This document shows, one piece after another, positions 1-64,000 of a DNA stretch of 64,000 nucleotides. The DNA is from Fulvivirga sp. M361. GTDB taxonomy: Bacteria; Bacteroidota; Bacteroidia; Cytophagales; Cyclobacteriaceae. The notes beneath the pieces were generated by a model. It worked only from the letters and a program-made list of their open reading frames with translations, did not search any database and was not told the origin of the DNA. The position numbers were made by a program, and so were the translations under genes. Where the stretch lies: positions 62,001 to 126,000 of the forward strand of contig NZ_VKDC01000009.1 in NCBI RefSeq assembly GCF_007097395.1, in the 5' to 3' direction. Each line of letters begins with the position of its first letter. Position 1 is the first letter of the stretch.

Positions 1-1
1 A

Positions 2-1306
2 GACGAAGAACAAAAGTTTGGGGTAAAAGTAAAGGAGAAGTTAAAAGAAATGAGAGTAGATGTAGATGCAGTTACTTTGACGGCAACTCCCATACCCAGA
101 ACCCTTCATTTCTCACTCATGGGGGCCAGGGATTTAAGCATTATTTCAACCCCACCACCAAACCGTCAGCCCGTTACTACCGAGCTACATGCTTTTGGAG
201 AAAATGTAATCCGCGATGCCATTAGCTTTGAATTACGGCGGGGTGGCCAGGTATTTTTTGTTCACAACCGAATAGGCGATATTGATGAAGTAGCCAATAT
301 CATACTCAGACTGGTACCAGACGCACGTATAGGTATTGCACATGGCCAGATGGATGGTGCAATATTGGAAAAGGCCATGATCAAATTTATTGAAGGTGAG
401 TACGATGTATTAGTTTCTACCAATATTATTGAATCAGGCCTTGACATACCTAATGCCAATACTATTATTATTAATCAAGCCCATATGTTCGGACTTTCCG
501 ATCTGCATCAAATGCGCGGAAGAGTGGGAAGGTCTAATAAAAAGGCATTTTGCTTTCTGCTCTCACCTCCTACAGCAGGACTTTCTTCCGACGCACGCAA
601 AAGATTAAGTACACTGGAAGAATTTTCCGATCTGGGCGACGGTTTCAAGGTAGCTATGCGTGATCTTGATATTCGCGGCGCTGGCAACTTGTTGGGCGCA
701 GAACAAAGTGGTTTCATTTCGGACCTTGGGTTTGACACCTATCATCAAATACTGGATGAGGCAGTTCAGGAGTTAAAACAGACAGAATTTCGTGATCTCT
801 TTGAAAAAGAGCTGAGCGAAACCACCAAAATACTTGTAGAAGACTGCACAATAGAAACAGACCTGGAGTTGATTATTCCAGAAAGCTACGTCAGTAATAT
901 TTCGGAGCGCTTAAGCCTTTATGCCCGGTTAGATAGTATTAAATCTGAAGAAGAGCTTGAAAAATTCCGCGATTCTTTAACAGACAGGTTTGGTCAGCTA
1001 CCCGATACGGTCATTGAACTAATAGAAACAGTAAGGCTTCGGTGGTTGGCTGAAAAACTTGGGTTTGAAAAGCTGAGCTTAAAAGGAGAGAAACTAAAAG
1101 GTTACTTTGTATCGTCTGATAAAGAGGCGTTCTTTAAATCTGAAACGTTCGGAAATATTCTGACCTATGTCCAGTCCCATCCCAGAAATTGTAAATTAAG
1201 AGAACATAAAACGCGCCTGATATTAACGATAGATGATGTTATGAATGTGGACCAGGCCAAACAGATATTGACTGACATGGTGCCACAAGAAATTTTACAG
1301 ACTTAA
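2..1306 (+). CDS. mfd: Transcription-repair coupling factor Mfd, C-terminal part (5' end outside window)
   Basis: The frame is open from base 2, so the gene begins upstream of the window and about 434 C-terminal residues are present out of roughly 1100 usual for Mfd. The fragment holds the second half of the SF2 helicase/translocase: TATPIPRTL near the start, VSTNIIESGLDIPNA (motif V) and HQMRGRVGRS (motif VI), then the conserved TRCF C-terminal regulatory domain. Mfd removes RNA polymerase stalled at DNA lesions and recruits UvrA. The ATG at 50 is an internal methionine, not the start, because the upstream codons (DEEQKFGVKVKEKLK) are typical Mfd sequence. It converges on a small minus-strand gene and their 3' ends overlap by 12 bp. 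Confidence 0.95.
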   Translation, partial: DEEQKFGVKVKEKLKEMRVDVDAVTLTATPIPRTLHFSLMGARDLSIISTPPPNRQPVTTELHAFGENVIRDAISFELRRGGQVFFVHNRIGDIDEVANIILRLVPDARIGIAHGQMDGAILEKAMIKFIEGEYDVLVSTNIIESGLDIPNANTIIINQAHMFGLSDLHQMRGRVGRSNKKAFCFLLSPPTAGLSSDARKRLSTLEEFSDLGDGFKVAMRDLDIRGAGNLLGAEQSGFISDLGFDTYHQILDEAVQELKQTEFRDLFEKELSETTKILVEDCTIETDLELIIPESYVSNISERLSLYARLDSIKSEEELEKFRDSLTDRFGQLPDTVIELIETVRLRWLAEKLGFEKLSLKGEKLKGYFVSSDKEAFFKSETFGNILTYVQSHPRNCKLREHKTRLILTIDDVMNVDQAKQILTDMVPQEILQT

Positions 1307-1546
1307 ATCTGTAATATCAATAAAATCATAATAATCTTCCAGCTCCTCAACAGTGTGAAATGCATTGATCCCCAAAACTCGCCCCTCACTCGGTAGATAA
1401 CATACTTCTACAAAATAATCTTTCATAGAATACAGATAATATTTCTTTTCTTCCTCTACCCTGTACAAAAGATAATCTGCAAAAACAGTAATAAAATCAC
1501 ACTTTTTATTGAAAGATAAAATCTGAAAATCGTCTAAAGAAATCAT
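1295..1546 (-). CDS. Small hypothetical protein, 83 aa
   Basis: I do not recognise a family. The 83-residue product is acidic and rich in Tyr, Phe and Asp/Glu, with no signal peptide, no membrane segment and no cysteine pair pattern. It looks like a small soluble alpha/beta protein. Its stop codon lies within the last codons of mfd on the other strand. Plausible as a gene because it starts with ATG, fills the gap after mfd fully and has ordinary amino-acid composition, but no function can be assigned. Confidence 0.6.
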   Translation of the reverse strand: MISLDDFQILSFNKKCDFITVFADYLLYRVEEEKKYYLYSMKDYFVEVCYLPSEGRVLGINAFHTVEELEDYYDFIDITDLSL

Positions 1547-1660
1547 GGTGTTACAGGTCTATTACACCATTCAACTGTTAAACATTGTGCCAGCGACTAA
1601 AACCGTCAAAATGAGCTGTTTATGAGGTTTATGAAAAGGGGTGAAGGTCAAAAAGAGATG

Positions 1661-1683
1661 ATCAGTCCCATTTTGGGACTGAT
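1661..1683. repeat. Perfect inverted repeat, possible terminator or operator
   Basis: ATCAGTCCCA and TGGGACTGAT form a perfect 10-bp stem around a 3-base TTT loop. On the minus strand it lies about 80 bases beyond the stop of the LytTR regulator and is followed by CATCTCTTTTTG, so it may end that operon. A degraded relative (TATCCCAAAATAGGAC) sits around 1746-1761. Confidence 0.45.
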
Positions 1684-1763
1684 TCCAAGCTTCTAATCGA
1701 TTTTAAAGACAGTTCATCGAGTGTTCTGTGTCTTAAGGTTTTAGTATCCCAAAATAGGACGCA

Positions 1764-2477
1764 CTAGAAACTCATGAGGTCTTTAAAACGTTGGGTCTGT
1801 CTTCTCGATACATCTACCTCATGCCCCCCTTTCATATATATTTTAATGCTGCCACTGAACCAGGGTTCTATCCTGTCTACCCAGCGAAGGTTGATCATTT
1901 GCTGTCGGTTAGCACGGAAAAAAGTTTTTGGATCTAATCTTGATTCAAGGTAGTTCAACGTTCTCGGGATCATTGGCTTTTCTTCTTCGAAATAGAGTTT
2001 GGTATAATTACCATCCACTTCAAAAAGTCGTACGTTGGACAGTCGCACAAACCAGCATTTTTCACCATCTTTAACGAATACCTGATCATTTTCTGTCATT
2101 CTATCTTCCAGTGATAACTCTGACTTCTCTTTTTTCTCAGCTACCTTATTTATAGCACCGGCAAGACGATCTTTTTGAATGGGTTTTTGTAAATAATCCA
2201 GTGCATTGTATTCAAAAGCCTTAATGGCATACTCATTATATGCTGTAGTAAATATAATGTCCGGGATGAATTCTAGTTCTTCCAATAATTCAAAGCCGTT
2301 CTTACCTGGCATTTGTATATCGAGAAAAACCAGGTCCGGTTTATCATTTTCAATTTTTTCTTTTGCTTCCATCGCGTTAGCAGCTTCACCTATTACCGCT
2401 ACATGATCAAACTCCTTTAATAATCTTTTCAATTCGCTGCGTGCCAGTCGGGAATCATCCACTACAAGTGCCTTCAT
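1764..2477 (-). CDS. LytTR-family response regulator
   Basis: 237 aa cytoplasmic transcription regulator. Residues 1-120 form a receiver with the acidic pair D7-D8, phospho-acceptor D53 in FLDIQMPG, T77/T78 and K98 in LQKPI. Residues about 130-237 form a LytTR DNA-binding domain, with the typical FFRANRQQMINL segment and a C-terminal SRRQTQRFKDLM. It lies 7 bp downstream of the sensor kinase at 2485-3546, which is its likely partner. Regulators of this type bind short direct repeats. The target genes cannot be deduced from the window. Confidence 0.93.
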   Translation of the reverse strand: MKALVVDDSRLARSELKRLLKEFDHVAVIGEAANAMEAKEKIENDKPDLVFLDIQMPGKNGFELLEELEFIPDIIFTTAYNEYAIKAFEYNALDYLQKPIQKDRLAGAINKVAEKKEKSELSLEDRMTENDQVFVKDGEKCWFVRLSNVRLFEVDGNYTKLYFEEEKPMIPRTLNYLESRLDPKTFFRANRQQMINLRWVDRIEPWFSGSIKIYMKGGHEVDVSRRQTQRFKDLMSF

Positions 2478-2484
2478 AATATTT

Positions 2485-3546
2485 TTAATTTACAGGTACA
2501 GTAAATCTTGCCAAAACGTGCTGCCCATCCATGTTTTCAATTTTGAGATCAGATAATTTTCCAAACAATAATTTCAATCTATCCGAAGCGTTTTTTAATC
2601 CAATGCCTGTACTGGTAGAGCTTTCCTTCAACTGCCCGGTATTGATCACCTCTACTGACATAGCATTGTCCTTAAGGTAGGACTTTATATTTATTTGACC
2701 ACCGTTAGGCAAGTTGGCTATACCATGTTTAATCGCATTTTCCACTAAAAGTTGCACTGCCATAGGTGGTATTTTCATCTCCAGCGTTTCAGGCTTTATC
2801 TCTAGTTTATATTGAAGCCGGTCTTCTAATTGAATTGATTCCAGGTTCAAATAGTTCTGAACAATTTCCAACTCATATTCCAGGCTTACCTTTTCTTTAT
2901 TATTAAACTGGACAGAGTAGCGTAATAGTCCGGAAAGATGTGTGATCATATCTCTGGCTTTTTCCGGATTTTCAATAACGAGGGAGCGAATGTTATTCAA
3001 GCTGTTAAAAATAAAGTGAGGATTGATCTGAGATTTAAGAGCGATAAGTTCAGCATCTTTTACAGCAGCTTCCAGTTTCCACTTTTCCACCTCGCTTTGA
3101 CGGAAATTAAAAAACAACTGAAATAGAAAATAGATCAATTGCCAGCCTAAAATGGTAATGGACAGGTTTACAGAAGTCAGGATCACCTCCAGTAACCAGT
3201 GCATTTCAGGTTCCTCTTTGATATCTATTGGAAAGCAGACATGCGAAATAGGTATAATGATCAGGGACCAGATAAAACCAATAATGACCGAAGAAAGAGC
3301 CACCAATAGGGCTAGTCTGAATATGCCGAATTTAGCCCAATTATTACGCTTAATAACATATTGCCTGAAAAGATGAGACAACATGAAGCCTACAACGGTA
3401 GTGGTACCGTAGCTATACAGGATATTCCAATGAAAACCAACAAAATACAACAGTATTACTGAAAATAATGCATAGAATAACATCCAGCCTATTGCCTGGA
3501 ATATCCAATACATCTTTTCCTTGTTGAATTTCTCTATGTCGATCAT
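2485..3546 (-). CDS. Sensor histidine kinase, LytS/YehU type (His_kinase family)
   Basis: 353 aa. The N-terminal 147 residues contain about four hydrophobic helices (around 16-36, 43-62, 75-100 and 122-147). A short coiled linker follows, then the His_kinase domain with H177 in SQINPHFIFNSLNN and a GHKL ATPase domain with N-box VQLLVENAIKHG and the glycine-rich TGIGLKNASDRL. It would autophosphorylate on H177 and pass the phosphate to the LytTR regulator encoded directly after it. No ligand-binding domain outside the membrane helices is evident, so the stimulus is probably sensed at or in the membrane. It is transcribed divergently from gldJ. Confidence 0.92.
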   Translation of the reverse strand: MIDIEKFNKEKMYWIFQAIGWMLFYALFSVILLYFVGFHWNILYSYGTTTVVGFMLSHLFRQYVIKRNNWAKFGIFRLALLVALSSVIIGFIWSLIIIPISHVCFPIDIKEEPEMHWLLEVILTSVNLSITILGWQLIYFLFQLFFNFRQSEVEKWKLEAAVKDAELIALKSQINPHFIFNSLNNIRSLVIENPEKARDMITHLSGLLRYSVQFNNKEKVSLEYELEIVQNYLNLESIQLEDRLQYKLEIKPETLEMKIPPMAVQLLVENAIKHGIANLPNGGQINIKSYLKDNAMSVEVINTGQLKESSTSTGIGLKNASDRLKLLFGKLSDLKIENMDGQHVLARFTVPVN

Positions 3547-3882
3547 AGCAGATTAAATCTCAAATCTATACTAATGATAAATGGATTATCACAATAAAAA
3601 AAAGTGACGGTGAATGACGGCATATGTAGCCTCTGAAAGGTAGGTAAGCATTATAAGTTTTCGGAAAAAAGAATTAACTTATCATAATAAATCCGGGTTC
3701 TGTCAGTTATTTCATTCGGTACTCCAAGGAGTTATAAGAGATAATCAAACTTAAATTTTCATCTTTTGTATGAAAATTGTCAAATAGAAGTGTTATTTTG
3801 CCGCTTTGTAATCTAGTATTAATAAATAGATATCACTTAAACTGTGATAACATTTAATTTTTTAAGAGTAAATACAACAGGT
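3547..3882. other. Divergent intergenic region between sensor kinase and gldJ
   Basis: 336 bp without a convincing gene. It must hold the promoters of the two-component operon (leftward) and gldJ (rightward). Near gldJ a TTATTTTG (7 of 8 matches to the Bacteroidota -7 element TAnnTTTG) lies around 3792-3799, without a well-spaced -33 element. A short inverted repeat ACTCC-AA-GGAGT is at 3721-3732. Confidence 0.5.
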
Positions 3883-5136
3883 ATGAAAAGAACTGCGAAC
3901 TTTCTAAAAGGTGCTTTGTTCGTTGTCAGTGGTTCGATGGTACTTACTTCATGTTTTCTGGGAGGCGGTGGTGGAAGGCCAACAAGTGTGCATCCGGGAG
4001 CAGTAAGTACAGCCACAGGTTTGGCTTATAATGATGAAGACAATAATGGATTCATGGTGAATCCATACAGCGGTCAGCCCGAGGGACCAAATTTGGTCTT
4101 TATAGAAGGTGGACGTGCTGTTGTGGGATCCTTCGAAGAGGATATTCTCAATAGAAGAGATAACATCGAACGTACCGTTTCTGTAGCATCTTTTTATATG
4201 GATGAAACAGAGATCGCTAATATTCATTGGTTAGAATACCTTCATTACCTGAATGTATCGGATTCTTCAAGAGAAGTTTATATTGCTGCTTTACCTGACA
4301 CTACGGTTTGGGAAGCGCGCTTAGCTTATAATGATCCTTATACGGATCACTATTTAAGATATCCTGGTTTCAGGTATTTTCCTGTTGTAGGTGTCAGCTG
4401 GGTTCAGGCCAATGCCTATTCAGATTGGAGAACTCAGGCTGTAAACCTGAAACTATTAGAAGAATCAGGAGAAGAGCTTCCGGAAACTACCGGGGGACGA
4501 ATTCCTTTAGAATCCGGTGTAGTACTTCCTAACTACAGACTACCATCAGAAGCTGAGTGGGAATATGCTGCAACTGCCCTTATCGGTACACAGTGGCTGG
4601 ATGAAAATCAAACACACCAAAGGTTATATCCATGGGATGGTCATGCATTAAGAAATCCTTACGGTAAAGAGATGGGTTATTTCCTGGCAAATTTCAAAAG
4701 AGGTAGAGGTGATTATGCCGGTATAGCAGGTAAACTGAATGATGGTGCGCTAATTACATCTTACATTTATGAGTTCCCTCCTAACGATTTCGGATTATAT
4801 AATATGGCTGGAAATGTAAACGAGTGGGTATTGGACGTTTATCGACCTATGTCATTCCAGGATTTTGATGATCTTAACCCAATTCGACGAGATGGCTACT
4901 TAGATGAAGTAAAAAATCCGAATACCGGAGAGCAATATTATAATAGCGATAGCGAAAATAATCCTGAAGGCTTTACATCACTCATCACGGATGAAGCAAG
5001 AGTATATAAAGGAGGTTCATGGAAAGATGTAGCCTACTGGCTATCCCCAGGTACCAGAAGATACCTTGATCAGGATTCTTCAACTTCCACTATCGGCTTC
5101 AGATGTGCAATGATTCGGGCAGGATCAAACTACTAA
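3883..5136 (+). CDS. gldJ: Gliding motility lipoprotein GldJ
   Basis: 417 aa from the ATG at 3883. The GTG at 3844 is in frame, but the 3883 start gives a clean lipoprotein signal with the lipid-accepting Cys24 in MVLTSC. The mature part is a formylglycine-generating-enzyme/sulfatase-modifying fold: FYMDETEIANIHWLEYL, PVVGVSWVQANAYSDWR, LPSEAEWEYAA, YNMAGNVNEWVLD and the C-terminal GGSWKD...GFRCA. These, and the segment NLVFIEGGRAVVGS, match GldJ more closely than GldK, and no gldL/M/N genes follow. In Flavobacterium GldJ is an outer-membrane lipoprotein needed for gliding and stabilises GldK of the type IX secretion machinery. It appears to be a single-gene unit, closed by the terminator at 5159. 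Confidence 0.9.
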   Translation: MKRTANFLKGALFVVSGSMVLTSCFLGGGGGRPTSVHPGAVSTATGLAYNDEDNNGFMVNPYSGQPEGPNLVFIEGGRAVVGSFEEDILNRRDNIERTVSVASFYMDETEIANIHWLEYLHYLNVSDSSREVYIAALPDTTVWEARLAYNDPYTDHYLRYPGFRYFPVVGVSWVQANAYSDWRTQAVNLKLLEESGEELPETTGGRIPLESGVVLPNYRLPSEAEWEYAATALIGTQWLDENQTHQRLYPWDGHALRNPYGKEMGYFLANFKRGRGDYAGIAGKLNDGALITSYIYEFPPNDFGLYNMAGNVNEWVLDVYRPMSFQDFDDLNPIRRDGYLDEVKNPNTGEQYYNSDSENNPEGFTSLITDEARVYKGGSWKDVAYWLSPGTRRYLDQDSSTSTIGFRCAMIRAGSNY

Positions 5137-5158
5137 GAAAAAAAGATTTATTTATATA

Positions 5159-5187
5159 AGGCCTGCTGAGAAGTGGGCCTTTTTTTA
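5159..5187 (+). terminator. Intrinsic terminator of gldJ
   Basis: AGGCC (5159-5163) pairs with GGCCT (5176-5180), loop of 12 bases, followed directly by a run of T (5181-5186). It starts 22 bases after the gldJ stop codon. Confidence 0.8.
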
Positions 5188-5359
5188 CACTGTACTGCTC
5201 AATTTTAACAAGAGTTATGTCTGCTGACAAAGTTACTCTTTGACTATGTCTACATTTAGCGTAGGAGTTCTTAATGGGTACACAAAAAAACCGAGGTAGT
5301 AACTTTTGTTAAAAGCTCTAAACTAAGTCCAAAACAACAAGACAGCCGGCCACTAAGCT

Positions 5360-5989
5360 ATGAAAATAAAAAGTACAAAGGCTGTGTATATAAACCTGTA
5401 TAAAATACTGGCCGTTCCGGTTATTTTGGGCTTAATGTTCTACTATCAAAACTTCTCTACAGAGGCATATGTCTATTTATCTCTTCACGGGACATATTGT
5501 TTTTTATGGTTCTTGAAATATTTGTGGTTCAGAGACGAAACATTTAAGGGCAGGATTTCCTTCATAAAAGGCTTTTCTTCTATTTTTTTAGTTTCTCTGG
5601 GATATTTTGCCGCACCGTTCATTTTGATAAGTCAAAAAATTGATTCCTCAGCTCTTTACATTGCGTTGGTTTTGTTTTTTTACATAATTGGAATTTTCTT
5701 TCACTATGTGAGTGATATCCAGAAATACTATACATTGAAATATAGAAAGGGATTGATAAAAGAAGGAATGTTTAGCAGAACAAGAAATCCCAATTATTTC
5801 GGTGAGATAATGATGTACGCTTCCTTAGCTATGTTATCCAAACATTGGATACCTTTTTTTATACTCGGATCATTAGTAGGTTTTGTGTTTCTTGGAGTTA
5901 TGACTCAAAAGGACAAGTTCTTATCACAGTTCCCGGAATTTGATGATTATAAGAAAAAAACCTGGTTGCTGTTTCCAAAGTTCTTTTAG
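5360..5989 (+). CDS. Integral membrane protein, DUF1295/isoprenylcysteine methyltransferase-like
   Basis: 209 aa, very hydrophobic, about five to six membrane helices (around 14-32, 36-53, 70-91, 98-119 and 150-182). The conserved SRTRNPNYFGEI segment (residues 139-150) and the C-terminal EFDDYKKKTWLLFP are the signatures of the steroid 5-alpha-reductase/DUF1295/ICMT superfamily. Members are membrane-bound reductases or methyltransferases acting on lipids, and substrate cannot be told here. It stands alone on the + strand and converges with the AraC gene 26 bp away. Confidence 0.78.
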   Translation: MKIKSTKAVYINLYKILAVPVILGLMFYYQNFSTEAYVYLSLHGTYCFLWFLKYLWFRDETFKGRISFIKGFSSIFLVSLGYFAAPFILISQKIDSSALYIALVLFFYIIGIFFHYVSDIQKYYTLKYRKGLIKEGMFSRTRNPNYFGEIMMYASLAMLSKHWIPFFILGSLVGFVFLGVMTQKDKFLSQFPEFDDYKKKTWLLFPKFF

Positions 5990-6015
5990 CTAATCCATAA
6001 AAACGATCTCGTAAT

Positions 6016-6957
6016 TTATTTTTCCAGAAATTTGGACGGAGGCACTCCATATGTCTTTTTGAATAGTTTGCTAAAAGAGGCTAAATCGGTAAATAACAGT
6101 CTCCCTGAAATATCAGATATAGACATCTTCCCTAAAACGCAGTACTCCTTGGCTTTTTGCATCCTTAGTTGATTGATATATTGATGCGGGGTCTTTTGAA
6201 AAATTAGTTTGAAGGAATCGTATAAGTGGTACTCTGAAAGTCCACATGCCATTGACAGTTCTTGAATACATATCATATGTGATTCAAAATTATCATGTAT
6301 ATAATCTCGGGCTATTAACAGCCGTTTAAACACTTCTTTTTTGGTGGACTTCTTCTTTCCTTTTATAGAATTTATCTTTTTTAAACCTTCAAGTTGATCT
6401 GTAAATAGTTTATCCAACAGCTCGAATACTATCTCATTCGGATCGGAATAGTGGTATTCTTCAGAATTACTTCTTGAAAATATCTCCTGCAAAAGTGTAC
6501 CTAATACACTGTAATTTGCATTGTAAATATTTTCAACGAAAAAAGAACTGGAAGACTTATGATCAAAAGGGCTGTCCAACAGTTGTATTTCAGAAGCATC
6601 AAATCCAAAATAGAACTTAGAGGTAATTTCTTCAGGTAGAATAAAACTTAGTATATCCATTCTTTCATTTTGGCTACCAATCAGTTCCCAGTCAGTACCA
6701 GGGTTTAACACCATGTATTGATTTTTCCCAAACCTGGAAGACGCTCCGGGGGTAATAATTTTCGAATTGGAATTAGAATTGGAATAGACTACGGACAAAG
6801 CATTTTGGTCTTTGGAGACGGAGTACGGTAGAACCATATTATACCGCATTAAGTAACTCTTCCCCACAGTCAACGGCTTATGGTCTACCCTGGCATTTTT
6901 GCTAAAGTGATTATAGAAACGATCAATATAGATTTCGGACATACCTGAGAGTAGCAA
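6016..6957 (-). CDS. AraC-family transcriptional regulator
   Basis: 313 aa. The C-terminal 100 residues carry the two helix-turn-helix motifs of the family: CIQELSMACGLSEYHLYDSFK and ISDISGRLLFTDLASFSKLFKKTYGVPPSKF. The N-terminal 200 residues are a probable effector domain that I cannot place in a named family. Target genes are unknown. The gene is divergent from the BspA-like lipoprotein at 7190, which is a candidate target by position only. Confidence 0.88.
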   Translation of the reverse strand: MLLSGMSEIYIDRFYNHFSKNARVDHKPLTVGKSYLMRYNMVLPYSVSKDQNALSVVYSNSNSNSKIITPGASSRFGKNQYMVLNPGTDWELIGSQNERMDILSFILPEEITSKFYFGFDASEIQLLDSPFDHKSSSSFFVENIYNANYSVLGTLLQEIFSRSNSEEYHYSDPNEIVFELLDKLFTDQLEGLKKINSIKGKKKSTKKEVFKRLLIARDYIHDNFESHMICIQELSMACGLSEYHLYDSFKLIFQKTPHQYINQLRMQKAKEYCVLGKMSISDISGRLLFTDLASFSKLFKKTYGVPPSKFLEK

Positions 6958-7189
6958 CTTTAAATAATTATTTAAATGTGCAGAAAATCATGGGTTTTTG
7001 ACAACTCATTGTCCATTTTCTAAAATACTTTTATCCACAGAATTAACAGCCTTAGCAAATTAATAGGTTCGATAAAGACTACTATCAAGCCTGGTGTTTT
7101 ATCACTTGAAATACCTTACAATCTATCTGGTAAAGCCGTGAATTATATTTTTTGAAATAAATAGACAACCGATTAATGACCATTTTTTT

Positions 7190-9034
7190 ATGAGAAACAA
7201 TACATTCAATATTACCATTTTAGTCATTACAATGGCGCTTTGGGCTTGTGGAGATGACGATACTACCGAGCCGGTAAACACGGCACCCAGCATGAGCGCT
7301 CAGTCCTTCAGTGTGTCAGAGGCAGTAGGCGATACAGATATCATTGGTACAGTAACGGCGACTGACCCTGAAGATGATGAGCTTACTTTTAGTATCACTA
7401 CTAATGACAATGACTTGTTTGAAATCGCCAGCGCCGGGGCGCTAAGCCTGGCTACAGGTAAAGGTCTGGATTTTGAAATGACTACCAGTCATACGATTAC
7501 CGTACAAGTGTCAGATGGAGAGTTTAGCGTTTCCACCACTATCACCATCTCTGTGTTGGACATTAGTGAAAACACTATGCCCACTATTGCTCCTCAAACC
7601 TTTTCAGTAGCTGAGGATATCGATGATATCACGGAAATAGGTACAGTCGTAGCCACGGACGCTGAAAGCAACGAACTTACCTTTACCATAACTACTAATG
7701 ATGATGACTTATTTGAAATATCGGAAGTTGGTGTACTAAGTCTTGCAGCGGGCCAAACTCTGGATTTTGAAACGAAGAAAAGTCATAGCATATCTGTTGA
7801 AGTTTCAGATGGAGTATTGGCAGCTTCATCTGAGATCACCGTCAATGTAACAGATGTATCTGAAATCGCATCTGTTCCATTCATAACAACATGGGAAACC
7901 ACAGCTGACAATGAATCCATTACCATTCCAATAGACGAATTCAATTTTACATATAATTATAATGTCGATTGGGGAGACGGCAGCACAAGCAGCAATCAAA
8001 CGGGAGGTGCTTCTCATACTTATGCGACAGCCGGCACATATACTGTCAGTATTACGGGTCTTTTTCCAGCTATTTATTTTTTTAATAAGGGGGATAAAGA
8101 CAAAATAAGAACAATCACACAGTGGGGGGATAACTCCTGGAAATCCATGAGAGACGCATTTAGAGGTTGTTCAATGCTTACATACGCCGCTTCGGATATT
8201 CCTGATTTGTCTCAAGTAACTAATATGAACAGTATGTTTACAGCGTGTAGTTCATTCAATGGGGCTATTGGGAATTGGGATGTGAGCAACGTAACCACCA
8301 TGGCCTTTATGTTTGCCTCTGCCACTTCTTTTAATCAGGACTTAGATGATTGGGATGTAAGTAATGTAACAAGTATGTCTACGATGTTCTCTTCTGCATC
8401 TTCATTCAATCGTGATCTTAATAAATGGGACGTGAGTAATGTAACTCGAATGTCTCTTATGTTTAACCAAGCCTCCTCCTTCAATGGAAATATTAGTAAT
8501 TGGGATGTAAGTAATGTAACTAGCATGGGCTCCATGTTTTCTGGAGCAACCGCCTTCAAGAGGAATCTAAATAGTTGGGACGTGAGTTCGGTTACTAGCA
8601 TGCAAGGTATGTTTAGTCGTAGCTTTTATAATTCTGATATTGGGGATTGGGACGTAAGTAATGTAACTAATATGGAAGATATGTTCAACGATGTGACTCC
8701 TTTTAATCAGGACATAAGTGGTTGGGACGTTAGTTCTGTAACTAATATGGAAGAAATGTTTTACAGAGCTTTTGGCTTCAATCAAAACTTAGGCAATTGG
8801 AATATCGAAAATGTTGCTAATATGTCCGACATGCTGAGAGATTCCGGACTTTCTATCGCAAATTATGATGCTACACTACAAGGTTGGTCACAATTGCCGA
8901 TAGTTCAATCTGGTGTAAGACTCGGCGCTTTTGGTCTTGTGTATTGTGATATTGGAGAAGCAGCCATTGCTGTTTTAGAAACAAAGGGTTGGATAGTAGG
9001 TGGTCGTAAGGGTTTAGGAGCAGAGTGTGAGTAA
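7190..9034 (+). CDS. BspA-like surface lipoprotein with cadherin-like, PKD and DUF285 repeats
   Basis: 614 aa. Signal peptide with lipobox ending in Cys20 (LWACGDDD). Then two cadherin-like modules (about 33-125 and 130-222), each with FSVxE at its start and a repeated DFE-SH-VSDG pattern; a PKD-like domain (about 225-300, VDWGDGS and HTYATAGTYTVSITG); and a run of eight ~25-residue DUF285 units, each beginning W(D/N)VSNVTxM and containing an aromatic-Asn near its end. A Cys-containing tail closes the protein, and there is no type IX sorting domain. Such proteins are cell-surface or adhesion proteins; the lipid anchor suggests surface exposure. Probable single-gene unit. Confidence 0.87.
   Translation: MRNNTFNITILVITMALWACGDDDTTEPVNTAPSMSAQSFSVSEAVGDTDIIGTVTATDPEDDELTFSITTNDNDLFEIASAGALSLATGKGLDFEMTTSHTITVQVSDGEFSVSTTITISVLDISENTMPTIAPQTFSVAEDIDDITEIGTVVATDAESNELTFTITTNDDDLFEISEVGVLSLAAGQTLDFETKKSHSISVEVSDGVLAASSEITVNVTDVSEIASVPFITTWETTADNESITIPIDEFNFTYNYNVDWGDGSTSSNQTGGASHTYATAGTYTVSITGLFPAIYFFNKGDKDKIRTITQWGDNSWKSMRDAFRGCSMLTYAASDIPDLSQVTNMNSMFTACSSFNGAIGNWDVSNVTTMAFMFASATSFNQDLDDWDVSNVTSMSTMFSSASSFNRDLNKWDVSNVTRMSLMFNQASSFNGNISNWDVSNVTSMGSMFSGATAFKRNLNSWDVSSVTSMQGMFSRSFYNSDIGDWDVSNVTNMEDMFNDVTPFNQDISGWDVSSVTNMEEMFYRAFGFNQNLGNWNIENVANMSDMLRDSGLSIANYDATLQGWSQLPIVQSGVRLGAFGLVYCDIGEAAIAVLETKGWIVGGRKGLGAECE
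8273..8827 (+). repeat. Eight coding tandem repeats of 75 bp (DUF285 units)
   Basis: The conserved TGG codon recurs at 8276, 8351, 8426, 8501, 8576, 8648, 8723 and 8798: spacing 75, 75, 75, 75, 72, 75 and 75. DNA identity is high in the part encoding WDVSNVT (GGGA(T/C)GTAAGTAATGTAAC) and low in the rest, as expected for in-frame repeats that can expand or contract. Confidence 0.9.
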
Positions 9035-9140
9035 CTATTTTATTTTAATGACCTTCTTTTCGCACTAAAAAATCAGGCTGGAAGCCGACTTTTCTATTAG
9101 ATACGTTGTTCCATGTGAAAATTCATTAACCAGTATTATC

Positions 9141-9177
9141 AACAATGGCTCACCGCATTAAATGGTGAGTCATTGTT
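9141..9177 (+). terminator. Long hairpin, probable terminator of the BspA-like gene
   Basis: AACAATGGCTCACC and GGTGAGTCATTGTT pair over 14 bp with a single G-T wobble, loop 9 bases. The T content after it is modest (TTGTTATTTATG). It lies about 107 bases after the stop, so it ends the transcript or protects its 3' end. Confidence 0.6.
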
Positions 9178-9326
9178 ATTTATGCGCTCAAACAGGCAAT
9201 GTTGATAATCAAATCTCAAATAGTATGTAACATATAACAAGCAAAATGAATAGCGACTTAGATTTTTCCTAAAGATCTTACAATCTAATCAGTCCATTTC
9301 TCTTAATTTTCATAATACCTATAGTA

Positions 9327-9355
9327 TTGTTTATTTTTTGGTTACTCTATTTTTG
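9327..9355 (+). promoter_or_regulatory. Promoter-like sequence of Bacteroidota type
   Basis: TTG at 9327-9329, 18 bases, then TATTTTTG at 9348-9355, which fits the TAnnTTTG -7 element and the usual spacing. No confirmed gene follows on this strand; only a 23-codon ORF at 9384. It may be fortuitous in AT-rich DNA. Confidence 0.3.
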
Positions 9356-9459
9356 ATCGTTCCTTAAAAAGTGAACGATAACCATGAGTCATGAAGATTT
9401 ACAACAACAGTCTGATCCTTTTGAACACAGTACCAGCAATACTAAAATGACATAGCTTA

Positions 9460-10140
9460 TCATTTAGCTGCAGCCATCGCCGCTATACTCAGCGACTTGA
9501 GGTTAGCTTTTGCCATTGACTGACCACAGGCCTCAATAGTTGAACCTGTGGTAATCACGTCATCTACCAGCAGAACATGCCTATCTTTTAATGACAGCTC
9601 ATCAATCACTTTAAAGATCTCATCTACATTTTGCCAACGTTGAACACGTGATTTGCTAGTTTGTGTTTCAGTATCTTTTACTCTTATTATACTTTTTGTG
9701 GCAACTTCACATTCCAGGTATTGAGCAAGACCATTAGCAAAGTGCTCACTTTGATTGTAACCTCTCCGTCTCATCTTACTCTTATGCAACGGAACCGGAA
9801 TAATAACGTCAATTTCCATGTGTTTGTGGTTTTCTTCTAACGTATGGCCAAGCTTTCTGCCCACCAGCTCAGCCAATTCAGGCATATTATGGTATTTCAT
9901 TTGATGTAGCAGCCTTTGTATCCGTCCTTTTTTATGAAATTGATAATATGCCCAGGCATTTTCAATTTCAATTCTGCCATGGAACTTTTTGGCCAGAAAA
10001 TTATTGTTATCCATATGGCTATCCGTTTTAGCCATTTTATAATCACATGAAAGGCAGATGAGTTTTTCACCCTTTATCAATGCCTGATTGCAGGTGATAC
10101 ATGTATTTGGAAAGAAGAGGGCAAAAAAGTCGGTGAGCAT
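9460..10140 (-). CDS. ComF-family phosphoribosyltransferase-like protein
   Basis: 226 aa from the ATG at 10140; a longer in-frame start at 10233 would overlap the divergent gene and add a non-conserved leader, so I prefer the MLTDFFALFFPNTCITC start. An N-terminal four-cysteine zinc knuckle (CITC...CLSC) precedes a PRTase domain with IPVPLHKSKMRRRGYNQSE and the PRPP loop VLLVDDVITTGSTI. ComF homologues in competent bacteria act with ComFA helicase in DNA uptake. In Bacteroidota the gene is widespread and its actual role is less certain. Confidence 0.88.
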   Translation of the reverse strand: MLTDFFALFFPNTCITCNQALIKGEKLICLSCDYKMAKTDSHMDNNNFLAKKFHGRIEIENAWAYYQFHKKGRIQRLLHQMKYHNMPELAELVGRKLGHTLEENHKHMEIDVIIPVPLHKSKMRRRGYNQSEHFANGLAQYLECEVATKSIIRVKDTETQTSKSRVQRWQNVDEIFKVIDELSLKDRHVLLVDDVITTGSTIEACGQSMAKANLKSLSIAAMAAAK

Positions 10141-10182
10141 TGGAAGGGAATGAATATATTTACTTGTTAAAGTTGAAAAGTG

Positions 10183-10530
10183 ATGAATAAGGTCGAAGAA
10201 TTTAATGATTACAGAAGTCGGATGAATGAACAAATTCTTTCTGACAATAACAAAGTCATTAAGAGGATTTTTAATCTTGACACAAATACGTACGCAGCAG
10301 GCGCACTGGATGAAAAAACAAAGGAATTAATGGGTTTGTCCTGTTCAATGGTATTACGATGTGATGATTGTGTTAAATATCATCTAGGTAAATGCCATGA
10401 ACTGGGATTTACGAAAGAAGAAATATATGAAGCCTTTGCTGTGGCGAATCTGGTAGGAGGTACTATCGTAATACCTCATTTAAGAAGAGCAGTAGAATAT
10501 TGGGATGAGTTAGAATCTCTGGACCAATGA
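10183..10530 (+). CDS. Carboxymuconolactone decarboxylase/AhpD-like protein
   Basis: 115 aa from ATG 10183 (a GTG codon at 10180 just before is possible). The segment RCDDCVKYHLGKC has the CxxC-xxx-H active-site pattern of the AhpD-like fold, followed by EIYEAFAVANLVGG, the conserved family helix. AhpD proteins are thiol-based alkyl-hydroperoxide reductase adaptors. Its first bases lie 42 bp from comF, so the two share a divergent promoter region. It overlaps the next gene by 4 bp (ATGA), so the two are co-translated. Confidence 0.88.
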   Translation: MNKVEEFNDYRSRMNEQILSDNNKVIKRIFNLDTNTYAAGALDEKTKELMGLSCSMVLRCDDCVKYHLGKCHELGFTKEEIYEAFAVANLVGGTIVIPHLRRAVEYWDELESLDQ

Positions 10531-10898
10531 TAAAAAAAGACCTGACGTTAGAAAAATCATGGCAGCAGTTACTTAATGCACTTGAAGAGTTAATTGGAAA
10601 AAGGCCAAATGACTTAAATGCCGTTCTTTTTCTTATTGGCGTTCAAGAGTTAGGTAAAGGAAAGAAGGTCTTTTCTAAAGAAGAAAAACAGGACCTCCTT
10701 CATATTGCTATTTGTAAAGTACTCAGTCTTTCAGGATTTTACCAGTTGGAAGGATTAGACGAGGAGGGTTGGCCACATTGGAAACTTGTAAAAAAATTAC
10801 CTCATTTTGATCTTTTAGAACAGGAAAAATTACTTAAAATGCATGTAATAGATTACTTTGAGCAGGAAATGAATTTGCAGCTACAAGCTGAAAGCTAA
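10527..10898 (+). CDS. Hypothetical protein co-transcribed with the AhpD-like gene
   Basis: 123 aa, charged, mostly helical, no signal peptide or membrane segment. Features seen: a central GVQELGKGKKVFSKEEKQDLLHIA and FYQLEGLDEEGWPHW. I do not recognise a named family. The ATGA overlap with the AhpD-like gene indicates translational coupling and a linked role, possibly in redox or stress handling, but this is only inference from position. Confidence 0.75.
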   Translation: MIKKDLTLEKSWQQLLNALEELIGKRPNDLNAVLFLIGVQELGKGKKVFSKEEKQDLLHIAICKVLSLSGFYQLEGLDEEGWPHWKLVKKLPHFDLLEQEKLLKMHVIDYFEQEMNLQLQAES

Positions 10899-10905
10899 TT
10901 ATTTG

Positions 10906-10926
10906 AAACAATCTAAAATTGTTTTT
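10906..10926 (+). terminator. Weak AT-rich terminator-like hairpin
   Basis: AAACAAT (10906-10912) pairs with ATTGTTT (10918-10924), followed by TT. It starts 8 bases after the stop of the preceding gene. The stem has only one G-C pair, so efficiency would be low. Confidence 0.35.
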
Positions 10927-11000
10927 ACTTATACTATTGTGTGGTGAACTCTGAATGAGGCTAATGCGTATAATTACTACGCTACAGCCGCGGCTGAACT

Positions 11001-14000
11001 ATGAGTGATCAAGATAGAATATATCGAAGTTTAAAAAAATACAAACGCAAGTATTTCATTGATCTTGCCATCAGGGGCACCTTGATATCTTTGACGTTTA
11101 TATTAAGCGTTTTTCTAATCGTAAATACTCTGGAATATTCGCTCCGCTTTGATACCTATGTACGTGCCGCACTTTTATTTCTCCTTATTCTCACTACACT
11201 TTACTTTTTGATCCGCCATGTACTGGTACCATTATACAGGCTATTAAAAAGTGATCATAGTATGAATGATGAAGTAGCTGCCAGAAAAATAGGCACCTAT
11301 TTTCCTGAAATAGGAGATAAGTTGCTGAATATCATACAGTTAAATTACAATAGCAATAAAGGCATTTCCCTGGCACAGGCGGGAATTTTACAAAAAAGTA
11401 AGGCTGTGGGCCACGTAGAGTTCACTCAGGCCGTTCCATTGCAGCATAATCGACGTTATTTGAGCTACTTTGCCGCACCTTTTTTGATATTAATCACCCT
11501 TCTTGTTTTCAGCCCGGCTCTGATCACTTCCAGCACAACACGCATCATCAAATTCAACGAAGAATTCTTGCCTTCAGCCCCATTTGAATTCAACCTGGAT
11601 AATAAAGAATTACAGGCGTTTAAAAATGAAGATTTTAGTATATCACTTGAACTTACCGGTGAAGCATTACCTAAAAACGCATATGTATTGGTATCGGACC
11701 GAAAGATTAAGATGACAACTGCAGGTAATGGCATTTACACTTACCTGTTTAAAAAGATACAGAGCTCCAAAAACCTTCGTTTCGAAGCAGCTGGTTTTCA
11801 GTCTGCTTCATACACTCTAAATGTGGTTGATCGTCCAGCATTAAAAACGTTCAATGTTTACCTCAACTATCCTGATTACCTGAACAAGAAAAGCGAAAGA
11901 TTGAGTAATGTAGGTAATCTTCAAATACCTGAAGGTACACGTGTTCGATGGGAGCTAAGCGCTTTAACGGCCGATGAAGTAACATTAAACTTTTCATCTA
12001 CAGATAATGATCAGACACCGAGCCAATTGGAAAACGATGTTTTTGTATTGGAGAAAACAATTACTCAGTCAGATCAATATACCATTGATCTCAGCAATGC
12101 CTACGGAAAGAACAAGCAGCCTATCGTTTATAATCTGGATGTCATTCCCGATAAGTACCCTCAAATAACTTTGAATGCATTTCAAGATACCACCCTATTT
12201 AGTTTTATAGCCTTAGGTGGAGATATTAACGATGATTATGGACTCACTCAACTTAAACTTTTTTATAAGTTCGATGAAGCCGCGAGTGACTATCGCGAAA
12301 TAGAAATTGGGATTAATAAAAGTCAAAATGTACAACGCTATTACTATCAATGGCAATTTGACTCGTTAGACATACAAGGCGATAATCAAATACGCTACTA
12401 CATGCAAGTTTGGGACAATGACGGTGTAAATGGACATAAATCTACCAAAACGGGTGTTTATTCATTTCGAATACCTTCCAAAAGAGAACTAAAGGACCAG
12501 GTCAATACTGAAGCCAAACGTACTGAAGATGACATTGACAAAACACTACAGGAAGCAAAAGAGCTCAAGGAAGAAATAGAAGAAGCTGAAAACCGATTGA
12601 AAGGAAAGAAGGAACTCAACTGGCAAGATGAAAATCTATTGAAGGATATCCTGGAAAGGAGAGAAGAACTAAATAAAGCAATAGAAGAGCTAAAAGAGCA
12701 GAATCAGAATATCAATAAAAAAAGAGAGCGTTACAATCCTCAAAGCGAGAAGATAAAGGAAAAAGTGGAAAAACTTCAAGAATTAATGAATGATCTTTTA
12801 GACGAGGAAACCAAAAAATTATATGATGAACTTCAAAAGTTATTAGAAGAGCAACAAAATATAGAAGATATCCAAGATGTATTAGATCAGTTGAACAACA
12901 AAGAAAACAATCTTGAAAAGGAGTTGGAGCGCACACTTGAGCTTTTTAAACGTATGAAATTCGAACATGAGCTGGATGAATCTATCAACGAGCTCAACGA
13001 ACAAATCAAAGAACAGGAAGAGCTACAAGAAAAGACTGAGGAAAAAGATTCCGATACTGAAGAGTTAAGTGGTGAACAGCAAGAGCTACAAGAGAAATTT
13101 GAAGATTTTCAGGAAAAACTCGAACAGCTGGAAGAAATCAACCAGGACATGAAAAGGCCTGAATCTTTACCTGACATGCAGGAAGAAAAAGAAAGTGTAA
13201 AGGAAAGTCAGAAGGAAAGTAAGGAACTCCTGGAAGAGAATAAAAAGAAAAAAGCGGCAAAATCACAGCAGAATGCTAAACAGCAGATGCAGCAAATGGC
13301 AGAAAAGATGCAGCAAATGCAAAGTAATTCACAAATGTCCATGTCGCAGGAGAATCTCGATGACTTACGTGATATTGTTAACAACCTTCTCAAACTATCA
13401 TTTGATCAGGAAGATCTGATGAAAGAATTTGGTGATGTTAAACAAAGTGATCCACGTTTTATAGAATTATCACAAGAACAACTAAAATTAAAGGATGATG
13501 CTAAAATTGTAGAGGATAGCCTGCTCTCTTTAGCTAACAGGGTGTTTGTATTAGCTTCATTCGTTACACGTGAAGTAGGGGATATGAACAACCATATGGA
13601 TAAAAGTGTAGATGCAATAAAGGAGCGAAAAAAACCACTAGCCGTTTCCGAACAGCAATTCGCGATGACTTCTATGAATAACTTGGCATTGTTACTCGAT
13701 GATGTATTAAAACAAATGCAACAGAATATGGCTGATGCGATGGGTCAGCCTCAAAAAGGGGAGGGCAAACAAAAGGCGCCTTCGCTTGGAGAGTTACAAC
13801 AACAACTCAATAAACAAATTAAAGGACTCAAAGAGAGTGGAAAGAGCGGTAGACAGCTCTCTGAAGAGTTAGCTAAATTGGCGGCTGAACAAGAACGTAT
13901 ACGACAGGCTTTACAGGAAATGCAGGAAAAGTACGGCGAAGGTGATAATGGCCAGAAGCCAGGAGATGGATTGGTTGAAAAAATGGAAGAAACCGAAATT

Positions 14001-14282
14001 GACCTGGTCAATAAACAGATCACCACGGAAACGATCAAACGGCAGCGTCAAATACTTACCCGGTTACTAGAAGCCGAGGACGCTTTACGTCAAAGGGATA
14101 AGGACGAAGAAAGAAAGGGGGAAACTGCCAAAGATTACGATAAACAAGTTCCTAAAGCTTTTGAGGAATATTTTAAGCTGAAAGAACAAGAAATTGAATT
14201 GTTAAAAACTATACCACCTAAACTATATCCCTATTATCGAAAAGAAGTGAATGATTACTTCAAAAGATTGGGAGATAACTGA
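11001..14282 (+). CDS. DUF4175-family large membrane protein with coiled coils
   Basis: 1093 aa. Three N-terminal membrane helices (about 23-43, 54-76 and 151-175) precede a beta-rich domain (about 190-490), which probably lies on the outer side of the inner membrane. From about residue 495 to 1000 the sequence is a very long Glu/Lys/Gln-rich coiled coil, with Met/Gln-rich stretches (QQMQQMAEKMQQMQ). The C-terminus returns to a conserved helical part (FEEYFKLKEQEIELLKTIPP). This architecture is that of the Bacteroidota DUF4175 family, whose function is unknown. It stands 5 bp before the RsbW-like gene and heads the + strand cluster reaching mnmG. Confidence 0.82.
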   Translation: MSDQDRIYRSLKKYKRKYFIDLAIRGTLISLTFILSVFLIVNTLEYSLRFDTYVRAALLFLLILTTLYFLIRHVLVPLYRLLKSDHSMNDEVAARKIGTYFPEIGDKLLNIIQLNYNSNKGISLAQAGILQKSKAVGHVEFTQAVPLQHNRRYLSYFAAPFLILITLLVFSPALITSSTTRIIKFNEEFLPSAPFEFNLDNKELQAFKNEDFSISLELTGEALPKNAYVLVSDRKIKMTTAGNGIYTYLFKKIQSSKNLRFEAAGFQSASYTLNVVDRPALKTFNVYLNYPDYLNKKSERLSNVGNLQIPEGTRVRWELSALTADEVTLNFSSTDNDQTPSQLENDVFVLEKTITQSDQYTIDLSNAYGKNKQPIVYNLDVIPDKYPQITLNAFQDTTLFSFIALGGDINDDYGLTQLKLFYKFDEAASDYREIEIGINKSQNVQRYYYQWQFDSLDIQGDNQIRYYMQVWDNDGVNGHKSTKTGVYSFRIPSKRELKDQVNTEAKRTEDDIDKTLQEAKELKEEIEEAENRLKGKKELNWQDENLLKDILERREELNKAIEELKEQNQNINKKRERYNPQSEKIKEKVEKLQELMNDLLDEETKKLYDELQKLLEEQQNIEDIQDVLDQLNNKENNLEKELERTLELFKRMKFEHELDESINELNEQIKEQEELQEKTEEKDSDTEELSGEQQELQEKFEDFQEKLEQLEEINQDMKRPESLPDMQEEKESVKESQKESKELLEENKKKKAAKSQQNAKQQMQQMAEKMQQMQSNSQMSMSQENLDDLRDIVNNLLKLSFDQEDLMKEFGDVKQSDPRFIELSQEQLKLKDDAKIVEDSLLSLANRVFVLASFVTREVGDMNNHMDKSVDAIKERKKPLAVSEQQFAMTSMNNLALLLDDVLKQMQQNMADAMGQPQKGEGKQKAPSLGELQQQLNKQIKGLKESGKSGRQLSEELAKLAAEQERIRQALQEMQEKYGEGDNGQKPGDGLVEKMEETEIDLVNKQITTETIKRQRQILTRLLEAEDALRQRDKDEERKGETAKDYDKQVPKAFEEYFKLKEQEIELLKTIPPKLYPYYRKEVNDYFKRLGDN

Positions 14283-14287
14283 TCAGA

Positions 14288-14689
14288 ATGAATAGTATTA
14301 AAATCCAAATTCCGTCACTCACTGAGAATATCCGGATGATCGAAAGCTTCATTGACAATGCCAAGGAGAAGTATAAACTGGAAGATGATATCTATGGTAA
14401 TATCATGATTGCTGTCACAGAAGCCGTAAACAACGCCATCCGTCATGGTAATAGTAATGATAAATCAAAAAATGTGGCACTCTCTCTTGCCCTGGAAGAT
14501 AATCAAATCACGTTTACAGTGTCAGATGAAGGAAAAGGTTTTGACTTTCAAAATTTACCAGACCCCACCGCTCCTGAAAATCTGGAGAAACCAGGGGGTA
14601 GGGGAATATTCTTAATGAAACATTTATGCGATGAAGTGGCCTTTAAAGAAAAAGGTAAAATTGTAGAACTTAATTTTTACATCAATTAA
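14288..14689 (+). CDS. RsbW-like ATP-binding protein (HATPase, anti-sigma-factor/serine kinase fold)
   Basis: 133 aa consisting of a single GHKL ATPase domain: N-box VTEAVNNAIRHGN, G1 box SDEGKGFDFQNLPDP, G2 box PGGRGIFLMKHLCDEV. This is the RsbW/SpoIIAB-type layout. No anti-sigma antagonist (STAS) or PP2C phosphatase gene is beside it, so its partner is encoded elsewhere. Its stop overlaps the ybeY start by one base, so they are very probably co-translated. Confidence 0.88.
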   Translation: MNSIKIQIPSLTENIRMIESFIDNAKEKYKLEDDIYGNIMIAVTEAVNNAIRHGNSNDKSKNVALSLALEDNQITFTVSDEGKGFDFQNLPDPTAPENLEKPGGRGIFLMKHLCDEVAFKEKGKIVELNFYIN

Positions 14690-15126
14690 TGCCATCGGTT
14701 TATTTCCATCAGGAAGACATAACGTTCATTCTTCCTGATGAGAATAAGGTCATTCAATGGATTGAAGATGTAGTAAATGGTCATAATCATGTGATACACG
14801 AGCTAAATATCATTTTTTGCTCAGACGAATATCTTCACAATATTAATACCTCTTACCTGGACCATGACACTTATACTGACATCATTACATTCGATCAATC
14901 CGAAACCAGTGATGATCTGGAAGGTGATATTTTTATAAGTATATCAAGGATAAGAGAAAATGCGAAGCAATTTGATGTATTGTTCGAAGATGAGCTTCAC
15001 AGGGTCATCATCCATGGTATATTACATCTAATGGGTTATAAAGACAAAACTGTTCAAGAAATAAGGCAGATGCGGGAAAAAGAAGAAGCTTGCTTATCTT
15101 TGCGCCTTTTTAAAAGCCGTTATTGA
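14689..15126 (+). CDS. ybeY: Endoribonuclease YbeY (rRNA maturation)
   Basis: 145 aa. The YbeY metal site is recognisable in HRVIIHGILHLMGYKDKT; usual members read HGxLHLxGyDH, so the first two histidines are present and the third is replaced by the KDKT variant. Upstream, DTYTDIITFDQ matches the family's conserved T-D-V-I/L-S/T-F strand. YbeY processes 16S rRNA 3' ends and takes part in ribosome quality control. It ends just before the two parS-type sites that precede mnmG. Confidence 0.92.
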   Translation: MPSVYFHQEDITFILPDENKVIQWIEDVVNGHNHVIHELNIIFCSDEYLHNINTSYLDHDTYTDIITFDQSETSDDLEGDIFISISRIRENAKQFDVLFEDELHRVIIHGILHLMGYKDKTVQEIRQMREKEEACLSLRLFKSRY

Positions 15127-15137
15127 AGTAGTATAAG

Positions 15138-15153
15138 TGTTCCACGTGGAACA
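15138..15153. promoter_or_regulatory. parS: parS-type partition site 1
   Basis: TGTTCCACGTGGAACA, a perfect 16-bp palindrome that fits the general chromosomal parS consensus TGTTnCACGTGnAACA at every fixed position. It lies between ybeY and mnmG. ParB would load here to compact and segregate the origin region. Confidence 0.88.
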
Positions 15154-15196
15154 GTGCTAGTCTGAAAATATTGGCACGAAGTTCTAACAACACAAG

Positions 15197-15212
15197 TGTT
15201 CCACGTGGAACA
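15197..15212. promoter_or_regulatory. parS: parS-type partition site 2
   Basis: Second exact copy of TGTTCCACGTGGAACA, embedded in a longer perfect 20-bp palindrome (15195-15214). Start-to-start distance to the first site is 59 bp. It ends 20 bp before the mnmG start codon, so ParB binding could also affect mnmG expression. Confidence 0.88.
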
Positions 15213-15232
15213 CTAAAACATTTGATTGAACT

Positions 15233-17095
15233 ATGTTTCAAGAATATGATATAATAGTAGTAGGAGCCGGGCACGCCGGATGTGAGGCCGCACATGCAGC
15301 AGCCAAGATGGGTTCAAGTGTGTTATTAGTTACCATGAACATGAATACCATTGCACAAATGTCCTGCAACCCTGCCATGGGAGGTGTGGCCAAAGGTCAA
15401 ATTGTGCGAGAAATTGACGCACTAGGTGGCATGTCTGGTATTGTATCTGATAAATCTATGATACAGTTTCGAATGCTTAATAAATCCAAAGGTCCTGCCA
15501 TGTGGAGTCCAAGGACTCAAAACGATCGAATGAAGTTCGCCGAAGAATGGCGTTTAGCCCTCGAACAAACTCCAAATGTTGATTTTTGGCAAGAAATGGT
15601 CACAGGAATTATAGTAGATAATGGCAAAGTTACAGGTGTTACCACAGGAATGGGGTTGGAAATAAAAGCAAAATCAGTTATTCTAACCAATGGTACTTTT
15701 CTAAATGGTATAATTCACATAGGTGTGAAGCAATTTGGAGGTGGCAGAACAGGTGAAAAATCAGCTAAAGGTATTACAGAACAACTCGTTTCACTAGGTT
15801 TCGAATCAGGGCGTATGAAGACAGGTACACCTCCCAGGGTAGATGCCCGTTCCCTGGATTTTACAAAAATGGAAGAACAGCAAGGAGACGCAGTACCCGG
15901 CAGGTTCTCTTATACCGATACTACGCCTCTCACCCAACAACGAAGCTGCTTCATCACTTACACCAATCCCGATGTTCATAACATTCTGGAAACCGGATTT
16001 GACCGTTCACCTATGTTCAATGGCCGAATTCAAGGTCTTGGACCACGCTACTGTCCTTCCATTGAGGACAAAATTAACCGCTTTGCAGAAAGAGATCGTC
16101 ATCAAATATTTGTAGAACCGGAAGGATGGAATACAGTTGAAATATATGTCAATGGCTTCTCAACCTCTTTACCTGAAGATATCCAATACAAAGCCCTTTC
16201 AAAAGTACCTGGTTTTAAAAAAGTAAAAATGTTCCGTCCAGGCTATGCCATTGAATATGATTTCTTTCCGCCAACCCAACTTAAATTATCATTGGAAACA
16301 AAGCTCGTTGAAAATCTCTATTTCGCAGGACAAATCAATGGCACCACAGGTTATGAAGAAGCCGCTAGTCAAGGACTCATGGCAGGAATCAACGCACATC
16401 ACAAAATCAATAAACTAGAACCATTTATACTTAAAAGATCTGAAGCCTATATAGGCGTACTAATTGATGATCTTATCAACAAGGGGACTGATGAACCTTA
16501 CAGAATGTTTACCTCCCGAGCAGAATTCAGAATACTCCTTCGTCAGGACAACGCAGATATAAGACTTACCGAAAAAGGGTTTAATATAGGTTTGGCTTCC
16601 AGGCAACGCTTAGCCGACCTAAACGATAAGCTAGATAAAATGGAAAAACTCTCTCGTGATCTTAAAGACACCCGCGCCATTCCCGAATCATTTAATAAAG
16701 GTCTGGCCAACTTAAAAACAGCCACAATCAAACAAAAAATACCCGTTGTGAACTTAATTCGGCGACCTGAATTAAGTATACACACTATTAAAAATCTGGA
16801 TGAAAATCTATCCAATTCACTCTCCTCTTACGCCAATGATATACTTGATCAGGTAGAAATTCAAATCAAATATGAAAATTATATACTTAAAGAGAAACAA
16901 CTTGCCGAAAAAATGGAGCAACTGGAGAACAAAAAAATAAGGACTAACTTTGATTACAACACTATCACAGCCCTCTCTGCAGAAGCCCGTCAGAAACTAA
17001 AGACCATACGCCCTCAGACTATTGGACAAGCCTCTCGTATTAGTGGTGTATCACCCGCTGACATTTCAATATTAATGGTTTACCTGGCTAAATAA
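15233..17095 (+). CDS. mnmG: tRNA uridine 5-carboxymethylaminomethyl modification enzyme MnmG (GidA)
   Basis: 620 aa, normal length. N-terminal FAD-binding motif VVGAGHAGCEAAHAAAKMG, then SCNPAMGGVAKGQIVREID and the conserved FGGGRTGEKSAKGI. The C-terminal tRNA-binding part includes DEPYRMFTSRAEFRI(L)LRQDNAD and the ISGVSPADIS tail. With MnmE, FAD, NADH and methylene-tetrahydrofolate it installs cmnm5U at wobble position 34. In many bacteria gidA sits next to oriC and parA/parB; here the parS sites lie directly upstream. It is followed 1 bp later by a methyltransferase gene. Confidence 0.97.
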   Translation: MFQEYDIIVVGAGHAGCEAAHAAAKMGSSVLLVTMNMNTIAQMSCNPAMGGVAKGQIVREIDALGGMSGIVSDKSMIQFRMLNKSKGPAMWSPRTQNDRMKFAEEWRLALEQTPNVDFWQEMVTGIIVDNGKVTGVTTGMGLEIKAKSVILTNGTFLNGIIHIGVKQFGGGRTGEKSAKGITEQLVSLGFESGRMKTGTPPRVDARSLDFTKMEEQQGDAVPGRFSYTDTTPLTQQRSCFITYTNPDVHNILETGFDRSPMFNGRIQGLGPRYCPSIEDKINRFAERDRHQIFVEPEGWNTVEIYVNGFSTSLPEDIQYKALSKVPGFKKVKMFRPGYAIEYDFFPPTQLKLSLETKLVENLYFAGQINGTTGYEEAASQGLMAGINAHHKINKLEPFILKRSEAYIGVLIDDLINKGTDEPYRMFTSRAEFRILLRQDNADIRLTEKGFNIGLASRQRLADLNDKLDKMEKLSRDLKDTRAIPESFNKGLANLKTATIKQKIPVVNLIRRPELSIHTIKNLDENLSNSLSSYANDILDQVEIQIKYENYILKEKQLAEKMEQLENKKIRTNFDYNTITALSAEARQKLKTIRPQTIGQASRISGVSPADISILMVYLAK

Positions 17096-17096
17096 G

Positions 17097-17981
17097 ATGC
17101 TCGAACAACTAGAAAATTGCCCTGTTTGCCACGATAAGCAATTTCATAACGAACTTACTTGTAAGGATCATACCGTTTCATCAGAAAACTTTGTATTAGT
17201 TCGCTGCCAAAAATGCTCGTTTCTCTTCACCAATCCACGACCTTCATCCGCTAACATTGGAAATTACTACCAATCGGATAATTATGTCTCACACCAGAAC
17301 AAAGCCAACAACCTTATCAATCTTATCTATAAGCTCAGTCGACATTTTACCCTCATTAACAAGGTCAAACTGATCAACAAACTACAAGCGGTTGGTAAAC
17401 TTTTAGACGTAGGCTGTGGTACCGGCCATTTCCTCAGTTATGCTTCCAAATCCAATTGGCATGTACAAGGGATAGAGCCTGACATTCATGCCAGACAAAA
17501 TGCTGAACAACTTACACAATCTAAAATACATTCTTCACTTGAAGATATAACCGAAGAACAATTCAATGTAATAACACTATGGCACGTCCTGGAACACGTT
17601 CCTGATCTGGATGGTTACATCCTTTCCATTACCCGACTATTGACATCAGATGGTACAATCATTGTAGCCGTACCTAACCATAAAAGTTATGACGCTCAAT
17701 TATACAAAGAATACTGGGCCGGTTATGATGTACCGCGACATTTGTACCATTTCAGCCAAAATACGATGAAACGCTTACTATCCAATTATAACCTAGAGAT
17801 AACCCATACACTACCCATGAAACTAGATGCTTTCTATGTATCATTGCTCAGTGAAAAATACATGGGAACAGGTTTTAAAGGATTGATTAAATCTCTCATA
17901 AACGGCTTAAAATCAAATAATTACGCATCAAAACATACCAACGACTATTCAAGTCTCATATATATTATCAGATCAAAATAA
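17097..17981 (+). CDS. Class I SAM-dependent methyltransferase with N-terminal zinc-ribbon
   Basis: 294 aa. N-terminal Cys pairs CPVCHD (residues 8-11) and CQKC (about 38-41) form a probable zinc ribbon, followed by FTNPRPS. SAM-binding motif I is GKLLDVGCGTGHFLSYA, then LWHVLEHVPDLDGYI. This Methyltransf_13/23-like layout is common in small-molecule or sugar methyltransferases. The substrate cannot be deduced. It is placed between mnmG (1 bp) and the Ig-like lipoprotein (1-base overlap), so it is likely part of one transcript. Confidence 0.87.
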   Translation: MLEQLENCPVCHDKQFHNELTCKDHTVSSENFVLVRCQKCSFLFTNPRPSSANIGNYYQSDNYVSHQNKANNLINLIYKLSRHFTLINKVKLINKLQAVGKLLDVGCGTGHFLSYASKSNWHVQGIEPDIHARQNAEQLTQSKIHSSLEDITEEQFNVITLWHVLEHVPDLDGYILSITRLLTSDGTIIVAVPNHKSYDAQLYKEYWAGYDVPRHLYHFSQNTMKRLLSNYNLEITHTLPMKLDAFYVSLLSEKYMGTGFKGLIKSLINGLKSNNYASKHTNDYSSLIYIIRSK

Positions 17982-19684
17982 TGCAACTTTTCCTAAGGCT
18001 TCTCATTTCATTGTTCCTGATTATTACCATGGTTAAATGTGCTAACCAAAGTCAGCCCACAGGGGGACCCAAAGATGAAGAGCCTCCTGTACTCATCGAT
18101 TCAGATCCGAAACAATCGGAGTTGGATGTAACCACCAACAAGGTTGAGGTAGCATTCAATGAACGCATCAAACTAAACAACCCTAAAGAACAACTTATTA
18201 TAACACCACGCATAGATGCTGAATATACTGTAAAGTATAATAAAGATCGTGTCATTTTCACTTTTGAACAAGATCTGCCCGACAGTACTACATTCACCTT
18301 CAATTTTAGGGAAGCTATACAGGATATAACTGAAGGGAATGCTCCTGAAAATTTGAAATTAGCATTTTCAACAGGCGACTACCTGGACTCCATATCCATC
18401 GCAGGACAAATTCGTAATCTCCTTACTAACGAAACCGGAAAAGATATTACGGTAGCCCTTTATCAGCTCCTGGATACCCTTGACATTTTTACAGGACCTC
18501 CCCTCTATTTCACCAAAACTGACGAGGAAGGGAATTATCAGTTCGACAATATCAAGATCGATCAGTATCGTGTCCGTGCCTACAACGACAAGAACAAGAA
18601 CCTCACAGCTGAATCAAAATCTGAAAGCTATAGTTTTTTAAGCAATACACTGGAACTAGATACTTCCATTCAAAATCTAGACCTGTCACATTACTCCCTG
18701 GACAGTCGTCCCCTTGAATTACAGAACGCTCGCCAATCGGGAACTGTATATATCATTAAATTCAATAAATCTGTGACTGATTATGAATTGATCACTCTCG
18801 AACCTGATCTCATCTTGTCCAGCAATTTCACCGATGCAACACAGAATACCATCCAGATATTTAACACCTTTCCAATCGTGGATAGTCTATTTTTATATAT
18901 AAAAGCAACAGATAGTCTCGATCAAGCCACATCCGATACAACCTATTTAAAGTTTGAAGAAACCAAACGCAAACCGGCCGACTTTAAACCTGAGTACCAA
19001 CTTGAAGATGTTATTACTGACGTAAGAGTCGTGAAAGGATCCATTCGTTTTCAAAAACCCGTTAGAGACATTAATTATGACAGCACACTTATCTTCATTG
19101 ATTCTTTACATATATATCCCTTCCGCAATGAACACTTCACCTGGAATAAATACAGAGATTATCTTGAATTTAATTACATACTTGATAAAGCCCTTTTCGA
19201 AAAACCTAAAGATCCTCCAAAATCCCAAAAGGTCGAACCCGATACCTCACAAATCGAAAAATCCAAACCACAAGTTATCAAACCCTATCTCCTTTTCGGC
19301 CAACAGGCTTTTACAAGTGTTGAACAGGATTCTTCACAACAATTCAAACAAGACCTTTCATTCCGTAAACCCGATGACTTTGGGACTATTTTCGTTACCA
19401 TAGATACTGAACAACCCAGTTATATTGTACAACTGCTCAATTCAAGCAATACAGTAGTCAAAGAAAAAACCAGTACTTCAGAGTTCCAGTTCAATTATGT
19501 CCCGGCTGGTAATTACCGCATCCGTATACTCATAGACAGTAACGAAAACGGTCAATGGGACATTGGTAATATTTGGCTCAATGAAGAACCCGAACCTGTA
19601 TTCTTTTATACTACTTCCACCGGTGAACAGGAAATTACTATGCGCGCTAACTTTGAAATTGTACCAGATCCCATTGTTTTTTAA
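17981..19684 (+). CDS. Ig-like (Big_5) domain lipoprotein
   Basis: 567 aa. Signal peptide with lipobox at Cys20 (MVKCANQ), then GGPKDEEPP, a widespread N-terminal hallmark of this Bacteroidota lipoprotein family, and an Ig-like Big_5 domain (about 35-135, with FNERIKLNNP and LPDSTTFTFNF). A carboxypeptidase-regulatory-like beta domain follows (YQFDNIKIDQYRVRAYND), with further beta domains to the end. Probable outer-membrane lipoprotein exposed at one face; function unknown. + strand bases are C-rich here, unlike the genes after 20 kb. It is the last gene before the proposed origin. Confidence 0.82.
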   Translation: MQLFLRLLISLFLIITMVKCANQSQPTGGPKDEEPPVLIDSDPKQSELDVTTNKVEVAFNERIKLNNPKEQLIITPRIDAEYTVKYNKDRVIFTFEQDLPDSTTFTFNFREAIQDITEGNAPENLKLAFSTGDYLDSISIAGQIRNLLTNETGKDITVALYQLLDTLDIFTGPPLYFTKTDEEGNYQFDNIKIDQYRVRAYNDKNKNLTAESKSESYSFLSNTLELDTSIQNLDLSHYSLDSRPLELQNARQSGTVYIIKFNKSVTDYELITLEPDLILSSNFTDATQNTIQIFNTFPIVDSLFLYIKATDSLDQATSDTTYLKFEETKRKPADFKPEYQLEDVITDVRVVKGSIRFQKPVRDINYDSTLIFIDSLHIYPFRNEHFTWNKYRDYLEFNYILDKALFEKPKDPPKSQKVEPDTSQIEKSKPQVIKPYLLFGQQAFTSVEQDSSQQFKQDLSFRKPDDFGTIFVTIDTEQPSYIVQLLNSSNTVVKEKTSTSEFQFNYVPAGNYRIRILIDSNENGQWDIGNIWLNEEPEPVFFYTTSTGEQEITMRANFEIVPDPIVF

Positions 19685-20041
19685 TGTGTATAACTAGTAG
19701 ATCAGCGGTGGATATCTCAAAACTTAGTAACACTATCTCACGTTATACTAATCTATAGTTTCACTGCTGTTTATATGTAGTCAAACCGTGTAGGTTATCC
19801 ATAATATTTCCACACTCTTCACTAAAATAAATATTCTAACCCATGACATACCATTTTTGTGAATAACTCTATAAATCATTATAAATCAAATAGTTACATC
19901 TTGACAACTTGTGGAAAAACAAAGATTACCTCACTTCTAATCAACAAATGAATATCACAAACTTTTACTTATTTAGTTTTCCACGTATTCACATGATAGT
20001 AAATAATAGTAATTTAAATATTATATAATATATTAATATAT
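19685..20041. other. oriC: Proposed chromosomal replication origin (oriC): DnaA boxes plus AT-rich unwinding element
   Basis: 357 bp without a gene. DnaA boxes (TTATnCACA): exact matches at 19685-19693 (minus) and 19858-19866 (minus); one mismatch at 19795-19803 (TTATCCATA, plus), 19910-19918 (TTTTCCACA, minus) and 19985-19993 (GTATTCACA, plus); weaker ones at 19806-19814 and 19977-19985. The right end, 20000-20041, is nearly pure A/T and would serve as the unwinding element. Two parS sites lie 4.5 kb to the left and mnmG between. By hand count, bases 18481-18720 have 38 G and 60 C, while 21601-21660 plus 21781-21900 have 45 G and 25 C, so G over C changes sign as expected at an origin. Confidence 0.72.
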
Positions 20042-21895
20042 ATGATGTTAACATTGGGGATAAAGAGCGTACGTTTCATTGGTTTGATTTTGGTAGCTAT
20101 TGCTGCACAGAGCTACGGTCAAAAAAATAGCGATATACAATTGGCCAACGAATATTATTCTCAGGGCGAGTATGAAAAAGCAATGTTGCTGTATGATAAC
20201 CTATCCAGGAGCTATGAGAATATACCCCTAATCCACAATAATTACTTTTTTCTTCTTATAGAATCCGGGGAGTACGCTAAGGCGGACAAATACATTAAAC
20301 GTTTAATTAAAAAATTCCCTAACAATTTATACTATCACCTTGATTTAGGCCTTGTTTATAAAGGAAAAGGGGATGAACAAAAAGCAGACAACTACTTTAA
20401 AGACATCATTAAAGATGTAAGTACAGATATTTATCGTACCAGGATCACCGCTGATTATTTTGTAAATAAACAATTACCAGGGTATGCCATCATGACTTTC
20501 AAATCAGGCCGCCAAGCTGTAAATAATCCGTATTCCTATTCACTTGAAATGGCCAATATATATCGTATCTTAAATGAAAAGGATCAAATGGTGGAGGAAT
20601 ATCTTAACTACGTCACCCAAAATCCTTCCAATTTAAACTACGTTAAAAATACACTACAGAATCTTTTGGCAAAACCCGAAGAACTGGAAAGTCTCGAAAG
20701 CTTACTCTACGCTAAGATCCAGGACGATCCTAACAGTGAGATTTTTGGAGAGTTACTCATTTGGGTGAATCTCCAACAGAAAAATTTCTATGGCGCATTT
20801 GTTCAGGCACGTGCCATCGATAAACGATTAAAATCACAAGGTACCAGAAGCATAAGTATCGGTTTGATGGCTTTAGATAACGATGATTATAACAATGCAA
20901 TCAAAATTTTCAGTTATGTGATCCGCGAATATCCGAGTTCGTACAATTACCTGTTGGCCAAAATGTATCTCATCCGATCTTATGAAAAGAGAGTACGTAA
21001 TACCTATCCCATTGACGAGAGGGAAATACGGAACCTTATTCACGATTATAACATTTTCATCAATGAATTAGGTGTAACCAGGAATACATTAGAAGCACTT
21101 AGAAATAAGGCCCTTCTGCACGCTTTTTACCTGGATGAAAAAGACTCTGCGAAGTTGATACTTCAAAAGATCATAGCTACTCCCCGTGCTAACGCCAATA
21201 TTAAGGCCCGGAGTAAACTAGACCTTGGTGACATCTATTTGCTTACGGAAGAACCCTGGGAATCTACTTTGCTTTATTCACAAGTAGAAAAGTCACACAA
21301 AGAAGAAAGTTTGGGGTACGAGGCCAAATTAAGGAATGCTAAGCTTTCTTATTATAAAGGTGATTTTCAGTTATCCCAGGAGCATTTAGATATTTTAAAA
21401 GAAGCGACCACGCGTGAAATTGCTAATGACGCAATGGCCTTGAGTATCTTGATCAAAGACAATATAGCGCTAGACAGTTCCGAAACTGCTATGAAACAGT
21501 ATGCAGCTATAGATCTCATGCTATTTCAAAATAAAACGATAGAAGCTCTTGAAGCGATATCAAAGATGAAGAGCACTTTTAAAGGTCATAGCCTCATAGA
21601 TGAACTGCTTTGGTTAGAAGCGGATATTCAGAGAAAGATTGGTGCATTTCCTAAAGCATTGGAATTACTACAGCAAATCGTTGATGAATATGATTATGAC
21701 ATTCTTAGTGATGACGCTTATTTTATGATAGCAGAAATTTACGATAAGCATACAAATCAATCGGAAAAAGCTATGGAGTTTTATCGTGGGTTGCTTACAA
21801 AGTATCCTGGAAGCGTATACGTAGCTGAAGCGCGAAAACGATTTCGCATGTTAAGAGGAGATTTTGATGCGAAGGATAAAGAATTTGTCAACTAA
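20042..21895 (+). CDS. Secreted tetratricopeptide-repeat protein
   Basis: 617 aa. N-terminal signal peptide (hydrophobic core FIGLILVAIAA, likely cleaved near QSYGQ). The rest is built of TPR-type helical pairs, e.g. ANEYYSQGEYEKAMLLYDNLS at the start and AEIYDKHTNQSEKAMEFYRGLL near the end. ATG codons at 20042 and 20045 are both possible starts. Probable periplasmic scaffold protein; partner unknown. Its 5' end abuts the AT-rich part of the proposed origin, leaving little room for a separate promoter. Confidence 0.85.
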   Translation: MMLTLGIKSVRFIGLILVAIAAQSYGQKNSDIQLANEYYSQGEYEKAMLLYDNLSRSYENIPLIHNNYFFLLIESGEYAKADKYIKRLIKKFPNNLYYHLDLGLVYKGKGDEQKADNYFKDIIKDVSTDIYRTRITADYFVNKQLPGYAIMTFKSGRQAVNNPYSYSLEMANIYRILNEKDQMVEEYLNYVTQNPSNLNYVKNTLQNLLAKPEELESLESLLYAKIQDDPNSEIFGELLIWVNLQQKNFYGAFVQARAIDKRLKSQGTRSISIGLMALDNDDYNNAIKIFSYVIREYPSSYNYLLAKMYLIRSYEKRVRNTYPIDEREIRNLIHDYNIFINELGVTRNTLEALRNKALLHAFYLDEKDSAKLILQKIIATPRANANIKARSKLDLGDIYLLTEEPWESTLLYSQVEKSHKEESLGYEAKLRNAKLSYYKGDFQLSQEHLDILKEATTREIANDAMALSILIKDNIALDSSETAMKQYAAIDLMLFQNKTIEALEAISKMKSTFKGHSLIDELLWLEADIQRKIGAFPKALELLQQIVDEYDYDILSDDAYFMIAEIYDKHTNQSEKAMEFYRGLLTKYPGSVYVAEARKRFRMLRGDFDAKDKEFVN

Positions 21896-21940
21896 TAACT
21901 TTATTACAAGCCTAAGTATTAAAATTTTGTATATTTCTAT

Positions 21941-23707
21941 ATGAAATTAGAAAGGTTATTTGATTGTTTACCCTATCAATTTGAAAAACACCCTTTAGAC
22001 GTCGCCCTTGCTTATAAAGAAAAAGGCAGGTACATCACTTATAGCACTGAACAGGTTCTTGAAGAAGTAAACAAACTGAGCAACGGCTTACTGGCTCTGG
22101 GAATAAAACCCGGTGATAAAGTAGGCTTAGTTTCCTATAATCGACCGGAATGGATATTTGTGGATTTTGCCGTTTCGCAAATTGGCGCTATTAACGTGCC
22201 TATGTACCCCAACTCCACCAGTGAGGATTATACTTTCATCATACAACATGCTGAAATAAAAGTCATTTTTGCCGGTGATCTGGATATAGCTGCTAAATTA
22301 AAAATTGCTATAAACAACATTCAGGATCTGTCACCTGACGTTTATACTTTTGATGAAGTTCCTGAGGTAGAACATTGGAGTAAAGTCAAATTACCAATGG
22401 ACTCAGACAGTCTAACTTCTTTAAAGGTATTAAGCGATCAAATAACATCTGAAGACCTGGCCACTATTATTTATACCTCGGGAACAACAGGCGACCCTAA
22501 GGGTGTAATGCTTTCACATCATAATATTTTGAGTAACGCCATGTCTGCAGCCAGGATATTCTCAGCTATCCGACCGGATATGAAAGCCTTGAGCTTTTTA
22601 CCGCTGAGTCATATTTTTGAGAGGACAGGCTTGTATGCTTATATGCATAAAGGGGTATCGATTTATTTTGTACAGGACATTGATACCATAGGCGAACATT
22701 TGAAAGAAGTCAGACCTAATATTTTTGCCACTGTACCCAGGTTATTGGAAAAAATCTATGAAAAGATCCTCAAAAAAGGCTATGAATTAAAAGGCCTTAA
22801 AAGGTTTATCTTCTTCTGGGCGCTGGATCTTGGAAAAAGATATAAACTTAATGAAAATCAGGGGTTTTGGTATGAGTTACAATTGAAATGGGCCAATAAA
22901 CTTGTGTTCAGTAAATGGCGTGAAGCACTTGGTAACAACGTCCTTTTCATCACTTCCGGAGGTGCAGCTTTACAGCCCCGTTTAGCCACACTTTTTTGGG
23001 CAGGTCAGATTCCCGTTTATGAAGCGTACGGTATGACTGAAACATCACCGGGTATTGCCTTTTCCAAACCAGATGCAATGCGAATCGGTTCTGTCGGTCC
23101 GGCTATGGAAAACGTACAGATAAAACTGTCCGAAGACGGAGAAATTAATGTGAAGGGCTCCAACGTAATGATGGGTTATTATAAACGACCTGACCTTACA
23201 AAAGAAGTAATTGATGCAGACGGTTGGATAAAAACAGGTGATATTGGTGAGTTTGTTGAGGAAAAATTTCTGAAGATTACGGACCGTAAAAAAGAAATGT
23301 TTAAAACTTCCGGGGGTAAATACATTGCTCCGCAAATCCTGGAGAATAAATTTAAGGAATCACTATTCATAGAGCAGATTATGGTAATAGGCGAGAACAA
23401 AAAATTTCCGGCTGCCTTGATCGTTCCTGCCTTTGACTCACTCACTAAATGGTGTCAGCTACATGATATAAATCTTACAGATTCCGTGGCAATGATTCAA
23501 GACCAAAGAGTATTAAAAAAATTCGACCAGGAGCTTGAGAAGTACAATGCAAATTTTGCTCAATACGAAAAAATCAAAAAATTTAGCCTGATGCCTGACC
23601 CATGGACTGTTGAAACAGGAGAATTAACTGCTAAACTGAGCATGAAAAGGAAAACCATTCGACAAAAGTACCTTGCTCATATTGACAAAATATATGAAAC
23701 AAAATAA
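21941..23707 (+). CDS. Long-chain acyl-CoA synthetase (AMP-dependent, FadD-like)
   Basis: 588 aa, the usual length. AMP-binding motif TIIYTSGTTGDPKGVMLSH (around residue 180), LPLSHIFERT, YGMTETSPGIAF, DGWIKTGDIGE and TDRKKEMFKTSGGKYIAPQ are all present and in order. It activates fatty acids to acyl-CoA with ATP via an acyl-AMP intermediate, at the inner face of the cytoplasmic membrane. It ends 2 bp before the P-loop kinase gene, suggesting one operon. Confidence 0.93.
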   Translation: MKLERLFDCLPYQFEKHPLDVALAYKEKGRYITYSTEQVLEEVNKLSNGLLALGIKPGDKVGLVSYNRPEWIFVDFAVSQIGAINVPMYPNSTSEDYTFIIQHAEIKVIFAGDLDIAAKLKIAINNIQDLSPDVYTFDEVPEVEHWSKVKLPMDSDSLTSLKVLSDQITSEDLATIIYTSGTTGDPKGVMLSHHNILSNAMSAARIFSAIRPDMKALSFLPLSHIFERTGLYAYMHKGVSIYFVQDIDTIGEHLKEVRPNIFATVPRLLEKIYEKILKKGYELKGLKRFIFFWALDLGKRYKLNENQGFWYELQLKWANKLVFSKWREALGNNVLFITSGGAALQPRLATLFWAGQIPVYEAYGMTETSPGIAFSKPDAMRIGSVGPAMENVQIKLSEDGEINVKGSNVMMGYYKRPDLTKEVIDADGWIKTGDIGEFVEEKFLKITDRKKEMFKTSGGKYIAPQILENKFKESLFIEQIMVIGENKKFPAALIVPAFDSLTKWCQLHDINLTDSVAMIQDQRVLKKFDQELEKYNANFAQYEKIKKFSLMPDPWTVETGELTAKLSMKRKTIRQKYLAHIDKIYETK

Positions 23708-23709
23708 CT

Positions 23710-24201
23710 GTGATCATAGGTATAGGTGGTATTAGCCAATCCGGTAAATCCTATTTATCAAATAAGGTTAGCGCTGAATTAAGTAATAGCACGGTACTTT
23801 CATTAGACGACTATACACTGCCTGAGTATAAATTACCGAAAATTAAAGACCGGTATGACTGGGAGTTGCCCAAAGCCTATGACTTTAACAGCTTATTATC
23901 TGATGCTTTGTCGTGTTCAGATAAATTTCAACATGTTATTCTCGAAGGTATTCTGATTTTTTATGATGCTGCAATTAACAGGCTATTCGATAAGCGTATC
24001 ATGCTGATGCTTGAGAAATCAGAATTTCTAAAGCGAAGGAGGAAAGAAAAACGTTGGGGGGATGAACCTGAGTGGTTTTTAGAACATGTCTGGTATAGTT
24101 ATGAACAATATGGGAAAATAGTGAATGATGAAGCGTTGCTGGTAAACGCTCAGGACTTTGCAGACCAGAGCAAAATAATGGATTACCTGAGAAAACTATA
24201 G
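23710..24201 (+). CDS. P-loop kinase of the uridine/nicotinamide-riboside kinase type
   Basis: 163 aa starting at a GTG two bases after the stop of the acyl-CoA synthetase gene; this start gives a product beginning MIIGIGGISQSGKSYLS, with the Walker A motif GxxxxGKS at the very N-terminus as in this family. LSLDDYTLP is the Walker-B/substrate region, and FLKRRRKEKRWG the basic lid. Likely phosphorylates a nucleoside-like small molecule; the substrate is not clear. It lacks the longer C-terminus of uridine kinases. Confidence 0.8.
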   Translation: MIIGIGGISQSGKSYLSNKVSAELSNSTVLSLDDYTLPEYKLPKIKDRYDWELPKAYDFNSLLSDALSCSDKFQHVILEGILIFYDAAINRLFDKRIMLMLEKSEFLKRRRKEKRWGDEPEWFLEHVWYSYEQYGKIVNDEALLVNAQDFADQSKIMDYLRKL

Positions 24202-24312
24202 CGCCTCTCCCTATCGAGCGTCCTAACAAATTTTGTTTTTGTCAGATTTTTAACCATTGACGTTTACATTTCATTTTTTTAGGAGATCAAGGCTGTAAAA
24301 ATTAAAAGAATC

Positions 24313-25098
24313 ATGAAAAACAGTCTTAAAATCTTAAGTTTATTGCTCATTGGCCTGTTGGCCGTATCCTGTGCTGATGACGATAGTGAAACCCCAAAAA
24401 CTAACCTTGAAGATGTACGTTTTGCTTTTGGTAGCTCAGAGTTACCCATTACGATTCCTTCCGGTTTAACACAAACACAAGATCCCAATGCACTGCAGAC
24501 GGTGGGTTACCTGAGTACAGCTAACCTGATGCAGCTTTGGACGCTTTACCTTGAAGTACCTCAAGGCGCTACTCAATCCAATACACCTATAGGAAGAAAA
24601 GCTTCTGTTAATGGTCGTACCCAGGAAGATGTTTTGGTATATACCTGGACATTTGACGATGGTTTTCAAAGTGTATCTATAGCTTACCAAATTGGAGAAA
24701 CCAGTGATAAATATACTTTCGAGGTTTTCTGGAAAATCAATGGTGGCGAATTTCAGAAATTTATGTCTGCAGAGGAGTCGAAAGATGAGTTGAGAGAAGG
24801 ACGCCTGGATATTTTCATTTTTGATTTTGCTGACAGCCGACCTGCCGACCAATCCGTCTTGACTTACACCTGGCGGGAAACGGCTACAGGACAATTCTTT
24901 TACGACGTCTCCAGCAATGATACAGACGATCTTTTTAATATCAGTGCAATTATCAATCCGGATGGTTCAGGTTCCCTGGAAGTTTCAGAAGGTGCTGTTA
25001 AAATATATGCATCTACATGGAGCGCTAACGGTTTGTCAGGTACCTTCTCCATTTTTGGTAGTGGTGGATCTGTTATTGACTCTGGTACCTGGGGGTAG
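24313..25098 (+). CDS. Hypothetical lipoprotein
   Basis: 261 aa. Signal peptide MKNSLKILSLLLIGLLAVSC with lipid-accepting Cys20, followed by an acidic ADDDSET linker. The mature part is beta-rich with many Trp, Tyr, Ser and Thr, including YTWTFDDGFQSVSIAYQ. I do not recognise a family. A strong terminator (25123-25153) closes it. Probably anchored in the outer membrane or periplasm. Confidence 0.75.
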   Translation: MKNSLKILSLLLIGLLAVSCADDDSETPKTNLEDVRFAFGSSELPITIPSGLTQTQDPNALQTVGYLSTANLMQLWTLYLEVPQGATQSNTPIGRKASVNGRTQEDVLVYTWTFDDGFQSVSIAYQIGETSDKYTFEVFWKINGGEFQKFMSAEESKDELREGRLDIFIFDFADSRPADQSVLTYTWRETATGQFFYDVSSNDTDDLFNISAIINPDGSGSLEVSEGAVKIYASTWSANGLSGTFSIFGSGGSVIDSGTWG

Positions 25099-25122
25099 AT
25101 AAGAATCAAAACTATTGTAATC

Positions 25123-25153
25123 AAAAAACCAGACTCAACAAGTCTGGTTTTTT
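25123..25153. terminator. Bidirectional intrinsic terminator
   Basis: AAAAAACCAGACT and AGTCTGGTTTTTT are perfect inverse complements (13 bp) around a 5-base loop. With A and T runs on the two flanks it can end both the + strand lipoprotein gene and the - strand amidohydrolase gene, whose stops flank it. Confidence 0.92.
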
Positions 25154-25167
25154 GGATTAGAACATCT

Positions 25168-28100
25168 CTATTTTCGTATACCGGGTACGTTAGTTGGCGC
25201 TTTTTGATGCCAGTCCAAACCGGAAGCTTTCTTTTCTTCAGGATATACTTCGTCCAGGTTGTCGCCATTATGTAGTCTGCCATTTTTCATGACCATGTAA
25301 ACAGAATTCGTATTTCTTATATTTTCCAGCGGATTTTTATCCAGTATCACAAGGTCAGCAATTTTTCCTGCTTCCAGTGATCCCAGGTCCTGGTCCAGAC
25401 CGATGGCCTCTGCGCCCAGAATGGTAGCTACCTTTAGAGCATCATGTTCTTTCAACCCACCTGATTGCATAGACCAAAGTTCCCAGTGATAGCCCAGACC
25501 CTGGAGTTGACCGTGCGATCCTACTCCGGATAGTCCTCCTGCTTCTACCAGGTCTTTTACAAAAACAGCATGGTCTTCAAACACATGCTCCTCTTTCATA
25601 AACCATCCGGCATTTCTTCTTCGAGACTTTGAGTCCAGCTCAGACTTTGGCGTGAAAAAATTTAGTTTCGGATCACCTTGCACATTTTCTGTTGCATAAT
25701 AATAATTTTCAGCCCAGGGTCCTCCGTAAGATACCAATAATGTTGGTGTGTAAGCTGTTTTTGACGCAGCGACAAAATCTGCAAATTCCTGATATAACGG
25801 ATAAACCGGAAAACTGTGTTCATGACCGGGATACCCATCTAAAATTTGCGTGATATTTAGTTTGAAATCCAGGCCCCCTTCCGTCGTAGGCATCAGCTTT
25901 TGCTCTTTTGCCGCCATTATGATCCACTGCCTGTGCTTACGATTACCGGTAAGGTACATCTTAATGGTTTTTGTATTATAGTATTCCGAATATTGCTTCA
26001 AAATATCCCTGGCCTGATCCAGGCTCTTGATGTTATAGGCCCAAAACCCTACTCCAGGCCCGGTGGAATAAATCCGTGGACCATATATTTTACCGGCATC
26101 TACCATATCCGCGTACGTGAGTACATCAGTGGTTCCGGTCTGCGGATCACGTGTAGTAGTGACTCCGTAAGCCAGGTTCGCGGCATACATCCATACCTGG
26201 TTTTTATGCACTCCCCATGCCGGCCACATATGTGCATGAGTATCTACAAAGCCGGGCACTATTGTTTTACCGTTCAGGTCAATCTGCTTTATTTTACTAT
26301 CTACATTTACAGTCCCTGAAGCGCCTATTTGTTTTATCCTGTTATTTTCGATAAGTACATCGCCTTTTTCTATGATTTGATCTCCCTTCATGGTAATGAG
26401 ACGTGCATTTTTGAGTAATACAGTCCCTTTTGGAATGTCTCTTTTTACCTCAATTTTTATTCTTATTTCTTCAGGCTTGTAATGGTCTTCTTCCTTTTTT
26501 TCTTCCTCGTCATCGTCAGGTTTTTTCTCTTTTGATTTTTCTTCTTCCTTTTTCTCTTCCAGCTGTTTTTCTTTTGCCTTGGCATCAGCCAGATTATAAG
26601 TGAAAAAGGCATTGCCAATAGACCAGTGAACATTCTTGGCATCGCGACTCCAACCAGGGAATTGTCCCCCTATTTTGGTGAGTTTCTTTGCAGGAAAAGC
26701 AGCCTTTTTCGCATCGCTAACATTGATCGTGATAGTTTCGCCTCCAACTTTTGGTATTGTTATCGTATATATTTCGTTATGTACCATGGCGATAGCTTTA
26801 TCACCTTCGGGTGCCATCAGTATAAGGCTGGCTTTAGAGGGTTTCTTTTTTGGTTCATTAGCTGTTTCGACTAGTATATGATGACCCAATTCATCACGTT
26901 CTGCGCCGAAAGTAGTAATACCGGTTATTTTGACTATTTCCTTTTCATCGGTTCCATCCCAGCGGATGGAGCTAAGACCCTTCTCTCCATACAAGTAAAT
27001 ACGGTCTTTACTTTTTACAAAGTGTGGATTACCTCTCTTTTTGGACCTATCAATGAAATTAGTTTTTCCACCGGTTGCCGATATCCAACGTATTTCCGCT
27101 TTAGATGAAAAGGCCACCGGTCCGTCATTGTCATAGTAATCCTGTCTGCTGCCCAGCATGAATACGATACGATCTTCTTTGAAACTCCATGATGGTTCCG
27201 AATAAGCAGCGGCTGTTTGTGTTAATTTCACGGGCTTGGGTCTGCCTTTTGTATTGACTTTGTAAATATGTCCACCGTTTTTATCATCCCACGTAACGTA
27301 TGCAATAAAAGCACCATCCGGGCTCCATGTGGGCATAGCTTCCGTAAAGTCGAAATTGCTCAGACGCTGGGGCTCACCATCCGGCAGGTCCTTTATATAT
27401 AATCGATTTAAAGCGGTAAATGCTATTTTACTTCCGTCCGGAGAAACAGTTGCATCACGGATTTGTGTCACCGTCATCATCGGATCATCACTAATGGGGT
27501 AATTAAACTTAAGTTGCGGGCCTAACTCTACAGATGCGTTTACTTCAAACGGAATTTCTACGGCGGCTTCACCGGAAATTGGAATACGGTAAATTTTTCC
27601 ACCGTAAGAGGCTACTACATTTTTACTGTCCGGTGTGAAAGACATAGAAGGAAGAACGCCTAACGTGGCGATAGATTCCTGATCATCTCTTTGCACAGGA
27701 TAAGCCAGCCATTTTTCTTCTCCTGTATCTAACCTGCGTGCCATTAACCCGGTTTGATCGTTCCATCGCGTACCATATACCAGCCAGTGCCCGTCAGGAG
27801 ATAACACCGGAGTAAATGCCGATCCATAGCGTGAACTTCTCGTCTCTATTTCTCCGGTTTCTCTATCGTAAGTTGCTATTTGGTACTGCGGAAAACGGGC
27901 ATTGTATTGCCACGCATTAGTGCGTCTTGAAAACCAAATGTATCGTTCATCCGGCCCGAAGGCAGGTTCATGCACTTTCAGGTTATCGGGCTTCTTGATT
28001 AATTGTGTGCCCGAACCTCCTTCTATGTGATATAAAAATAATTTCAGATTACGGATCCCTTTGCTTACCACAATGTAATCTCCGTCCGGTGTCCATTCTG

Positions 28101-28539
28101 CAGCCGGCATATTATGGGTATTGTCCTTTGTGATCTGCTTGGTTTTTTTACTTTCCAGGTTAATCGTCCAGGCGTTGTTACTGCCGTCTCTATCGGATAC
28201 AAACAAAATACTTTTTCCATCCGGACTGAAGCGGGGTTGCGTATCAAAAGCTAAACCTTTGGTTAACCTTTCAGCGTTACCACCTGTAATGGGTAGTAGA
28301 TAAATATCACCTAACATATCAAAAGCGATGGTTTTTCCATCCGGACTTACGTCCAGTGAGAGCCATGAGCCTTCATTTGTTTTTACCTGGACGGTGCGCT
28401 CAGCTTTTAAAGGGAGGCCTTTTTTGGATTTGTCCTTTTTTACAGAATCTGACGTGACCGTTGTGCTATCCGGTTGTGAAAAAACGGGTAGCATAAATAG
28501 TACTACTAGTGCGAGTAATATTAATCTTTTCATGAACAA
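25168..28539 (-). CDS. Secreted TolB-like propeller plus amidohydrolase fusion protein
   Basis: 1123 aa (start ATG 28539 or 28533). A signal peptide ends near VFSQ. Residues about 60-630 contain repeated PD40/TolB propeller blades (SPDGKTIAFD, SPDGKSILFVS, SPDGSKIAFT, SPDGAFIAYV). A Lys/Glu linker at about 655-690 (runs of KEEEKSKEKK type) joins them to an amidohydrolase domain with VDTHAHMWP (metal-binding HxH) and a C-terminal GSLEAGKIADLVILDKNPLE. Members are exported hydrolases, likely peptidase- or dipeptidase-like, but the substrate is unknown. The gene stands alone on the minus strand. Confidence 0.9.
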   Translation of the reverse strand: MFMKRLILLALVVLFMLPVFSQPDSTTVTSDSVKKDKSKKGLPLKAERTVQVKTNEGSWLSLDVSPDGKTIAFDMLGDIYLLPITGGNAERLTKGLAFDTQPRFSPDGKSILFVSDRDGSNNAWTINLESKKTKQITKDNTHNMPAAEWTPDGDYIVVSKGIRNLKLFLYHIEGGSGTQLIKKPDNLKVHEPAFGPDERYIWFSRRTNAWQYNARFPQYQIATYDRETGEIETRSSRYGSAFTPVLSPDGHWLVYGTRWNDQTGLMARRLDTGEEKWLAYPVQRDDQESIATLGVLPSMSFTPDSKNVVASYGGKIYRIPISGEAAVEIPFEVNASVELGPQLKFNYPISDDPMMTVTQIRDATVSPDGSKIAFTALNRLYIKDLPDGEPQRLSNFDFTEAMPTWSPDGAFIAYVTWDDKNGGHIYKVNTKGRPKPVKLTQTAAAYSEPSWSFKEDRIVFMLGSRQDYYDNDGPVAFSSKAEIRWISATGGKTNFIDRSKKRGNPHFVKSKDRIYLYGEKGLSSIRWDGTDEKEIVKITGITTFGAERDELGHHILVETANEPKKKPSKASLILMAPEGDKAIAMVHNEIYTITIPKVGGETITINVSDAKKAAFPAKKLTKIGGQFPGWSRDAKNVHWSIGNAFFTYNLADAKAKEKQLEEKKEEEKSKEKKPDDDEEEKKEEDHYKPEEIRIKIEVKRDIPKGTVLLKNARLITMKGDQIIEKGDVLIENNRIKQIGASGTVNVDSKIKQIDLNGKTIVPGFVDTHAHMWPAWGVHKNQVWMYAANLAYGVTTTRDPQTGTTDVLTYADMVDAGKIYGPRIYSTGPGVGFWAYNIKSLDQARDILKQYSEYYNTKTIKMYLTGNRKHRQWIIMAAKEQKLMPTTEGGLDFKLNITQILDGYPGHEHSFPVYPLYQEFADFVAASKTAYTPTLLVSYGGPWAENYYYATENVQGDPKLNFFTPKSELDSKSRRRNAGWFMKEEHVFEDHAVFVKDLVEAGGLSGVGSHGQLQGLGYHWELWSMQSGGLKEHDALKVATILGAEAIGLDQDLGSLEAGKIADLVILDKNPLENIRNTNSVYMVMKNGRLHNGDNLDEVYPEEKKASGLDWHQKAPTNVPGIRK

Positions 28540-28878
28540 AGCATTGTTTGATTATAAGTTGATAATAAAGGGAGTTGCCGCTTTCCAGAGTTACGTCATA
28601 CACAGGCCCTACTCCAGTTTCTATGATTAATGATAGAAAAAATGTAGCAGAGAATAGCGCAGATTTTTATCAGCGGTGTTTAACATAAGCCAAACCCACC
28701 TTTACCATTGTATTACGTTCGATGACATTAGAAACTAAGAAGTTGTCATAAATATTTTTCTTTAGAAGCATTTTACTTGCTCGCTTTGATACTATTTAGT
28801 TACAATTCTTTAACAAGATCATAATGACCAAAATAAAGCAAAGGCATTTAGTTTGTGGTTTACCAGAATAAAGAAAAA
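28540..28878. other. Divergent gene-free region upstream of amidohydrolase and HAMP-GAF genes
   Basis: 339 bp. No ORF or hairpin of note. It should carry the promoters of the leftward amidohydrolase gene and the rightward sensor gene; I see no clear -33/-7 pair. Confidence 0.4.
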
Positions 28879-30813
28879 ATGAAAGGTTGGATACTACAAT
28901 TGAAGATCAGACTGAAGTTACTTTTGGCTTTTGGGTCCATTTTATTAATGTCGTTAGTATTGATAATAGTCGTTATAAGGTCTACCAGGTCCATTCAAGA
29001 ATATAACACATTGAATGAACAAGTAGACCAACTAACAATTATGGACCTCAGGATGAATAACGAGGTAAAAGATTTTTATTCTGAAGGCTACAAACAGGAC
29101 GTTTTCCAACAAACCGGTAAAAGTGCGATAATTGATGCGTTTACAAATCTTAATCTGAAGTACGATAGTTTATTGACGCTGATTGCGGAACACCAAATTT
29201 TCGATGAACAGGATTATGCAAGTGGACTCAATTTGTTGCATGCTGATCATGAGCAGATGAATAATGGTTTTCGTCTGCTTATTAACCTTTTCAAAAAAAG
29301 GGGATTCAAAGATTATGGCCTGGAGGGTGATTTGAGAAGTTCAATTCATGGAGTTGAAAACTCGACCTATCCCTACAATCCCGCCGAAATGCTGATGCTT
29401 CGCCGCCATGAAAAGGATTTTTTTCTAAGAAAAGACCTCAAATACCTGGATCGTTTCAATAAGGATATTACCGTTTTCAAAACGTCCATACTTGAAGCAG
29501 ATTCTTCTGATAATTCATTTTCCAATACAATTTTACAGAAAACGAATAGTTATCGCGATCAATTCAATGCTATTGTTACATTAGAAAAAAAGATTGGTTT
29601 GAACAGAAATTCAGGCGCAATAGGTCAAATTCATACTCATTACAAAGCCATTGGCCAGCGTATGGCTAACCTTACACAGCTGATTAAGAAGGAAAAAGAA
29701 AATTATACCAGATCTTCCTTTATTTTCGTGTTTTCATTGCTTGGTTTACAGTTGGTCTTAGGCTTGTTTCTTGTTGTTGTCTACTCTAATATTCTTACCA
29801 AAGCCATTAAGGAAATAAAAAGTGCCATAGTAGCATTATCTAATGGTACATTCCCAAAATCGCTGAACATGCGTACAGCTGATGAGATTGCTGAAACGAA
29901 AAGAGCACTAAATCAATTGGTGGCAAGGATCAGGGAGGCTGTAAACTTTGCCCGGGATCTTGGTGAAGGAAAACTGCATATAAAATACAATGAACAGTTT
30001 ACAGACGATGTACTGGCCATGTCCATCATTACTATGCAGGATAAACTGGTTGAAATAAATGAAAAGCAAAAGATCACTAATTGGACCAATGAAGGCCTTG
30101 CCAAGTTTTCAGAAATATTAAAAGACGATTTTAAAGACCTTGAGTCACTTTCAAATAGTATTCTAAGTCAGTTGGTGAACTACATAAATGTCAATCAAGG
30201 CGTATTGTACCATGTAAATTCGGAAGATAAAAAGTTACATAGAATAGCTACCTATGCCTATGGAAAACGGAAATTTGTTGATGAAGTACTTTCAGTAGGA
30301 CAAGGTTTGGCAGGCCAATGCGTATTGGAAGCAGATACCATTTACCTGTCACAATTGCCAAATGATTATGTTAAAATAACATCGGGTCTTGGCGAGGCTA
30401 CTCCACGTAATCTTTTAATAGTACCTTTAAAATCCAAAGATATCGTGATCGGAGTACTTGAATTGGCATCATTTCAAGTACTTAAACCTCATGAAATCAA
30501 GCTGGTAGAAAGAGTTTCAGAAAACATTTCTAACATCATCTTAACAAGGCGATCCTCTGATCGCACGAAGAAGCTGCTGAAAGAATCTCAGCTACACGCT
30601 GACAGTTTGTTGTTGAAAGAAGAGAAGTTACGTCAGAATGCCGAAGAACTTCAAGCTACTCAAGAACAAATGCAGCGCAATGAAGCCGGTGCCAAGAAAA
30701 AAATAAAGGATCTGGAAAAAAATATTCGACACAAAAACCAAGAGCTTGCACTGTTGAGAAAACAGCTTGTTTCCACTGCGCGTTCAACATTTAAAACTAC
30801 CCTGGATTTTTAG
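28879..30813 (+). CDS. Membrane sensor with HAMP and GAF domains, no recognisable output domain
   Basis: 644 aa from ATG 28879 (a GTG at 28855 is also in frame). Transmembrane helices at about 11-31 and 285-306 enclose a 250-residue helical periplasmic domain. HAMP-like region follows (about 307-360, ALSNGTFPKSL), then a GAF domain (about 395-550, GQGLAGQCVLEADTIYLSQLP). The last 80 residues are a coiled coil (ELQATQEQMQRNE). There is no histidine kinase, GGDEF, EAL or methyl-accepting (MCP signalling) region. It resembles the front part of hybrid sensor kinases. It may signal through a protein partner or be a truncated sensor. Confidence 0.82.
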   Translation: MKGWILQLKIRLKLLLAFGSILLMSLVLIIVVIRSTRSIQEYNTLNEQVDQLTIMDLRMNNEVKDFYSEGYKQDVFQQTGKSAIIDAFTNLNLKYDSLLTLIAEHQIFDEQDYASGLNLLHADHEQMNNGFRLLINLFKKRGFKDYGLEGDLRSSIHGVENSTYPYNPAEMLMLRRHEKDFFLRKDLKYLDRFNKDITVFKTSILEADSSDNSFSNTILQKTNSYRDQFNAIVTLEKKIGLNRNSGAIGQIHTHYKAIGQRMANLTQLIKKEKENYTRSSFIFVFSLLGLQLVLGLFLVVVYSNILTKAIKEIKSAIVALSNGTFPKSLNMRTADEIAETKRALNQLVARIREAVNFARDLGEGKLHIKYNEQFTDDVLAMSIITMQDKLVEINEKQKITNWTNEGLAKFSEILKDDFKDLESLSNSILSQLVNYINVNQGVLYHVNSEDKKLHRIATYAYGKRKFVDEVLSVGQGLAGQCVLEADTIYLSQLPNDYVKITSGLGEATPRNLLIVPLKSKDIVIGVLELASFQVLKPHEIKLVERVSENISNIILTRRSSDRTKKLLKESQLHADSLLLKEEKLRQNAEELQATQEQMQRNEAGAKKKIKDLEKNIRHKNQELALLRKQLVSTARSTFKTTLDF

Positions 30814-30980
30814 TTTTTCTGTTAACACCTTAAATACCAAATATTAATAGCTTCAAAATGGGTTTAACAGGAAGTAGTATCAAGAATACACTAACTCCAT
30901 TTCGTCGTTAAACTATTACATTGGGGTTTTCTTTTACAACCAATATTAGAAAAACAGCGTCTTATGTATACTATTGATTT

Positions 30981-31427
30981 ATGACGAAGAAGATGAATAG
31001 ATTTTTGGTATTTATAGTATGCTCATTATTCTTTTTTGCCAGTTCTTGCGACGAAGAGGCGCCCGATGAATTACCTCTGGTACCTTGCGATAAATTTTTA
31101 ATTGTTAATGAAAATGCATTCTTGACGCTCGACAGTGACCCTTTCACCGTAACCAACGCTTTTGTTATAGATGATTGCTTGCAAGTGGTAATAACAGCGA
31201 GTGGTTGCGATGGCAATGCCTGGGAGGTAGAACTTATTGGTTCAGATTCAGTCGAAGTTTCTACTACTATTCAGAGAGATCTGCGATTGAAACTGAAAAA
31301 TGAAGAGGATTGTGATGCTGTAATTAATAAGCCTTTTGCATTCGAGTTGCGCACACTTGGTGTAAAGGGTTCAATAACCCTCAATTTGGACGGTTGGGAC
31401 AAGCCCTTAAATTATAGTACGGAATAA
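30981..31427 (+). CDS. Small hypothetical lipoprotein
   Basis: 148 aa. Signal peptide with lipobox at Cys23 (FFFASSCDEE), then an acidic-rich stretch. The mature part is a compact beta-type domain containing five further Cys (VPC, DDC, SGC, EDC). No known family recognised. Stands between the HAMP-GAF sensor and the nitrilase without tight coupling. Confidence 0.75.
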   Translation: MTKKMNRFLVFIVCSLFFFASSCDEEAPDELPLVPCDKFLIVNENAFLTLDSDPFTVTNAFVIDDCLQVVITASGCDGNAWEVELIGSDSVEVSTTIQRDLRLKLKNEEDCDAVINKPFAFELRTLGVKGSITLNLDGWDKPLNYSTE

Positions 31428-31545
31428 ACTCTATCCGGACCTAAGGCTAGGTGACACATCAAGTGGACTATGTGTTCGACGGTTGCGCATAAATGCGGAG
31501 AACCAACTATCTTTATCTTCAAATCTGATCATAAAAAGGGTTTAG

Positions 31546-32466
31546 ATGAAGGTCAAAGTATGTGTAGTTCAGGATAGCCCGGTTTTTTTCAATAAAGAAG
31601 CGACTATTCAAAAGATAGAAACACTCGTCATGCGTTATGCAAAGGAAGAGTGTAATCTTATCGTATTTCCGGAATCCTTTATTCCCGGGTATCCAAGAGG
31701 TTTTTCGTTTGGCGCTACCATAGGAAACAGAACTAACGAAGGAAGGGAGCTTTACGCCGAATACTATGAACAAAGCGTAAGCCTGGAAAGTGAAGACCTT
31801 AAACGACTAGAGAAAATAGCCCGATTGCAGAATGTATACCTCCTACTCGGCATTACAGAAAAACAAAATACCAATGGAAGTCTGTACTGTTCTATGCTTT
31901 ACATTTCGCCGAAAACCGGATTGTTAGGCACCCATAGAAAGATCAAACCCACCGGAACAGAACGTGTAATTTGGAGTGAGGCGCATGGTGATTCGATGGT
32001 CACATTTCAGACAGCTATTGGAAAACTTGGAGGGTTGATCTGTTGGGAAAACTATATGCCCCTGGCTAGAATGGCTATATATAAAAAAGGAGTAGAGATT
32101 TATGTGGCGCCTACCGCTGATTCCAGGGAGCAATGGACTGCCACAATGCAACACATTGCCCTGGAAGGCAGATGTTTTGTGTTAGGTTGTAATCAGTACT
32201 TCACAAAATCAATGTATCCGGAAAAGTATCACGCATTGGTTAAAGATGAACCCGAAAATTTATGTCGTGGTGGCAGTGTTATTGTATCACCATTAGGTGA
32301 AATAGTGGCTGGACCGTTGTTTGATAAGGCTGGTGTTTTAATGGCCGAATTAGATTTAGAAGAGATCAGCCATAGCAAACTGGATTTTGATGTGATCGGT
32401 CATTATTCAAGAGATGATATTTTTCATCTGGAAGTAAAGGACCAACCCGGAATGATAAAAGAATAA
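31546..32466 (+). CDS. Nitrilase (carbon-nitrogen hydrolase, branch 1 type)
   Basis: 306 aa. Catalytic triad seen as E43 (FPESFIPGYPRGF), K132 (HRKIKPT) and C166 (GGLICWENY). The CWEN context is that of true nitrilases, which hydrolyse a nitrile to the acid and ammonia. No amidase partner is present. A secreted amidohydrolase gene (32591) follows 124 bp downstream. Substrate cannot be stated; an aliphatic or aromatic nitrile is plausible. Confidence 0.92.
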   Translation: MKVKVCVVQDSPVFFNKEATIQKIETLVMRYAKEECNLIVFPESFIPGYPRGFSFGATIGNRTNEGRELYAEYYEQSVSLESEDLKRLEKIARLQNVYLLLGITEKQNTNGSLYCSMLYISPKTGLLGTHRKIKPTGTERVIWSEAHGDSMVTFQTAIGKLGGLICWENYMPLARMAIYKKGVEIYVAPTADSREQWTATMQHIALEGRCFVLGCNQYFTKSMYPEKYHALVKDEPENLCRGGSVIVSPLGEIVAGPLFDKAGVLMAELDLEEISHSKLDFDVIGHYSRDDIFHLEVKDQPGMIKE

Positions 32467-32590
32467 TGTAACTTTTGCATCCTTGTTTTCCTCTTGTAGC
32501 TACGTCCTTCCGTCTGTCAGAATCCCGGGAAAATGGATTGAGCACCTCAAATAATTCTTTAAATTCAAGGGAATACTCAACCTAAACCTT

Positions 32591-33922
32591 ATGAATAGAA
32601 TACGATTACTCTTGTACCTCGTCTTTATGATGAGCAATACTACTTTTGGTCAAATTAAAGCCCTGGTAGGCGGTACACTCATAGACGGGTTTAGCGCTAC
32701 GCCCATTCAAAATAGTGTGATCATTATAGAAGGGGAACGCATTCGTGCGGTGGGTACGGTAAGTACGCTCAAAATCCCGGAAGGAGCAGAAATTATTTCT
32801 ACCGAAGGTATGTCCGTGCTGCCGGGCCTTTGGGACATGCATGTTCATCTTATGATCAATGGTCATAGCGATTACACCTATTGGGATAAGACCTATCCGC
32901 CTCTCTTCGAAAAAGTGATTATGCCGGCTTCGGCACATCAGCTTTTAATGGCTGGCGTCACCAGTGCGCGAGATTTGGGTGGGCCTTTGAAAGAAAGTAT
33001 TGCGGTGAGAGATGCCATTAAAAACGGTAGTATTCCAGGCCCTACCATGTATATGTCCGGTCCGTTCATTCAGCATAAGCCATATCCCGGGACGGAGCAA
33101 TTTCGATGGGGTGTGGAAAGCCCTAAAGATGCACGTCAAAAAGTAAAACGACTTGCAGATGCCGGTGTGGATTGTATAAAACTTATTGACCAGGACCAGA
33201 TGACATTGGAGGAAGTTAAAGCTGTCGTTGACGAAGCACATAAAAATGGGTTAACCGTAGTAGGCCACGGTCATCGTCCTGAAGAAATTCGTAGGGGTTT
33301 AATAGCCGGTGTGGATTGTTTTGAACATACCGGGCTGGCTTCGGCCCCGGAATATCCTGCGGATGTTATGGAAATGATCAGGGAAAGAACGGCCCAGATG
33401 AATCTGGGTCCGCTTTTCTGGACACCAACCGTGGAAGGTCTTTACAATTATGAGTATGTGCGAGACCATCCGGAGAAACTGGATAATACCTCATGGCATC
33501 TGGGGTTACCGGATTCCGTCATCAAAGATATTACCCTCTCCATTCAACACCCGGACCGACTCCCGTATTTTCAATTAACACCTATCCGAAAACCAACATT
33601 GGAAAGAAAAGTAAATCAATTGAAAGAGGCAGGAGTAGTACTTCTGGTAGGCACAGACAGTGGTATTCCTATGAAATTCCATAGCCAATCTACTTGGAAT
33701 GAACTGGATGTATGGGTAAATGAATTTGGCTTCGACTCCATGTACGCCATAAAAGCAGCTACCTATTGGCCTTCTGTGTTAATGGGAGTAGATAAAGAAG
33801 TAGGTACGGTCAGTGAGGGTAAATATGCTGATATCATTGCGGTAAAGGGTGATGTATTAAGATATATTAGTTTATTGCAAGACGTTGATCTGGTAATAAA
33901 GCATGGTAGGCAGTATAAGTAA
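32591..33922 (+). CDS. Secreted amidohydrolase family protein
   Basis: 443 aa with a signal peptide (cleavage near TTFGQ). Metal-dependent amidohydrolase barrel: H84/H86 in WDMHVHLM, the K in DCIKLIDQD as candidate carboxylated lysine, VVGHGHRPEEIRRGLIAGVDCFEHTG for the next two histidines, and GTDSGIPM with the catalytic Asp. C-terminal GTVSEGKYADIIAVKGDVL closes the composite domain. Imidazolonepropionase-like subgroup; likely periplasmic. The last 20 bp overlap the next gene in another frame. Confidence 0.92.
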   Translation: MNRIRLLLYLVFMMSNTTFGQIKALVGGTLIDGFSATPIQNSVIIIEGERIRAVGTVSTLKIPEGAEIISTEGMSVLPGLWDMHVHLMINGHSDYTYWDKTYPPLFEKVIMPASAHQLLMAGVTSARDLGGPLKESIAVRDAIKNGSIPGPTMYMSGPFIQHKPYPGTEQFRWGVESPKDARQKVKRLADAGVDCIKLIDQDQMTLEEVKAVVDEAHKNGLTVVGHGHRPEEIRRGLIAGVDCFEHTGLASAPEYPADVMEMIRERTAQMNLGPLFWTPTVEGLYNYEYVRDHPEKLDNTSWHLGLPDSVIKDITLSIQHPDRLPYFQLTPIRKPTLERKVNQLKEAGVVLLVGTDSGIPMKFHSQSTWNELDVWVNEFGFDSMYAIKAATYWPSVLMGVDKEVGTVSEGKYADIIAVKGDVLRYISLLQDVDLVIKHGRQYK

Positions 33923-34244
33923 AAAAACAGACAAAAAAGCATTGGTTTTGAACGTATCAAAAGCCCTTCTGCTAATCATAATAGTGATAGCGTCTGCGAT
34001 CGTTATATTGGCAATGAGTTATTCTTTAATCGAACATGTCTATGGTAAAGACTTTTCGGTGGACTTAACTTTAAGTGCAGACGTTATAGTTACAGGAGTA
34101 GTGTTTGCGGCAGTTTTATTTTATTATTGCTTCTTTAGAAGAAATAGGCAAAAAATACGCGCCAATAGAAATAACAAAGTGTTAGTGCTTGTGTTGGAAA
34201 AGTTTGGCTTTAACTCACTTATGGTTACTCTAAAAGGCTGTTGA
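33903..34244 (+). CDS. Small integral membrane protein
   Basis: 113 aa. Two hydrophobic helices (about 15-42 and 62-80), followed by a basic FFRRNRQKIRANRNN segment and a short amphipathic tail. Lys/Arg-rich N-terminus and cytoplasmic C-tail by the positive-inside rule. No family recognised. Overlaps the end of the amidohydrolase gene by 20 bp, so it could be translationally coupled. Confidence 0.65.
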   Translation: MVGSISKKTDKKALVLNVSKALLLIIIVIASAIVILAMSYSLIEHVYGKDFSVDLTLSADVIVTGVVFAAVLFYYCFFRRNRQKIRANRNNKVLVLVLEKFGFNSLMVTLKGC

Positions 34245-34290
34245 CTAAACTTTTTTAAACTTTCCGTATTTTTCCTAAACTAAACCACTT

Positions 34291-35136
34291 ATGTCTAACG
34301 TTTTGTTGAACACACTATACAAAATGAGAGCACTATTATTTATTTCCATGTACCTGATTTCCAATGCTGTAACATTTGGTCAGGAAGGATCTGAAACGGC
34401 TGATGACCTTTTTACCATCAGTTCACCGGTCACGCTTGACCTGGGAGAAAATGAGGAGGCAGAGGACGAACTCTACGTTCCAAAAAAGAAAAAACGAAAG
34501 AAGAAAGTTTTCTATGGCCTTAAGACAAAAAAGCGCTTTACTAAAAAGGGAATAGGTCCAGGTACTACTTTTGAGCTATTTTATGTGCTAAAAGAATTTG
34601 AAAAACCGGAGACATTTGTTCGTGATATCTACTGGTTGGATTACAGACGTCAGGAGATCAGAAAAGGAGGCAAAATAGATCCGAAGTTTGGCGCCATATT
34701 ACATGGAACTTATAAAAAGATGCGTCAGAATAAGATTATAGAACAGGGTATTTTTTATAAGGGAACCAAGCACGGTCGTTGGGTGACTTACGATAAGAAC
34801 GACCTTTTAGTCGATAAAAGAAAATATTATAAAGGCTGGCCCAAAGAATCACAGGTACGTTATTATGATAGCGAAAGAGAAAAGATGAAAGAGATCATAC
34901 CGATAGAGTATGGTGAAAAAGAAGGTTATTATTACTACTTTTTCGGTAACGGCCGAAAAGCCGTGGAAGGCGAGTATCATTGGGATTATCCTGTAGGAGA
35001 CTGGGTAGAGTATTATGCTTCCGGCAGAAGGAAAAAAATAGTGCGTTATGCTAAAAACCCTCATGATGACGAATTTCGTCCTTATATATGGAAAGAATGG
35101 AATCGAAAGGGCAAACTGATTTACCAGAAACGCTGA
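34291..35136 (+). CDS. Secreted MORN-like repeat protein (YwqK-type)
   Basis: 281 aa; in-frame ATGs at 34291 and 34324 are both possible. A signal peptide (FISMYLISNAVTFGQ) is followed by a Lys-rich segment (VPKKKKRKKK). Repeated W/Y-G-x-W-x-x-Y units of MORN-variant type run through the last 130 residues (FYKGTKHGRWVTYDKNDLL, KEGYYYYFFGNGRKAVEGEY, PVGDWVEYYASGRRKK). These repeats occur widely in Bacteroidota YwqK-like proteins and no enzymatic function is known. Converges on yraN. Confidence 0.8.
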   Translation: MSNVLLNTLYKMRALLFISMYLISNAVTFGQEGSETADDLFTISSPVTLDLGENEEAEDELYVPKKKKRKKKVFYGLKTKKRFTKKGIGPGTTFELFYVLKEFEKPETFVRDIYWLDYRRQEIRKGGKIDPKFGAILHGTYKKMRQNKIIEQGIFYKGTKHGRWVTYDKNDLLVDKRKYYKGWPKESQVRYYDSEREKMKEIIPIEYGEKEGYYYYFFGNGRKAVEGEYHWDYPVGDWVEYYASGRRKKIVRYAKNPHDDEFRPYIWKEWNRKGKLIYQKR

Positions 35137-35158
35137 TTATGTGGAGGCACTTTTGTCC

Positions 35159-35524
35159 CTAATAAAACGCATCTTCTAAGTGAAATAATTTATGCCCGGA
35201 GCGGGTTAACTGAACGGCAATGATATCAAAACGAATGTCCTGATGCCAATCAGTCTCAAAGACAAATTGCTCAGCGCCCTTCATTACATTACTGGCTTTT
35301 TTTTCATCCACAGCATCTTCCGGATTTCCAAAGGCCACCGAATGCTTGGTTTTTACTTCTACAAAAACTAACAGATCATCTTTTTTAGCAATGATATCGA
35401 TCTCGGATCGTTTGTACCGCCAGTTCCTTTGCACTATTTTATAGTTGCTGGCCTCAAGGTGTTTTGCAGCCAGTTGTTCGCCGTACCTACCGGTTTCATT
35501 CTTGTCAGAAGTTTGTTTAAGCAC
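35159..35524 (-). CDS. YraN/UPF0102 family endonuclease-like protein
   Basis: 121 aa when started at the GTG at 35524; the longer start at 35593 adds 23 non-conserved residues and overlaps lipB. The core begins RYGEQLAAKHLEASNYKIVQRNWRYKRSEIDIIA. Motif E-I-D-I and VFVEVKTKHS are the PD-(D/E)XK-like nuclease signature of UPF0102. No confirmed function is known. It is divergent from lipB; with GTG at 35524 and 35581 the spacer is 56 bp. Confidence 0.88.
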   Translation of the reverse strand: MLKQTSDKNETGRYGEQLAAKHLEASNYKIVQRNWRYKRSEIDIIAKKDDLLVFVEVKTKHSVAFGNPEDAVDEKKASNVMKGAEQFVFETDWHQDIRFDIIAVQLTRSGHKLFHLEDAFY

Positions 35525-35580
35525 GTTCTTATTATATTCTGATTTGAATATTGATATTTGTAATATTAAATAAATACGTG

Positions 35581-36297
35581 AATAACCAATCAAATAAAAA
35601 CGTCAAGTTCATTGATCTGGGTGTAATCGATTACAAGCTGGGCTGGGATTATCAGACACAGCTTTTTGAAAAAACAGTAGGTGTCAAGATCCAAAATCGT
35701 AAAAATACCCCGGAGCAACAGGATGCTACTCCGAATTATCTTATTTTCTGTGAACATCCACATGTTTACACCCTTGGTAAAAGTGGGTCTCCTGAAAATT
35801 TGCTGATCGGTGAACAAGACATGAAAGCCAGGCATGCTAGCTATTATAAGATTAACCGAGGAGGTGATATCACCTATCATGGCCCGGGTCAGATAGTGAG
35901 CTATCCCATCCTGGATCTGGAAAACTTCTTTACAGACATACATAAATACCTGCGCTATTTGGAAGAAGCGGTTATTCGCACACTTCTGGAGTATGGATTG
36001 GAAGCCGGCCGTATAGAGGGGCTTACAGGAGTTTGGTTAGATCATGTAAGTCAGCAGAACCCCAGGAAAATATGTGCACTGGGTGTAAAATCCAGTCGAT
36101 GGGTCACTATGCACGGATTAGCATTTAATATAAATACTGATCTCTCTTATTTTGACGATATTGTTCCCTGTGGTATTGAAGATAAGGCTGTAACATCACT
36201 GGCACAGGAATTAGGCGCCGGGCAAGATATTAATAAAGTTAAAGACCAACTGAAAAGACATATTGCAGACTTGTTTGAAATGGACATTACCTCATGA
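35581..36297 (+). CDS. lipB: Octanoyl-[acyl-carrier-protein]-protein N-octanoyltransferase
   Basis: 238 aa from the GTG at 35581 (ATG 35551 in frame would add ten residues reaching into the divergent promoter region). Family motifs are all present: EHPHVYTLGKSG, RGGDITYHGPGQIVSYP, KICALGVKSSRWVTMHG with the catalytic Lys, and YFDDIVPCGI with the acyl-accepting Cys. LipB transfers octanoate from ACP to lipoyl domains, the first step of lipoate synthesis. It shares a 4-bp overlap with the next gene. Confidence 0.95.
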   Translation, partial: NNQSNKNVKFIDLGVIDYKLGWDYQTQLFEKTVGVKIQNRKNTPEQQDATPNYLIFCEHPHVYTLGKSGSPENLLIGEQDMKARHASYYKINRGGDITYHGPGQIVSYPILDLENFFTDIHKYLRYLEEAVIRTLLEYGLEAGRIEGLTGVWLDHVSQQNPRKICALGVKSSRWVTMHGLAFNINTDLSYFDDIVPCGIEDKAVTSLAQELGAGQDINKVKDQLKRHIADLFEMDITS

Positions 36298-36698
36298 GAA
36301 AAGATATTGATATTCCACAAGTTAAAAATGTTACCGTAGCTATCGCCCGAAAAAAGGATGAACTTAATAACACTGGGTGGAAAGTGTATTTGATCAACCA
36401 AAACCAGGTAGACATAGAGAACACCCTGGTAACTTCTAAGGGATATGGTCAGAAAAATGGTGAGGAACAAAAAACCAGTGTGTTACGCCATTTTTTAGAA
36501 ACCGTGGAAGCCAATGGTACTGCATTAATTGAATCTATTCAGCCGGAAGTTTTTCATCTTAATAATGAATATTGGGTGAGCTACTATATTGGAGGAGAAC
36601 TCTTCGATAAGAGATTCGTTTTTGTGCCCGAATCTATATCTGAGAAAAATCTGACTTTCATAAAAGAGCTGGAAATGGATGGCATACTTCATTCATAA
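36294..36698 (+). CDS. Hypothetical protein coupled to lipB
   Basis: 134 aa, soluble, no signal peptide. The ATG overlaps the lipB stop (ATGA), so translation is probably coupled. Sequence: IPQVKNVTVAIARKKDE, then WKVYLINQNQVDIENTLVTSKGYG and a mixed alpha/beta C-terminus (FIKELEMDGI). I do not recognise a named family with known function; it looks like a small conserved Bacteroidota protein. Confidence 0.72.
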   Translation: MRKDIDIPQVKNVTVAIARKKDELNNTGWKVYLINQNQVDIENTLVTSKGYGQKNGEEQKTSVLRHFLETVEANGTALIESIQPEVFHLNNEYWVSYYIGGELFDKRFVFVPESISEKNLTFIKELEMDGILHS

Positions 36699-36839
36699 CA
36701 CGCTCTATCGTCAGAATTACGAGCCGGATCGGGTATTTCCGTAAGGATCGTTATATGGAATTTGGTGATTCTGTAAAACCAAAGATTTCTACTATATTGC
36801 CCGATTAAATTTAATGATATACATATTTTTTTAACCCTC

Positions 36840-37559
36840 ATGGATAAGTCGCTGAGTAATATACTTTTTATAGATATTGAGACAGTAGGAGTAACTCAAC
36901 ACCATCATGAACTGGATGAGCGATTAAAAAACCAATGGGCAAGAAAGGCGGCTTTCTTGAAAAGAGAGGATGGAATTACTGATGAAGAACTTTTTCAACA
37001 ACGGGCAGGCATTTATTCAGAATTCGGAAAAATCGTTACTATAGGCCTTGGTTACTTTATAGCTGAAAAAAAGAACTTTGTCTTGCGTACCAAAGCGTTG
37101 TATGATCATAACGAAAAAACGCTGCTCCTGCGTTTTGCCGATCTGCTTAAAAAGATCAATGTGGAAAACCTCAGGCTCTGTGCTCATAATGGACGGGAAT
37201 TTGATTTTCCTTACTTAAGCCGCCGTATGTTGATCAACGGATTACCGCTTCCTGAGGTACTTGATCTGGCGGGTAAAAAACCATGGGAAGTCAATCACCT
37301 GGATACGATGGATCTCTGGAAGTTTGGCGACTATAAACATTATACTTCACTTGAATTACTGGCTACAGTTTTTGATATTGACTCTAGTAAAACAGGTATG
37401 GATGGAAGTAAAGTAAATGCCGCTTACTACGAGGATGATCAGCTCGTTGAAATAGCGGATTACTGTGTGGAAGATGTGATCGTCACTGCACAGGTCTATC
37501 TAAAACTGAAAAGCATAGTTGCGGAAAAGGTAGAAGTCATTCGTGCCGACCCAAATTGA
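36840..37559 (+). CDS. DEDD-type 3'-5' exonuclease (PolB exonuclease-like)
   Basis: 239 aa. The DEDD catalytic set is visible: D and E in LFIDIETVG, the second D in AHNGREFDFPYLSRRM, and the last in YCVEDVIVTAQVYL. The family is the predicted 3'-5' exonuclease related to the proofreading domain of B-family polymerases. A standalone exonuclease acting on DNA or RNA. Stands 92 bp before rnr, so could be read with it, although the spacing suggests its own promoter. Confidence 0.88.
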   Translation: MDKSLSNILFIDIETVGVTQHHHELDERLKNQWARKAAFLKREDGITDEELFQQRAGIYSEFGKIVTIGLGYFIAEKKNFVLRTKALYDHNEKTLLLRFADLLKKINVENLRLCAHNGREFDFPYLSRRMLINGLPLPEVLDLAGKKPWEVNHLDTMDLWKFGDYKHYTSLELLATVFDIDSSKTGMDGSKVNAAYYEDDQLVEIADYCVEDVIVTAQVYLKLKSIVAEKVEVIRADPN

Positions 37560-37651
37560 TCCGGAAACGTAACTGCCCGTACTACCACGTAGTGCATTAA
37601 TAATACGTCTTACACCTTAGTGCACAGATAATAATCGCATCTTTGTAAATA

Positions 37652-39823
37652 ATGAGTAAAAAAAGAAAAAAAACTAAGAAAGGAAAGTCAGAGAACATCA
37701 CTGAAAAGCTCAAAGCCAAGATCGTTGCATTACTTAACTCCAAGCCTGACTATGACTATACACCAAAGCAGGTAGTCCGGCGCTTAGGTTTCCGCCGCAA
37801 AGATTATAACCGGGAAATCCCTTTCGTTATGGCCCAGCTGGAAAGGGAAGAGAAAATCACTATGTTAAGCCAGGGCGCTTATAAAAGTAATCGCAAACCG
37901 AACATATGCGTCGGAAAGATAGACCACGTCAATCCCAGGTTCGCTTATGTGATTTCAGACGATTCAGAACAAGACATTTACATCAAGGGCCGTGACCTGA
38001 AAAATGCCATGCATGGCGACACGGTAAAGGTATCCATCTCGCCCAGACGGCACGGGAAACACCCTGAAGGCACTGTAATGGAAATAATACAACGTGGCAA
38101 AGATGAATTGGTAGGAAGAATTGAATTTTCCCCACGTTTTGCTTTTGTTGTGCCGGACAACAAGAAGTTTCATCAGGACATGTTTGTTCCCTTAGAAAAA
38201 ACATTGGGTGCAGCCCATAATGATAAAGTTATTATTAAGATCAGCCAATGGCCTGCTCATGACAAGAGTCCTGAAGGAGAGATAATTTATGTATTGGGTA
38301 AAGCCGGAGATAATGAAGCCGAAATTCATTCTATCATGGCGGAATTCGATCTTCCTTTTGAGTTCCCGCAACATGTGATTGAGGCAGCTGAAAAAATTTC
38401 AGACCGTATTACAGCAGCAGAAATTAAAAAGCGCAAAGATTTCCGTGATACCCTCACATTTACAATAGATCCTGAGGATGCAAAAGATTTTGATGATGCA
38501 CTTTCCTTCCAAACACTGGAAAATGGGAACTATGAAATAGGTGTACACATAGCAGATGTCACACATTATGTACAGCTTGATTCCTCCCTGGAAAAAGAAG
38601 GATACGACCGGGCCACATCCGTTTACCTGGTAGACCGTACGGTACCCATGCTGCCGGAGCGTTTATCAAACGGACTGTGTTCCCTAAGGCCCAATGAAGA
38701 CAAATTGACATTTGCCGCTGTTTTTGAAATGAATAAAGAAGCTCAAATTGTCAATGAATGGTTTGGCAGGACCATTATTCATTCGGACAGAAGATTTACA
38801 TATGAAGATGCTCAGGAAGGGATAGAAAATGGTGAAGGAGATCACGCCGAAGTGCTGGTTTTATTGAATGAACTGGCAAAAAAGATGCGAACCCGGCGTT
38901 TTGGTTCAGGTGCAGTTAACTTCGAGACTACGGAGGTGCGCTTTACACTGGATGAAAAAGGCAAACCGCTTGGGGTAGTACCTAAGGTGAGAAAAGATGC
39001 ACATAAGCTTATAGAGGAGTTTATGTTGTTGGCCAATAAACAGGTGGCAACGTTTATTTACAATACAAAAAAAGGTAAAGACAAAAATACATTTGTTTAT
39101 CGCTCTCACGATTACCCTGATCCTGAAAAGATAAGCACATTCGCCTCCTTTGCCCGGCGTTTTGGACATGAGGTAAAAACGGAAGATGAAGCAGTCTCAA
39201 AATCATTAAATAAACTGCTGAGTGAGGTAGAAGGTAAGCCAGAGGAAAACGTACTTCAGCAACTCGCCATTCGTGCTATGGCAAAAGCCAAATACACCAC
39301 GGAACCTATGGGTCACTTCGGCCTGGCGTTTGCGCATTACACCCATTTTACTTCACCCATACGTAGATATCCGGATATGATGGTGCACCGATTACTGCAG
39401 CATTACCTGGATGGAGGAAAGTCCGTTGACGCAGACGATTATGAAAGCAAATGTGAACACTCCTCTGAACGTGAAAAACGTGCTGCCGATGCAGAGCGCG
39501 CAAGTATTAAGTTCAAGCAAGTAGAGTTCATGCAAAATGCAGAAGACAAAGCTTTTGAAGGAGTCATTTCGGGCGTCACCGAATGGGGTATTTTCGTAGA
39601 GATACTGGAGACCAAATGTGAAGGTATGGTTCGGATGGCTGATCTTAAGGATGACTTTTACGAATTTGATGAAGAATACTATCGAGTAATAGGACGAAAC
39701 AACAAACGAATCTATTCCTTAGGGGACAAAGTGTTTGTTAGAGTAACAAATACTGACATTGATCGAAGAACAATTGACCTTGAGTTTGTTGAAGAAGAAG
39801 ACCTGCCTGCTTTAGAACAATAA
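37652..39823 (+). CDS. rnr: Ribonuclease R
   Basis: 723 aa. A basic N-terminus (KKRKKTKKGKS) and winged helix (YTPKQVVRRLGFRRKDYN) are followed by cold-shock OB folds, then the RNB catalytic domain with TIDPEDAKDFDDALSF (four Mg-binding Asp), and a C-terminal S1 domain (FEGVISGVTEWGIFVEILETKC split around residue 640). Hydrolytic 3'-5' exoribonuclease that degrades structured RNA and acts in rRNA quality control. Confidence 0.95.
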   Translation: MSKKRKKTKKGKSENITEKLKAKIVALLNSKPDYDYTPKQVVRRLGFRRKDYNREIPFVMAQLEREEKITMLSQGAYKSNRKPNICVGKIDHVNPRFAYVISDDSEQDIYIKGRDLKNAMHGDTVKVSISPRRHGKHPEGTVMEIIQRGKDELVGRIEFSPRFAFVVPDNKKFHQDMFVPLEKTLGAAHNDKVIIKISQWPAHDKSPEGEIIYVLGKAGDNEAEIHSIMAEFDLPFEFPQHVIEAAEKISDRITAAEIKKRKDFRDTLTFTIDPEDAKDFDDALSFQTLENGNYEIGVHIADVTHYVQLDSSLEKEGYDRATSVYLVDRTVPMLPERLSNGLCSLRPNEDKLTFAAVFEMNKEAQIVNEWFGRTIIHSDRRFTYEDAQEGIENGEGDHAEVLVLLNELAKKMRTRRFGSGAVNFETTEVRFTLDEKGKPLGVVPKVRKDAHKLIEEFMLLANKQVATFIYNTKKGKDKNTFVYRSHDYPDPEKISTFASFARRFGHEVKTEDEAVSKSLNKLLSEVEGKPEENVLQQLAIRAMAKAKYTTEPMGHFGLAFAHYTHFTSPIRRYPDMMVHRLLQHYLDGGKSVDADDYESKCEHSSEREKRAADAERASIKFKQVEFMQNAEDKAFEGVISGVTEWGIFVEILETKCEGMVRMADLKDDFYEFDEEYYRVIGRNNKRIYSLGDKVFVRVTNTDIDRRTIDLEFVEEEDLPALEQ

Positions 39824-39874
39824 GCTGTAGCTCAGCCAGTAACTTAACAGACTAATCATTCAACACTGACCGCC

Positions 39875-40852
39875 ATGACTAAAAAACTGGATCAACTCAA
39901 ACAGCTGATTTCAGAAGCCATAGAACAACAACAATATGGAAACCACCCTGAGGAATTGTACGAACCGATTCGTTATCTCATGGCGCTGGGAGGAAAACGA
40001 TTGAGACCTTTGCTCACCTTACTTGGCTATACGTTATTTCAGAACGACCCTGAAAAAATTGTGAAACAGGCGCTTGCAGTAGAAGTGTTTCACAATTTTA
40101 CACTGATGCATGACGATATTATGGACGAAGCGCCTTTACGTCGTGGAAAACCTACAGTTCATGAAAAGTGGGACCGGAATACAGCTATACTTTCAGGCGA
40201 TGTAATGCTTGTAAAAGCATATGAGATACTGATTGATGTAGAACGAAAATACCTACCCAAAGTACTAAGGTTATTCAATAAATGTGCTGCTGAAGTGTGT
40301 GAAGGACAGCAGATGGATATGGCATTTGAGTCTAAGGATTTCGTAGGTCAGAAAGAATACCTGGAAATGATACGATTGAAAACGGCTGTTCTGTTAGGAA
40401 TGAGCCTTAGACTGGGTGCATTACTTGCCGGAGCTTCTAAATCAGAGCAAAAAGCCTTGTATCGGTTTGGTGTTAACATTGGCATAGGTTTTCAATTAAT
40501 GGATGATCTGCTGGATGTATATGCCGACAAACAAAAATTTGGTAAGCAGGTAGGAGGTGATATTATAGCCAATAAAAAAACATTTCTGTTGATCAAAGCC
40601 CTTGAAACAAGTGATGGAGAGTTAAAAACAGAACTCCAGCAATGGCTTGGCAAAAAGAAATTTGACCCTGAAGAGAAAGTCACTGCGGTGACGGATATTT
40701 ATAATAGATTAAATATCAAAGAATTGACTACTAAACAAATGGACCTACACTTCCAGGAAGGGTTCAAATCACTGGCGAAAATGAAAGTAGGGCCTTCTCG
40801 AAAAGCGATGCTTCGACAATTCACAGAGACATTGATTGCACGGGAAAGCTAA
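39875..40852 (+). CDS. Short-chain polyprenyl diphosphate synthase
   Basis: 325 aa. FARM motif DDIMD preceded by HNFTLMH, and SARM motif DDLLDVYADKQKFGKQ. The residue five positions before the FARM is Phe; long-chain synthases usually have Ala there. This suggests a C15-C20 product (farnesyl or geranylgeranyl diphosphate) rather than an octaprenyl one, by family rules. GGKRLRPLL is the N-terminal substrate-binding segment. Feeds isoprenoid synthesis (quinones, carotenoids, undecaprenyl). Confidence 0.9.
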   Translation: MTKKLDQLKQLISEAIEQQQYGNHPEELYEPIRYLMALGGKRLRPLLTLLGYTLFQNDPEKIVKQALAVEVFHNFTLMHDDIMDEAPLRRGKPTVHEKWDRNTAILSGDVMLVKAYEILIDVERKYLPKVLRLFNKCAAEVCEGQQMDMAFESKDFVGQKEYLEMIRLKTAVLLGMSLRLGALLAGASKSEQKALYRFGVNIGIGFQLMDDLLDVYADKQKFGKQVGGDIIANKKTFLLIKALETSDGELKTELQQWLGKKKFDPEEKVTAVTDIYNRLNIKELTTKQMDLHFQEGFKSLAKMKVGPSRKAMLRQFTETLIARES

Positions 40853-40972
40853 GGTCTTAGAGGGATTAATACTATTGCTTAATTGAGATTAAGCAACGGT
40901 TCGAAAATATGCGGTTAATTCGGGCCAAAATGAATAGGTTTTAAACTTTCCGAAATGTTCAAAACATAAAGC

Positions 40973-41416
40973 ATGCTCACCTCAGTACTTATTTACACGA
41001 ATACTTTCCTGTTTTTAATTTTGTCAGGATTACATTTTTACTGGCTTTCTGGTGGAACATGGGGCTATAATGCAGCTATTCCCGAAAGATTCAAGGCGTC
41101 GTTTTTTAACCCTGCCAGGAGGTTAAAAACAAGGTTATCTACATTTTTGGTAGCCATTGGCTTGTTGGCTTTTGCCTCTGCTAGTTTTCTGAATCTTTCT
41201 GATTATCAATTACTTCATGAACGATATCCTATCCGTCAAGTTACCATTGGCATTGCCTTTGTCTTCTTGTTGAGAGCTGTCGGAGATTTCAGATATGTGG
41301 GATTCTTTAAAAAGGCAGGTAATGATGTTTTTTCAAGAATGGATACGGCTCTCTATTCTCCTTTGTGTTTAATATTTAGCATTAACGCATTTTATATGGC
41401 ATTATGGACATGTTAA
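40973..41416 (+). CDS. DUF3995 family membrane protein
   Basis: 147 aa, four hydrophobic helices (about 7-28, 52-72, 87-104 and 124-144). HFYWLSGGTWG and the SFFNPARRLKTR region are the marks of DUF3995 membrane proteins. No function is known for the family. Converges on the minus-strand lipoprotein gene with a 42-bp spacer containing the hairpin GCCTG-GCCGG-CAGGC. Confidence 0.8.
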   Translation: MLTSVLIYTNTFLFLILSGLHFYWLSGGTWGYNAAIPERFKASFFNPARRLKTRLSTFLVAIGLLAFASASFLNLSDYQLLHERYPIRQVTIGIAFVFLLRAVGDFRYVGFFKKAGNDVFSRMDTALYSPLCLIFSINAFYMALWTC

Positions 41417-41458
41417 CCCTAATGTCGCGGCCTGGCCGGCAGGCTTAACAGTCGGGAG

Positions 41459-42325
41459 TTATTTTCTCTGGTAGAAGTAAACCTCCGCTTCTTTCTCTCC
41501 GGGCTCTTCGCTTAAGGTATAGAAACCGGAGTCATCTACATTCCAGGCAATAGACTCACCCTGAGGTTCAGGTTGGTAAGGGACATCAATGGGAGGAGTA
41601 AGTAACGTTTCTTTAATGTCATTATTCTCCTTCCTTTTCCAATACAGAATACGGTCATAGGTCTTCATAATGATCTCCTGTCCATCCGCTGAGATGTCAC
41701 CTGCTACGATCTTATGAAAATGGAGTGTGCCCACATTCTTTGGAATTACCGTTTCCGAGGTGCTTTGCGGATAGGCCATATTATACAGGTGTACATTTTG
41801 TTCTCTTTTAGAGACAATATAAAGGTCGGCCGTTAACGGGTCGACCATCAGGCATTCGGCATCCCGATTCCCATCGGGATATTGAAACCGGATAACATCT
41901 ACGTCAGTGATCATTACATCATCATCTCGCGATGGTTCTTTAAAGCGGTAAATGTATTGGTATTCATGGATGGCCTTATTGTCACCCATCTCTGCTATAT
42001 AAAGATAGTTCTCCCCTTTTTCCGGTCCTGGTCCAAGTGTCAGGTCCTCCCAGTCCCTGTTTTGCAAGCCCGACAGGTAAAATGTTTTTACATCCTGACC
42101 ATTTTCATGGATCAGGAAAATGCGGGCGGTATCACCACTGTCATTATGAGTCCACAGTAATCCGGGGTTTTTGATGCTCGCCTCCAACCCGGAAGCCTCA
42201 TTGATAGCGTCATTAGTCAATATCCCCAGGGATTCGGCCCTTGAAAAGGGGGGATCACTATTTTTTTGGTCAGAGCAAGCCAATACAGCCGAAATAGCTA
42301 TTAGCAGTATTAATCTGTTCAACAT
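41459..42325 (-). CDS. Lipoprotein, probable beta-propeller type, unknown function
   Basis: 288 aa. Lipobox at Cys17 (AVLACSDQ). The mature part is repetitive beta: NEASGLEASIKNPGLLWTHNDSGD, DWEDLTLGPG, ENYLYIAEMGDNKAIHEY and YRFKEPSRDDDVMI; such repeats suggest a propeller fold. No family recognised. It follows the metallophosphoesterase gene by 32 bp on the same strand, so it may belong to the end of the phosphate locus, which would make it an accessory outer-membrane protein. Confidence 0.72.
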   Translation of the reverse strand: MLNRLILLIAISAVLACSDQKNSDPPFSRAESLGILTNDAINEASGLEASIKNPGLLWTHNDSGDTARIFLIHENGQDVKTFYLSGLQNRDWEDLTLGPGPEKGENYLYIAEMGDNKAIHEYQYIYRFKEPSRDDDVMITDVDVIRFQYPDGNRDAECLMVDPLTADLYIVSKREQNVHLYNMAYPQSTSETVIPKNVGTLHFHKIVAGDISADGQEIIMKTYDRILYWKRKENNDIKETLLTPPIDVPYQPEPQGESIAWNVDDSGFYTLSEEPGEKEAEVYFYQRK

Positions 42326-42357
42326 TTATAAACTTCCGGATCATTAAGCTGGCAAAC

Positions 42358-43329
42358 TTAATCAGAATCTTTTTTAATGTTAAATGTATAGATTACTGTT
42401 CCATCCACATCAACAAACTGCAAGAGAATGGCATCTCTTGTAAGGGAAGCGGCCACGAAACCGGGTACTGATTTCGCAAACTTTGAATGTTGCATCATTC
42501 CTGTGGGCCTTACTTCAGAACCAGCTCCTGAAATGATATGATGTGTCATTCCATCAACAGGTTTAATATGCTGTAAATCATGTTCATGCCCTGCAAAATA
42601 TAGATCCACTTGATTTCTTTTAAATATCGGATCAAAATGACGTTGGATATTGGCCGTTTTTTTCAGCCGCTGACCGCCACTGTATAATGGATGATGACCC
42701 ACTACTATCCTCCAATCGGCCTTGGAAGCTGACAATACACTATCCATCCATACGATTTGTGCCGTGGTATCCTGTCCTGCTACAACATCTTTGTATTTGT
42801 CCTCCTGGTAATAATCATCTTCAAAAGGAGAAGTATCTATAAAAACAAAGGTAGCTGTGGCACCGTCGTCACTTTTAAAATCTTTTGTGTAGTAGCGGTC
42901 CGGCATATTCCATCGACGTGAAATATGAGTATAATCTATTTCTGCCTGTATATTGCCTCGGTAATCATGATTACCCAGTACCACATACCAGGGACAGTGT
43001 GTGTACTGACCGGAGTAGATTTGTTCATAGGAACTGATCCAATTATAATCTTGTGTACTTCCTACACCATTATCATAGAAATTATCACCTGTAGAGAGTA
43101 TCATTTCCGGTTCAATAACATAGGCTGACTTTTCCATTATATCAGCCACTTTTTGCTGACTGAACTGGCCATTACGACCCCAGTCACCCAGAACATAAAA
43201 GTGGAGGGCATCTTCTGTTACTTGTAGCGCAGGGAGTGTCTCTTTCTCTTGTTGTTGCTTTTCCTGTTCAACAGGTACACACTGCATGAAAAAGCTTACT
43301 ACCAGACAAATGAAATACGTGGTTTTCAT
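42358..43329 (-). CDS. Acid-phosphatase-like metallophosphoesterase lipoprotein
   Basis: 323 aa from ATG 43329; the upstream start at 43401 would overlap the phytase gene, and only the 43329 start gives a signal peptide (Cys17 in FFMQC). All five metallophosphatase blocks are present: LGDWGRNGQ, STGDNFYDNG, VLGNHDYRG, VVGHHPLYSGG and FAGHEHDLQ. The arrangement matches tartrate-resistant (purple) acid phosphatases, which bind two metal ions. It follows the phytase gene by 38 bp. Its likely job is to release phosphate from partially hydrolysed phosphoesters in the periplasm or at the surface. Confidence 0.92.
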   Translation of the reverse strand: MKTTYFICLVVSFFMQCVPVEQEKQQQEKETLPALQVTEDALHFYVLGDWGRNGQFSQQKVADIMEKSAYVIEPEMILSTGDNFYDNGVGSTQDYNWISSYEQIYSGQYTHCPWYVVLGNHDYRGNIQAEIDYTHISRRWNMPDRYYTKDFKSDDGATATFVFIDTSPFEDDYYQEDKYKDVVAGQDTTAQIVWMDSVLSASKADWRIVVGHHPLYSGGQRLKKTANIQRHFDPIFKRNQVDLYFAGHEHDLQHIKPVDGMTHHIISGAGSEVRPTGMMQHSKFAKSVPGFVAASLTRDAILLQFVDVDGTVIYTFNIKKDSD

Positions 43330-43367
43330 AACAAACAGTAATAAAGTTTTGATACGTTTTAAGAAAA

Positions 43368-44429
43368 TTACTTTAGCTCTTCCCCGGCAATATCTTGCCA
43401 CTTATAAAAGTGAAATGTACCATCATCTGACATGGCTGCGAATAAACCACGCTGAAAACCAGAGTTTAGCGGAACGTTAGTTACATCACTACCATCACTT
43501 TCTGAAGTAGAAAGAAAGACTGTTTTCATAAATGTATGTTGATGGGGATTGTCACCTGTGCCTTCCCTGGAATAAACTTGAAATGTATTGGCTTGCTGGT
43601 CGGACACTAAAATATAACCTGTAGAATCAGAAGTTTTATAAATGGAAATACCTTCATGATCACGTGTGAAACGCTCTTTACCAAACAAGGCTAACTCAAC
43701 GTTGCCGCTGTCAGGATGAGCGTAGTATTTTCGTACTCCTACATTCTCATCCGAATAATAAACATAGCCTAACTCGTTGTCTACTGCAATGGCTTCGATC
43801 TCTTTTATCCCGCTGAACTTTCCAAAAGAACGTACCAGGTTTCCTTCTACACTCCCATTTTCTTCATACAACTCATACTGTCCAAGGTAGCCGTTGGCAG
43901 GGCCAAATTTACGACTTACGATAGCATAGATTTTCCCATCAGGCTGCCGTGTATACAATGCGATGCCCATGGGAGCGCGAAGAGAATCCTGTTCGAAAAC
44001 CGGGATACCGCCATTATCAACAGGCTCCATTTCCGGTAGTTTAAATACCCGGATGCTGTTAGTATTTCGTTCGGTACAAACCGCAATGTCTATATGCTGT
44101 CCTGAGAATTCAAAGTCATAGGCTATATCTACATTATTAGGTCGTTTGATATTACTGACCGTATCCACAATTTTACCTTCCAGGTTAAAAACATATAAGG
44201 CGCCGATGCCATTATCGTCACCTTTGTCCGTACCGATAATAAGGCTTTTGGCGGCGTCTTTCTTATTTATCCAGATGGCAGGGTCATCTGTATCATGGGC
44301 CACGCGTTGCGTAATAATAGTGGGTTTAATGAGTGAAGTTATGTTAAGGTCACTTTCAGTTGGGGCGTTCTTTGCAGGCTGACAAGCTGCGAAAGCTGCT
44401 ACTAAATATATAAGTAAAAGTTTCTTCAT
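43368..44429 (-). CDS. Beta-propeller phytase (3-phytase), lipoprotein
   Basis: 353 aa. Signal peptide with lipobox at Cys16 (AAFAACQP). Motif DTDDPAIWIN (D48-D49) is the calcium/phosphate-binding signature of beta-propeller phytases, followed by FNLEGKIVDTVSN, RPNNVDIAYDF, DHEGISIYKTSD and the C-terminal GLFAAMSDDGTFHFYKW. Such enzymes hydrolyse phytate to lower inositol phosphates and need calcium. It follows the TonB-dependent receptor gene and precedes the acid phosphatase, forming a phosphorus-release locus. Confidence 0.93.
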   Translation of the reverse strand: MKKLLLIYLVAAFAACQPAKNAPTESDLNITSLIKPTIITQRVAHDTDDPAIWINKKDAAKSLIIGTDKGDDNGIGALYVFNLEGKIVDTVSNIKRPNNVDIAYDFEFSGQHIDIAVCTERNTNSIRVFKLPEMEPVDNGGIPVFEQDSLRAPMGIALYTRQPDGKIYAIVSRKFGPANGYLGQYELYEENGSVEGNLVRSFGKFSGIKEIEAIAVDNELGYVYYSDENVGVRKYYAHPDSGNVELALFGKERFTRDHEGISIYKTSDSTGYILVSDQQANTFQVYSREGTGDNPHQHTFMKTVFLSTSESDGSDVTNVPLNSGFQRGLFAAMSDDGTFHFYKWQDIAGEELK

Positions 44430-44438
44430 AATGAATAA

Positions 44439-44481
44439 CAGAGAATGCCAATCAACCGCATGGACTGGCCGGCATTCTCTG
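44439..44481. terminator. Hairpin between TonB receptor and phytase genes
   Basis: CAGAGAATGCC pairs perfectly with GGCATTCTCTG (11 bp) around a 21-base loop. On the minus strand it comes 12 bases after the receptor stop, followed by TTATTCATT, a weak T-run. It may be a partial terminator or an mRNA-stability hairpin that lowers phytase expression relative to the receptor. Confidence 0.55.
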
Positions 44482-44492
44482 TGTAATGTGAT

Positions 44493-47400
44493 CTAGTTTT
44501 TGAACAGGTCGAATTTGATACCAGCGTTGAACCGAACATTGTAAAACTCAATTTGCATTGTCCTTTCTTCGATACCCTGATAGTAGCGCAGAGGTTGGTT
44601 GGTCAAGTTATTTACCTCGAAAAAGAACCTCCATTGTGGAGTAAAGGCATAAGAACCATTTAAGTCCAGGAAGGTCTGCTTGTCATAGTATCTATCATTA
44701 AATGCGTCTCCCCCGAGTTCATCAATATAGTCACTGGCAAAGTTGAGCGAAGCGCGGAGTACGAGTTTATCCGTTTCATAAGAAAGGGAAGCGTTAAACA
44801 TATTTTCCGCTGTACCTGGTAGCGCGAGGTCTTCTCCTTCACGCCCTTCTATACCATCTGTGCTGGATTGCGTATAGGTATAGTTCAGGTAAACGCCAAA
44901 ACCTTTCCAAATTCCCGGTAAGAAATCTAGTTGACGCTGGAAAGAAACCTCAAATCCGTAAATTTCGGCCGTACCGCCGTTTTCAGGGGTTTCAAACTCA
45001 ACATCTGTTTCGTTGATGCCCAACGGTCTTGCATCGAAGTTTTCAATACTTCTGGAATAAATGAAATCATCGATGTCTTTATAGAATGCCCCAGCTGAGA
45101 CCAGACCAACAGATTTGAAGTATTTTTCAGCCATTAGGTCCAGGTTCATCGAAACAGCAGGTAACAGGTTAGGGTTACCTGTACTCAGTTCCGGTCCGTC
45201 AGGATCAAATTGTTGAAAGGGTACCAGATCAAAATAATTGGGTCGTGCAATGGTATTGGTCCAGGCTAACCTTAGTACGGTACTTTCTGAAAGGTCATAT
45301 TTCAAATGTAATCCAGGAAGTACGTTGGTGTAGCTATCCGTGCCGTTTGTGGTACCGATTTCTTCCGTATCCACGTCGAAAGAGAAGCCGTTGTAGTCAA
45401 TATCGGTGTGCTCTACCCGTAAACCACCTAATAGGGAAAACTGCGGGGTGATTTGAGCATCAAACATGGCATATCCGGCAAAGATCTTTTCTCTGGCTGT
45501 ATAGTTACCAGGAGCATATTCCTCAGGAATATCAGATTTATCAAACAATGCTGGGTTTTGTAGATCTAATGATCCGAGAAATTCTTTCTGGGCGAAATAA
45601 CCTGCTTGATATTGGCTTCCTACCAGGTAATTACTTTTGGAAATGTCTGTAACGGGTACATTGATCATGGGATCAAAATCAGCTGTATTCACCGGTTCAT
45701 ATTCCGTAAAACTGTTGTCACGTTTTTTGAATTTGTTGCGATAACGTCCGCCTGCTTTTATGAATACATTTTCATTAATCGGTAACCGGAGGTCTAAACG
45801 TCCGTTTAAATCTTCTTCGAATGTGAACTGTCGCTCGTCGGTAATGTCATTCAGAGACAGGTTCTGCCATTGGTTTTCTGCATTGCTGGTAACCAGTGGC
45901 CTTTCGGGGTTTCTAATGTCTATAGTTACCGGCAAGTCACCTTCTCTGAACCTGATGTAGCGCTCATCGGGTCGTTCTTCCGAGGCACGAGCATAAGTGC
46001 CTGACCAGTTTAACTTAACATTGCTGAATAAATGTTCTCCCTTAAGGCTTATGTTACGCATACGCTGATCTTCCAGACGTGTATTCTGTACTCTGTCCGA
46101 GCCTATACCACCTTTACTTTGCCTTCCGATTCTGCCCAGTGCGGTGAAAAGGCCAGGCTCCAGCTGTGTAACCGTTCCATCGTCGAAAGAGTCTTCCAGT
46201 TTGCCCACGCGATAACGGAATCTGTTCTCCCAATCATCTCGCCAGTTATAGATGGAGTTTAAAAATAAGGTATGATTGTCATTGATCTTATAGTCCAGGT
46301 TGAGCGAGGTGCTGCGTCTCACACGTTGTACGGTATAAGTTCTTATATCAAATTCGTCAATGACAGCACCGAATTGGTCATTTTCTATCCATACAGCTTC
46401 TGCATTGTCAGAACCAAATTCGTGATTATTGTATGAAGCAGAAAATATCACCCCCAATTTGTCATTCATAATCCTGTCACCTATCACCAACGCTCCTGTC
46501 CATATGGGTTTTTCGGAAAGAAAGTTTAAACCACTGGCCGCGGTACCTGAAATACGCAATCCGGAAGGCGCCTGACGTGTTACCAGGTTTACAGATCCTC
46601 CTATGGCGTCTGCATCCATATCCGGTGTCACCGCTTTATTTACCTGGATAGTTTGGATCATGTCAGAGGGGATCAGATCCATTTGTACCCTTCTGTTGTC
46701 TCCTTCTGCCGATGGTATACGCTCGCCATTGAGAGTAACCGAGTTAAGCTGGGGGGCAAGTCCTCTTATAATAATATCACGAGCTTCTCCCTGGTCGTTC
46801 TGCATAGTAATGCCAGGGACCCTTTTAAGTGCGTCACCCACATTGGCATCAGGGAACCTGCCAATTTGATCGGCAGCAATGACATTGGTGATATTAGAAT
46901 TTGTCTTTTGCTGATTCAGTGCTTTAGCCTGCCCTTTAAGACGGTCGCCTAATACTAACACTTCATTTCCTAGCGTCACACCTGGCGACATTTTTATATC
47001 CAAGGAACTGGATTGACCGGCTGTGACGGTCACGGGCTGGTTTACCTGTTCGTAACCCAGGTAGGAAACATTTAGCGTATAATCTCCTTCATTAACTTTA
47101 GCGATAAAGAATTCTCCTCTTAGGTCTGTCACCGCTCCTTTTGACGTTTCAGTGAGTATTACGGTAGCTCCCGGGAGTGGCAACCCATTTTCATCCAGCA
47201 CCCTTCCGGATACACTACCCATTGCCATTTTTACTCTGGCGGACGATTTGTGTTTATCCACTACTATGTTATAGTTGATCTGCTTGAAACGTAATTTGGA
47301 GCTCCTTGAGATTTCGGTGAGCAATTCTCCTAAGCTTTCATAATCATTAGTCAGTTTTATTTTCTTGGCGGTGTTGATCTTGTCGTTACTGTAAACAAAG

Positions 47401-47603
47401 GAAAAAGCAGTCTCACGCTCTATAGTCATGAAAAACTCGGCAAGCGACGCATTTTTTAAGTTAACATTAATATCAACGTCAAACACACTTTGGGCGCTCC
47501 CTTCACGGGCAATAAGCGACGTAAAAAGCATTGTTTGAGTAATCAGGCCATAAAGTGTGTACTTACTTAGCATACGTATAGCTAGTAAAAGTTTTTTTTT
47601 CAT
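44493..47603 (-). CDS. TonB-dependent outer-membrane receptor with STN and carboxypeptidase-regulatory-like domains
   Basis: 1036 aa. Signal peptide ending near GSAQS, then an STN (secretin/TonB N-terminal) signalling domain (about 40-115), a carboxypeptidase-D regulatory-like domain (about 130-215: GSVSGRVLDENGLPLPGATV), the plug (KRVPGITMQNDQGEARDIII) and a 22-strand barrel. The STN domain lets it signal to the FecR gene product upstream. No SusD partner is present, so a small ligand (phytate, iron chelate or inositol phosphate) is more likely than a glycan. The C-terminus GIKFDLFKN is typical of beta-barrel ends. Confidence 0.92.
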   Translation of the reverse strand: MKKKLLLAIRMLSKYTLYGLITQTMLFTSLIAREGSAQSVFDVDINVNLKNASLAEFFMTIERETAFSFVYSNDKINTAKKIKLTNDYESLGELLTEISRSSKLRFKQINYNIVVDKHKSSARVKMAMGSVSGRVLDENGLPLPGATVILTETSKGAVTDLRGEFFIAKVNEGDYTLNVSYLGYEQVNQPVTVTAGQSSSLDIKMSPGVTLGNEVLVLGDRLKGQAKALNQQKTNSNITNVIAADQIGRFPDANVGDALKRVPGITMQNDQGEARDIIIRGLAPQLNSVTLNGERIPSAEGDNRRVQMDLIPSDMIQTIQVNKAVTPDMDADAIGGSVNLVTRQAPSGLRISGTAASGLNFLSEKPIWTGALVIGDRIMNDKLGVIFSASYNNHEFGSDNAEAVWIENDQFGAVIDEFDIRTYTVQRVRRSTSLNLDYKINDNHTLFLNSIYNWRDDWENRFRYRVGKLEDSFDDGTVTQLEPGLFTALGRIGRQSKGGIGSDRVQNTRLEDQRMRNISLKGEHLFSNVKLNWSGTYARASEERPDERYIRFREGDLPVTIDIRNPERPLVTSNAENQWQNLSLNDITDERQFTFEEDLNGRLDLRLPINENVFIKAGGRYRNKFKKRDNSFTEYEPVNTADFDPMINVPVTDISKSNYLVGSQYQAGYFAQKEFLGSLDLQNPALFDKSDIPEEYAPGNYTAREKIFAGYAMFDAQITPQFSLLGGLRVEHTDIDYNGFSFDVDTEEIGTTNGTDSYTNVLPGLHLKYDLSESTVLRLAWTNTIARPNYFDLVPFQQFDPDGPELSTGNPNLLPAVSMNLDLMAEKYFKSVGLVSAGAFYKDIDDFIYSRSIENFDARPLGINETDVEFETPENGGTAEIYGFEVSFQRQLDFLPGIWKGFGVYLNYTYTQSSTDGIEGREGEDLALPGTAENMFNASLSYETDKLVLRASLNFASDYIDELGGDAFNDRYYDKQTFLDLNGSYAFTPQWRFFFEVNNLTNQPLRYYQGIEERTMQIEFYNVRFNAGIKFDLFKN

Positions 47604-47699
47604 AATTTTAATTAGTTTGAGGTTAGAGATACTTGACTTTAAACTTTAGTACACCTTATCGATCGTTTCCAGGCGTTGAGATAAGGCGTCTCATTATAA

Positions 47700-47724
47700 G
47701 CCGGGCCTGCCAGCCCGGTTTTTT
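47700..47724. terminator. GC-rich hairpin after fecR-type gene
   Basis: CCGGGC (47701-47706) pairs with GCCCGG (47713-47718), loop CTGCCA, with T-run on the + strand side (47719-47724). For the minus-strand operon it lies directly after the FecR stop without a T-run, so it more likely protects the mRNA end or ends antisense transcripts. Confidence 0.5.
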
Positions 47725-48724
47725 ATTTACATCCGTTCCCGGAGAGGATTACTTGTTTTCCATTTTTTTCGTAGTTAATTCCTGTACCTATTTTAATTGC
47801 ATTCAATACATTCACGAGATTCTCATCCATGAATTTACCCGTAAGGCGGCACCCTTGTATTTGGGTACCTTCAAATGCTACATCTATGTTGTACCACTTT
47901 TCGAGGCGCTTGGCCACCTCGGCCAGCCGACTGTTTTCGAACCATAAGATATTTTCCTTCCATGCCAGTATAGAAGCCATGCTTGCTTCTCTTTTCAGGA
48001 GATCGCGTGTTTCACGATTATAAACGGCTTCTTCTTCTGGTACCAGTACAGCAGAACTGCCTGCACTGCTTTTCACTAGTACCTTGCCAGTGGCCACGCT
48101 TACGGCAACTTCATTCGTTTCATCAAAAGATTTAATATTAAAGGAAGTCCCCAACACAGTCGTTGTGAGGCCATCAGTTACTACAGTAAAAGGCCTGGAT
48201 TTATCAGGTATTATGTCGAAAAAGGCTTCTCCGGTAAGTGTCACACGTCTTTCTTTTACCGAGAAAACTTCAGGAAAGCGTAAGGTACTTCCAGCATTCA
48301 GTTTAATTAATGATCCGTCAGGTAATCGAAAAGTAGATTTTTGTCCGTTAGGATTTTGCTTGACCACATATGCCGGGAGTTGGGTTTGCTCGTTATTGTT
48401 TAAATAAAAGCCAATGAAAGCACCACTTAGAATGGCAAATGATGCCGCTACTGCATACCACCAGCGATTCTTGGCTCGTACCGGTGTATGAAGTTGAAGT
48501 TGCTCATGAGCCTCTATCTTATCGTTTAAAAGATCCAGCCCACGTTTTAAGTCGAAAGATTTCTGATCGTTATATTCTTTATTATATATTTCCACATATT
48601 CCTGAAAGATGTTCATATGCTGAGGGTTTTCGGCTAACCAGTTATGTAGTTTCTCCACTTCGCTCAATGATGCCTCATTGCTCAGGTGTTTTAGAATAAG
48701 TTCTTCAGGTATCTGATTTTGCAT
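47723..48724 (-). CDS. FecR-family anti-sigma factor
   Basis: 333 aa. N-terminal cytoplasmic helical part (SEVEKLHNWLAENPQHMNIF), membrane helix about 89-108 (WYAVAASFAILSGAFIGFYL), then the periplasmic FecR domain (FRLPDGSLIKLNAGSTLRFP, GEAFFDI) and a C-terminal DUF4974-like part (GCRLTGKFMDENLVNVLNAI). FecR passes the ligand signal from the receptor's STN domain to the ECF sigma factor. Its position between sigma factor and receptor fits the classic fecI-fecR-fecA order. Confidence 0.93.
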   Translation of the reverse strand: MQNQIPEELILKHLSNEASLSEVEKLHNWLAENPQHMNIFQEYVEIYNKEYNDQKSFDLKRGLDLLNDKIEAHEQLQLHTPVRAKNRWWYAVAASFAILSGAFIGFYLNNNEQTQLPAYVVKQNPNGQKSTFRLPDGSLIKLNAGSTLRFPEVFSVKERRVTLTGEAFFDIIPDKSRPFTVVTDGLTTTVLGTSFNIKSFDETNEVAVSVATGKVLVKSSAGSSAVLVPEEEAVYNRETRDLLKREASMASILAWKENILWFENSRLAEVAKRLEKWYNIDVAFEGTQIQGCRLTGKFMDENLVNVLNAIKIGTGINYEKNGKQVILSGNGCK

Positions 48725-48961
48725 AGCCCCTCTTTTGTCTTTAGAGAGCCGAAAAATGTAAATACACCCCTATTTGAAGCGGTTTATGAAATTGTTAATT
48801 GTGACGGCATGTTTTTAACAATTAGGCAACATTATCAGAAGGGATTAATTTGGGCAATAATTAGCCAGATGCTACTCATTGATTCAGCTTGTAAAGCATT
48901 ACAGGCTTCAAGAACCATTTGAATCGAAATTATGACAATTATCTCCCAAACGAGATGGTCG

Positions 48962-49516
48962 TCATGTTTCTTCCACTTGATAATTAACGACAGCCCGGCG
49001 TATGGCCTTTAGGGCCTTAAGCATATGATTTTCTACGGTCTTTATAGAAATATTCAAGACGTCACTGACTTCCTGGTATTTCAGGCCATCTATTTTATGG
49101 AGCTTAAAAATTTGCTTGCACTTACCAGGTAGCGTATTGTAGGCTTGTTTATACGTGTTGGACAGCTCTTGATACAAGTAATCACTTTCCGGAGTACGAT
49201 CAATGACCATTCGAGCACTTTCGTCTTCAATTTCTTCGAAGATCACACTTTTCTCACCAACTGCCTTTAACGCATGGTTCCTCACTGACCGAAATAAGTA
49301 GGCTTTAACAGAGTGATTAATTTCAAGGTGGTGCCGATCTCGCCATAAAATAAAGAAAATATCAGACACTACTTCTTCTGCCAGTTCTTCCTTCTTTACG
49401 ATTAACATGGCGAAATTACATAGACTGGAGTAGTATTGTTCAAATAATATTTCCAGCGCCTTGCGATCATTGGCCTTTACCTGTTTATACAATTTGACTT
49501 GTTGATATCTCTCCAT
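48962..49516 (-). CDS. ECF RNA polymerase sigma factor (FecI-like)
   Basis: 184 aa. Sigma region 2 is seen in LFEQYYSSLCNFAMLIVKKEELAEEVVSDIFFILWRD split over residues 24-60, and region 4 in KQIFKLHKIDGLKYQEVSDVLNISIKTVENHMLKALK split over about 138-175. This is the Bacteroidota ECF group with sigma-70 family type-1 layout. It should drive transcription of the FecR, receptor, phytase and phosphatase genes when FecR releases it. 237 bp separate it from fecR, more than in the usual tight pair. Confidence 0.92.
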   Translation of the reverse strand: MERYQQVKLYKQVKANDRKALEILFEQYYSSLCNFAMLIVKKEELAEEVVSDIFFILWRDRHHLEINHSVKAYLFRSVRNHALKAVGEKSVIFEEIEDESARMVIDRTPESDYLYQELSNTYKQAYNTLPGKCKQIFKLHKIDGLKYQEVSDVLNISIKTVENHMLKALKAIRRAVVNYQVEET

Positions 49517-49723
49517 AATTATCTTTTGAGATCAACCTCAAAAATTGGCGATAAAGTGTGGCTTGCCAAGCTTTATGAATTACTAAATTTTTAAGCTTTA
49601 AATGCCAGTGAAGGCTTAGTTCGCGGAAATTTACGTATTCCTGATAAAATGTTAAGGGAATGTTAAAACACCCATGATAATATGTTATTTTCTTAAATTT
49701 CACATTCGGTTTAAGTTTAAAAA

Positions 49724-50989
49724 ATGAGGAGAAATGCCATTCGAGTACTGATTATTATGGCTACCATTAGCATTTTAGGGGTAGTGGCAGTTCAGGTATA
49801 TTGGTTTAAAAAAGCCTTTAATACTGAGGAAGAGCAGTTTAATCGGGACGTAAATACCGCACTTTTTAATGTGGCGAACCAGTTTTTTGAAATTAGTGAA
49901 ACGGCTGTACCGTCTAATAACCCCATTCAGCAATTGAATACCAACTATTACGTTGTAATGATCAATCGAGACATAGATGCTAATTTGTTGGAATACCTGT
50001 TACGTGCCGAATTTGAAAAGAGGAACATTACAGTGGATTTTGAGTATGGTATCTATGACTGTTCCAGCGACAAAATGGTCTACGGAAATTATGTGAGTTT
50101 TGACGAAGAGGCTTCTGCAGGTGAAACCAGTATATTACCAAAGTGGGAAAACCAAAGTTACTATTTCGGAGTTCAGTTCCCTGATAAGACTTCGATCATA
50201 AAAGAACGTATGGGTATCTGGATTTTTTCTTCTACTGTGTTATTGATAGTGGTCATCTTCTTTAGCTATGCAATGTTTGTCATTTTAAAGCAAAGGCGTC
50301 TTTCCGAAGTTCAAAAGGACTTTATCAATAACATGACCCATGAGTTTAAAACACCTATTTCCACCATTGCACTTTCCGCAGAAGTACTAAAAAGCCCGGG
50401 CATTACGAAACAACCGGAGCGTCTTATCAATTACGCCACCATAATAGAAAATGAGAACCAAAGGTTAAAAAACCAGGTGGAGCGTGTACTTCAGATGGCC
50501 AGTGTGAACAAGAGAGGGATGACGTTGAAAAAAGAAAACCTTTCACTTCATGGCATTGTTCATGAAGCACTCAAAGCAATGCGGCATCGCTTAGAAGAAA
50601 ACAATACAAAGATGGAGCTGGCCCTAAAGGCTGAAAATGATCTTATACTGGCGGATAGGCTTCATTTGGTAAATGTTATGTATAATCTTATTGACAATGC
50701 ACTTAAATACCGTAAAGATGATCTGGCTATTAACATTAACACGCAAAATTTTAACAATCACATAAATATTGAAATAATTGATAATGGAATAGGAATTGAC
50801 AAAGCAAATTTGAAAAAGATATTCGATAAATTTTTTCGAGTGCCTACCGGTAATATTCACGATGTTAAAGGATTCGGTTTGGGCCTTAATTATGTTAGGT
50901 TAGTAGTGCTTGCCCACGGAGGTTCAGTAAGTGTTTTTAGCGAAGCTGGTGAAGGCACAAAATTTTTAATATCATTAAGAAATGCATGA
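49724..50989 (+). CDS. Sensor histidine kinase (HisKA/HATPase_c)
   Basis: 421 aa. Two membrane helices (about 7-27 and 164-187) enclose a periplasmic domain of about 135 residues. HisKA with H206 in NNMTHEFKTPISTIALSAEVL, then HATPase_c with N-box YNLIDNALKY, G1 DNGIGID, G2 GFGLGLNYV. An orthodox kinase that phosphorylates the OmpR-type regulator encoded next, with an 8-bp overlap between them. It is divergent from the ECF sigma factor gene, but there is no evidence of functional linkage. Confidence 0.94.
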   Translation: MRRNAIRVLIIMATISILGVVAVQVYWFKKAFNTEEEQFNRDVNTALFNVANQFFEISETAVPSNNPIQQLNTNYYVVMINRDIDANLLEYLLRAEFEKRNITVDFEYGIYDCSSDKMVYGNYVSFDEEASAGETSILPKWENQSYYFGVQFPDKTSIIKERMGIWIFSSTVLLIVVIFFSYAMFVILKQRRLSEVQKDFINNMTHEFKTPISTIALSAEVLKSPGITKQPERLINYATIIENENQRLKNQVERVLQMASVNKRGMTLKKENLSLHGIVHEALKAMRHRLEENNTKMELALKAENDLILADRLHLVNVMYNLIDNALKYRKDDLAININTQNFNNHINIEIIDNGIGIDKANLKKIFDKFFRVPTGNIHDVKGFGLGLNYVRLVVLAHGGSVSVFSEAGEGTKFLISLRNA

Positions 50990-51665
50990 TATAAACATTT
51001 TACTTGTTGAAGACGATGAGAGTTTGGGATATGTCATTAAAGACAATCTGGAGCTAAGAGAATATGAAGTCCAATGGTGCAAAGACGGTCAGGATGGCAT
51101 AAATACCTATCAAAGTGGTATTTATGATCTGTGTATATTGGATGTAATGCTACCCAAAAAGGATGGATTTGAATTGGCGGAAAACATCCGGTCGCGAGAT
51201 AAGAACATCCCGATACTCTTTTTAACCGCCAAATCCATGCAACAAGATAAATTGGAAGGGTTTCGGCGTGGAGGTGATGATTATATCACCAAGCCCTTTA
51301 GCATGGACGAACTAGTTTACAGAATGGAAGTTTTTTTGAAAAGGCGTACTACTGATAAACACCGGGGTACTTATCAACTGGGAGGATATTTTTTTGATTA
51401 CAACGGACTCAAACTGTCTATGGACAGCGATGAACGGGTTCTTACACAAAAAGAAGCTGACGTACTCAAATATTTTGCAGATAACCTGGGGCAGGTAGTT
51501 AAGCGCAAAAGTATTCTCAAATCCATTTGGGGTGAGAATGACTACTTCATGGGCAGGAGCCTGGATGTGTTCATTTCCAAATTACGTAAATACTTGAAAG
51601 CGGAACCTCGCCTTGAAATCATTAACATTCATGGGGTGGGTTTTAAATTGAATTTGAGGGATTGA
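50982..51665 (+). CDS. OmpR-family response regulator
   Basis: 227 aa. Receiver with D11-D12, phospho-acceptor D54 in LCILDVMLPKKDGFE, T in FLTAKS and K in ITKPFSMDE. The C-terminal winged helix (residues 130-227) contains LTQKEADVLKYFADNLGQVV and SLDVFISKLRKYLK. Partner of the kinase encoded immediately upstream (8-bp overlap). Controlled genes cannot be seen here. Confidence 0.94.
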   Translation: MHDINILLVEDDESLGYVIKDNLELREYEVQWCKDGQDGINTYQSGIYDLCILDVMLPKKDGFELAENIRSRDKNIPILFLTAKSMQQDKLEGFRRGGDDYITKPFSMDELVYRMEVFLKRRTTDKHRGTYQLGGYFFDYNGLKLSMDSDERVLTQKEADVLKYFADNLGQVVKRKSILKSIWGENDYFMGRSLDVFISKLRKYLKAEPRLEIINIHGVGFKLNLRD

Positions 51666-52187
51666 TTTACATTACTCCTTAATGCAGTGTAATGAGGAAA
51701 ACTCAATTTTTCCTATCAAAAGTGTGACGCTGAAAATGTGTTTAGGCAACTGAAATGCTTCAAAATGACCAACCTTGGTCATTGACATTAAACTCAAATT
51801 GAGCCTTTTTTACCTAAAAAAAAGGACTCTTATTATATACTTTAACAGAGTCAGTTTCTTAGCTTTTCAAAGCTTTATAAATATGAAACATGTCATCATG
51901 TGAGTGTATGTTACAAGAATAGAATGCTAAGCGTGATGTGTTTAGTGGGCCAATATTCTATCGAAGAGTAATTCCTCGCACCAAACAAAGGGTAGATTGT
52001 GATTGATTACTAAATTGAGGTGTAGGTTGAGTGCCCCGTCTAGGGCATAACCCCAAAATGGACAACTACGGTTCTTTTGGGGTTTTTTAATTTATAAAGA
52101 AACGGATGTGTATCTGAAAGCAAACTTGTCGTTTATAAGGACATAAATTCAATAGTGCACCATCTCTTTCAGCCCATATCATTCTCT
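51666..52187. other. 522-bp gene-free region with terminator
   Basis: Between the OmpR-type regulator and the convergent DUF3253 gene. It holds an unexplained rightward terminator (52049-52090) with no ORF just upstream. A short imperfect inverted repeat CTCAA-A-TTGAG followed by CCTTTTTT sits around 51794-51811. Either a long 3' UTR of the regulator or a separate small RNA gene ending at the hairpin. Confidence 0.45.
52049..52090 (+). terminator. Intrinsic terminator without obvious upstream gene
   Basis: AACCCCAAAA (52049-52058) pairs perfectly with TTTTGGGGTT (52075-52084), loop 16, followed by TTTTAATTT. It is 384 bases after the last + strand stop codon, so the transcript it ends is not obvious. 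Confidence 0.7.
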
Positions 52188-52439
52188 TCAGGTATTTAAT
52201 TTAAGATGGATTGATTCTTCAGCTTGATAAATGTGCGGGAAAGATTGACAGGACTGGGCATTAATAATATGCCCGGAAATCACCATTTCCTGTGCCACTA
52301 ATTTTACTAAATCCATTTGCTCTTTCCAGTGTTCAGGAGAAAGCTGGCGAGCTACTTCAGAAAGGCTAAAACTCTTATCTTTACCCCTTTCAATGGCTAG
52401 AGATAAAATAACTTCTTTTATTTTGCTTGCTTCTATCAT
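52188..52439 (-). CDS. DUF3253 family small protein (winged-helix-like)
   Basis: 83 aa. The pattern IxxxILSLAIERGKDKSFSLSEVARQLSPEHWKEQMDLVK (split over residues 7-45) matches DUF3253, a small protein with a winged-helix-like fold of unknown role. The ending QAEESIHLKLN corresponds to the family's GPIRLR tail. Could be a DNA-binding protein, but no target is known. Stands alone on the minus strand. Confidence 0.82.
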   Translation of the reverse strand: MIEASKIKEVILSLAIERGKDKSFSLSEVARQLSPEHWKEQMDLVKLVAQEMVISGHIINAQSCQSFPHIYQAEESIHLKLNT

Positions 52440-52793
52440 CTTGTATCAATCGAATAAACAAAGAAGTTTATAAACAGGTTCTCTTAGGAGTAAATATTGT
52501 CTGAGAAAAACGCGTTCTTACGCTAAAACAGCCGGCCTTAACATAAAGTTACTTGCCTCGGTTGTTGATTAATCTTTATAACCTTAGGAATTGCGTTGAA
52601 ACAAGTGCGATCTTAACACGCCATTTCTATGATACGATCAACATTTTCCTATCATTATTATACTAGACATTGAACACCGGCGAGATTAATTTTGTTAGTC
52701 ACATGTGATGTACAAAGAATGGTTTTATCACATAACTAGGCCCATTTGTATAATACCCCTTTCGTTGACCACAGAAATGGAAGTTAAATTAGA
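52440..52793. other. 354-bp divergent gene-free region between DUF3253 and DUF429 genes
   Basis: No gene seen. TAATTTTG at 52687-52694 fits the Bacteroidota -7 element TAnnTTTG (8 of 8), but the nearest upstream TTG (52670-52672) is only 14 bases away, shorter than usual. A 10-bp palindrome TCACATGTGA is at 52699-52708, about where transcription would start. Not enough for a promoter call. Confidence 0.4.
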
Positions 52794-53396
52794 GTGAGGA
52801 GAAATAGTGTAGTGAACGATGTAACAAACAGTAGTAATGTGTTTATAGGGATTGATTACGGTGCAAGAAAGGCAGGTACTACGGCTTTGTGCTGGGAGGA
52901 GAAAGGAGGGCTACGTGTAGAGCAGTCTGAGAAAGATAGGGATGCAGATGGTTTTATACTGCATAAAGTGCAACAGTTATGTCCTGAGACAATCTATCTT
53001 GATGCGCCGCTCAGCCTTCCTATGGTATATAGCCGTCCTGGTCAGGATTATTTCTACCGGGAATCTGACAAAATGCTGGGAGCTATGTCTCCAATGTTTT
53101 TAGGTGGCCTTACGGCCAGGGCGATGCGACTAAAATTTACATTAGAGCAGATTGACATTAAAGTATTTGAAATTTATCCGGCCGGACTTGTAAAAAGTAT
53201 TTCAGCAGGTGCTTTTTATAAAAAAGATTTGGATGCTTTTGCTAAAGAAATTGAAGAAAAAATGCACATAACATGCCCTGCATTAACCAGTTGGCATCAG
53301 GCAGATGCTGTATTGGCCTGGTGCAGTGGCTTACGTCATCACAAAGGAGTAAATGCGTCTTATGGACGACAAGAAGAAGGAATCGTTATTATTTAA
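52794..53396 (+). CDS. DUF429 family protein (predicted RNase H-fold nuclease)
   Basis: 200 aa from GTG 52794; in-frame GTG codons at 52812 and 52839 are possible too, the last giving a start directly before the conserved FIGIDYGARKAG strand. DAPLSLP and YFYRESDKMLG, with LGGLTARAMRLK, are hallmarks of DUF429, which has an RNase H-like fold and is often found with nucleic-acid genes. No function is proven. It precedes a protease gene by 47 bp. Confidence 0.8.
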   Translation: MRRNSVVNDVTNSSNVFIGIDYGARKAGTTALCWEEKGGLRVEQSEKDRDADGFILHKVQQLCPETIYLDAPLSLPMVYSRPGQDYFYRESDKMLGAMSPMFLGGLTARAMRLKFTLEQIDIKVFEIYPAGLVKSISAGAFYKKDLDAFAKEIEEKMHITCPALTSWHQADAVLAWCSGLRHHKGVNASYGRQEEGIVII

Positions 53397-53443
53397 GATA
53401 CATTTTTGACGTAATTTACGTTAACCCGGGAAATGATGAGATT

Positions 53444-54832
53444 ATGATGCAACTGAATCACAGGCTCTTTTTACTTGTACTGTCGACTATTTTATTTATA
53501 AGTTCTTGTGGAGATGATGAGGGTTCGGCTACTAGTGAGACCGAACAGGTGAACCAATGGATACTCAGTGTGATGGAGGAGGTCTATTTTTGGACAGATG
53601 AAATTCCTGCCAACCCTAACCTGTCTCAAGACCCCGGCAACTTCTTCACTTCATTACTTTCTTCACAAGATCGCTTTTCAGCAATATTTGCAGATTTTAA
53701 TGAGCTTACTAATCAGCTGGATGGTGTGGTGATGGAAGCAGGCTATGAACTGGCGGTGGTAAGAGAGAATGGTACCAATAACGTAGTAGGGGCCATTACT
53801 TATATAAAGGAGAATAGCCCGGCCCAATCAGCTGGCTTGCAGAGAGGCGATATAATACGTAGAATAAGTGGTCAGGCCATGAATACGAACAATTTCAGGT
53901 CGGTTTTACAAAATATTTCTCAGAATCATACCATTGATTATGAACGATTCAATTTTGATACTAATCAAAATGAATCTTTTCAACAGGATATCTCTGTTAT
54001 TCAGCTTTCAGAGAATCCTAATTTTCTTGACACTACTTATACTACACAGAATGGAAAGAAGGTGGGTTATTATGTATATAACTTTTTTTCCCAGGGAGTA
54101 GGAAGTTCTACACAGTATCGTGATGAAATGGACCAGATATTTGCCGGCTTCAAAGCAGCAAATATAGATGAATTGATATTGGATTTGAGGTATAACAGCG
54201 GTGGATCAGTAGCTTCAGCTACTAACTTTGCAAGCCTTATTGCTCCTGGCGTTACCAGCGAAACGGTATTTTTCTTGAACCGATGGAATGATTTGCTGCA
54301 GCAGGAGTTTGAAAACGATCCAAAGTTTGAGAGCTCTCTTCGAGGTAATTTTCTTGAAAAAACAGAGAACATTGGTGACAACCTTACCTCACAGCGTATT
54401 TTCGTACTGGTAGGGCCTGGCACAGCCAGCGCCAGTGAGCTGATGATCAATGGGTTAATTCCATTTTTGAATGTGATTATCATCGGAGGTACCACGGTAG
54501 GTAAGAATGTAGGCTCAATACCGATAGAGGATACGGAAAACCCGGACAATAACTATGGGTTGTTACCTATTGTTTTTCAAATCGCGAACAGTCTGGGGCA
54601 GTCAGATTACGCTGACGGTTTTGTGCCGGGCCCGGAGTTCCAGGTCACAGATTTTCAGTTTCCTCTGCGGCAATTAGGGGATGTAGAAGAGCCTTTGCTT
54701 TCGGCTGCGTTAGCCGAAATTGAGGGGCAGTTAGGCGGTAGAAAAAGCTCCGCTAAAAGTGACATTGACGTTGATTATTTGATGTCTACGAAAGAATTGA
54801 ATCCGGTTAGGCAGGAATTAGTCATTAGATAA
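53444..54832 (+). CDS. S41-family C-terminal processing peptidase, lipoprotein
   Basis: 462 aa. The start at ATG 53444 (or 53447) is chosen over the long in-frame leader because it gives a lipobox signal peptide ending at Cys22 (LFISSCGDDE). A PDZ domain is at about 90-190 (VVGAITYIKENSPAQSAGLQRGD), then the tail-specific protease core with catalytic Ser in GPGTASASELMINGL and Lys in GTTVGKNVGS. LDLRYNSGGSV is the adjacent conserved strand. A surface- or periplasm-anchored CtpA/Prc-type protease. Its natural substrates are unknown. Confidence 0.92.
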   Translation: MMQLNHRLFLLVLSTILFISSCGDDEGSATSETEQVNQWILSVMEEVYFWTDEIPANPNLSQDPGNFFTSLLSSQDRFSAIFADFNELTNQLDGVVMEAGYELAVVRENGTNNVVGAITYIKENSPAQSAGLQRGDIIRRISGQAMNTNNFRSVLQNISQNHTIDYERFNFDTNQNESFQQDISVIQLSENPNFLDTTYTTQNGKKVGYYVYNFFSQGVGSSTQYRDEMDQIFAGFKAANIDELILDLRYNSGGSVASATNFASLIAPGVTSETVFFLNRWNDLLQQEFENDPKFESSLRGNFLEKTENIGDNLTSQRIFVLVGPGTASASELMINGLIPFLNVIIIGGTTVGKNVGSIPIEDTENPDNNYGLLPIVFQIANSLGQSDYADGFVPGPEFQVTDFQFPLRQLGDVEEPLLSAALAEIEGQLGGRKSSAKSDIDVDYLMSTKELNPVRQELVIR

Positions 54833-54859
54833 TAAGTTTACTTTGAGTACGCTCTTGTC

Positions 54860-55726
54860 TTAACTGACATAGTGCTTTACGATCTGCATACATTGTATTA
54901 AATACCCTCCACCAAAAAGGTTGACATGCACTAACAGAGCGTAGAGATTGTATAAATCCATCCGGCCTTCCCAATCAGGAACGAGTGGATATGTTTCATT
55001 ATATGCCTGGTAAAAACTAAGGGGTGGTTTACCAAAGAGTTGCATTAGGGCGAGGTCCATTTCACGATGAGCATAGGCAACAGCCGGATCAATTAAAGCA
55101 GGCTTACCAGCATTATCGGTCATTATATTTCCGTTCCATAGGTCCCCGTGGATCAATGCGGGAGGTTCTGTTACCAATAATACATCCAATTGCTGAAACA
55201 ACTTTTCAAAAAGCCTGATATGATCATTTTGCATTTTGCCATGATCAACGGCCAGTTTTAACTGAGGCTGTAAACGGCATCGAATAAAAAAATCTATCCA
55301 GTTTTTATGATATGCATTGTCCTGTACCAGAGAACCCATATAATTGGAATGGTCTAACCCATAATGATCAGCTGACATTTTATGAATACCAGCCAGCCCA
55401 ATGGCCAGGTCTTCCCAGTACGTTTTTACAGGAACAGAACTTTCCAAAAACTCCAATATCAAGCAGGAATGCTGTTCACCCTCATAAGTAGCGATCACTT
55501 GAGGAACAGTTATACACTGTGGTCCCTGCATCAAACGTAAACCTTTTGCTTCTTTTGTGAACATGTCAGGAAATCGGGTGGCTGAATTCCACTTGAGGAA
55601 TACATGACCTGAATGAGTTTCCAGTCGTCCACCGTTATTAATACAACCTCCTGAAGCAGATCTAAAGGACTGTAGCTCTCCCAATTCTCGGATACAGAAC
55701 TTTTTTATTTCTTCCGGGATATCCAT
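54860..55726 (-). CDS. Fructosamine kinase family protein
   Basis: 288 aa. Protein-kinase-like fold with LIHGDLWNGNIMTDNAGKPALIDPAV (split over residues about 188-212), giving the HGDxWxxN catalytic loop and IDPA metal-binding Asp. VFLKWNSAT carries the ATP-site Lys. Fructosamine-3-kinases phosphorylate ketoamines to undo glycation of proteins. It begins 3 bp after the cystathionine gamma-synthase-like gene, so one operon is likely. Confidence 0.92.
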   Translation of the reverse strand: MDIPEEIKKFCIRELGELQSFRSASGGCINNGGRLETHSGHVFLKWNSATRFPDMFTKEAKGLRLMQGPQCITVPQVIATYEGEQHSCLILEFLESSVPVKTYWEDLAIGLAGIHKMSADHYGLDHSNYMGSLVQDNAYHKNWIDFFIRCRLQPQLKLAVDHGKMQNDHIRLFEKLFQQLDVLLVTEPPALIHGDLWNGNIMTDNAGKPALIDPAVAYAHREMDLALMQLFGKPPLSFYQAYNETYPLVPDWEGRMDLYNLYALLVHVNLFGGGYLIQCMQIVKHYVS

Positions 55727-55729
55727 GGG

Positions 55730-56860
55730 TTAGATCATAGTGAGAGCTTGCTCCAGGTCAGCAATCAGGTCATCAGTATCTTCGATACCAGCGGAAACAC
55801 GTAATAATCCGTCAGAGATCCCTACTTTCAATCTCTCCTCAGCACTTATCTTGGAATGAGAAGTTTGAGCAGGACAGGTAATGGTTGATTCTACACCTCC
55901 AAGGCTCATAGCTGACTTTATCAACTCTAACTTCTTTACAAAGGCATTAGGATCAGTTCGGATTTCGAAGGACAACATACCACCAAAACCAGACATTTGG
56001 GCCTTGGCAATATCATGGCCGGGATGATTAGTTAAACCCGGATAATAGACATTCGATATCTTTTCATGGCCCGATAAAAATTCACTGATCTGTTGAGCGT
56101 TTTGATTTTGTTGGTTTACACGTAAAGCAAGTGTTTTAAGGCTGCGTTCCAATAGATAACACGATTGAGCATCCAGACTGCCGCCCATTTTAATGGCTGA
56201 GTCCCAAATGCCTTCTACCAAAGATCTGCTGGCCAACGCCGCACCACAACAAATGTCACTATGTCCTCCCAAGTACTTTGTTCCGCTGTGCATAACGATA
56301 TCAACACCCTGATCAATTGGGTTTTGATTGATAGGAGATGCAAACGTATTGTCAATAAGAGTGATAATTTTTTTTGACCGGGCCATATTTGTCAGAGCTT
56401 TCAGGTCTATGATCTTGAGTAAAGGGTTTGAAGGAGTTTCAACATAAATTAACTTGGTACTGGCTTTAATGGCGGGCTCATAATCCTTCCAGTCCATGCT
56501 GTCCACAAATGTATATTCTATACCAAAACGTTCCATTTGTGTGGTAATAGTATAATGTGTTCCTCCGTACAGGTCATTTTGGAATATAGCATGATCTCCT
56601 TTTTTTAACAGGCTGAATAGTACCGTTGTAATAGCGGCCATGCCAGAACTAAAAACCAAGCCGTCTTCTGCATTCTCCAGTGCGCTGATCTTATTTTTTA
56701 CGGCCTGTTGGTTAGGGGTATTAAAGTAGCGAGGGTAAGCATTGATATCTACATTTACATAGTCGTATGCTGTAGAGGTATAGATCGGTGATACCGTTCC
56801 CTGATGTACATCATCTTTGAGCGTCCCACTATGTATACATTGTGTTTTTTTACTATTCAT
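55730..56860 (-). CDS. PLP-dependent trans-sulfuration enzyme (cystathionine gamma-synthase/lyase type)
   Basis: 376 aa, family-typical length. PLP-binding Lys195 in MHSGTKYLGGHSD, Tyr in RYFNTPNQ, and the SSGMAAITT loop with the conserved serine. YVETPSNPLLKIIDL and TLIDNTFASPINQ are both family motifs. Whether it is synthase (MetB-like) or lyase (MetC/CTH-like) cannot be decided from the sequence. It precedes the fructosamine kinase gene by 3 bp. Confidence 0.9.
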   Translation of the reverse strand: MNSKKTQCIHSGTLKDDVHQGTVSPIYTSTAYDYVNVDINAYPRYFNTPNQQAVKNKISALENAEDGLVFSSGMAAITTVLFSLLKKGDHAIFQNDLYGGTHYTITTQMERFGIEYTFVDSMDWKDYEPAIKASTKLIYVETPSNPLLKIIDLKALTNMARSKKIITLIDNTFASPINQNPIDQGVDIVMHSGTKYLGGHSDICCGAALASRSLVEGIWDSAIKMGGSLDAQSCYLLERSLKTLALRVNQQNQNAQQISEFLSGHEKISNVYYPGLTNHPGHDIAKAQMSGFGGMLSFEIRTDPNAFVKKLELIKSAMSLGGVESTITCPAQTSHSKISAEERLKVGISDGLLRVSAGIEDTDDLIADLEQALTMI

Positions 56861-56918
56861 CTCGTTTTTAACTTAGCTTCTAACTTGCAGGAGCTTATAG
56901 CATAAGCGTGGTATGAAT

Positions 56919-57851
56919 TTACTTCCACTTCACTACTTCACCATTTTTGTGAATGCTGATATAATCAGGAATGGCCTCCAGGATCTCTTTGTGCAGCGCC
57001 TCTATCAGTTTTTGCTTTAAAAAGCTCTTCTTGATAAACAGGCTTACCTCCCGTACGGGTTGTGGGTCAATGAACTTTTTAAGTCGGCTTTGACTGCTTT
57101 TATCGAAGTCTAATGTTGCCAGCTCCGGAAGCAGTGTTAACCCGCCATGTTTATCAACTATCTTCTTTAATGCCTCCAGGGAGCCACTTTCATATTTAAA
57201 GCGGCCATTATGTTCGCCATACATGTGACAAACCTGAAGTACCTGTTCACGGAAACAATGTCCTTCATTTAACAGCCACAACTCATTGTTGGGAATGTCT
57301 TCTAAACGTAATGCCGGCATATTGTACAGCTTTTCACGATGATTTACATATGCGTAGAAGTGCTCATAAAACAACGGAATACTTGTCATTCCAGCTTCTT
57401 TGTAAGGTGTGACAATTATTCCAACATCCAGCTGTTCATTACTCAGTTTGTTTACCACCTGGTCAGTGAGCAATTCCTCTACCCTCACATTTACTTTTGG
57501 ATATTTCTCCATAAACCCATGAATAAACAGGGGAAGTAAATAGGGTGATAATGTCGGTATAATACCGATGCTTAGTTCTCCGTTCAACCCATCTTTTTCG
57601 TCATTTACAATCTCATTCACGCGTTTGGCTTCATTTAATGCCAGGCGGGCCTGAGTAATGATCCGCTTTCCAATGTCCGTAGGAACTACGGGTTGTTTGT
57701 TTCTATCAAAGATCACCACACCCAGTTGCTCTTCAAATTTTTGAATTTGCATACTTAACGTAGGTTGAGTGACAAAACAACTTTCTGCTGCTCTGCCAAA
57801 ATGCCGGTAATTATCAACGGCCACTATATATTCAAACTGTATTAAAGTCAT
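56919..57851 (-). CDS. oxyR: LysR-type redox regulator OxyR
   Basis: 310 aa from ATG 57851 (a longer frame to 57908 adds 19 residues with no similarity to the LysR start). N-terminal winged HTH is MTLIQFEYIVAVDNYRHFGR to SMQIQKFEEQLG. In the effector domain, Cys199 and Cys208 in NEGHCFREQVLQVC match the peroxide-sensing pair of E. coli OxyR, so it should respond to H2O2 by disulfide formation and activate defence genes. No catalase or Ahp gene is beside it. Confidence 0.92.
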   Translation of the reverse strand: MTLIQFEYIVAVDNYRHFGRAAESCFVTQPTLSMQIQKFEEQLGVVIFDRNKQPVVPTDIGKRIITQARLALNEAKRVNEIVNDEKDGLNGELSIGIIPTLSPYLLPLFIHGFMEKYPKVNVRVEELLTDQVVNKLSNEQLDVGIIVTPYKEAGMTSIPLFYEHFYAYVNHREKLYNMPALRLEDIPNNELWLLNEGHCFREQVLQVCHMYGEHNGRFKYESGSLEALKKIVDKHGGLTLLPELATLDFDKSSQSRLKKFIDPQPVREVSLFIKKSFLKQKLIEALHKEILEAIPDYISIHKNGEVVKWK

Positions 57852-58049
57852 CCTGATTTCCCCGTGGGAAATTAAACAATTGATAGATAGTGTGAAAGGA
57901 CATTGCATCCATAAATAAAAAACCCGACAAAATGATTTAATCCTTGATTAGTGCTATAATTTATAAAAATTTATAATACGATATAACCTTCGTATTCCTT
58001 ATATTCAACAAGTTTTACAATTATCAATTACATTACAAATTTTGTCACT

Positions 58050-58385
58050 ATGGCTTTCAATGGAACAGAAGGGAGACCCATCACTCTCGAGCAAGCAAAA
58101 AGATGGACAAAGCGTTATCAGGATGAAAATAAAGGGGCAGTCAAAGCACATTTTTACGGCTGTGAAAGATTGAGGGAATTGTTGGATGAACCCGAATGCG
58201 TAGGGATACGCATTTACTATGGTTTGGACGACGATGGTAAAAGAAAATTGGTACTTGTCGGAGCTAAGGCAGATCAGAACAATATATTACCGCAAGAAGA
58301 AGGAAAGGGGCCACAGCATCAAATTCTAAATGATGGAAGAGATTGTCCTCCTGCATGCCCTGATTTTCTTGAAGACCAATTATAG
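58050..58385 (+). CDS. Small conserved hypothetical protein
   Basis: 111 aa soluble protein. Features seen: TLEQAKRWTKRYQDEN, AHFYGCERLRELLDEPECVGIRIYYGLDDDGKRKLVLVG split over about 31-70, and a Cys-containing C-terminus DCPPACPDFLEDQL. I do not recognise a named family; similar small proteins occur widely in Bacteroidota. It is closed by a strong terminator. Confidence 0.78.
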   Translation: MAFNGTEGRPITLEQAKRWTKRYQDENKGAVKAHFYGCERLRELLDEPECVGIRIYYGLDDDGKRKLVLVGAKADQNNILPQEEGKGPQHQILNDGRDCPPACPDFLEDQL

Positions 58386-58403
58386 TTTCGCATAGCTTGC
58401 ATG

Positions 58404-58448
58404 AAGTACCTATTGCTTAAGTTATAATTGCAATAGGTATTTTTTTTG
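58404..58448 (+). terminator. Intrinsic terminator after the 111-aa gene
   Basis: TACCTATTGC (58407-58416) pairs perfectly with GCAATAGGTA (58430-58439), extended by AAG/TTT-side pairs, followed by a run of eight T. Strong intrinsic terminator. Confidence 0.9.
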
Positions 58449-58471
58449 TACCTGGCAATCTATCTTCGTTT

Positions 58472-59131
58472 ATGAGTATAGAATATTGGTATTATCGAAT
58501 GGCAGATTTTATGACATTGATGGCATTTTTATCCTTCCTGATAAGTACCAAATATTCTAACAAAGAATTGCTACTAATAAAATGGATGCTTTGCATTTCG
58601 GTTATTTCAGATGTGACATTCGCTGTTCCCTTCTATTTTCTGAAATCATATATACCCTACACAGGTTTGATATATCGTGTGGCTGAATTTGTTTTATTAG
58701 TAGAATTTTATTTTCTGGTATTTGGAAAAAATTTTCCAAATAAACTGAAATGGTTGAGTCAGCTCTTGATACCTGTTGCTGTGATTACGTTTACATCTGT
58801 TGATGCCACACCGCTAAGAATAACAAGCAGCATTTTATTCAGTATACTTTCTACTCTTTGGTTTCTGAAAATAATAAGGGAGATGAGTGTTGGTATACTT
58901 ACTAACCTTCCTGTTTTTTGGATGAATTCAGCTTTCCTTCTTTACTTTTCAGGATCGCTTTTCCTTTTTTTGCTTTTCGAACCATTGGGTAAACTCCACG
59001 AAACTTCCGCTATTGTTTCTTATATGTTTCATAACCTATTGGGCGTAATTAAAAACATATTAATTGGGGTAGGTTTTTGGAAGGCAATAAAACTGGCAAA
59101 AGGCCAAATTTCATTGAATTATGACAGATGA
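58472..59131 (+). CDS. Polytopic membrane protein of a three-gene signalling unit
   Basis: 219 aa, about seven hydrophobic helices (around 9-26, 34-54, 66-84, 92-110, 114-134, 145-168 and 184-205). No enzymatic motif. Its stop overlaps the kinase gene by 11 bp, and the kinase itself overlaps the regulator, so the three form one translational unit. The most likely role is membrane sensor for the kinase, which has almost no sensing domain of its own. I do not recognise the family. Confidence 0.78.
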   Translation: MSIEYWYYRMADFMTLMAFLSFLISTKYSNKELLLIKWMLCISVISDVTFAVPFYFLKSYIPYTGLIYRVAEFVLLVEFYFLVFGKNFPNKLKWLSQLLIPVAVITFTSVDATPLRITSSILFSILSTLWFLKIIREMSVGILTNLPVFWMNSAFLLYFSGSLFLFLLFEPLGKLHETSAIVSYMFHNLLGVIKNILIGVGFWKAIKLAKGQISLNYDR

Positions 59132-59930
59132 GGTATTGAATTTGGTAATAATTCTTGTGATAGGGACTTCGGTAACGTTGTTTCTGTCCATTGCCATTAT
59201 TTCTTTCGTAGTGTACTACCAAAAGCGCATGCTTCAAATCAAAATGGAGCGACAAACACTGGAATCGGAATACCAAAGCCGGTTATTACAGGCTACACTG
59301 GAATCGCAGGAAAAAGAAAGAAAGCGGCTGGCTTCGGAGCTTCATGATGGCGTAGGTGCTATGCTCTCAGCCACCAAACTGAGTTTGAATTTTCTTAAAA
59401 AATCAAAGTTAAACAATGACGCTTTGGAATCTGTTAGCGAAGCAAAAGATATGATCGATGATGCAATTGATACTGTAAGAAGAATATCTAAAGATCTTCT
59501 TCCGGCTTCCCTGGAAAAGTTTGGCCTGTCAGAGGCGTTGAGAGAGTTTTGTGATAAGGTTAGTTCAACTCAGGTCAATGTAATTTTTAATGATTACGGT
59601 ATTAAGCCCTTATTAGAGAGAAAAGATGAACTCCCGGTTTATAGGGTGGTCCAGGAAATTGTGAATAATGCTTTAAAACATGCACAAGCAAAAAACATCA
59701 ACATAATAATAAGGAGTGAGGGCTATTTTGATCTTACCATTGATGATGATGGTAAAGGTTTCAATATAGAAGCGGTTAAGAGTGATATCAACAAGGGGGT
59801 TGGATTGTATAATATCGAAAACCGTGTAAAAATGTTGAAAGGTACTATGGATGTGAAAAGTGAGGCGGGAATAGGGACAACGTACAAAATCACCATAAAA
59901 AATGAACAAGTGGACAGTATACATAGCTGA
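59121..59930 (+). CDS. Sensor histidine kinase, NarX/DegS type (HisKA_3)
   Basis: 269 aa. One membrane helix (about 7-32) and a coiled coil (KRMLQIKMERQTLESE), then HisKA_3 with H75 in LASELHDGVGAMLSATK and HATPase_c with N-box VVQEIVNNALKHA, G1 DDGKGF, and GVGLYNIENRV. No periplasmic domain, so the signal must come from the membrane protein encoded just before it. It phosphorylates the NarL-type regulator that follows (29-bp overlap). Confidence 0.93.
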   Translation: MTDEVLNLVIILVIGTSVTLFLSIAIISFVVYYQKRMLQIKMERQTLESEYQSRLLQATLESQEKERKRLASELHDGVGAMLSATKLSLNFLKKSKLNNDALESVSEAKDMIDDAIDTVRRISKDLLPASLEKFGLSEALREFCDKVSSTQVNVIFNDYGIKPLLERKDELPVYRVVQEIVNNALKHAQAKNINIIIRSEGYFDLTIDDDGKGFNIEAVKSDINKGVGLYNIENRVKMLKGTMDVKSEAGIGTTYKITIKNEQVDSIHS

Positions 59931-60558
59931 CGATCAAACCTTATTTAGAAAAGGGATGAGCCGCCTGGTACGTAGCTTTAAGAATGTAGCAGAAGTTCGT
60001 GAAGCAAGCAACGGTCAGGAACTGCTCGATCTGGTGTCTGATAAAAGGCCGCATGCAATTTTAATGGACCTGGAGATGCCAATAATGGATGGTGTGGAGG
60101 CTACTGAAAAGATATTGGCAAAATATGATAATATTAAAATCATCGTCTTGTCTATGCATGATTCACAAAACCATATCTTCTATATGATAGAAGCCGGTGC
60201 TCATGCCTTTCTGCTCAAAAATGCTGAGCCTGAAGAAGTAGAGCAGGCTATTGAGTCAGTGATCGAAAAGGATTTTTACCAAAATGAGATCGTTAGCGCT
60301 GCATTACGTAATGTGACCAGAAGCAGAAAAAAAGTTGATAGCAGGCCAGTTTTCCAAAATCAGGCGGTCTTGAGTGATCGTGAAAAGGAAATTCTCATAC
60401 TCATAAGCCGGGAGTTAACAAATAAAGAGATCGGAGAAAAGTTATTCCTGAGCGAAAAGACGATTGAAAACCATAAAGCCCGTATGATGGATAAAGTAGG
60501 CTCGCGTAATTCTATAGGACTGGTAAAATACGGGTACGAAACGGGCCTTATTACATGA
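59902..60558 (+). CDS. NarL/FixJ-family response regulator (LuxR HTH)
   Basis: 218 aa. Receiver with D10-D11, phospho-acceptor D56 in LMDLEMPIMDG, SMHD in place of the usual T-A, K in FLLKNAEPEE. The C-terminal LuxR-type HTH is at about 155-215 (LSDREKEILILISRELTNKE and LSEKTIENHKARMM). Overlaps the kinase gene by 29 bp, so stoichiometry is probably coupled. Confidence 0.93.
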   Translation: MNKWTVYIADDQTLFRKGMSRLVRSFKNVAEVREASNGQELLDLVSDKRPHAILMDLEMPIMDGVEATEKILAKYDNIKIIVLSMHDSQNHIFYMIEAGAHAFLLKNAEPEEVEQAIESVIEKDFYQNEIVSAALRNVTRSRKKVDSRPVFQNQAVLSDREKEILILISRELTNKEIGEKLFLSEKTIENHKARMMDKVGSRNSIGLVKYGYETGLIT

Positions 60559-60581
60559 TTAGTGGATTTCCCTCAATTCTG

Positions 60582-60620
60582 TAGGTGAATTCACCTAATG
60601 TTTTGCTGCATTTATATTTG
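60582..60620 (+). promoter_or_regulatory. Palindromic operator candidate with a -7 promoter element
   Basis: TAGGTGAATTCACCTA at 60582-60597 is a perfect 16-bp palindrome; 15 bases later TATATTTG (60613-60620) is an 8 of 8 match to TAnnTTTG. The palindrome lies about where the -33 box would be, as expected for a repressor or activator site. It begins 24 bases after the NarL-type regulator stop and lies upstream of the degenerate-receiver gene (60741). Confidence 0.5.
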
Positions 60621-60740
60621 TAATATACTTATAATCAACAAGTTAATTGAAAATCTGAGTTTTCTATCGGGGTAATCCCTTAAAACCTGATCAGGCTAGC
60701 TACTAAATTCGTGGAGTAAGAATTTAAATGTTGGCTTGAG

Positions 60741-61193
60741 ATGAAACCCACAATTCTAATAGTACATCAAGACGATAGAGATAGGAAACGTATGCACGGC
60801 ATACTTTCGAACTTCGAATTTGATCTTATTTATACAAATGATGGTCTTAGCGGTTTGCAGGCAGCAAGATATCTGAAACCGGATTTGGTCATTTGTGAAA
60901 TCGAATTAAAACTTATCGATGGTCTTACATTGGGTAAGAATATTCGAAATGACGAAGAGATAAGCGAGACGCCATTGATATTTCTTCACCATGAACTGGA
61001 CCTTGTACTTATAGAAGAGGCTAAGAAGCTTTCGTCAAGAGCTTTTTTAATTAAGCCTTACGTGGATAATTCGATTATTTATGGTGTGAAACGGGGACTC
61101 CGCAAGGCCCATCTCGTGACCTCGGCTGACCGGAGCCCTGTTCCTTATGAGGAATGTTTCATGAACGTGAGTGCTAATCAGCGTTACGTTTAA
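60741..61193 (+). CDS. Stand-alone pseudo-receiver protein (degenerate response regulator)
   Basis: 150 aa with the receiver fold pattern (TILIVHQDDRDRKRMHGIL, PDLVICEIELKLIDGLTLG, AFLIKPYVDNS). Key residues are altered: the acidic pair is H9-Q10, the phospho-acceptor Asp is E53, the conserved Thr is H83; only Lys105 remains. No output domain follows. It cannot be phosphorylated in the normal way and should act by protein-protein binding or as a constitutive, phosphomimetic-like form. It sits after a NarL-type regulator and behind a palindrome-containing promoter. Confidence 0.85.
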   Translation: MKPTILIVHQDDRDRKRMHGILSNFEFDLIYTNDGLSGLQAARYLKPDLVICEIELKLIDGLTLGKNIRNDEEISETPLIFLHHELDLVLIEEAKKLSSRAFLIKPYVDNSIIYGVKRGLRKAHLVTSADRSPVPYEECFMNVSANQRYV

Positions 61194-61535
61194 ACAAAGA
61201 ATTGTTTTATTGCCAATCACTCGTTATTTAAGCGTAAAAACTTTAATTTATTTGCACATTCTTGGCTACGGATTTGGAAAAAGTAGATGACAGGACAGGA
61301 TACATGAATGTTGTGATCTTCAGAGACCAAAGCCATGAGAATCTGAAAGCGTATTTAGACTTCTTTTCTGGTTTCTCAATGACAGTGCTAAACAGCTGCA
61401 GTATATACTGAAACAGAAGAATCTCTGAACAAGTAACAGGCCAGTACAGTAGTGGATTGCTACGAAATGATCATGAGTAATGGCTAAAAACTAAAGATTA
61501 TTTGGTTAATTTTCCTACAAACATAATCCCCGGTA
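61194..61535. other. 342-bp gene-free region before the membrane protein/patatin pair
   Basis: Contains a short readable frame (about 61262-61408, ending NVVIFRDQSHENLKAYLDFF... with stop at 61406-61408) with coding-like amino-acid content but no good start. It may be the remnant of a lost gene. No terminator or other motif stands out. Confidence 0.35.
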
Positions 61536-62567
61536 ATGCTGAACTCCAATGTACTCGACATTGTAATAGGCCTTGTTTTCATATATCTGATTTTAAGCCT
61601 GTTCGCAAGTGCTATTAATGAACTTGTGATGCGCTGGTTGTATTCAAGAGGTAAAAATCTGAAGAAAGGGATTGTGAACCTGTTATCCGATAACGGTAAA
61701 GAAACAGATATACTGGTAAGTAAATTTCTTCAAAGTCCATCATTCAGGAAATTTTGTAGTTCTAACAATACGTTACCGTCTTATCTGACAGACCGTCGTT
61801 TCGCTGAAGTGTTATTGTTTATACTTAATGGAGACAATAGCACGAAGCAAAATATTGGAAGCATTAAAAAAGGAGTTGAGGCCTTACCTGAAGGAAATAC
61901 CCGGCAATGGCTCATGGCGCTAATTACTGAAGCAGGCGAAAATCTGGAGGACTTGAGAGAACAGCTAAAAAGCTGGTATAACGACGTTATGCAACGTGCG
62001 TCAGGTTGGTATAAAAGGAAAGCTCATCTTTTTCTTTTCATCATCGGCTTTCTCATTAGCATGGTGATGGATGCTGATACCTTTCAAATTGTGCATAAAC
62101 TTAACAATGACCCGTTGGCCAGGGCTGAACTGGTTAAAATGGCAGAGCTCCAGTTGGCGCTACTTTCGGAAGACTCAGCTCAAACGGCTATAACTGACTA
62201 CAGCCTGGATTCATTGTCAAATAATCAGAATAGGCAAAGAATAGGTCAATTAGAGCAACGTGTAGACAGCCTATTCACAAATCAAATTGCTCAATCACAA
62301 AGCATACTTGGTTTGGGGTGGGACATTCCGCAAACTAAATCAGTATTGGTAGCTGGTGAAAAGATTCAGCACAAAACGTCACTTGGTGAAAAGATCGAAA
62401 GCATCTGGTCACAAATTTCTTTTCAGGGAGTTTTTGGGTGGCTAATAACGGCGTTAGCCATTTCTTTAGGAGCCCCCTTCTGGTATGACCTTTTGAACAG
62501 GGTCGCCAGCCTCAGAAGTACAGGTCAAAAGCCTGTGGACAAAGAAATGCCAAAAAGCTCAATATAA
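61536..62567 (+). CDS. Membrane protein paired with a patatin-like phospholipase gene
   Basis: 343 aa. First helix about 7-27 (VLDIVIGLVFIYLILSLFAS), then INELVMRWLYSRGKNLKKG, a cytoplasmic-like region of about 130 residues, a second helix about 166-182 (HLFLFIIGFLISMVM), a hydrophilic region with coiled-coil content, and a last helix about 300-320 (FGWLITALAISLGAPFW). I know no named family. It ends 6 bp before the patatin ORF, so the two likely act together, the membrane protein possibly placing or restraining the lipase at the membrane. Confidence 0.75.
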   Translation: MLNSNVLDIVIGLVFIYLILSLFASAINELVMRWLYSRGKNLKKGIVNLLSDNGKETDILVSKFLQSPSFRKFCSSNNTLPSYLTDRRFAEVLLFILNGDNSTKQNIGSIKKGVEALPEGNTRQWLMALITEAGENLEDLREQLKSWYNDVMQRASGWYKRKAHLFLFIIGFLISMVMDADTFQIVHKLNNDPLARAELVKMAELQLALLSEDSAQTAITDYSLDSLSNNQNRQRIGQLEQRVDSLFTNQIAQSQSILGLGWDIPQTKSVLVAGEKIQHKTSLGEKIESIWSQISFQGVFGWLITALAISLGAPFWYDLLNRVASLRSTGQKPVDKEMPKSSI

Positions 62568-62573
62568 ATACGG

Positions 62574-62816
62574 ATGGAAAAATTCTTAAATGCACCTCAG
62601 TTAAAATTATTCAGGGATAAAGCCCAGGAAATTAAGGCTTCCGGAAAACGATTTTCCGATGTTGAAGATGCTGCCGGACATCAGTTTGTAGACTTGGTGC
62701 AAGAAGGTGGGGGCGTTTTAGGAATAGCATTAGCCGGATACACGTATATTCTGGAATCAACAGGTATACGTTTTTTAGCCTGGCAGGAACATCGGCAGGA
62801 GCAATTAATACATTGA
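62574..62816 (+). CDS. Patatin-like phospholipase, N-terminal part (frame breaks at a slippery heptamer)
   Basis: 80 codons: MEKFLNAPQLKLF..., then the oxyanion-hole motif VQEGGGVLGIALAGYTYILE (GGGxxG), typical of patatin-like phospholipases, ending IRFL and then a run of unrelated residues (AWQEHRQEQLIH) to a stop at 62816. The familiar continuation SLAGTSAG lies in the -1 frame. So this frame alone would make an inactive short product, while a -1 shift at 62771-62777 joins it to the C-terminal part. Confidence 0.85.
   Translation: MEKFLNAPQLKLFRDKAQEIKASGKRFSDVEDAAGHQFVDLVQEGGGVLGIALAGYTYILESTGIRFLAWQEHRQEQLIH
62771..62777 (+). other. T TTT TTA slippery heptamer in the correct phase for -1 frameshifting
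   Basis: In the frame of the N-terminal part the codons are CGT-TTT-TTA-GCC, so T TTT TTA has the X XXY YYZ phase needed for a -1 slip. After a slip the next codons are AGC CTG GCA GGA ACA TCG, SLAGTS. It is the heptamer used by HIV-1 gag-pol. A weak CCTG/CAGG stem occurs directly after it; no strong stimulatory structure is clear. A loss of one T from a run of seven would look the same. Confidence 0.6.
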
Positions 62817-63811
62817 TGATGGCAGCCTTAGGGAAAATTGAAGAGGCTAAATCTGAAAAAATTTTAGACATTCTGAGTAAGAAAGATCTGTTTGACATAG
62901 TGGATGGGGATAAAGCCATTAAAAAACTTATACAGAAAGCTATTAAAAAGAAAAAAGGGCTTGGTTGGAGTGTATTCGTTAATGCTTTTAAGATCTATAA
63001 AACGCTAAAAAATAAACTTGGAATCAACCCGGGAACGGACTTTGAACGGTGGATCACCCGTGAACTTAACAAGCAAGGCATTGATACTATCGGGGACTTA
63101 ATGGAGTTAAGAATGCAAGCTCCTTCGGGCCTTAAAGATGTTACAACGGGAGCATTAATAGATGATCTATTTCCTGACTTGGCAATTGTAACCTCAGATA
63201 TTACCACGAATACCAAAGTGGAATTTCCCAGGATGGCCTCATTGTATTGGAATGATTTTAAAAGCGAGAGTCCCGCTAAACTGGTTCGTGCTTCTATGTC
63301 CATCCCTTTCTTCTTTGAACCGTTCAAAGTAACCAACATTCCTGATGCAGGAAAGGAAAAACACCCGCTTTGGAATGAGAATGCGAAATATTTCGGGCCG
63401 GTACCGGCCTCGGTCAGTTTTGTAGATGGTGGAATGCTCAGTAACTTTCCTATTGATGTATTTCATCGCCAGGATGGGGGTGTTCCCAGGATGCCCACTT
63501 TCGGAGTCCGGTTGAGTACCTACCGCGAAGAGTTTAATAGTACAGATAGCCTATTTGGCTTTAGTGGTGCAATGATCAGTACTATGAGGCAAATACACGA
63601 TTATGATTTTTTAATGAAAAATCCTGATTATCGCCAACTTATATGCCGTGTAAATGCTGATAAAGACTTCAATTGGCTTGATTTTCAGATGCCTGTTAAC
63701 GAGCAAGTAAGACTGTTTTTGAAAGGAGCCGAAGAGGCGGTCAAATTTCTCGATGAATTTGACTGGGAAAAGTACAAAGAAGTGAGACGTAACTTTCCCG
63801 GGTCTTACTGA
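62778..63811 (+). CDS. Patatin-like phospholipase, C-terminal part (-1 frame)
   Basis: In frame -1 the sequence continues SLAGTSAGAINTLMMAALGKIEE, with nucleophile Ser in GTSAG (GxSxG), then RGxSxP-like and FVDGGMLSNFP with the catalytic Asp (DGG). A normal start exists only at ATG 62813/62816, and a product from there lacks the GTSAG serine, so it would not be active. The complete protein is about 410 residues. Together with the N-terminal part this is a patatin/RssA-like serine acyl hydrolase acting on membrane lipids. Confidence 0.85.
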
Positions 63812-64000
63812 CCGGGCTGTGAGTTATGATAACCTTGGAACAATCCATAATCTAACGAATATATAATTGTGCCTAAACGCAGTTCTACCTGTAAATCTGG
63901 TAGTTCGCATAAGGATTTTACGGTTTATCTCTATGTTGTTAAATCTTTACTATTCCTTAATACATGAACTAATGCTGGTATGATCCGTTATTTTTGGTAA
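63812..64000. other. Right edge of the window, no gene seen
   Basis: 189 bp after the patatin stop. CCCGG...CCGGG around the stop codon is a weak inverted repeat without a T-run. No ORF longer than a few codons is supported up to the window end. Confidence 0.4.

Follow-up and report, generated by a model that had tools for sequence, protein, structure and literature searches.

Layout of the patatin locus

The window, a 64,000-nucleotide stretch of Fulvivirga sp. M361 DNA, carries near its end a patatin-like phospholipase gene on the forward strand that is divided between two reading frames. The first piece (62574-62776, frame 0) encodes EGGGVLG, with the oxyanion-hole motif GGGVLG, and is 58% identical to the corresponding part of L004, an intact relative. 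Its open reading frame extends from 62574 to 62816 (80 aa); the last part lies outside the family frame and is closed by the stop codon at 62814-62816. The second piece (62777-63811, frame -1) encodes SLAGTSAG, with the nucleophile motif GTSAG, and FVDGGMLSNFP, with the Asp motif DGG, and ends at the stop codon 63809-63811. Frame -1 is open from 62666 onwards, yet offers no ATG, GTG or TTG ahead of 62813. With GGGVLG and GTSAG in different frames, the oxyanion motif and the catalytic Ser are not in one polypeptide here. The two pieces meet at a heptamer, T TTT TTA (62771-62777), which is read as CGT TTT TTA and has the X XXY YYZ phase of frame 0. An earlier note had reported this heptamer and its phase, together with the distribution of the three motifs over the two frames, and our frame reading bears out both.

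Codon usage changed frame at the same place. The log-odds sum of frame 0 was +17.1 before the break and +0.5 after it, whereas that of frame -1 was -10.4 before the break, +1.6 across the next 13 codons and +74.2 thereafter. Since the codon-usage signal swaps frame at the heptamer and the motifs lie in two frames, the break is truly in the sequence. Piece 2 alone matched Pfam PF01734 (Patatin) with an E-value of 1.1e-17 (bit score 65.3, cut-off 27.7) and was 70-71% identical to the same-genus relative; piece 1 alone gave no match in the Pfam search. Alignment to intact relatives left a single empty column between the pieces, corresponding to the heptamer residue.

Two further features of the gene are relevant. 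At 62814-62818 the stop of piece 1 overlaps an ATG in the frame of piece 2 (TGATG), also on the forward strand. At 63607-63613 (forward strand), a second in-phase T TTT TTA occurs as GAT TTT TTA within the peptide HDYDFLMKNP, which is identical in L004 and L005. This heptamer is read straight and is an internal counter-example to frameshifting at such a site. Searched with piece 2, the strain's own genome (148 contigs, 8.13 Mb) gave a single locus, namely that of the window.

Genomic neighbourhood and family placement

The gene upstream (61536-62567, forward strand) ends 6 bases ahead of the patatin start, and its product appears by eye to be membrane-bound. A homologue (32% identity over 369 columns, E 3e-37) is encoded upstream of the patatin gene in L004 (142-1221), with two genes intervening. 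Neither of these two proteins had a match in Pfam, NCBIfam or PADLOC. Within 59121-63811 of the window the patatin gene is preceded by genes for a histidine kinase, a response regulator of the NarL type and a lone receiver. Homologues of the regulator and receiver precede the intact patatin gene in L005 (530-4017), L011 and L012 (another genus), and L005 has the kinase as well. L005 and L012 are seemingly one gene; with short flanks at most loci, the two-component/patatin neighbourhood recurs.

No solved structure was close by sequence: with L004 as query the only match was PlpD (5fqu, E 0.0067). Structure prediction for the intact L004 with L005 returned a mean pLDDT of 34, too low for the model to be relied on. 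Three other assignments were rejected for L004. A PADLOC phospholipase-effector match (6.3e-5), seen for L004 only, was too weak to indicate membership, and the NCBIfam scores for VpdC (24.6 bits, cut-off 1000) and TIGR03607 (18.7 bits, cut-off 262.45) do not amount to membership either.

Relatives at the break site

Relatives were collected with intact L004 as query (E 1e-20) from 390 genomes of the family and 390 of the order, of which 14 and 24, respectively, were positive. Both sets include the window's own genome and genome G092, which leaves 35 relatives besides the window. The gene is patchily distributed: within the genus it was present in 2 of 15 genomes, counting that of the window.

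All 35 relatives read through the site in a single open frame, and none has the break. In 33 of them GGGxLG and G[T/S]S[A/V]G fall within one open frame, L016 and L021 being contig-edge fragments that span the site. The remaining two, L014 and L015, were read by eye and each passes straight through in one open frame. These are full-length patatin relatives from one genus, open across 420 codons. L014 lacks GGGxLG, GxSxG and DG and is probably a pseudoenzyme, judging from its sequence; L015, which lacks GGGxLG and retains GISSG and DG, is perhaps one too. Longer open frames (480-692 codons) were seen in L017, L018 and L043-L045, where the query matches in two parts around an insert.

Codons at the site were compared among 33 relatives. 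This count leaves out the strain's own loci (L001, L009, L023), repeats of the same gene (L002, L004, L005, L020, L022, L046-L048), the distant L003, L014 and L015 (read by eye), and L019, a C-terminal fragment whose genome is already represented in the count by its other fragment, L021. L005 was treated as the same gene as L012 because of an identical 120-residue end. The same-genus relative has CGT TTC TTC at the site, while further close relatives have CGC TTC TTC, CGC TTC TTT or CGT TTC TTT; close relatives encode RFF[S/N]LAGTSAG in a single frame. By hand count, the T run was at least six long in 10 of 33 relatives and at most five in 23. Seven T in frame occurred in two (L010 and L013). 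In three others (L032, L035 and L038) the identical in-phase heptamer is present as CGT TTT TTA and decoded straight as Arg-Phe-Leu.

The earlier note had suggested the locus in relatives as a check, expecting that seven T in all of them would point to an error or a recent mutation. The unbroken frame proved universal among the 35; seven T occurred in L010 and L013 among the 33 compared. Its proposal that one T has been lost, by mutation or by error, fits everything seen, including the single-frame RFF[S/N]LAGTSAG of close relatives and the longer T run in 2 of 33.

Conservation and decay of the two pieces

Conserved columns were defined as those with at least 95% conservation across 26 relatives; beyond the exclusions above, this set also left out L017, L018 and L043-L048 (long insert), L016 and L021 (short fragments), and L014, L015 and L003. 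The two pieces together retained 88 of 89 such columns and 77 of 78 invariant ones, the single change being Tyr to Phe.

Synonymous sites were saturated between the window and its sister L002. We compared dN to six outside relatives over matched codons, and piece 2 was slightly above L002 in five of the six comparisons: 0.365 against 0.326 to L005, 0.355 against 0.287 to L007, 0.341 against 0.322 to L008, 0.335 against 0.323 to L010, and 0.364 against 0.322 to L011. It was below L002 in the sixth (0.462 against 0.482, to L013). For piece 1 (62-67 matched codons) dN exceeded that of L002 in four of six comparisons. In a tree of 34 relative rows, in which three genes are present twice, the end branch of the window piece was 0.44 and that of the sister 0.15. 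Selection may thus be slightly relaxed at most, with the family-defining residues not lost. The pieces are so little decayed that the break is either recent or a base-call error.

Frame breaks elsewhere in the assembly

Coding-frame switches were sought by codon usage over 1.16 Mb of the assembly (8.13 Mb in all). At the loose threshold 28 candidates were obtained, 8 of them within 60 bases of a homopolymer run (A or T, at least six long) and one lying antisense to the patatin gene. The strict threshold left three strongly supported switches, one of which has such a run within 60 bases. The 704 sampled ORFs contain 1935 runs of at least six of any base; together with the spike-in recovery given below, this puts breaks at runs at about 0.2% (strict) to 1.2% (loose, probably mostly chance) of runs. 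Breaks at homopolymers therefore appear to be rare in the part sampled, and this speaks for a true indel more than for systematic miscalls. Sensitivity was low: of 400 spiked-in one-base deletions, drawn from 1758 sites, 141 were recovered at the loose and 92 at the strict threshold. The patatin break was itself not flagged on its own strand by this codon-usage scan, in our opinion because only 13 codons separate it from a possible start.

An earlier scan gave 6 candidates on the window's contig, with a spike-in recovery of 96 of 200 drawn from 287 sites, and 4 candidates in 320 kb from a one-contig genome of the same genus. Four candidates cluster on contig C1 of the same genome at about 220660-225800 (L131, L132), perhaps a decaying or mobile region. 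One strong candidate, with an A6 run nearby, lies on contig C138 at about 7731 (L049), possibly a second indel in the same contig as the patatin gene. The assembly includes two contigs of 249 bases; these suggest short-read data, which call a T6 run well.

Heptamer frequency and potential stimulators

T TTT TTA is not a rare heptamer here: it occurs 67 times in the window on both strands, against 46.9 expected from shuffles, and 23 times in frame in the 204 ORFs of at least 150 codons on the contig. Three stretches of RNA downstream of the break did not exceed shuffles in stability (z 0.50 to 0.77) in simple folds without pseudoknots. A stretch including the 5' sequence folded somewhat better (z -1.30), and 24 of 200 shuffles folded at least as well. 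The only Shine-Dalgarno (SD)-like bases found upstream by eye were AGG at 62762-62764, and these are missing from the two closest aligned relatives.

In Bacteroidia, SD sequences generally go unused in initiation, although many of these genomes (523 of 726) have the prfB +1 frameshift with its SD-like element (PMC8710568). SD-driven shifting is consequently possible in the group generally. With regard to the heptamer, U UUU UUA is the HIV shift site, with a known mixture of Leu and Phe products, and in E. coli U_UUU_UUA is described as far less shift-prone than A_AAA_AAG (PMC5009743, in the section cited).

Origin of the frame break

We regard this as an ordinary patatin-like phospholipase gene whose frame was, with a probability somewhat above even, broken by a true and recent one-base indel in a short T run. 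The indel would have arisen in the strain by slipped-strand mispairing, as homopolymer runs suffer, and the change in run length sits between the oxyanion-hole loop and the nucleophile. The strain would then be left with a non-functional peptide of 80 residues and, at most, a little active enzyme: as read from the sequence, this product would contain the oxyanion motif without the nucleophile, and active enzyme would come only from background slippage. The heptamer itself is accounted for by a conserved Phe-Phe or Phe-Leu in T-rich codons and by indels falling in runs, rather than by selection for a slippery site. Features expected of a gene frameshifted by a recent indel or a sequencing error were found: homologues are unbroken, none shares the break, and it lies in a homopolymer run.

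The chief rival, to which we give a smaller but still considerable probability, is that the T run was misread, through a base-call or consensus error, and that the organism itself has an intact gene. An error would explain why the two pieces show so little other damage (88 of 89 conserved columns kept), and the scarcity of other decay is expected from an error just as much as from a true indel. The record is a draft in 148 contigs, and a lone break at a site where 35 relatives are intact and confirm it belongs to a class for which the GeneTack survey (PMC3711429) anticipates sequencing errors and not indels. The scan weighs towards the true indel, as only one strong switch lies near a run against 1935 runs in 704 ORFs, yet a recovery of 92/400 at the strict and 141/400 at the loose threshold and the failure to flag the patatin gene on its own strand limit what it can say. 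The 249-base contigs, as a sign of short reads good at T6 runs, also speak against a miscall; so do the slightly higher dN of piece 2 and the longer end branch (0.44 against 0.15), unexpected from a miscall, though both are weak points. Taken together, a true indel and a base-call error make up a highly probable explanation of the break.

The explanation put first in the earlier note was programmed -1 frameshifting, and this was not upheld. That ribosomes shift at U UUU UUA, in a programmed or usefully leaky manner, and so yield a small share of active lipase is consistent with the correct phase of the heptamer exactly at the break, with the use of the same site in HIV (PMC5009743), with the retention of conserved columns in both pieces and with the somewhat better fold of the stretch that includes 5' sequence. 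We nevertheless consider it very improbable. The break recurs in none of the 35 relatives, all of them in one frame; the same heptamer is read straight in three of these and again at 63607-63613 of the same gene; no simple, pseudoknot-free downstream structure stabler than shuffles was detected; the sole SD-like AGG is missing in the two closest aligned relatives; and U_UUU_UUA is a much weaker shifter than A_AAA_AAG in E. coli (PMC5009743, same section). Among the hallmarks of a programmed -1 site, the heptamer phase is present, while neither conservation of the break nor a stimulator was found. There is only a slim chance that a real indel is combined with low-level -1 slippage at U UUU UUA, giving a trickle of active lipase and keeping the allele as a low-dose form, the indel being a 'savior' indel made good by leaky decoding. 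Such leaky reading, if true, would be an unusual dose control through slippage in a stable bacterial gene. Phase variation, in which slipped-strand mispairing at the T run toggles the enzyme on and off, is likewise quite unlikely. Runs of at least six T in 10 of 33 relatives, two of them with seven (L010 and L013), would suit it, yet contingency loci are not expected to have runs as short as six or seven, runs of at most five in 23 of 33 relatives indicate that the run is not maintained, and the off state is seen in no relative. Least probable of all, and barely credible, are two separate products, in which the 80-residue peptide is followed by a 331-residue protein through TGATG reinitiation, and RNA polymerase slippage on the T run. 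The overlap at 62814-62818 does exist and translational coupling is known to create apparent frame breaks (PMC3711429, in the part cited), but the reinitiated product would begin downstream of GTSAG and thus without the nucleophile serine, and the Met codons of piece 2 align with residues that vary among relatives. For polymerase slippage, a context-dependent case is described at the short run T5C5 of a Roseiflexus IS element, whereas the efficient bacterial cases in the cited section are at runs of nine (PMC5009743).

The value of the case is chiefly cautionary. Indels that hit T runs can easily leave what looks like a perfect slippery heptamer where the frame breaks, and it is the relatives that settle whether such a heptamer is a programmed site.

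Comparison with known systems

The gene and its break are of an ordinary, already known kind. The motifs GGGxLG, GxSxG and DGG that mark patatin-like phospholipases (PF01734) are present here too; unlike in those proteins, the window copy is divided between two frames. In heptamer pattern and phase the site resembles the programmed -1 sites of dnaX (A AAA AAG) and HIV (U UUU UUA), as described in the cited section (PMC5009743). It differs from both in that the break is unconserved and has no simple downstream structure, and in that identical heptamers, in three relatives as well as elsewhere in this gene, are decoded without a shift. A further parallel is provided by the lone breaks ('singletons') of the GeneTack survey, which are attributed there to sequencing error or recent indel (PMC3711429). 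The window break is likewise confirmed by homologues and common to none of those found, and nothing notable sets it apart from them, except that in the window case the T run and the gene's condition are both described here.
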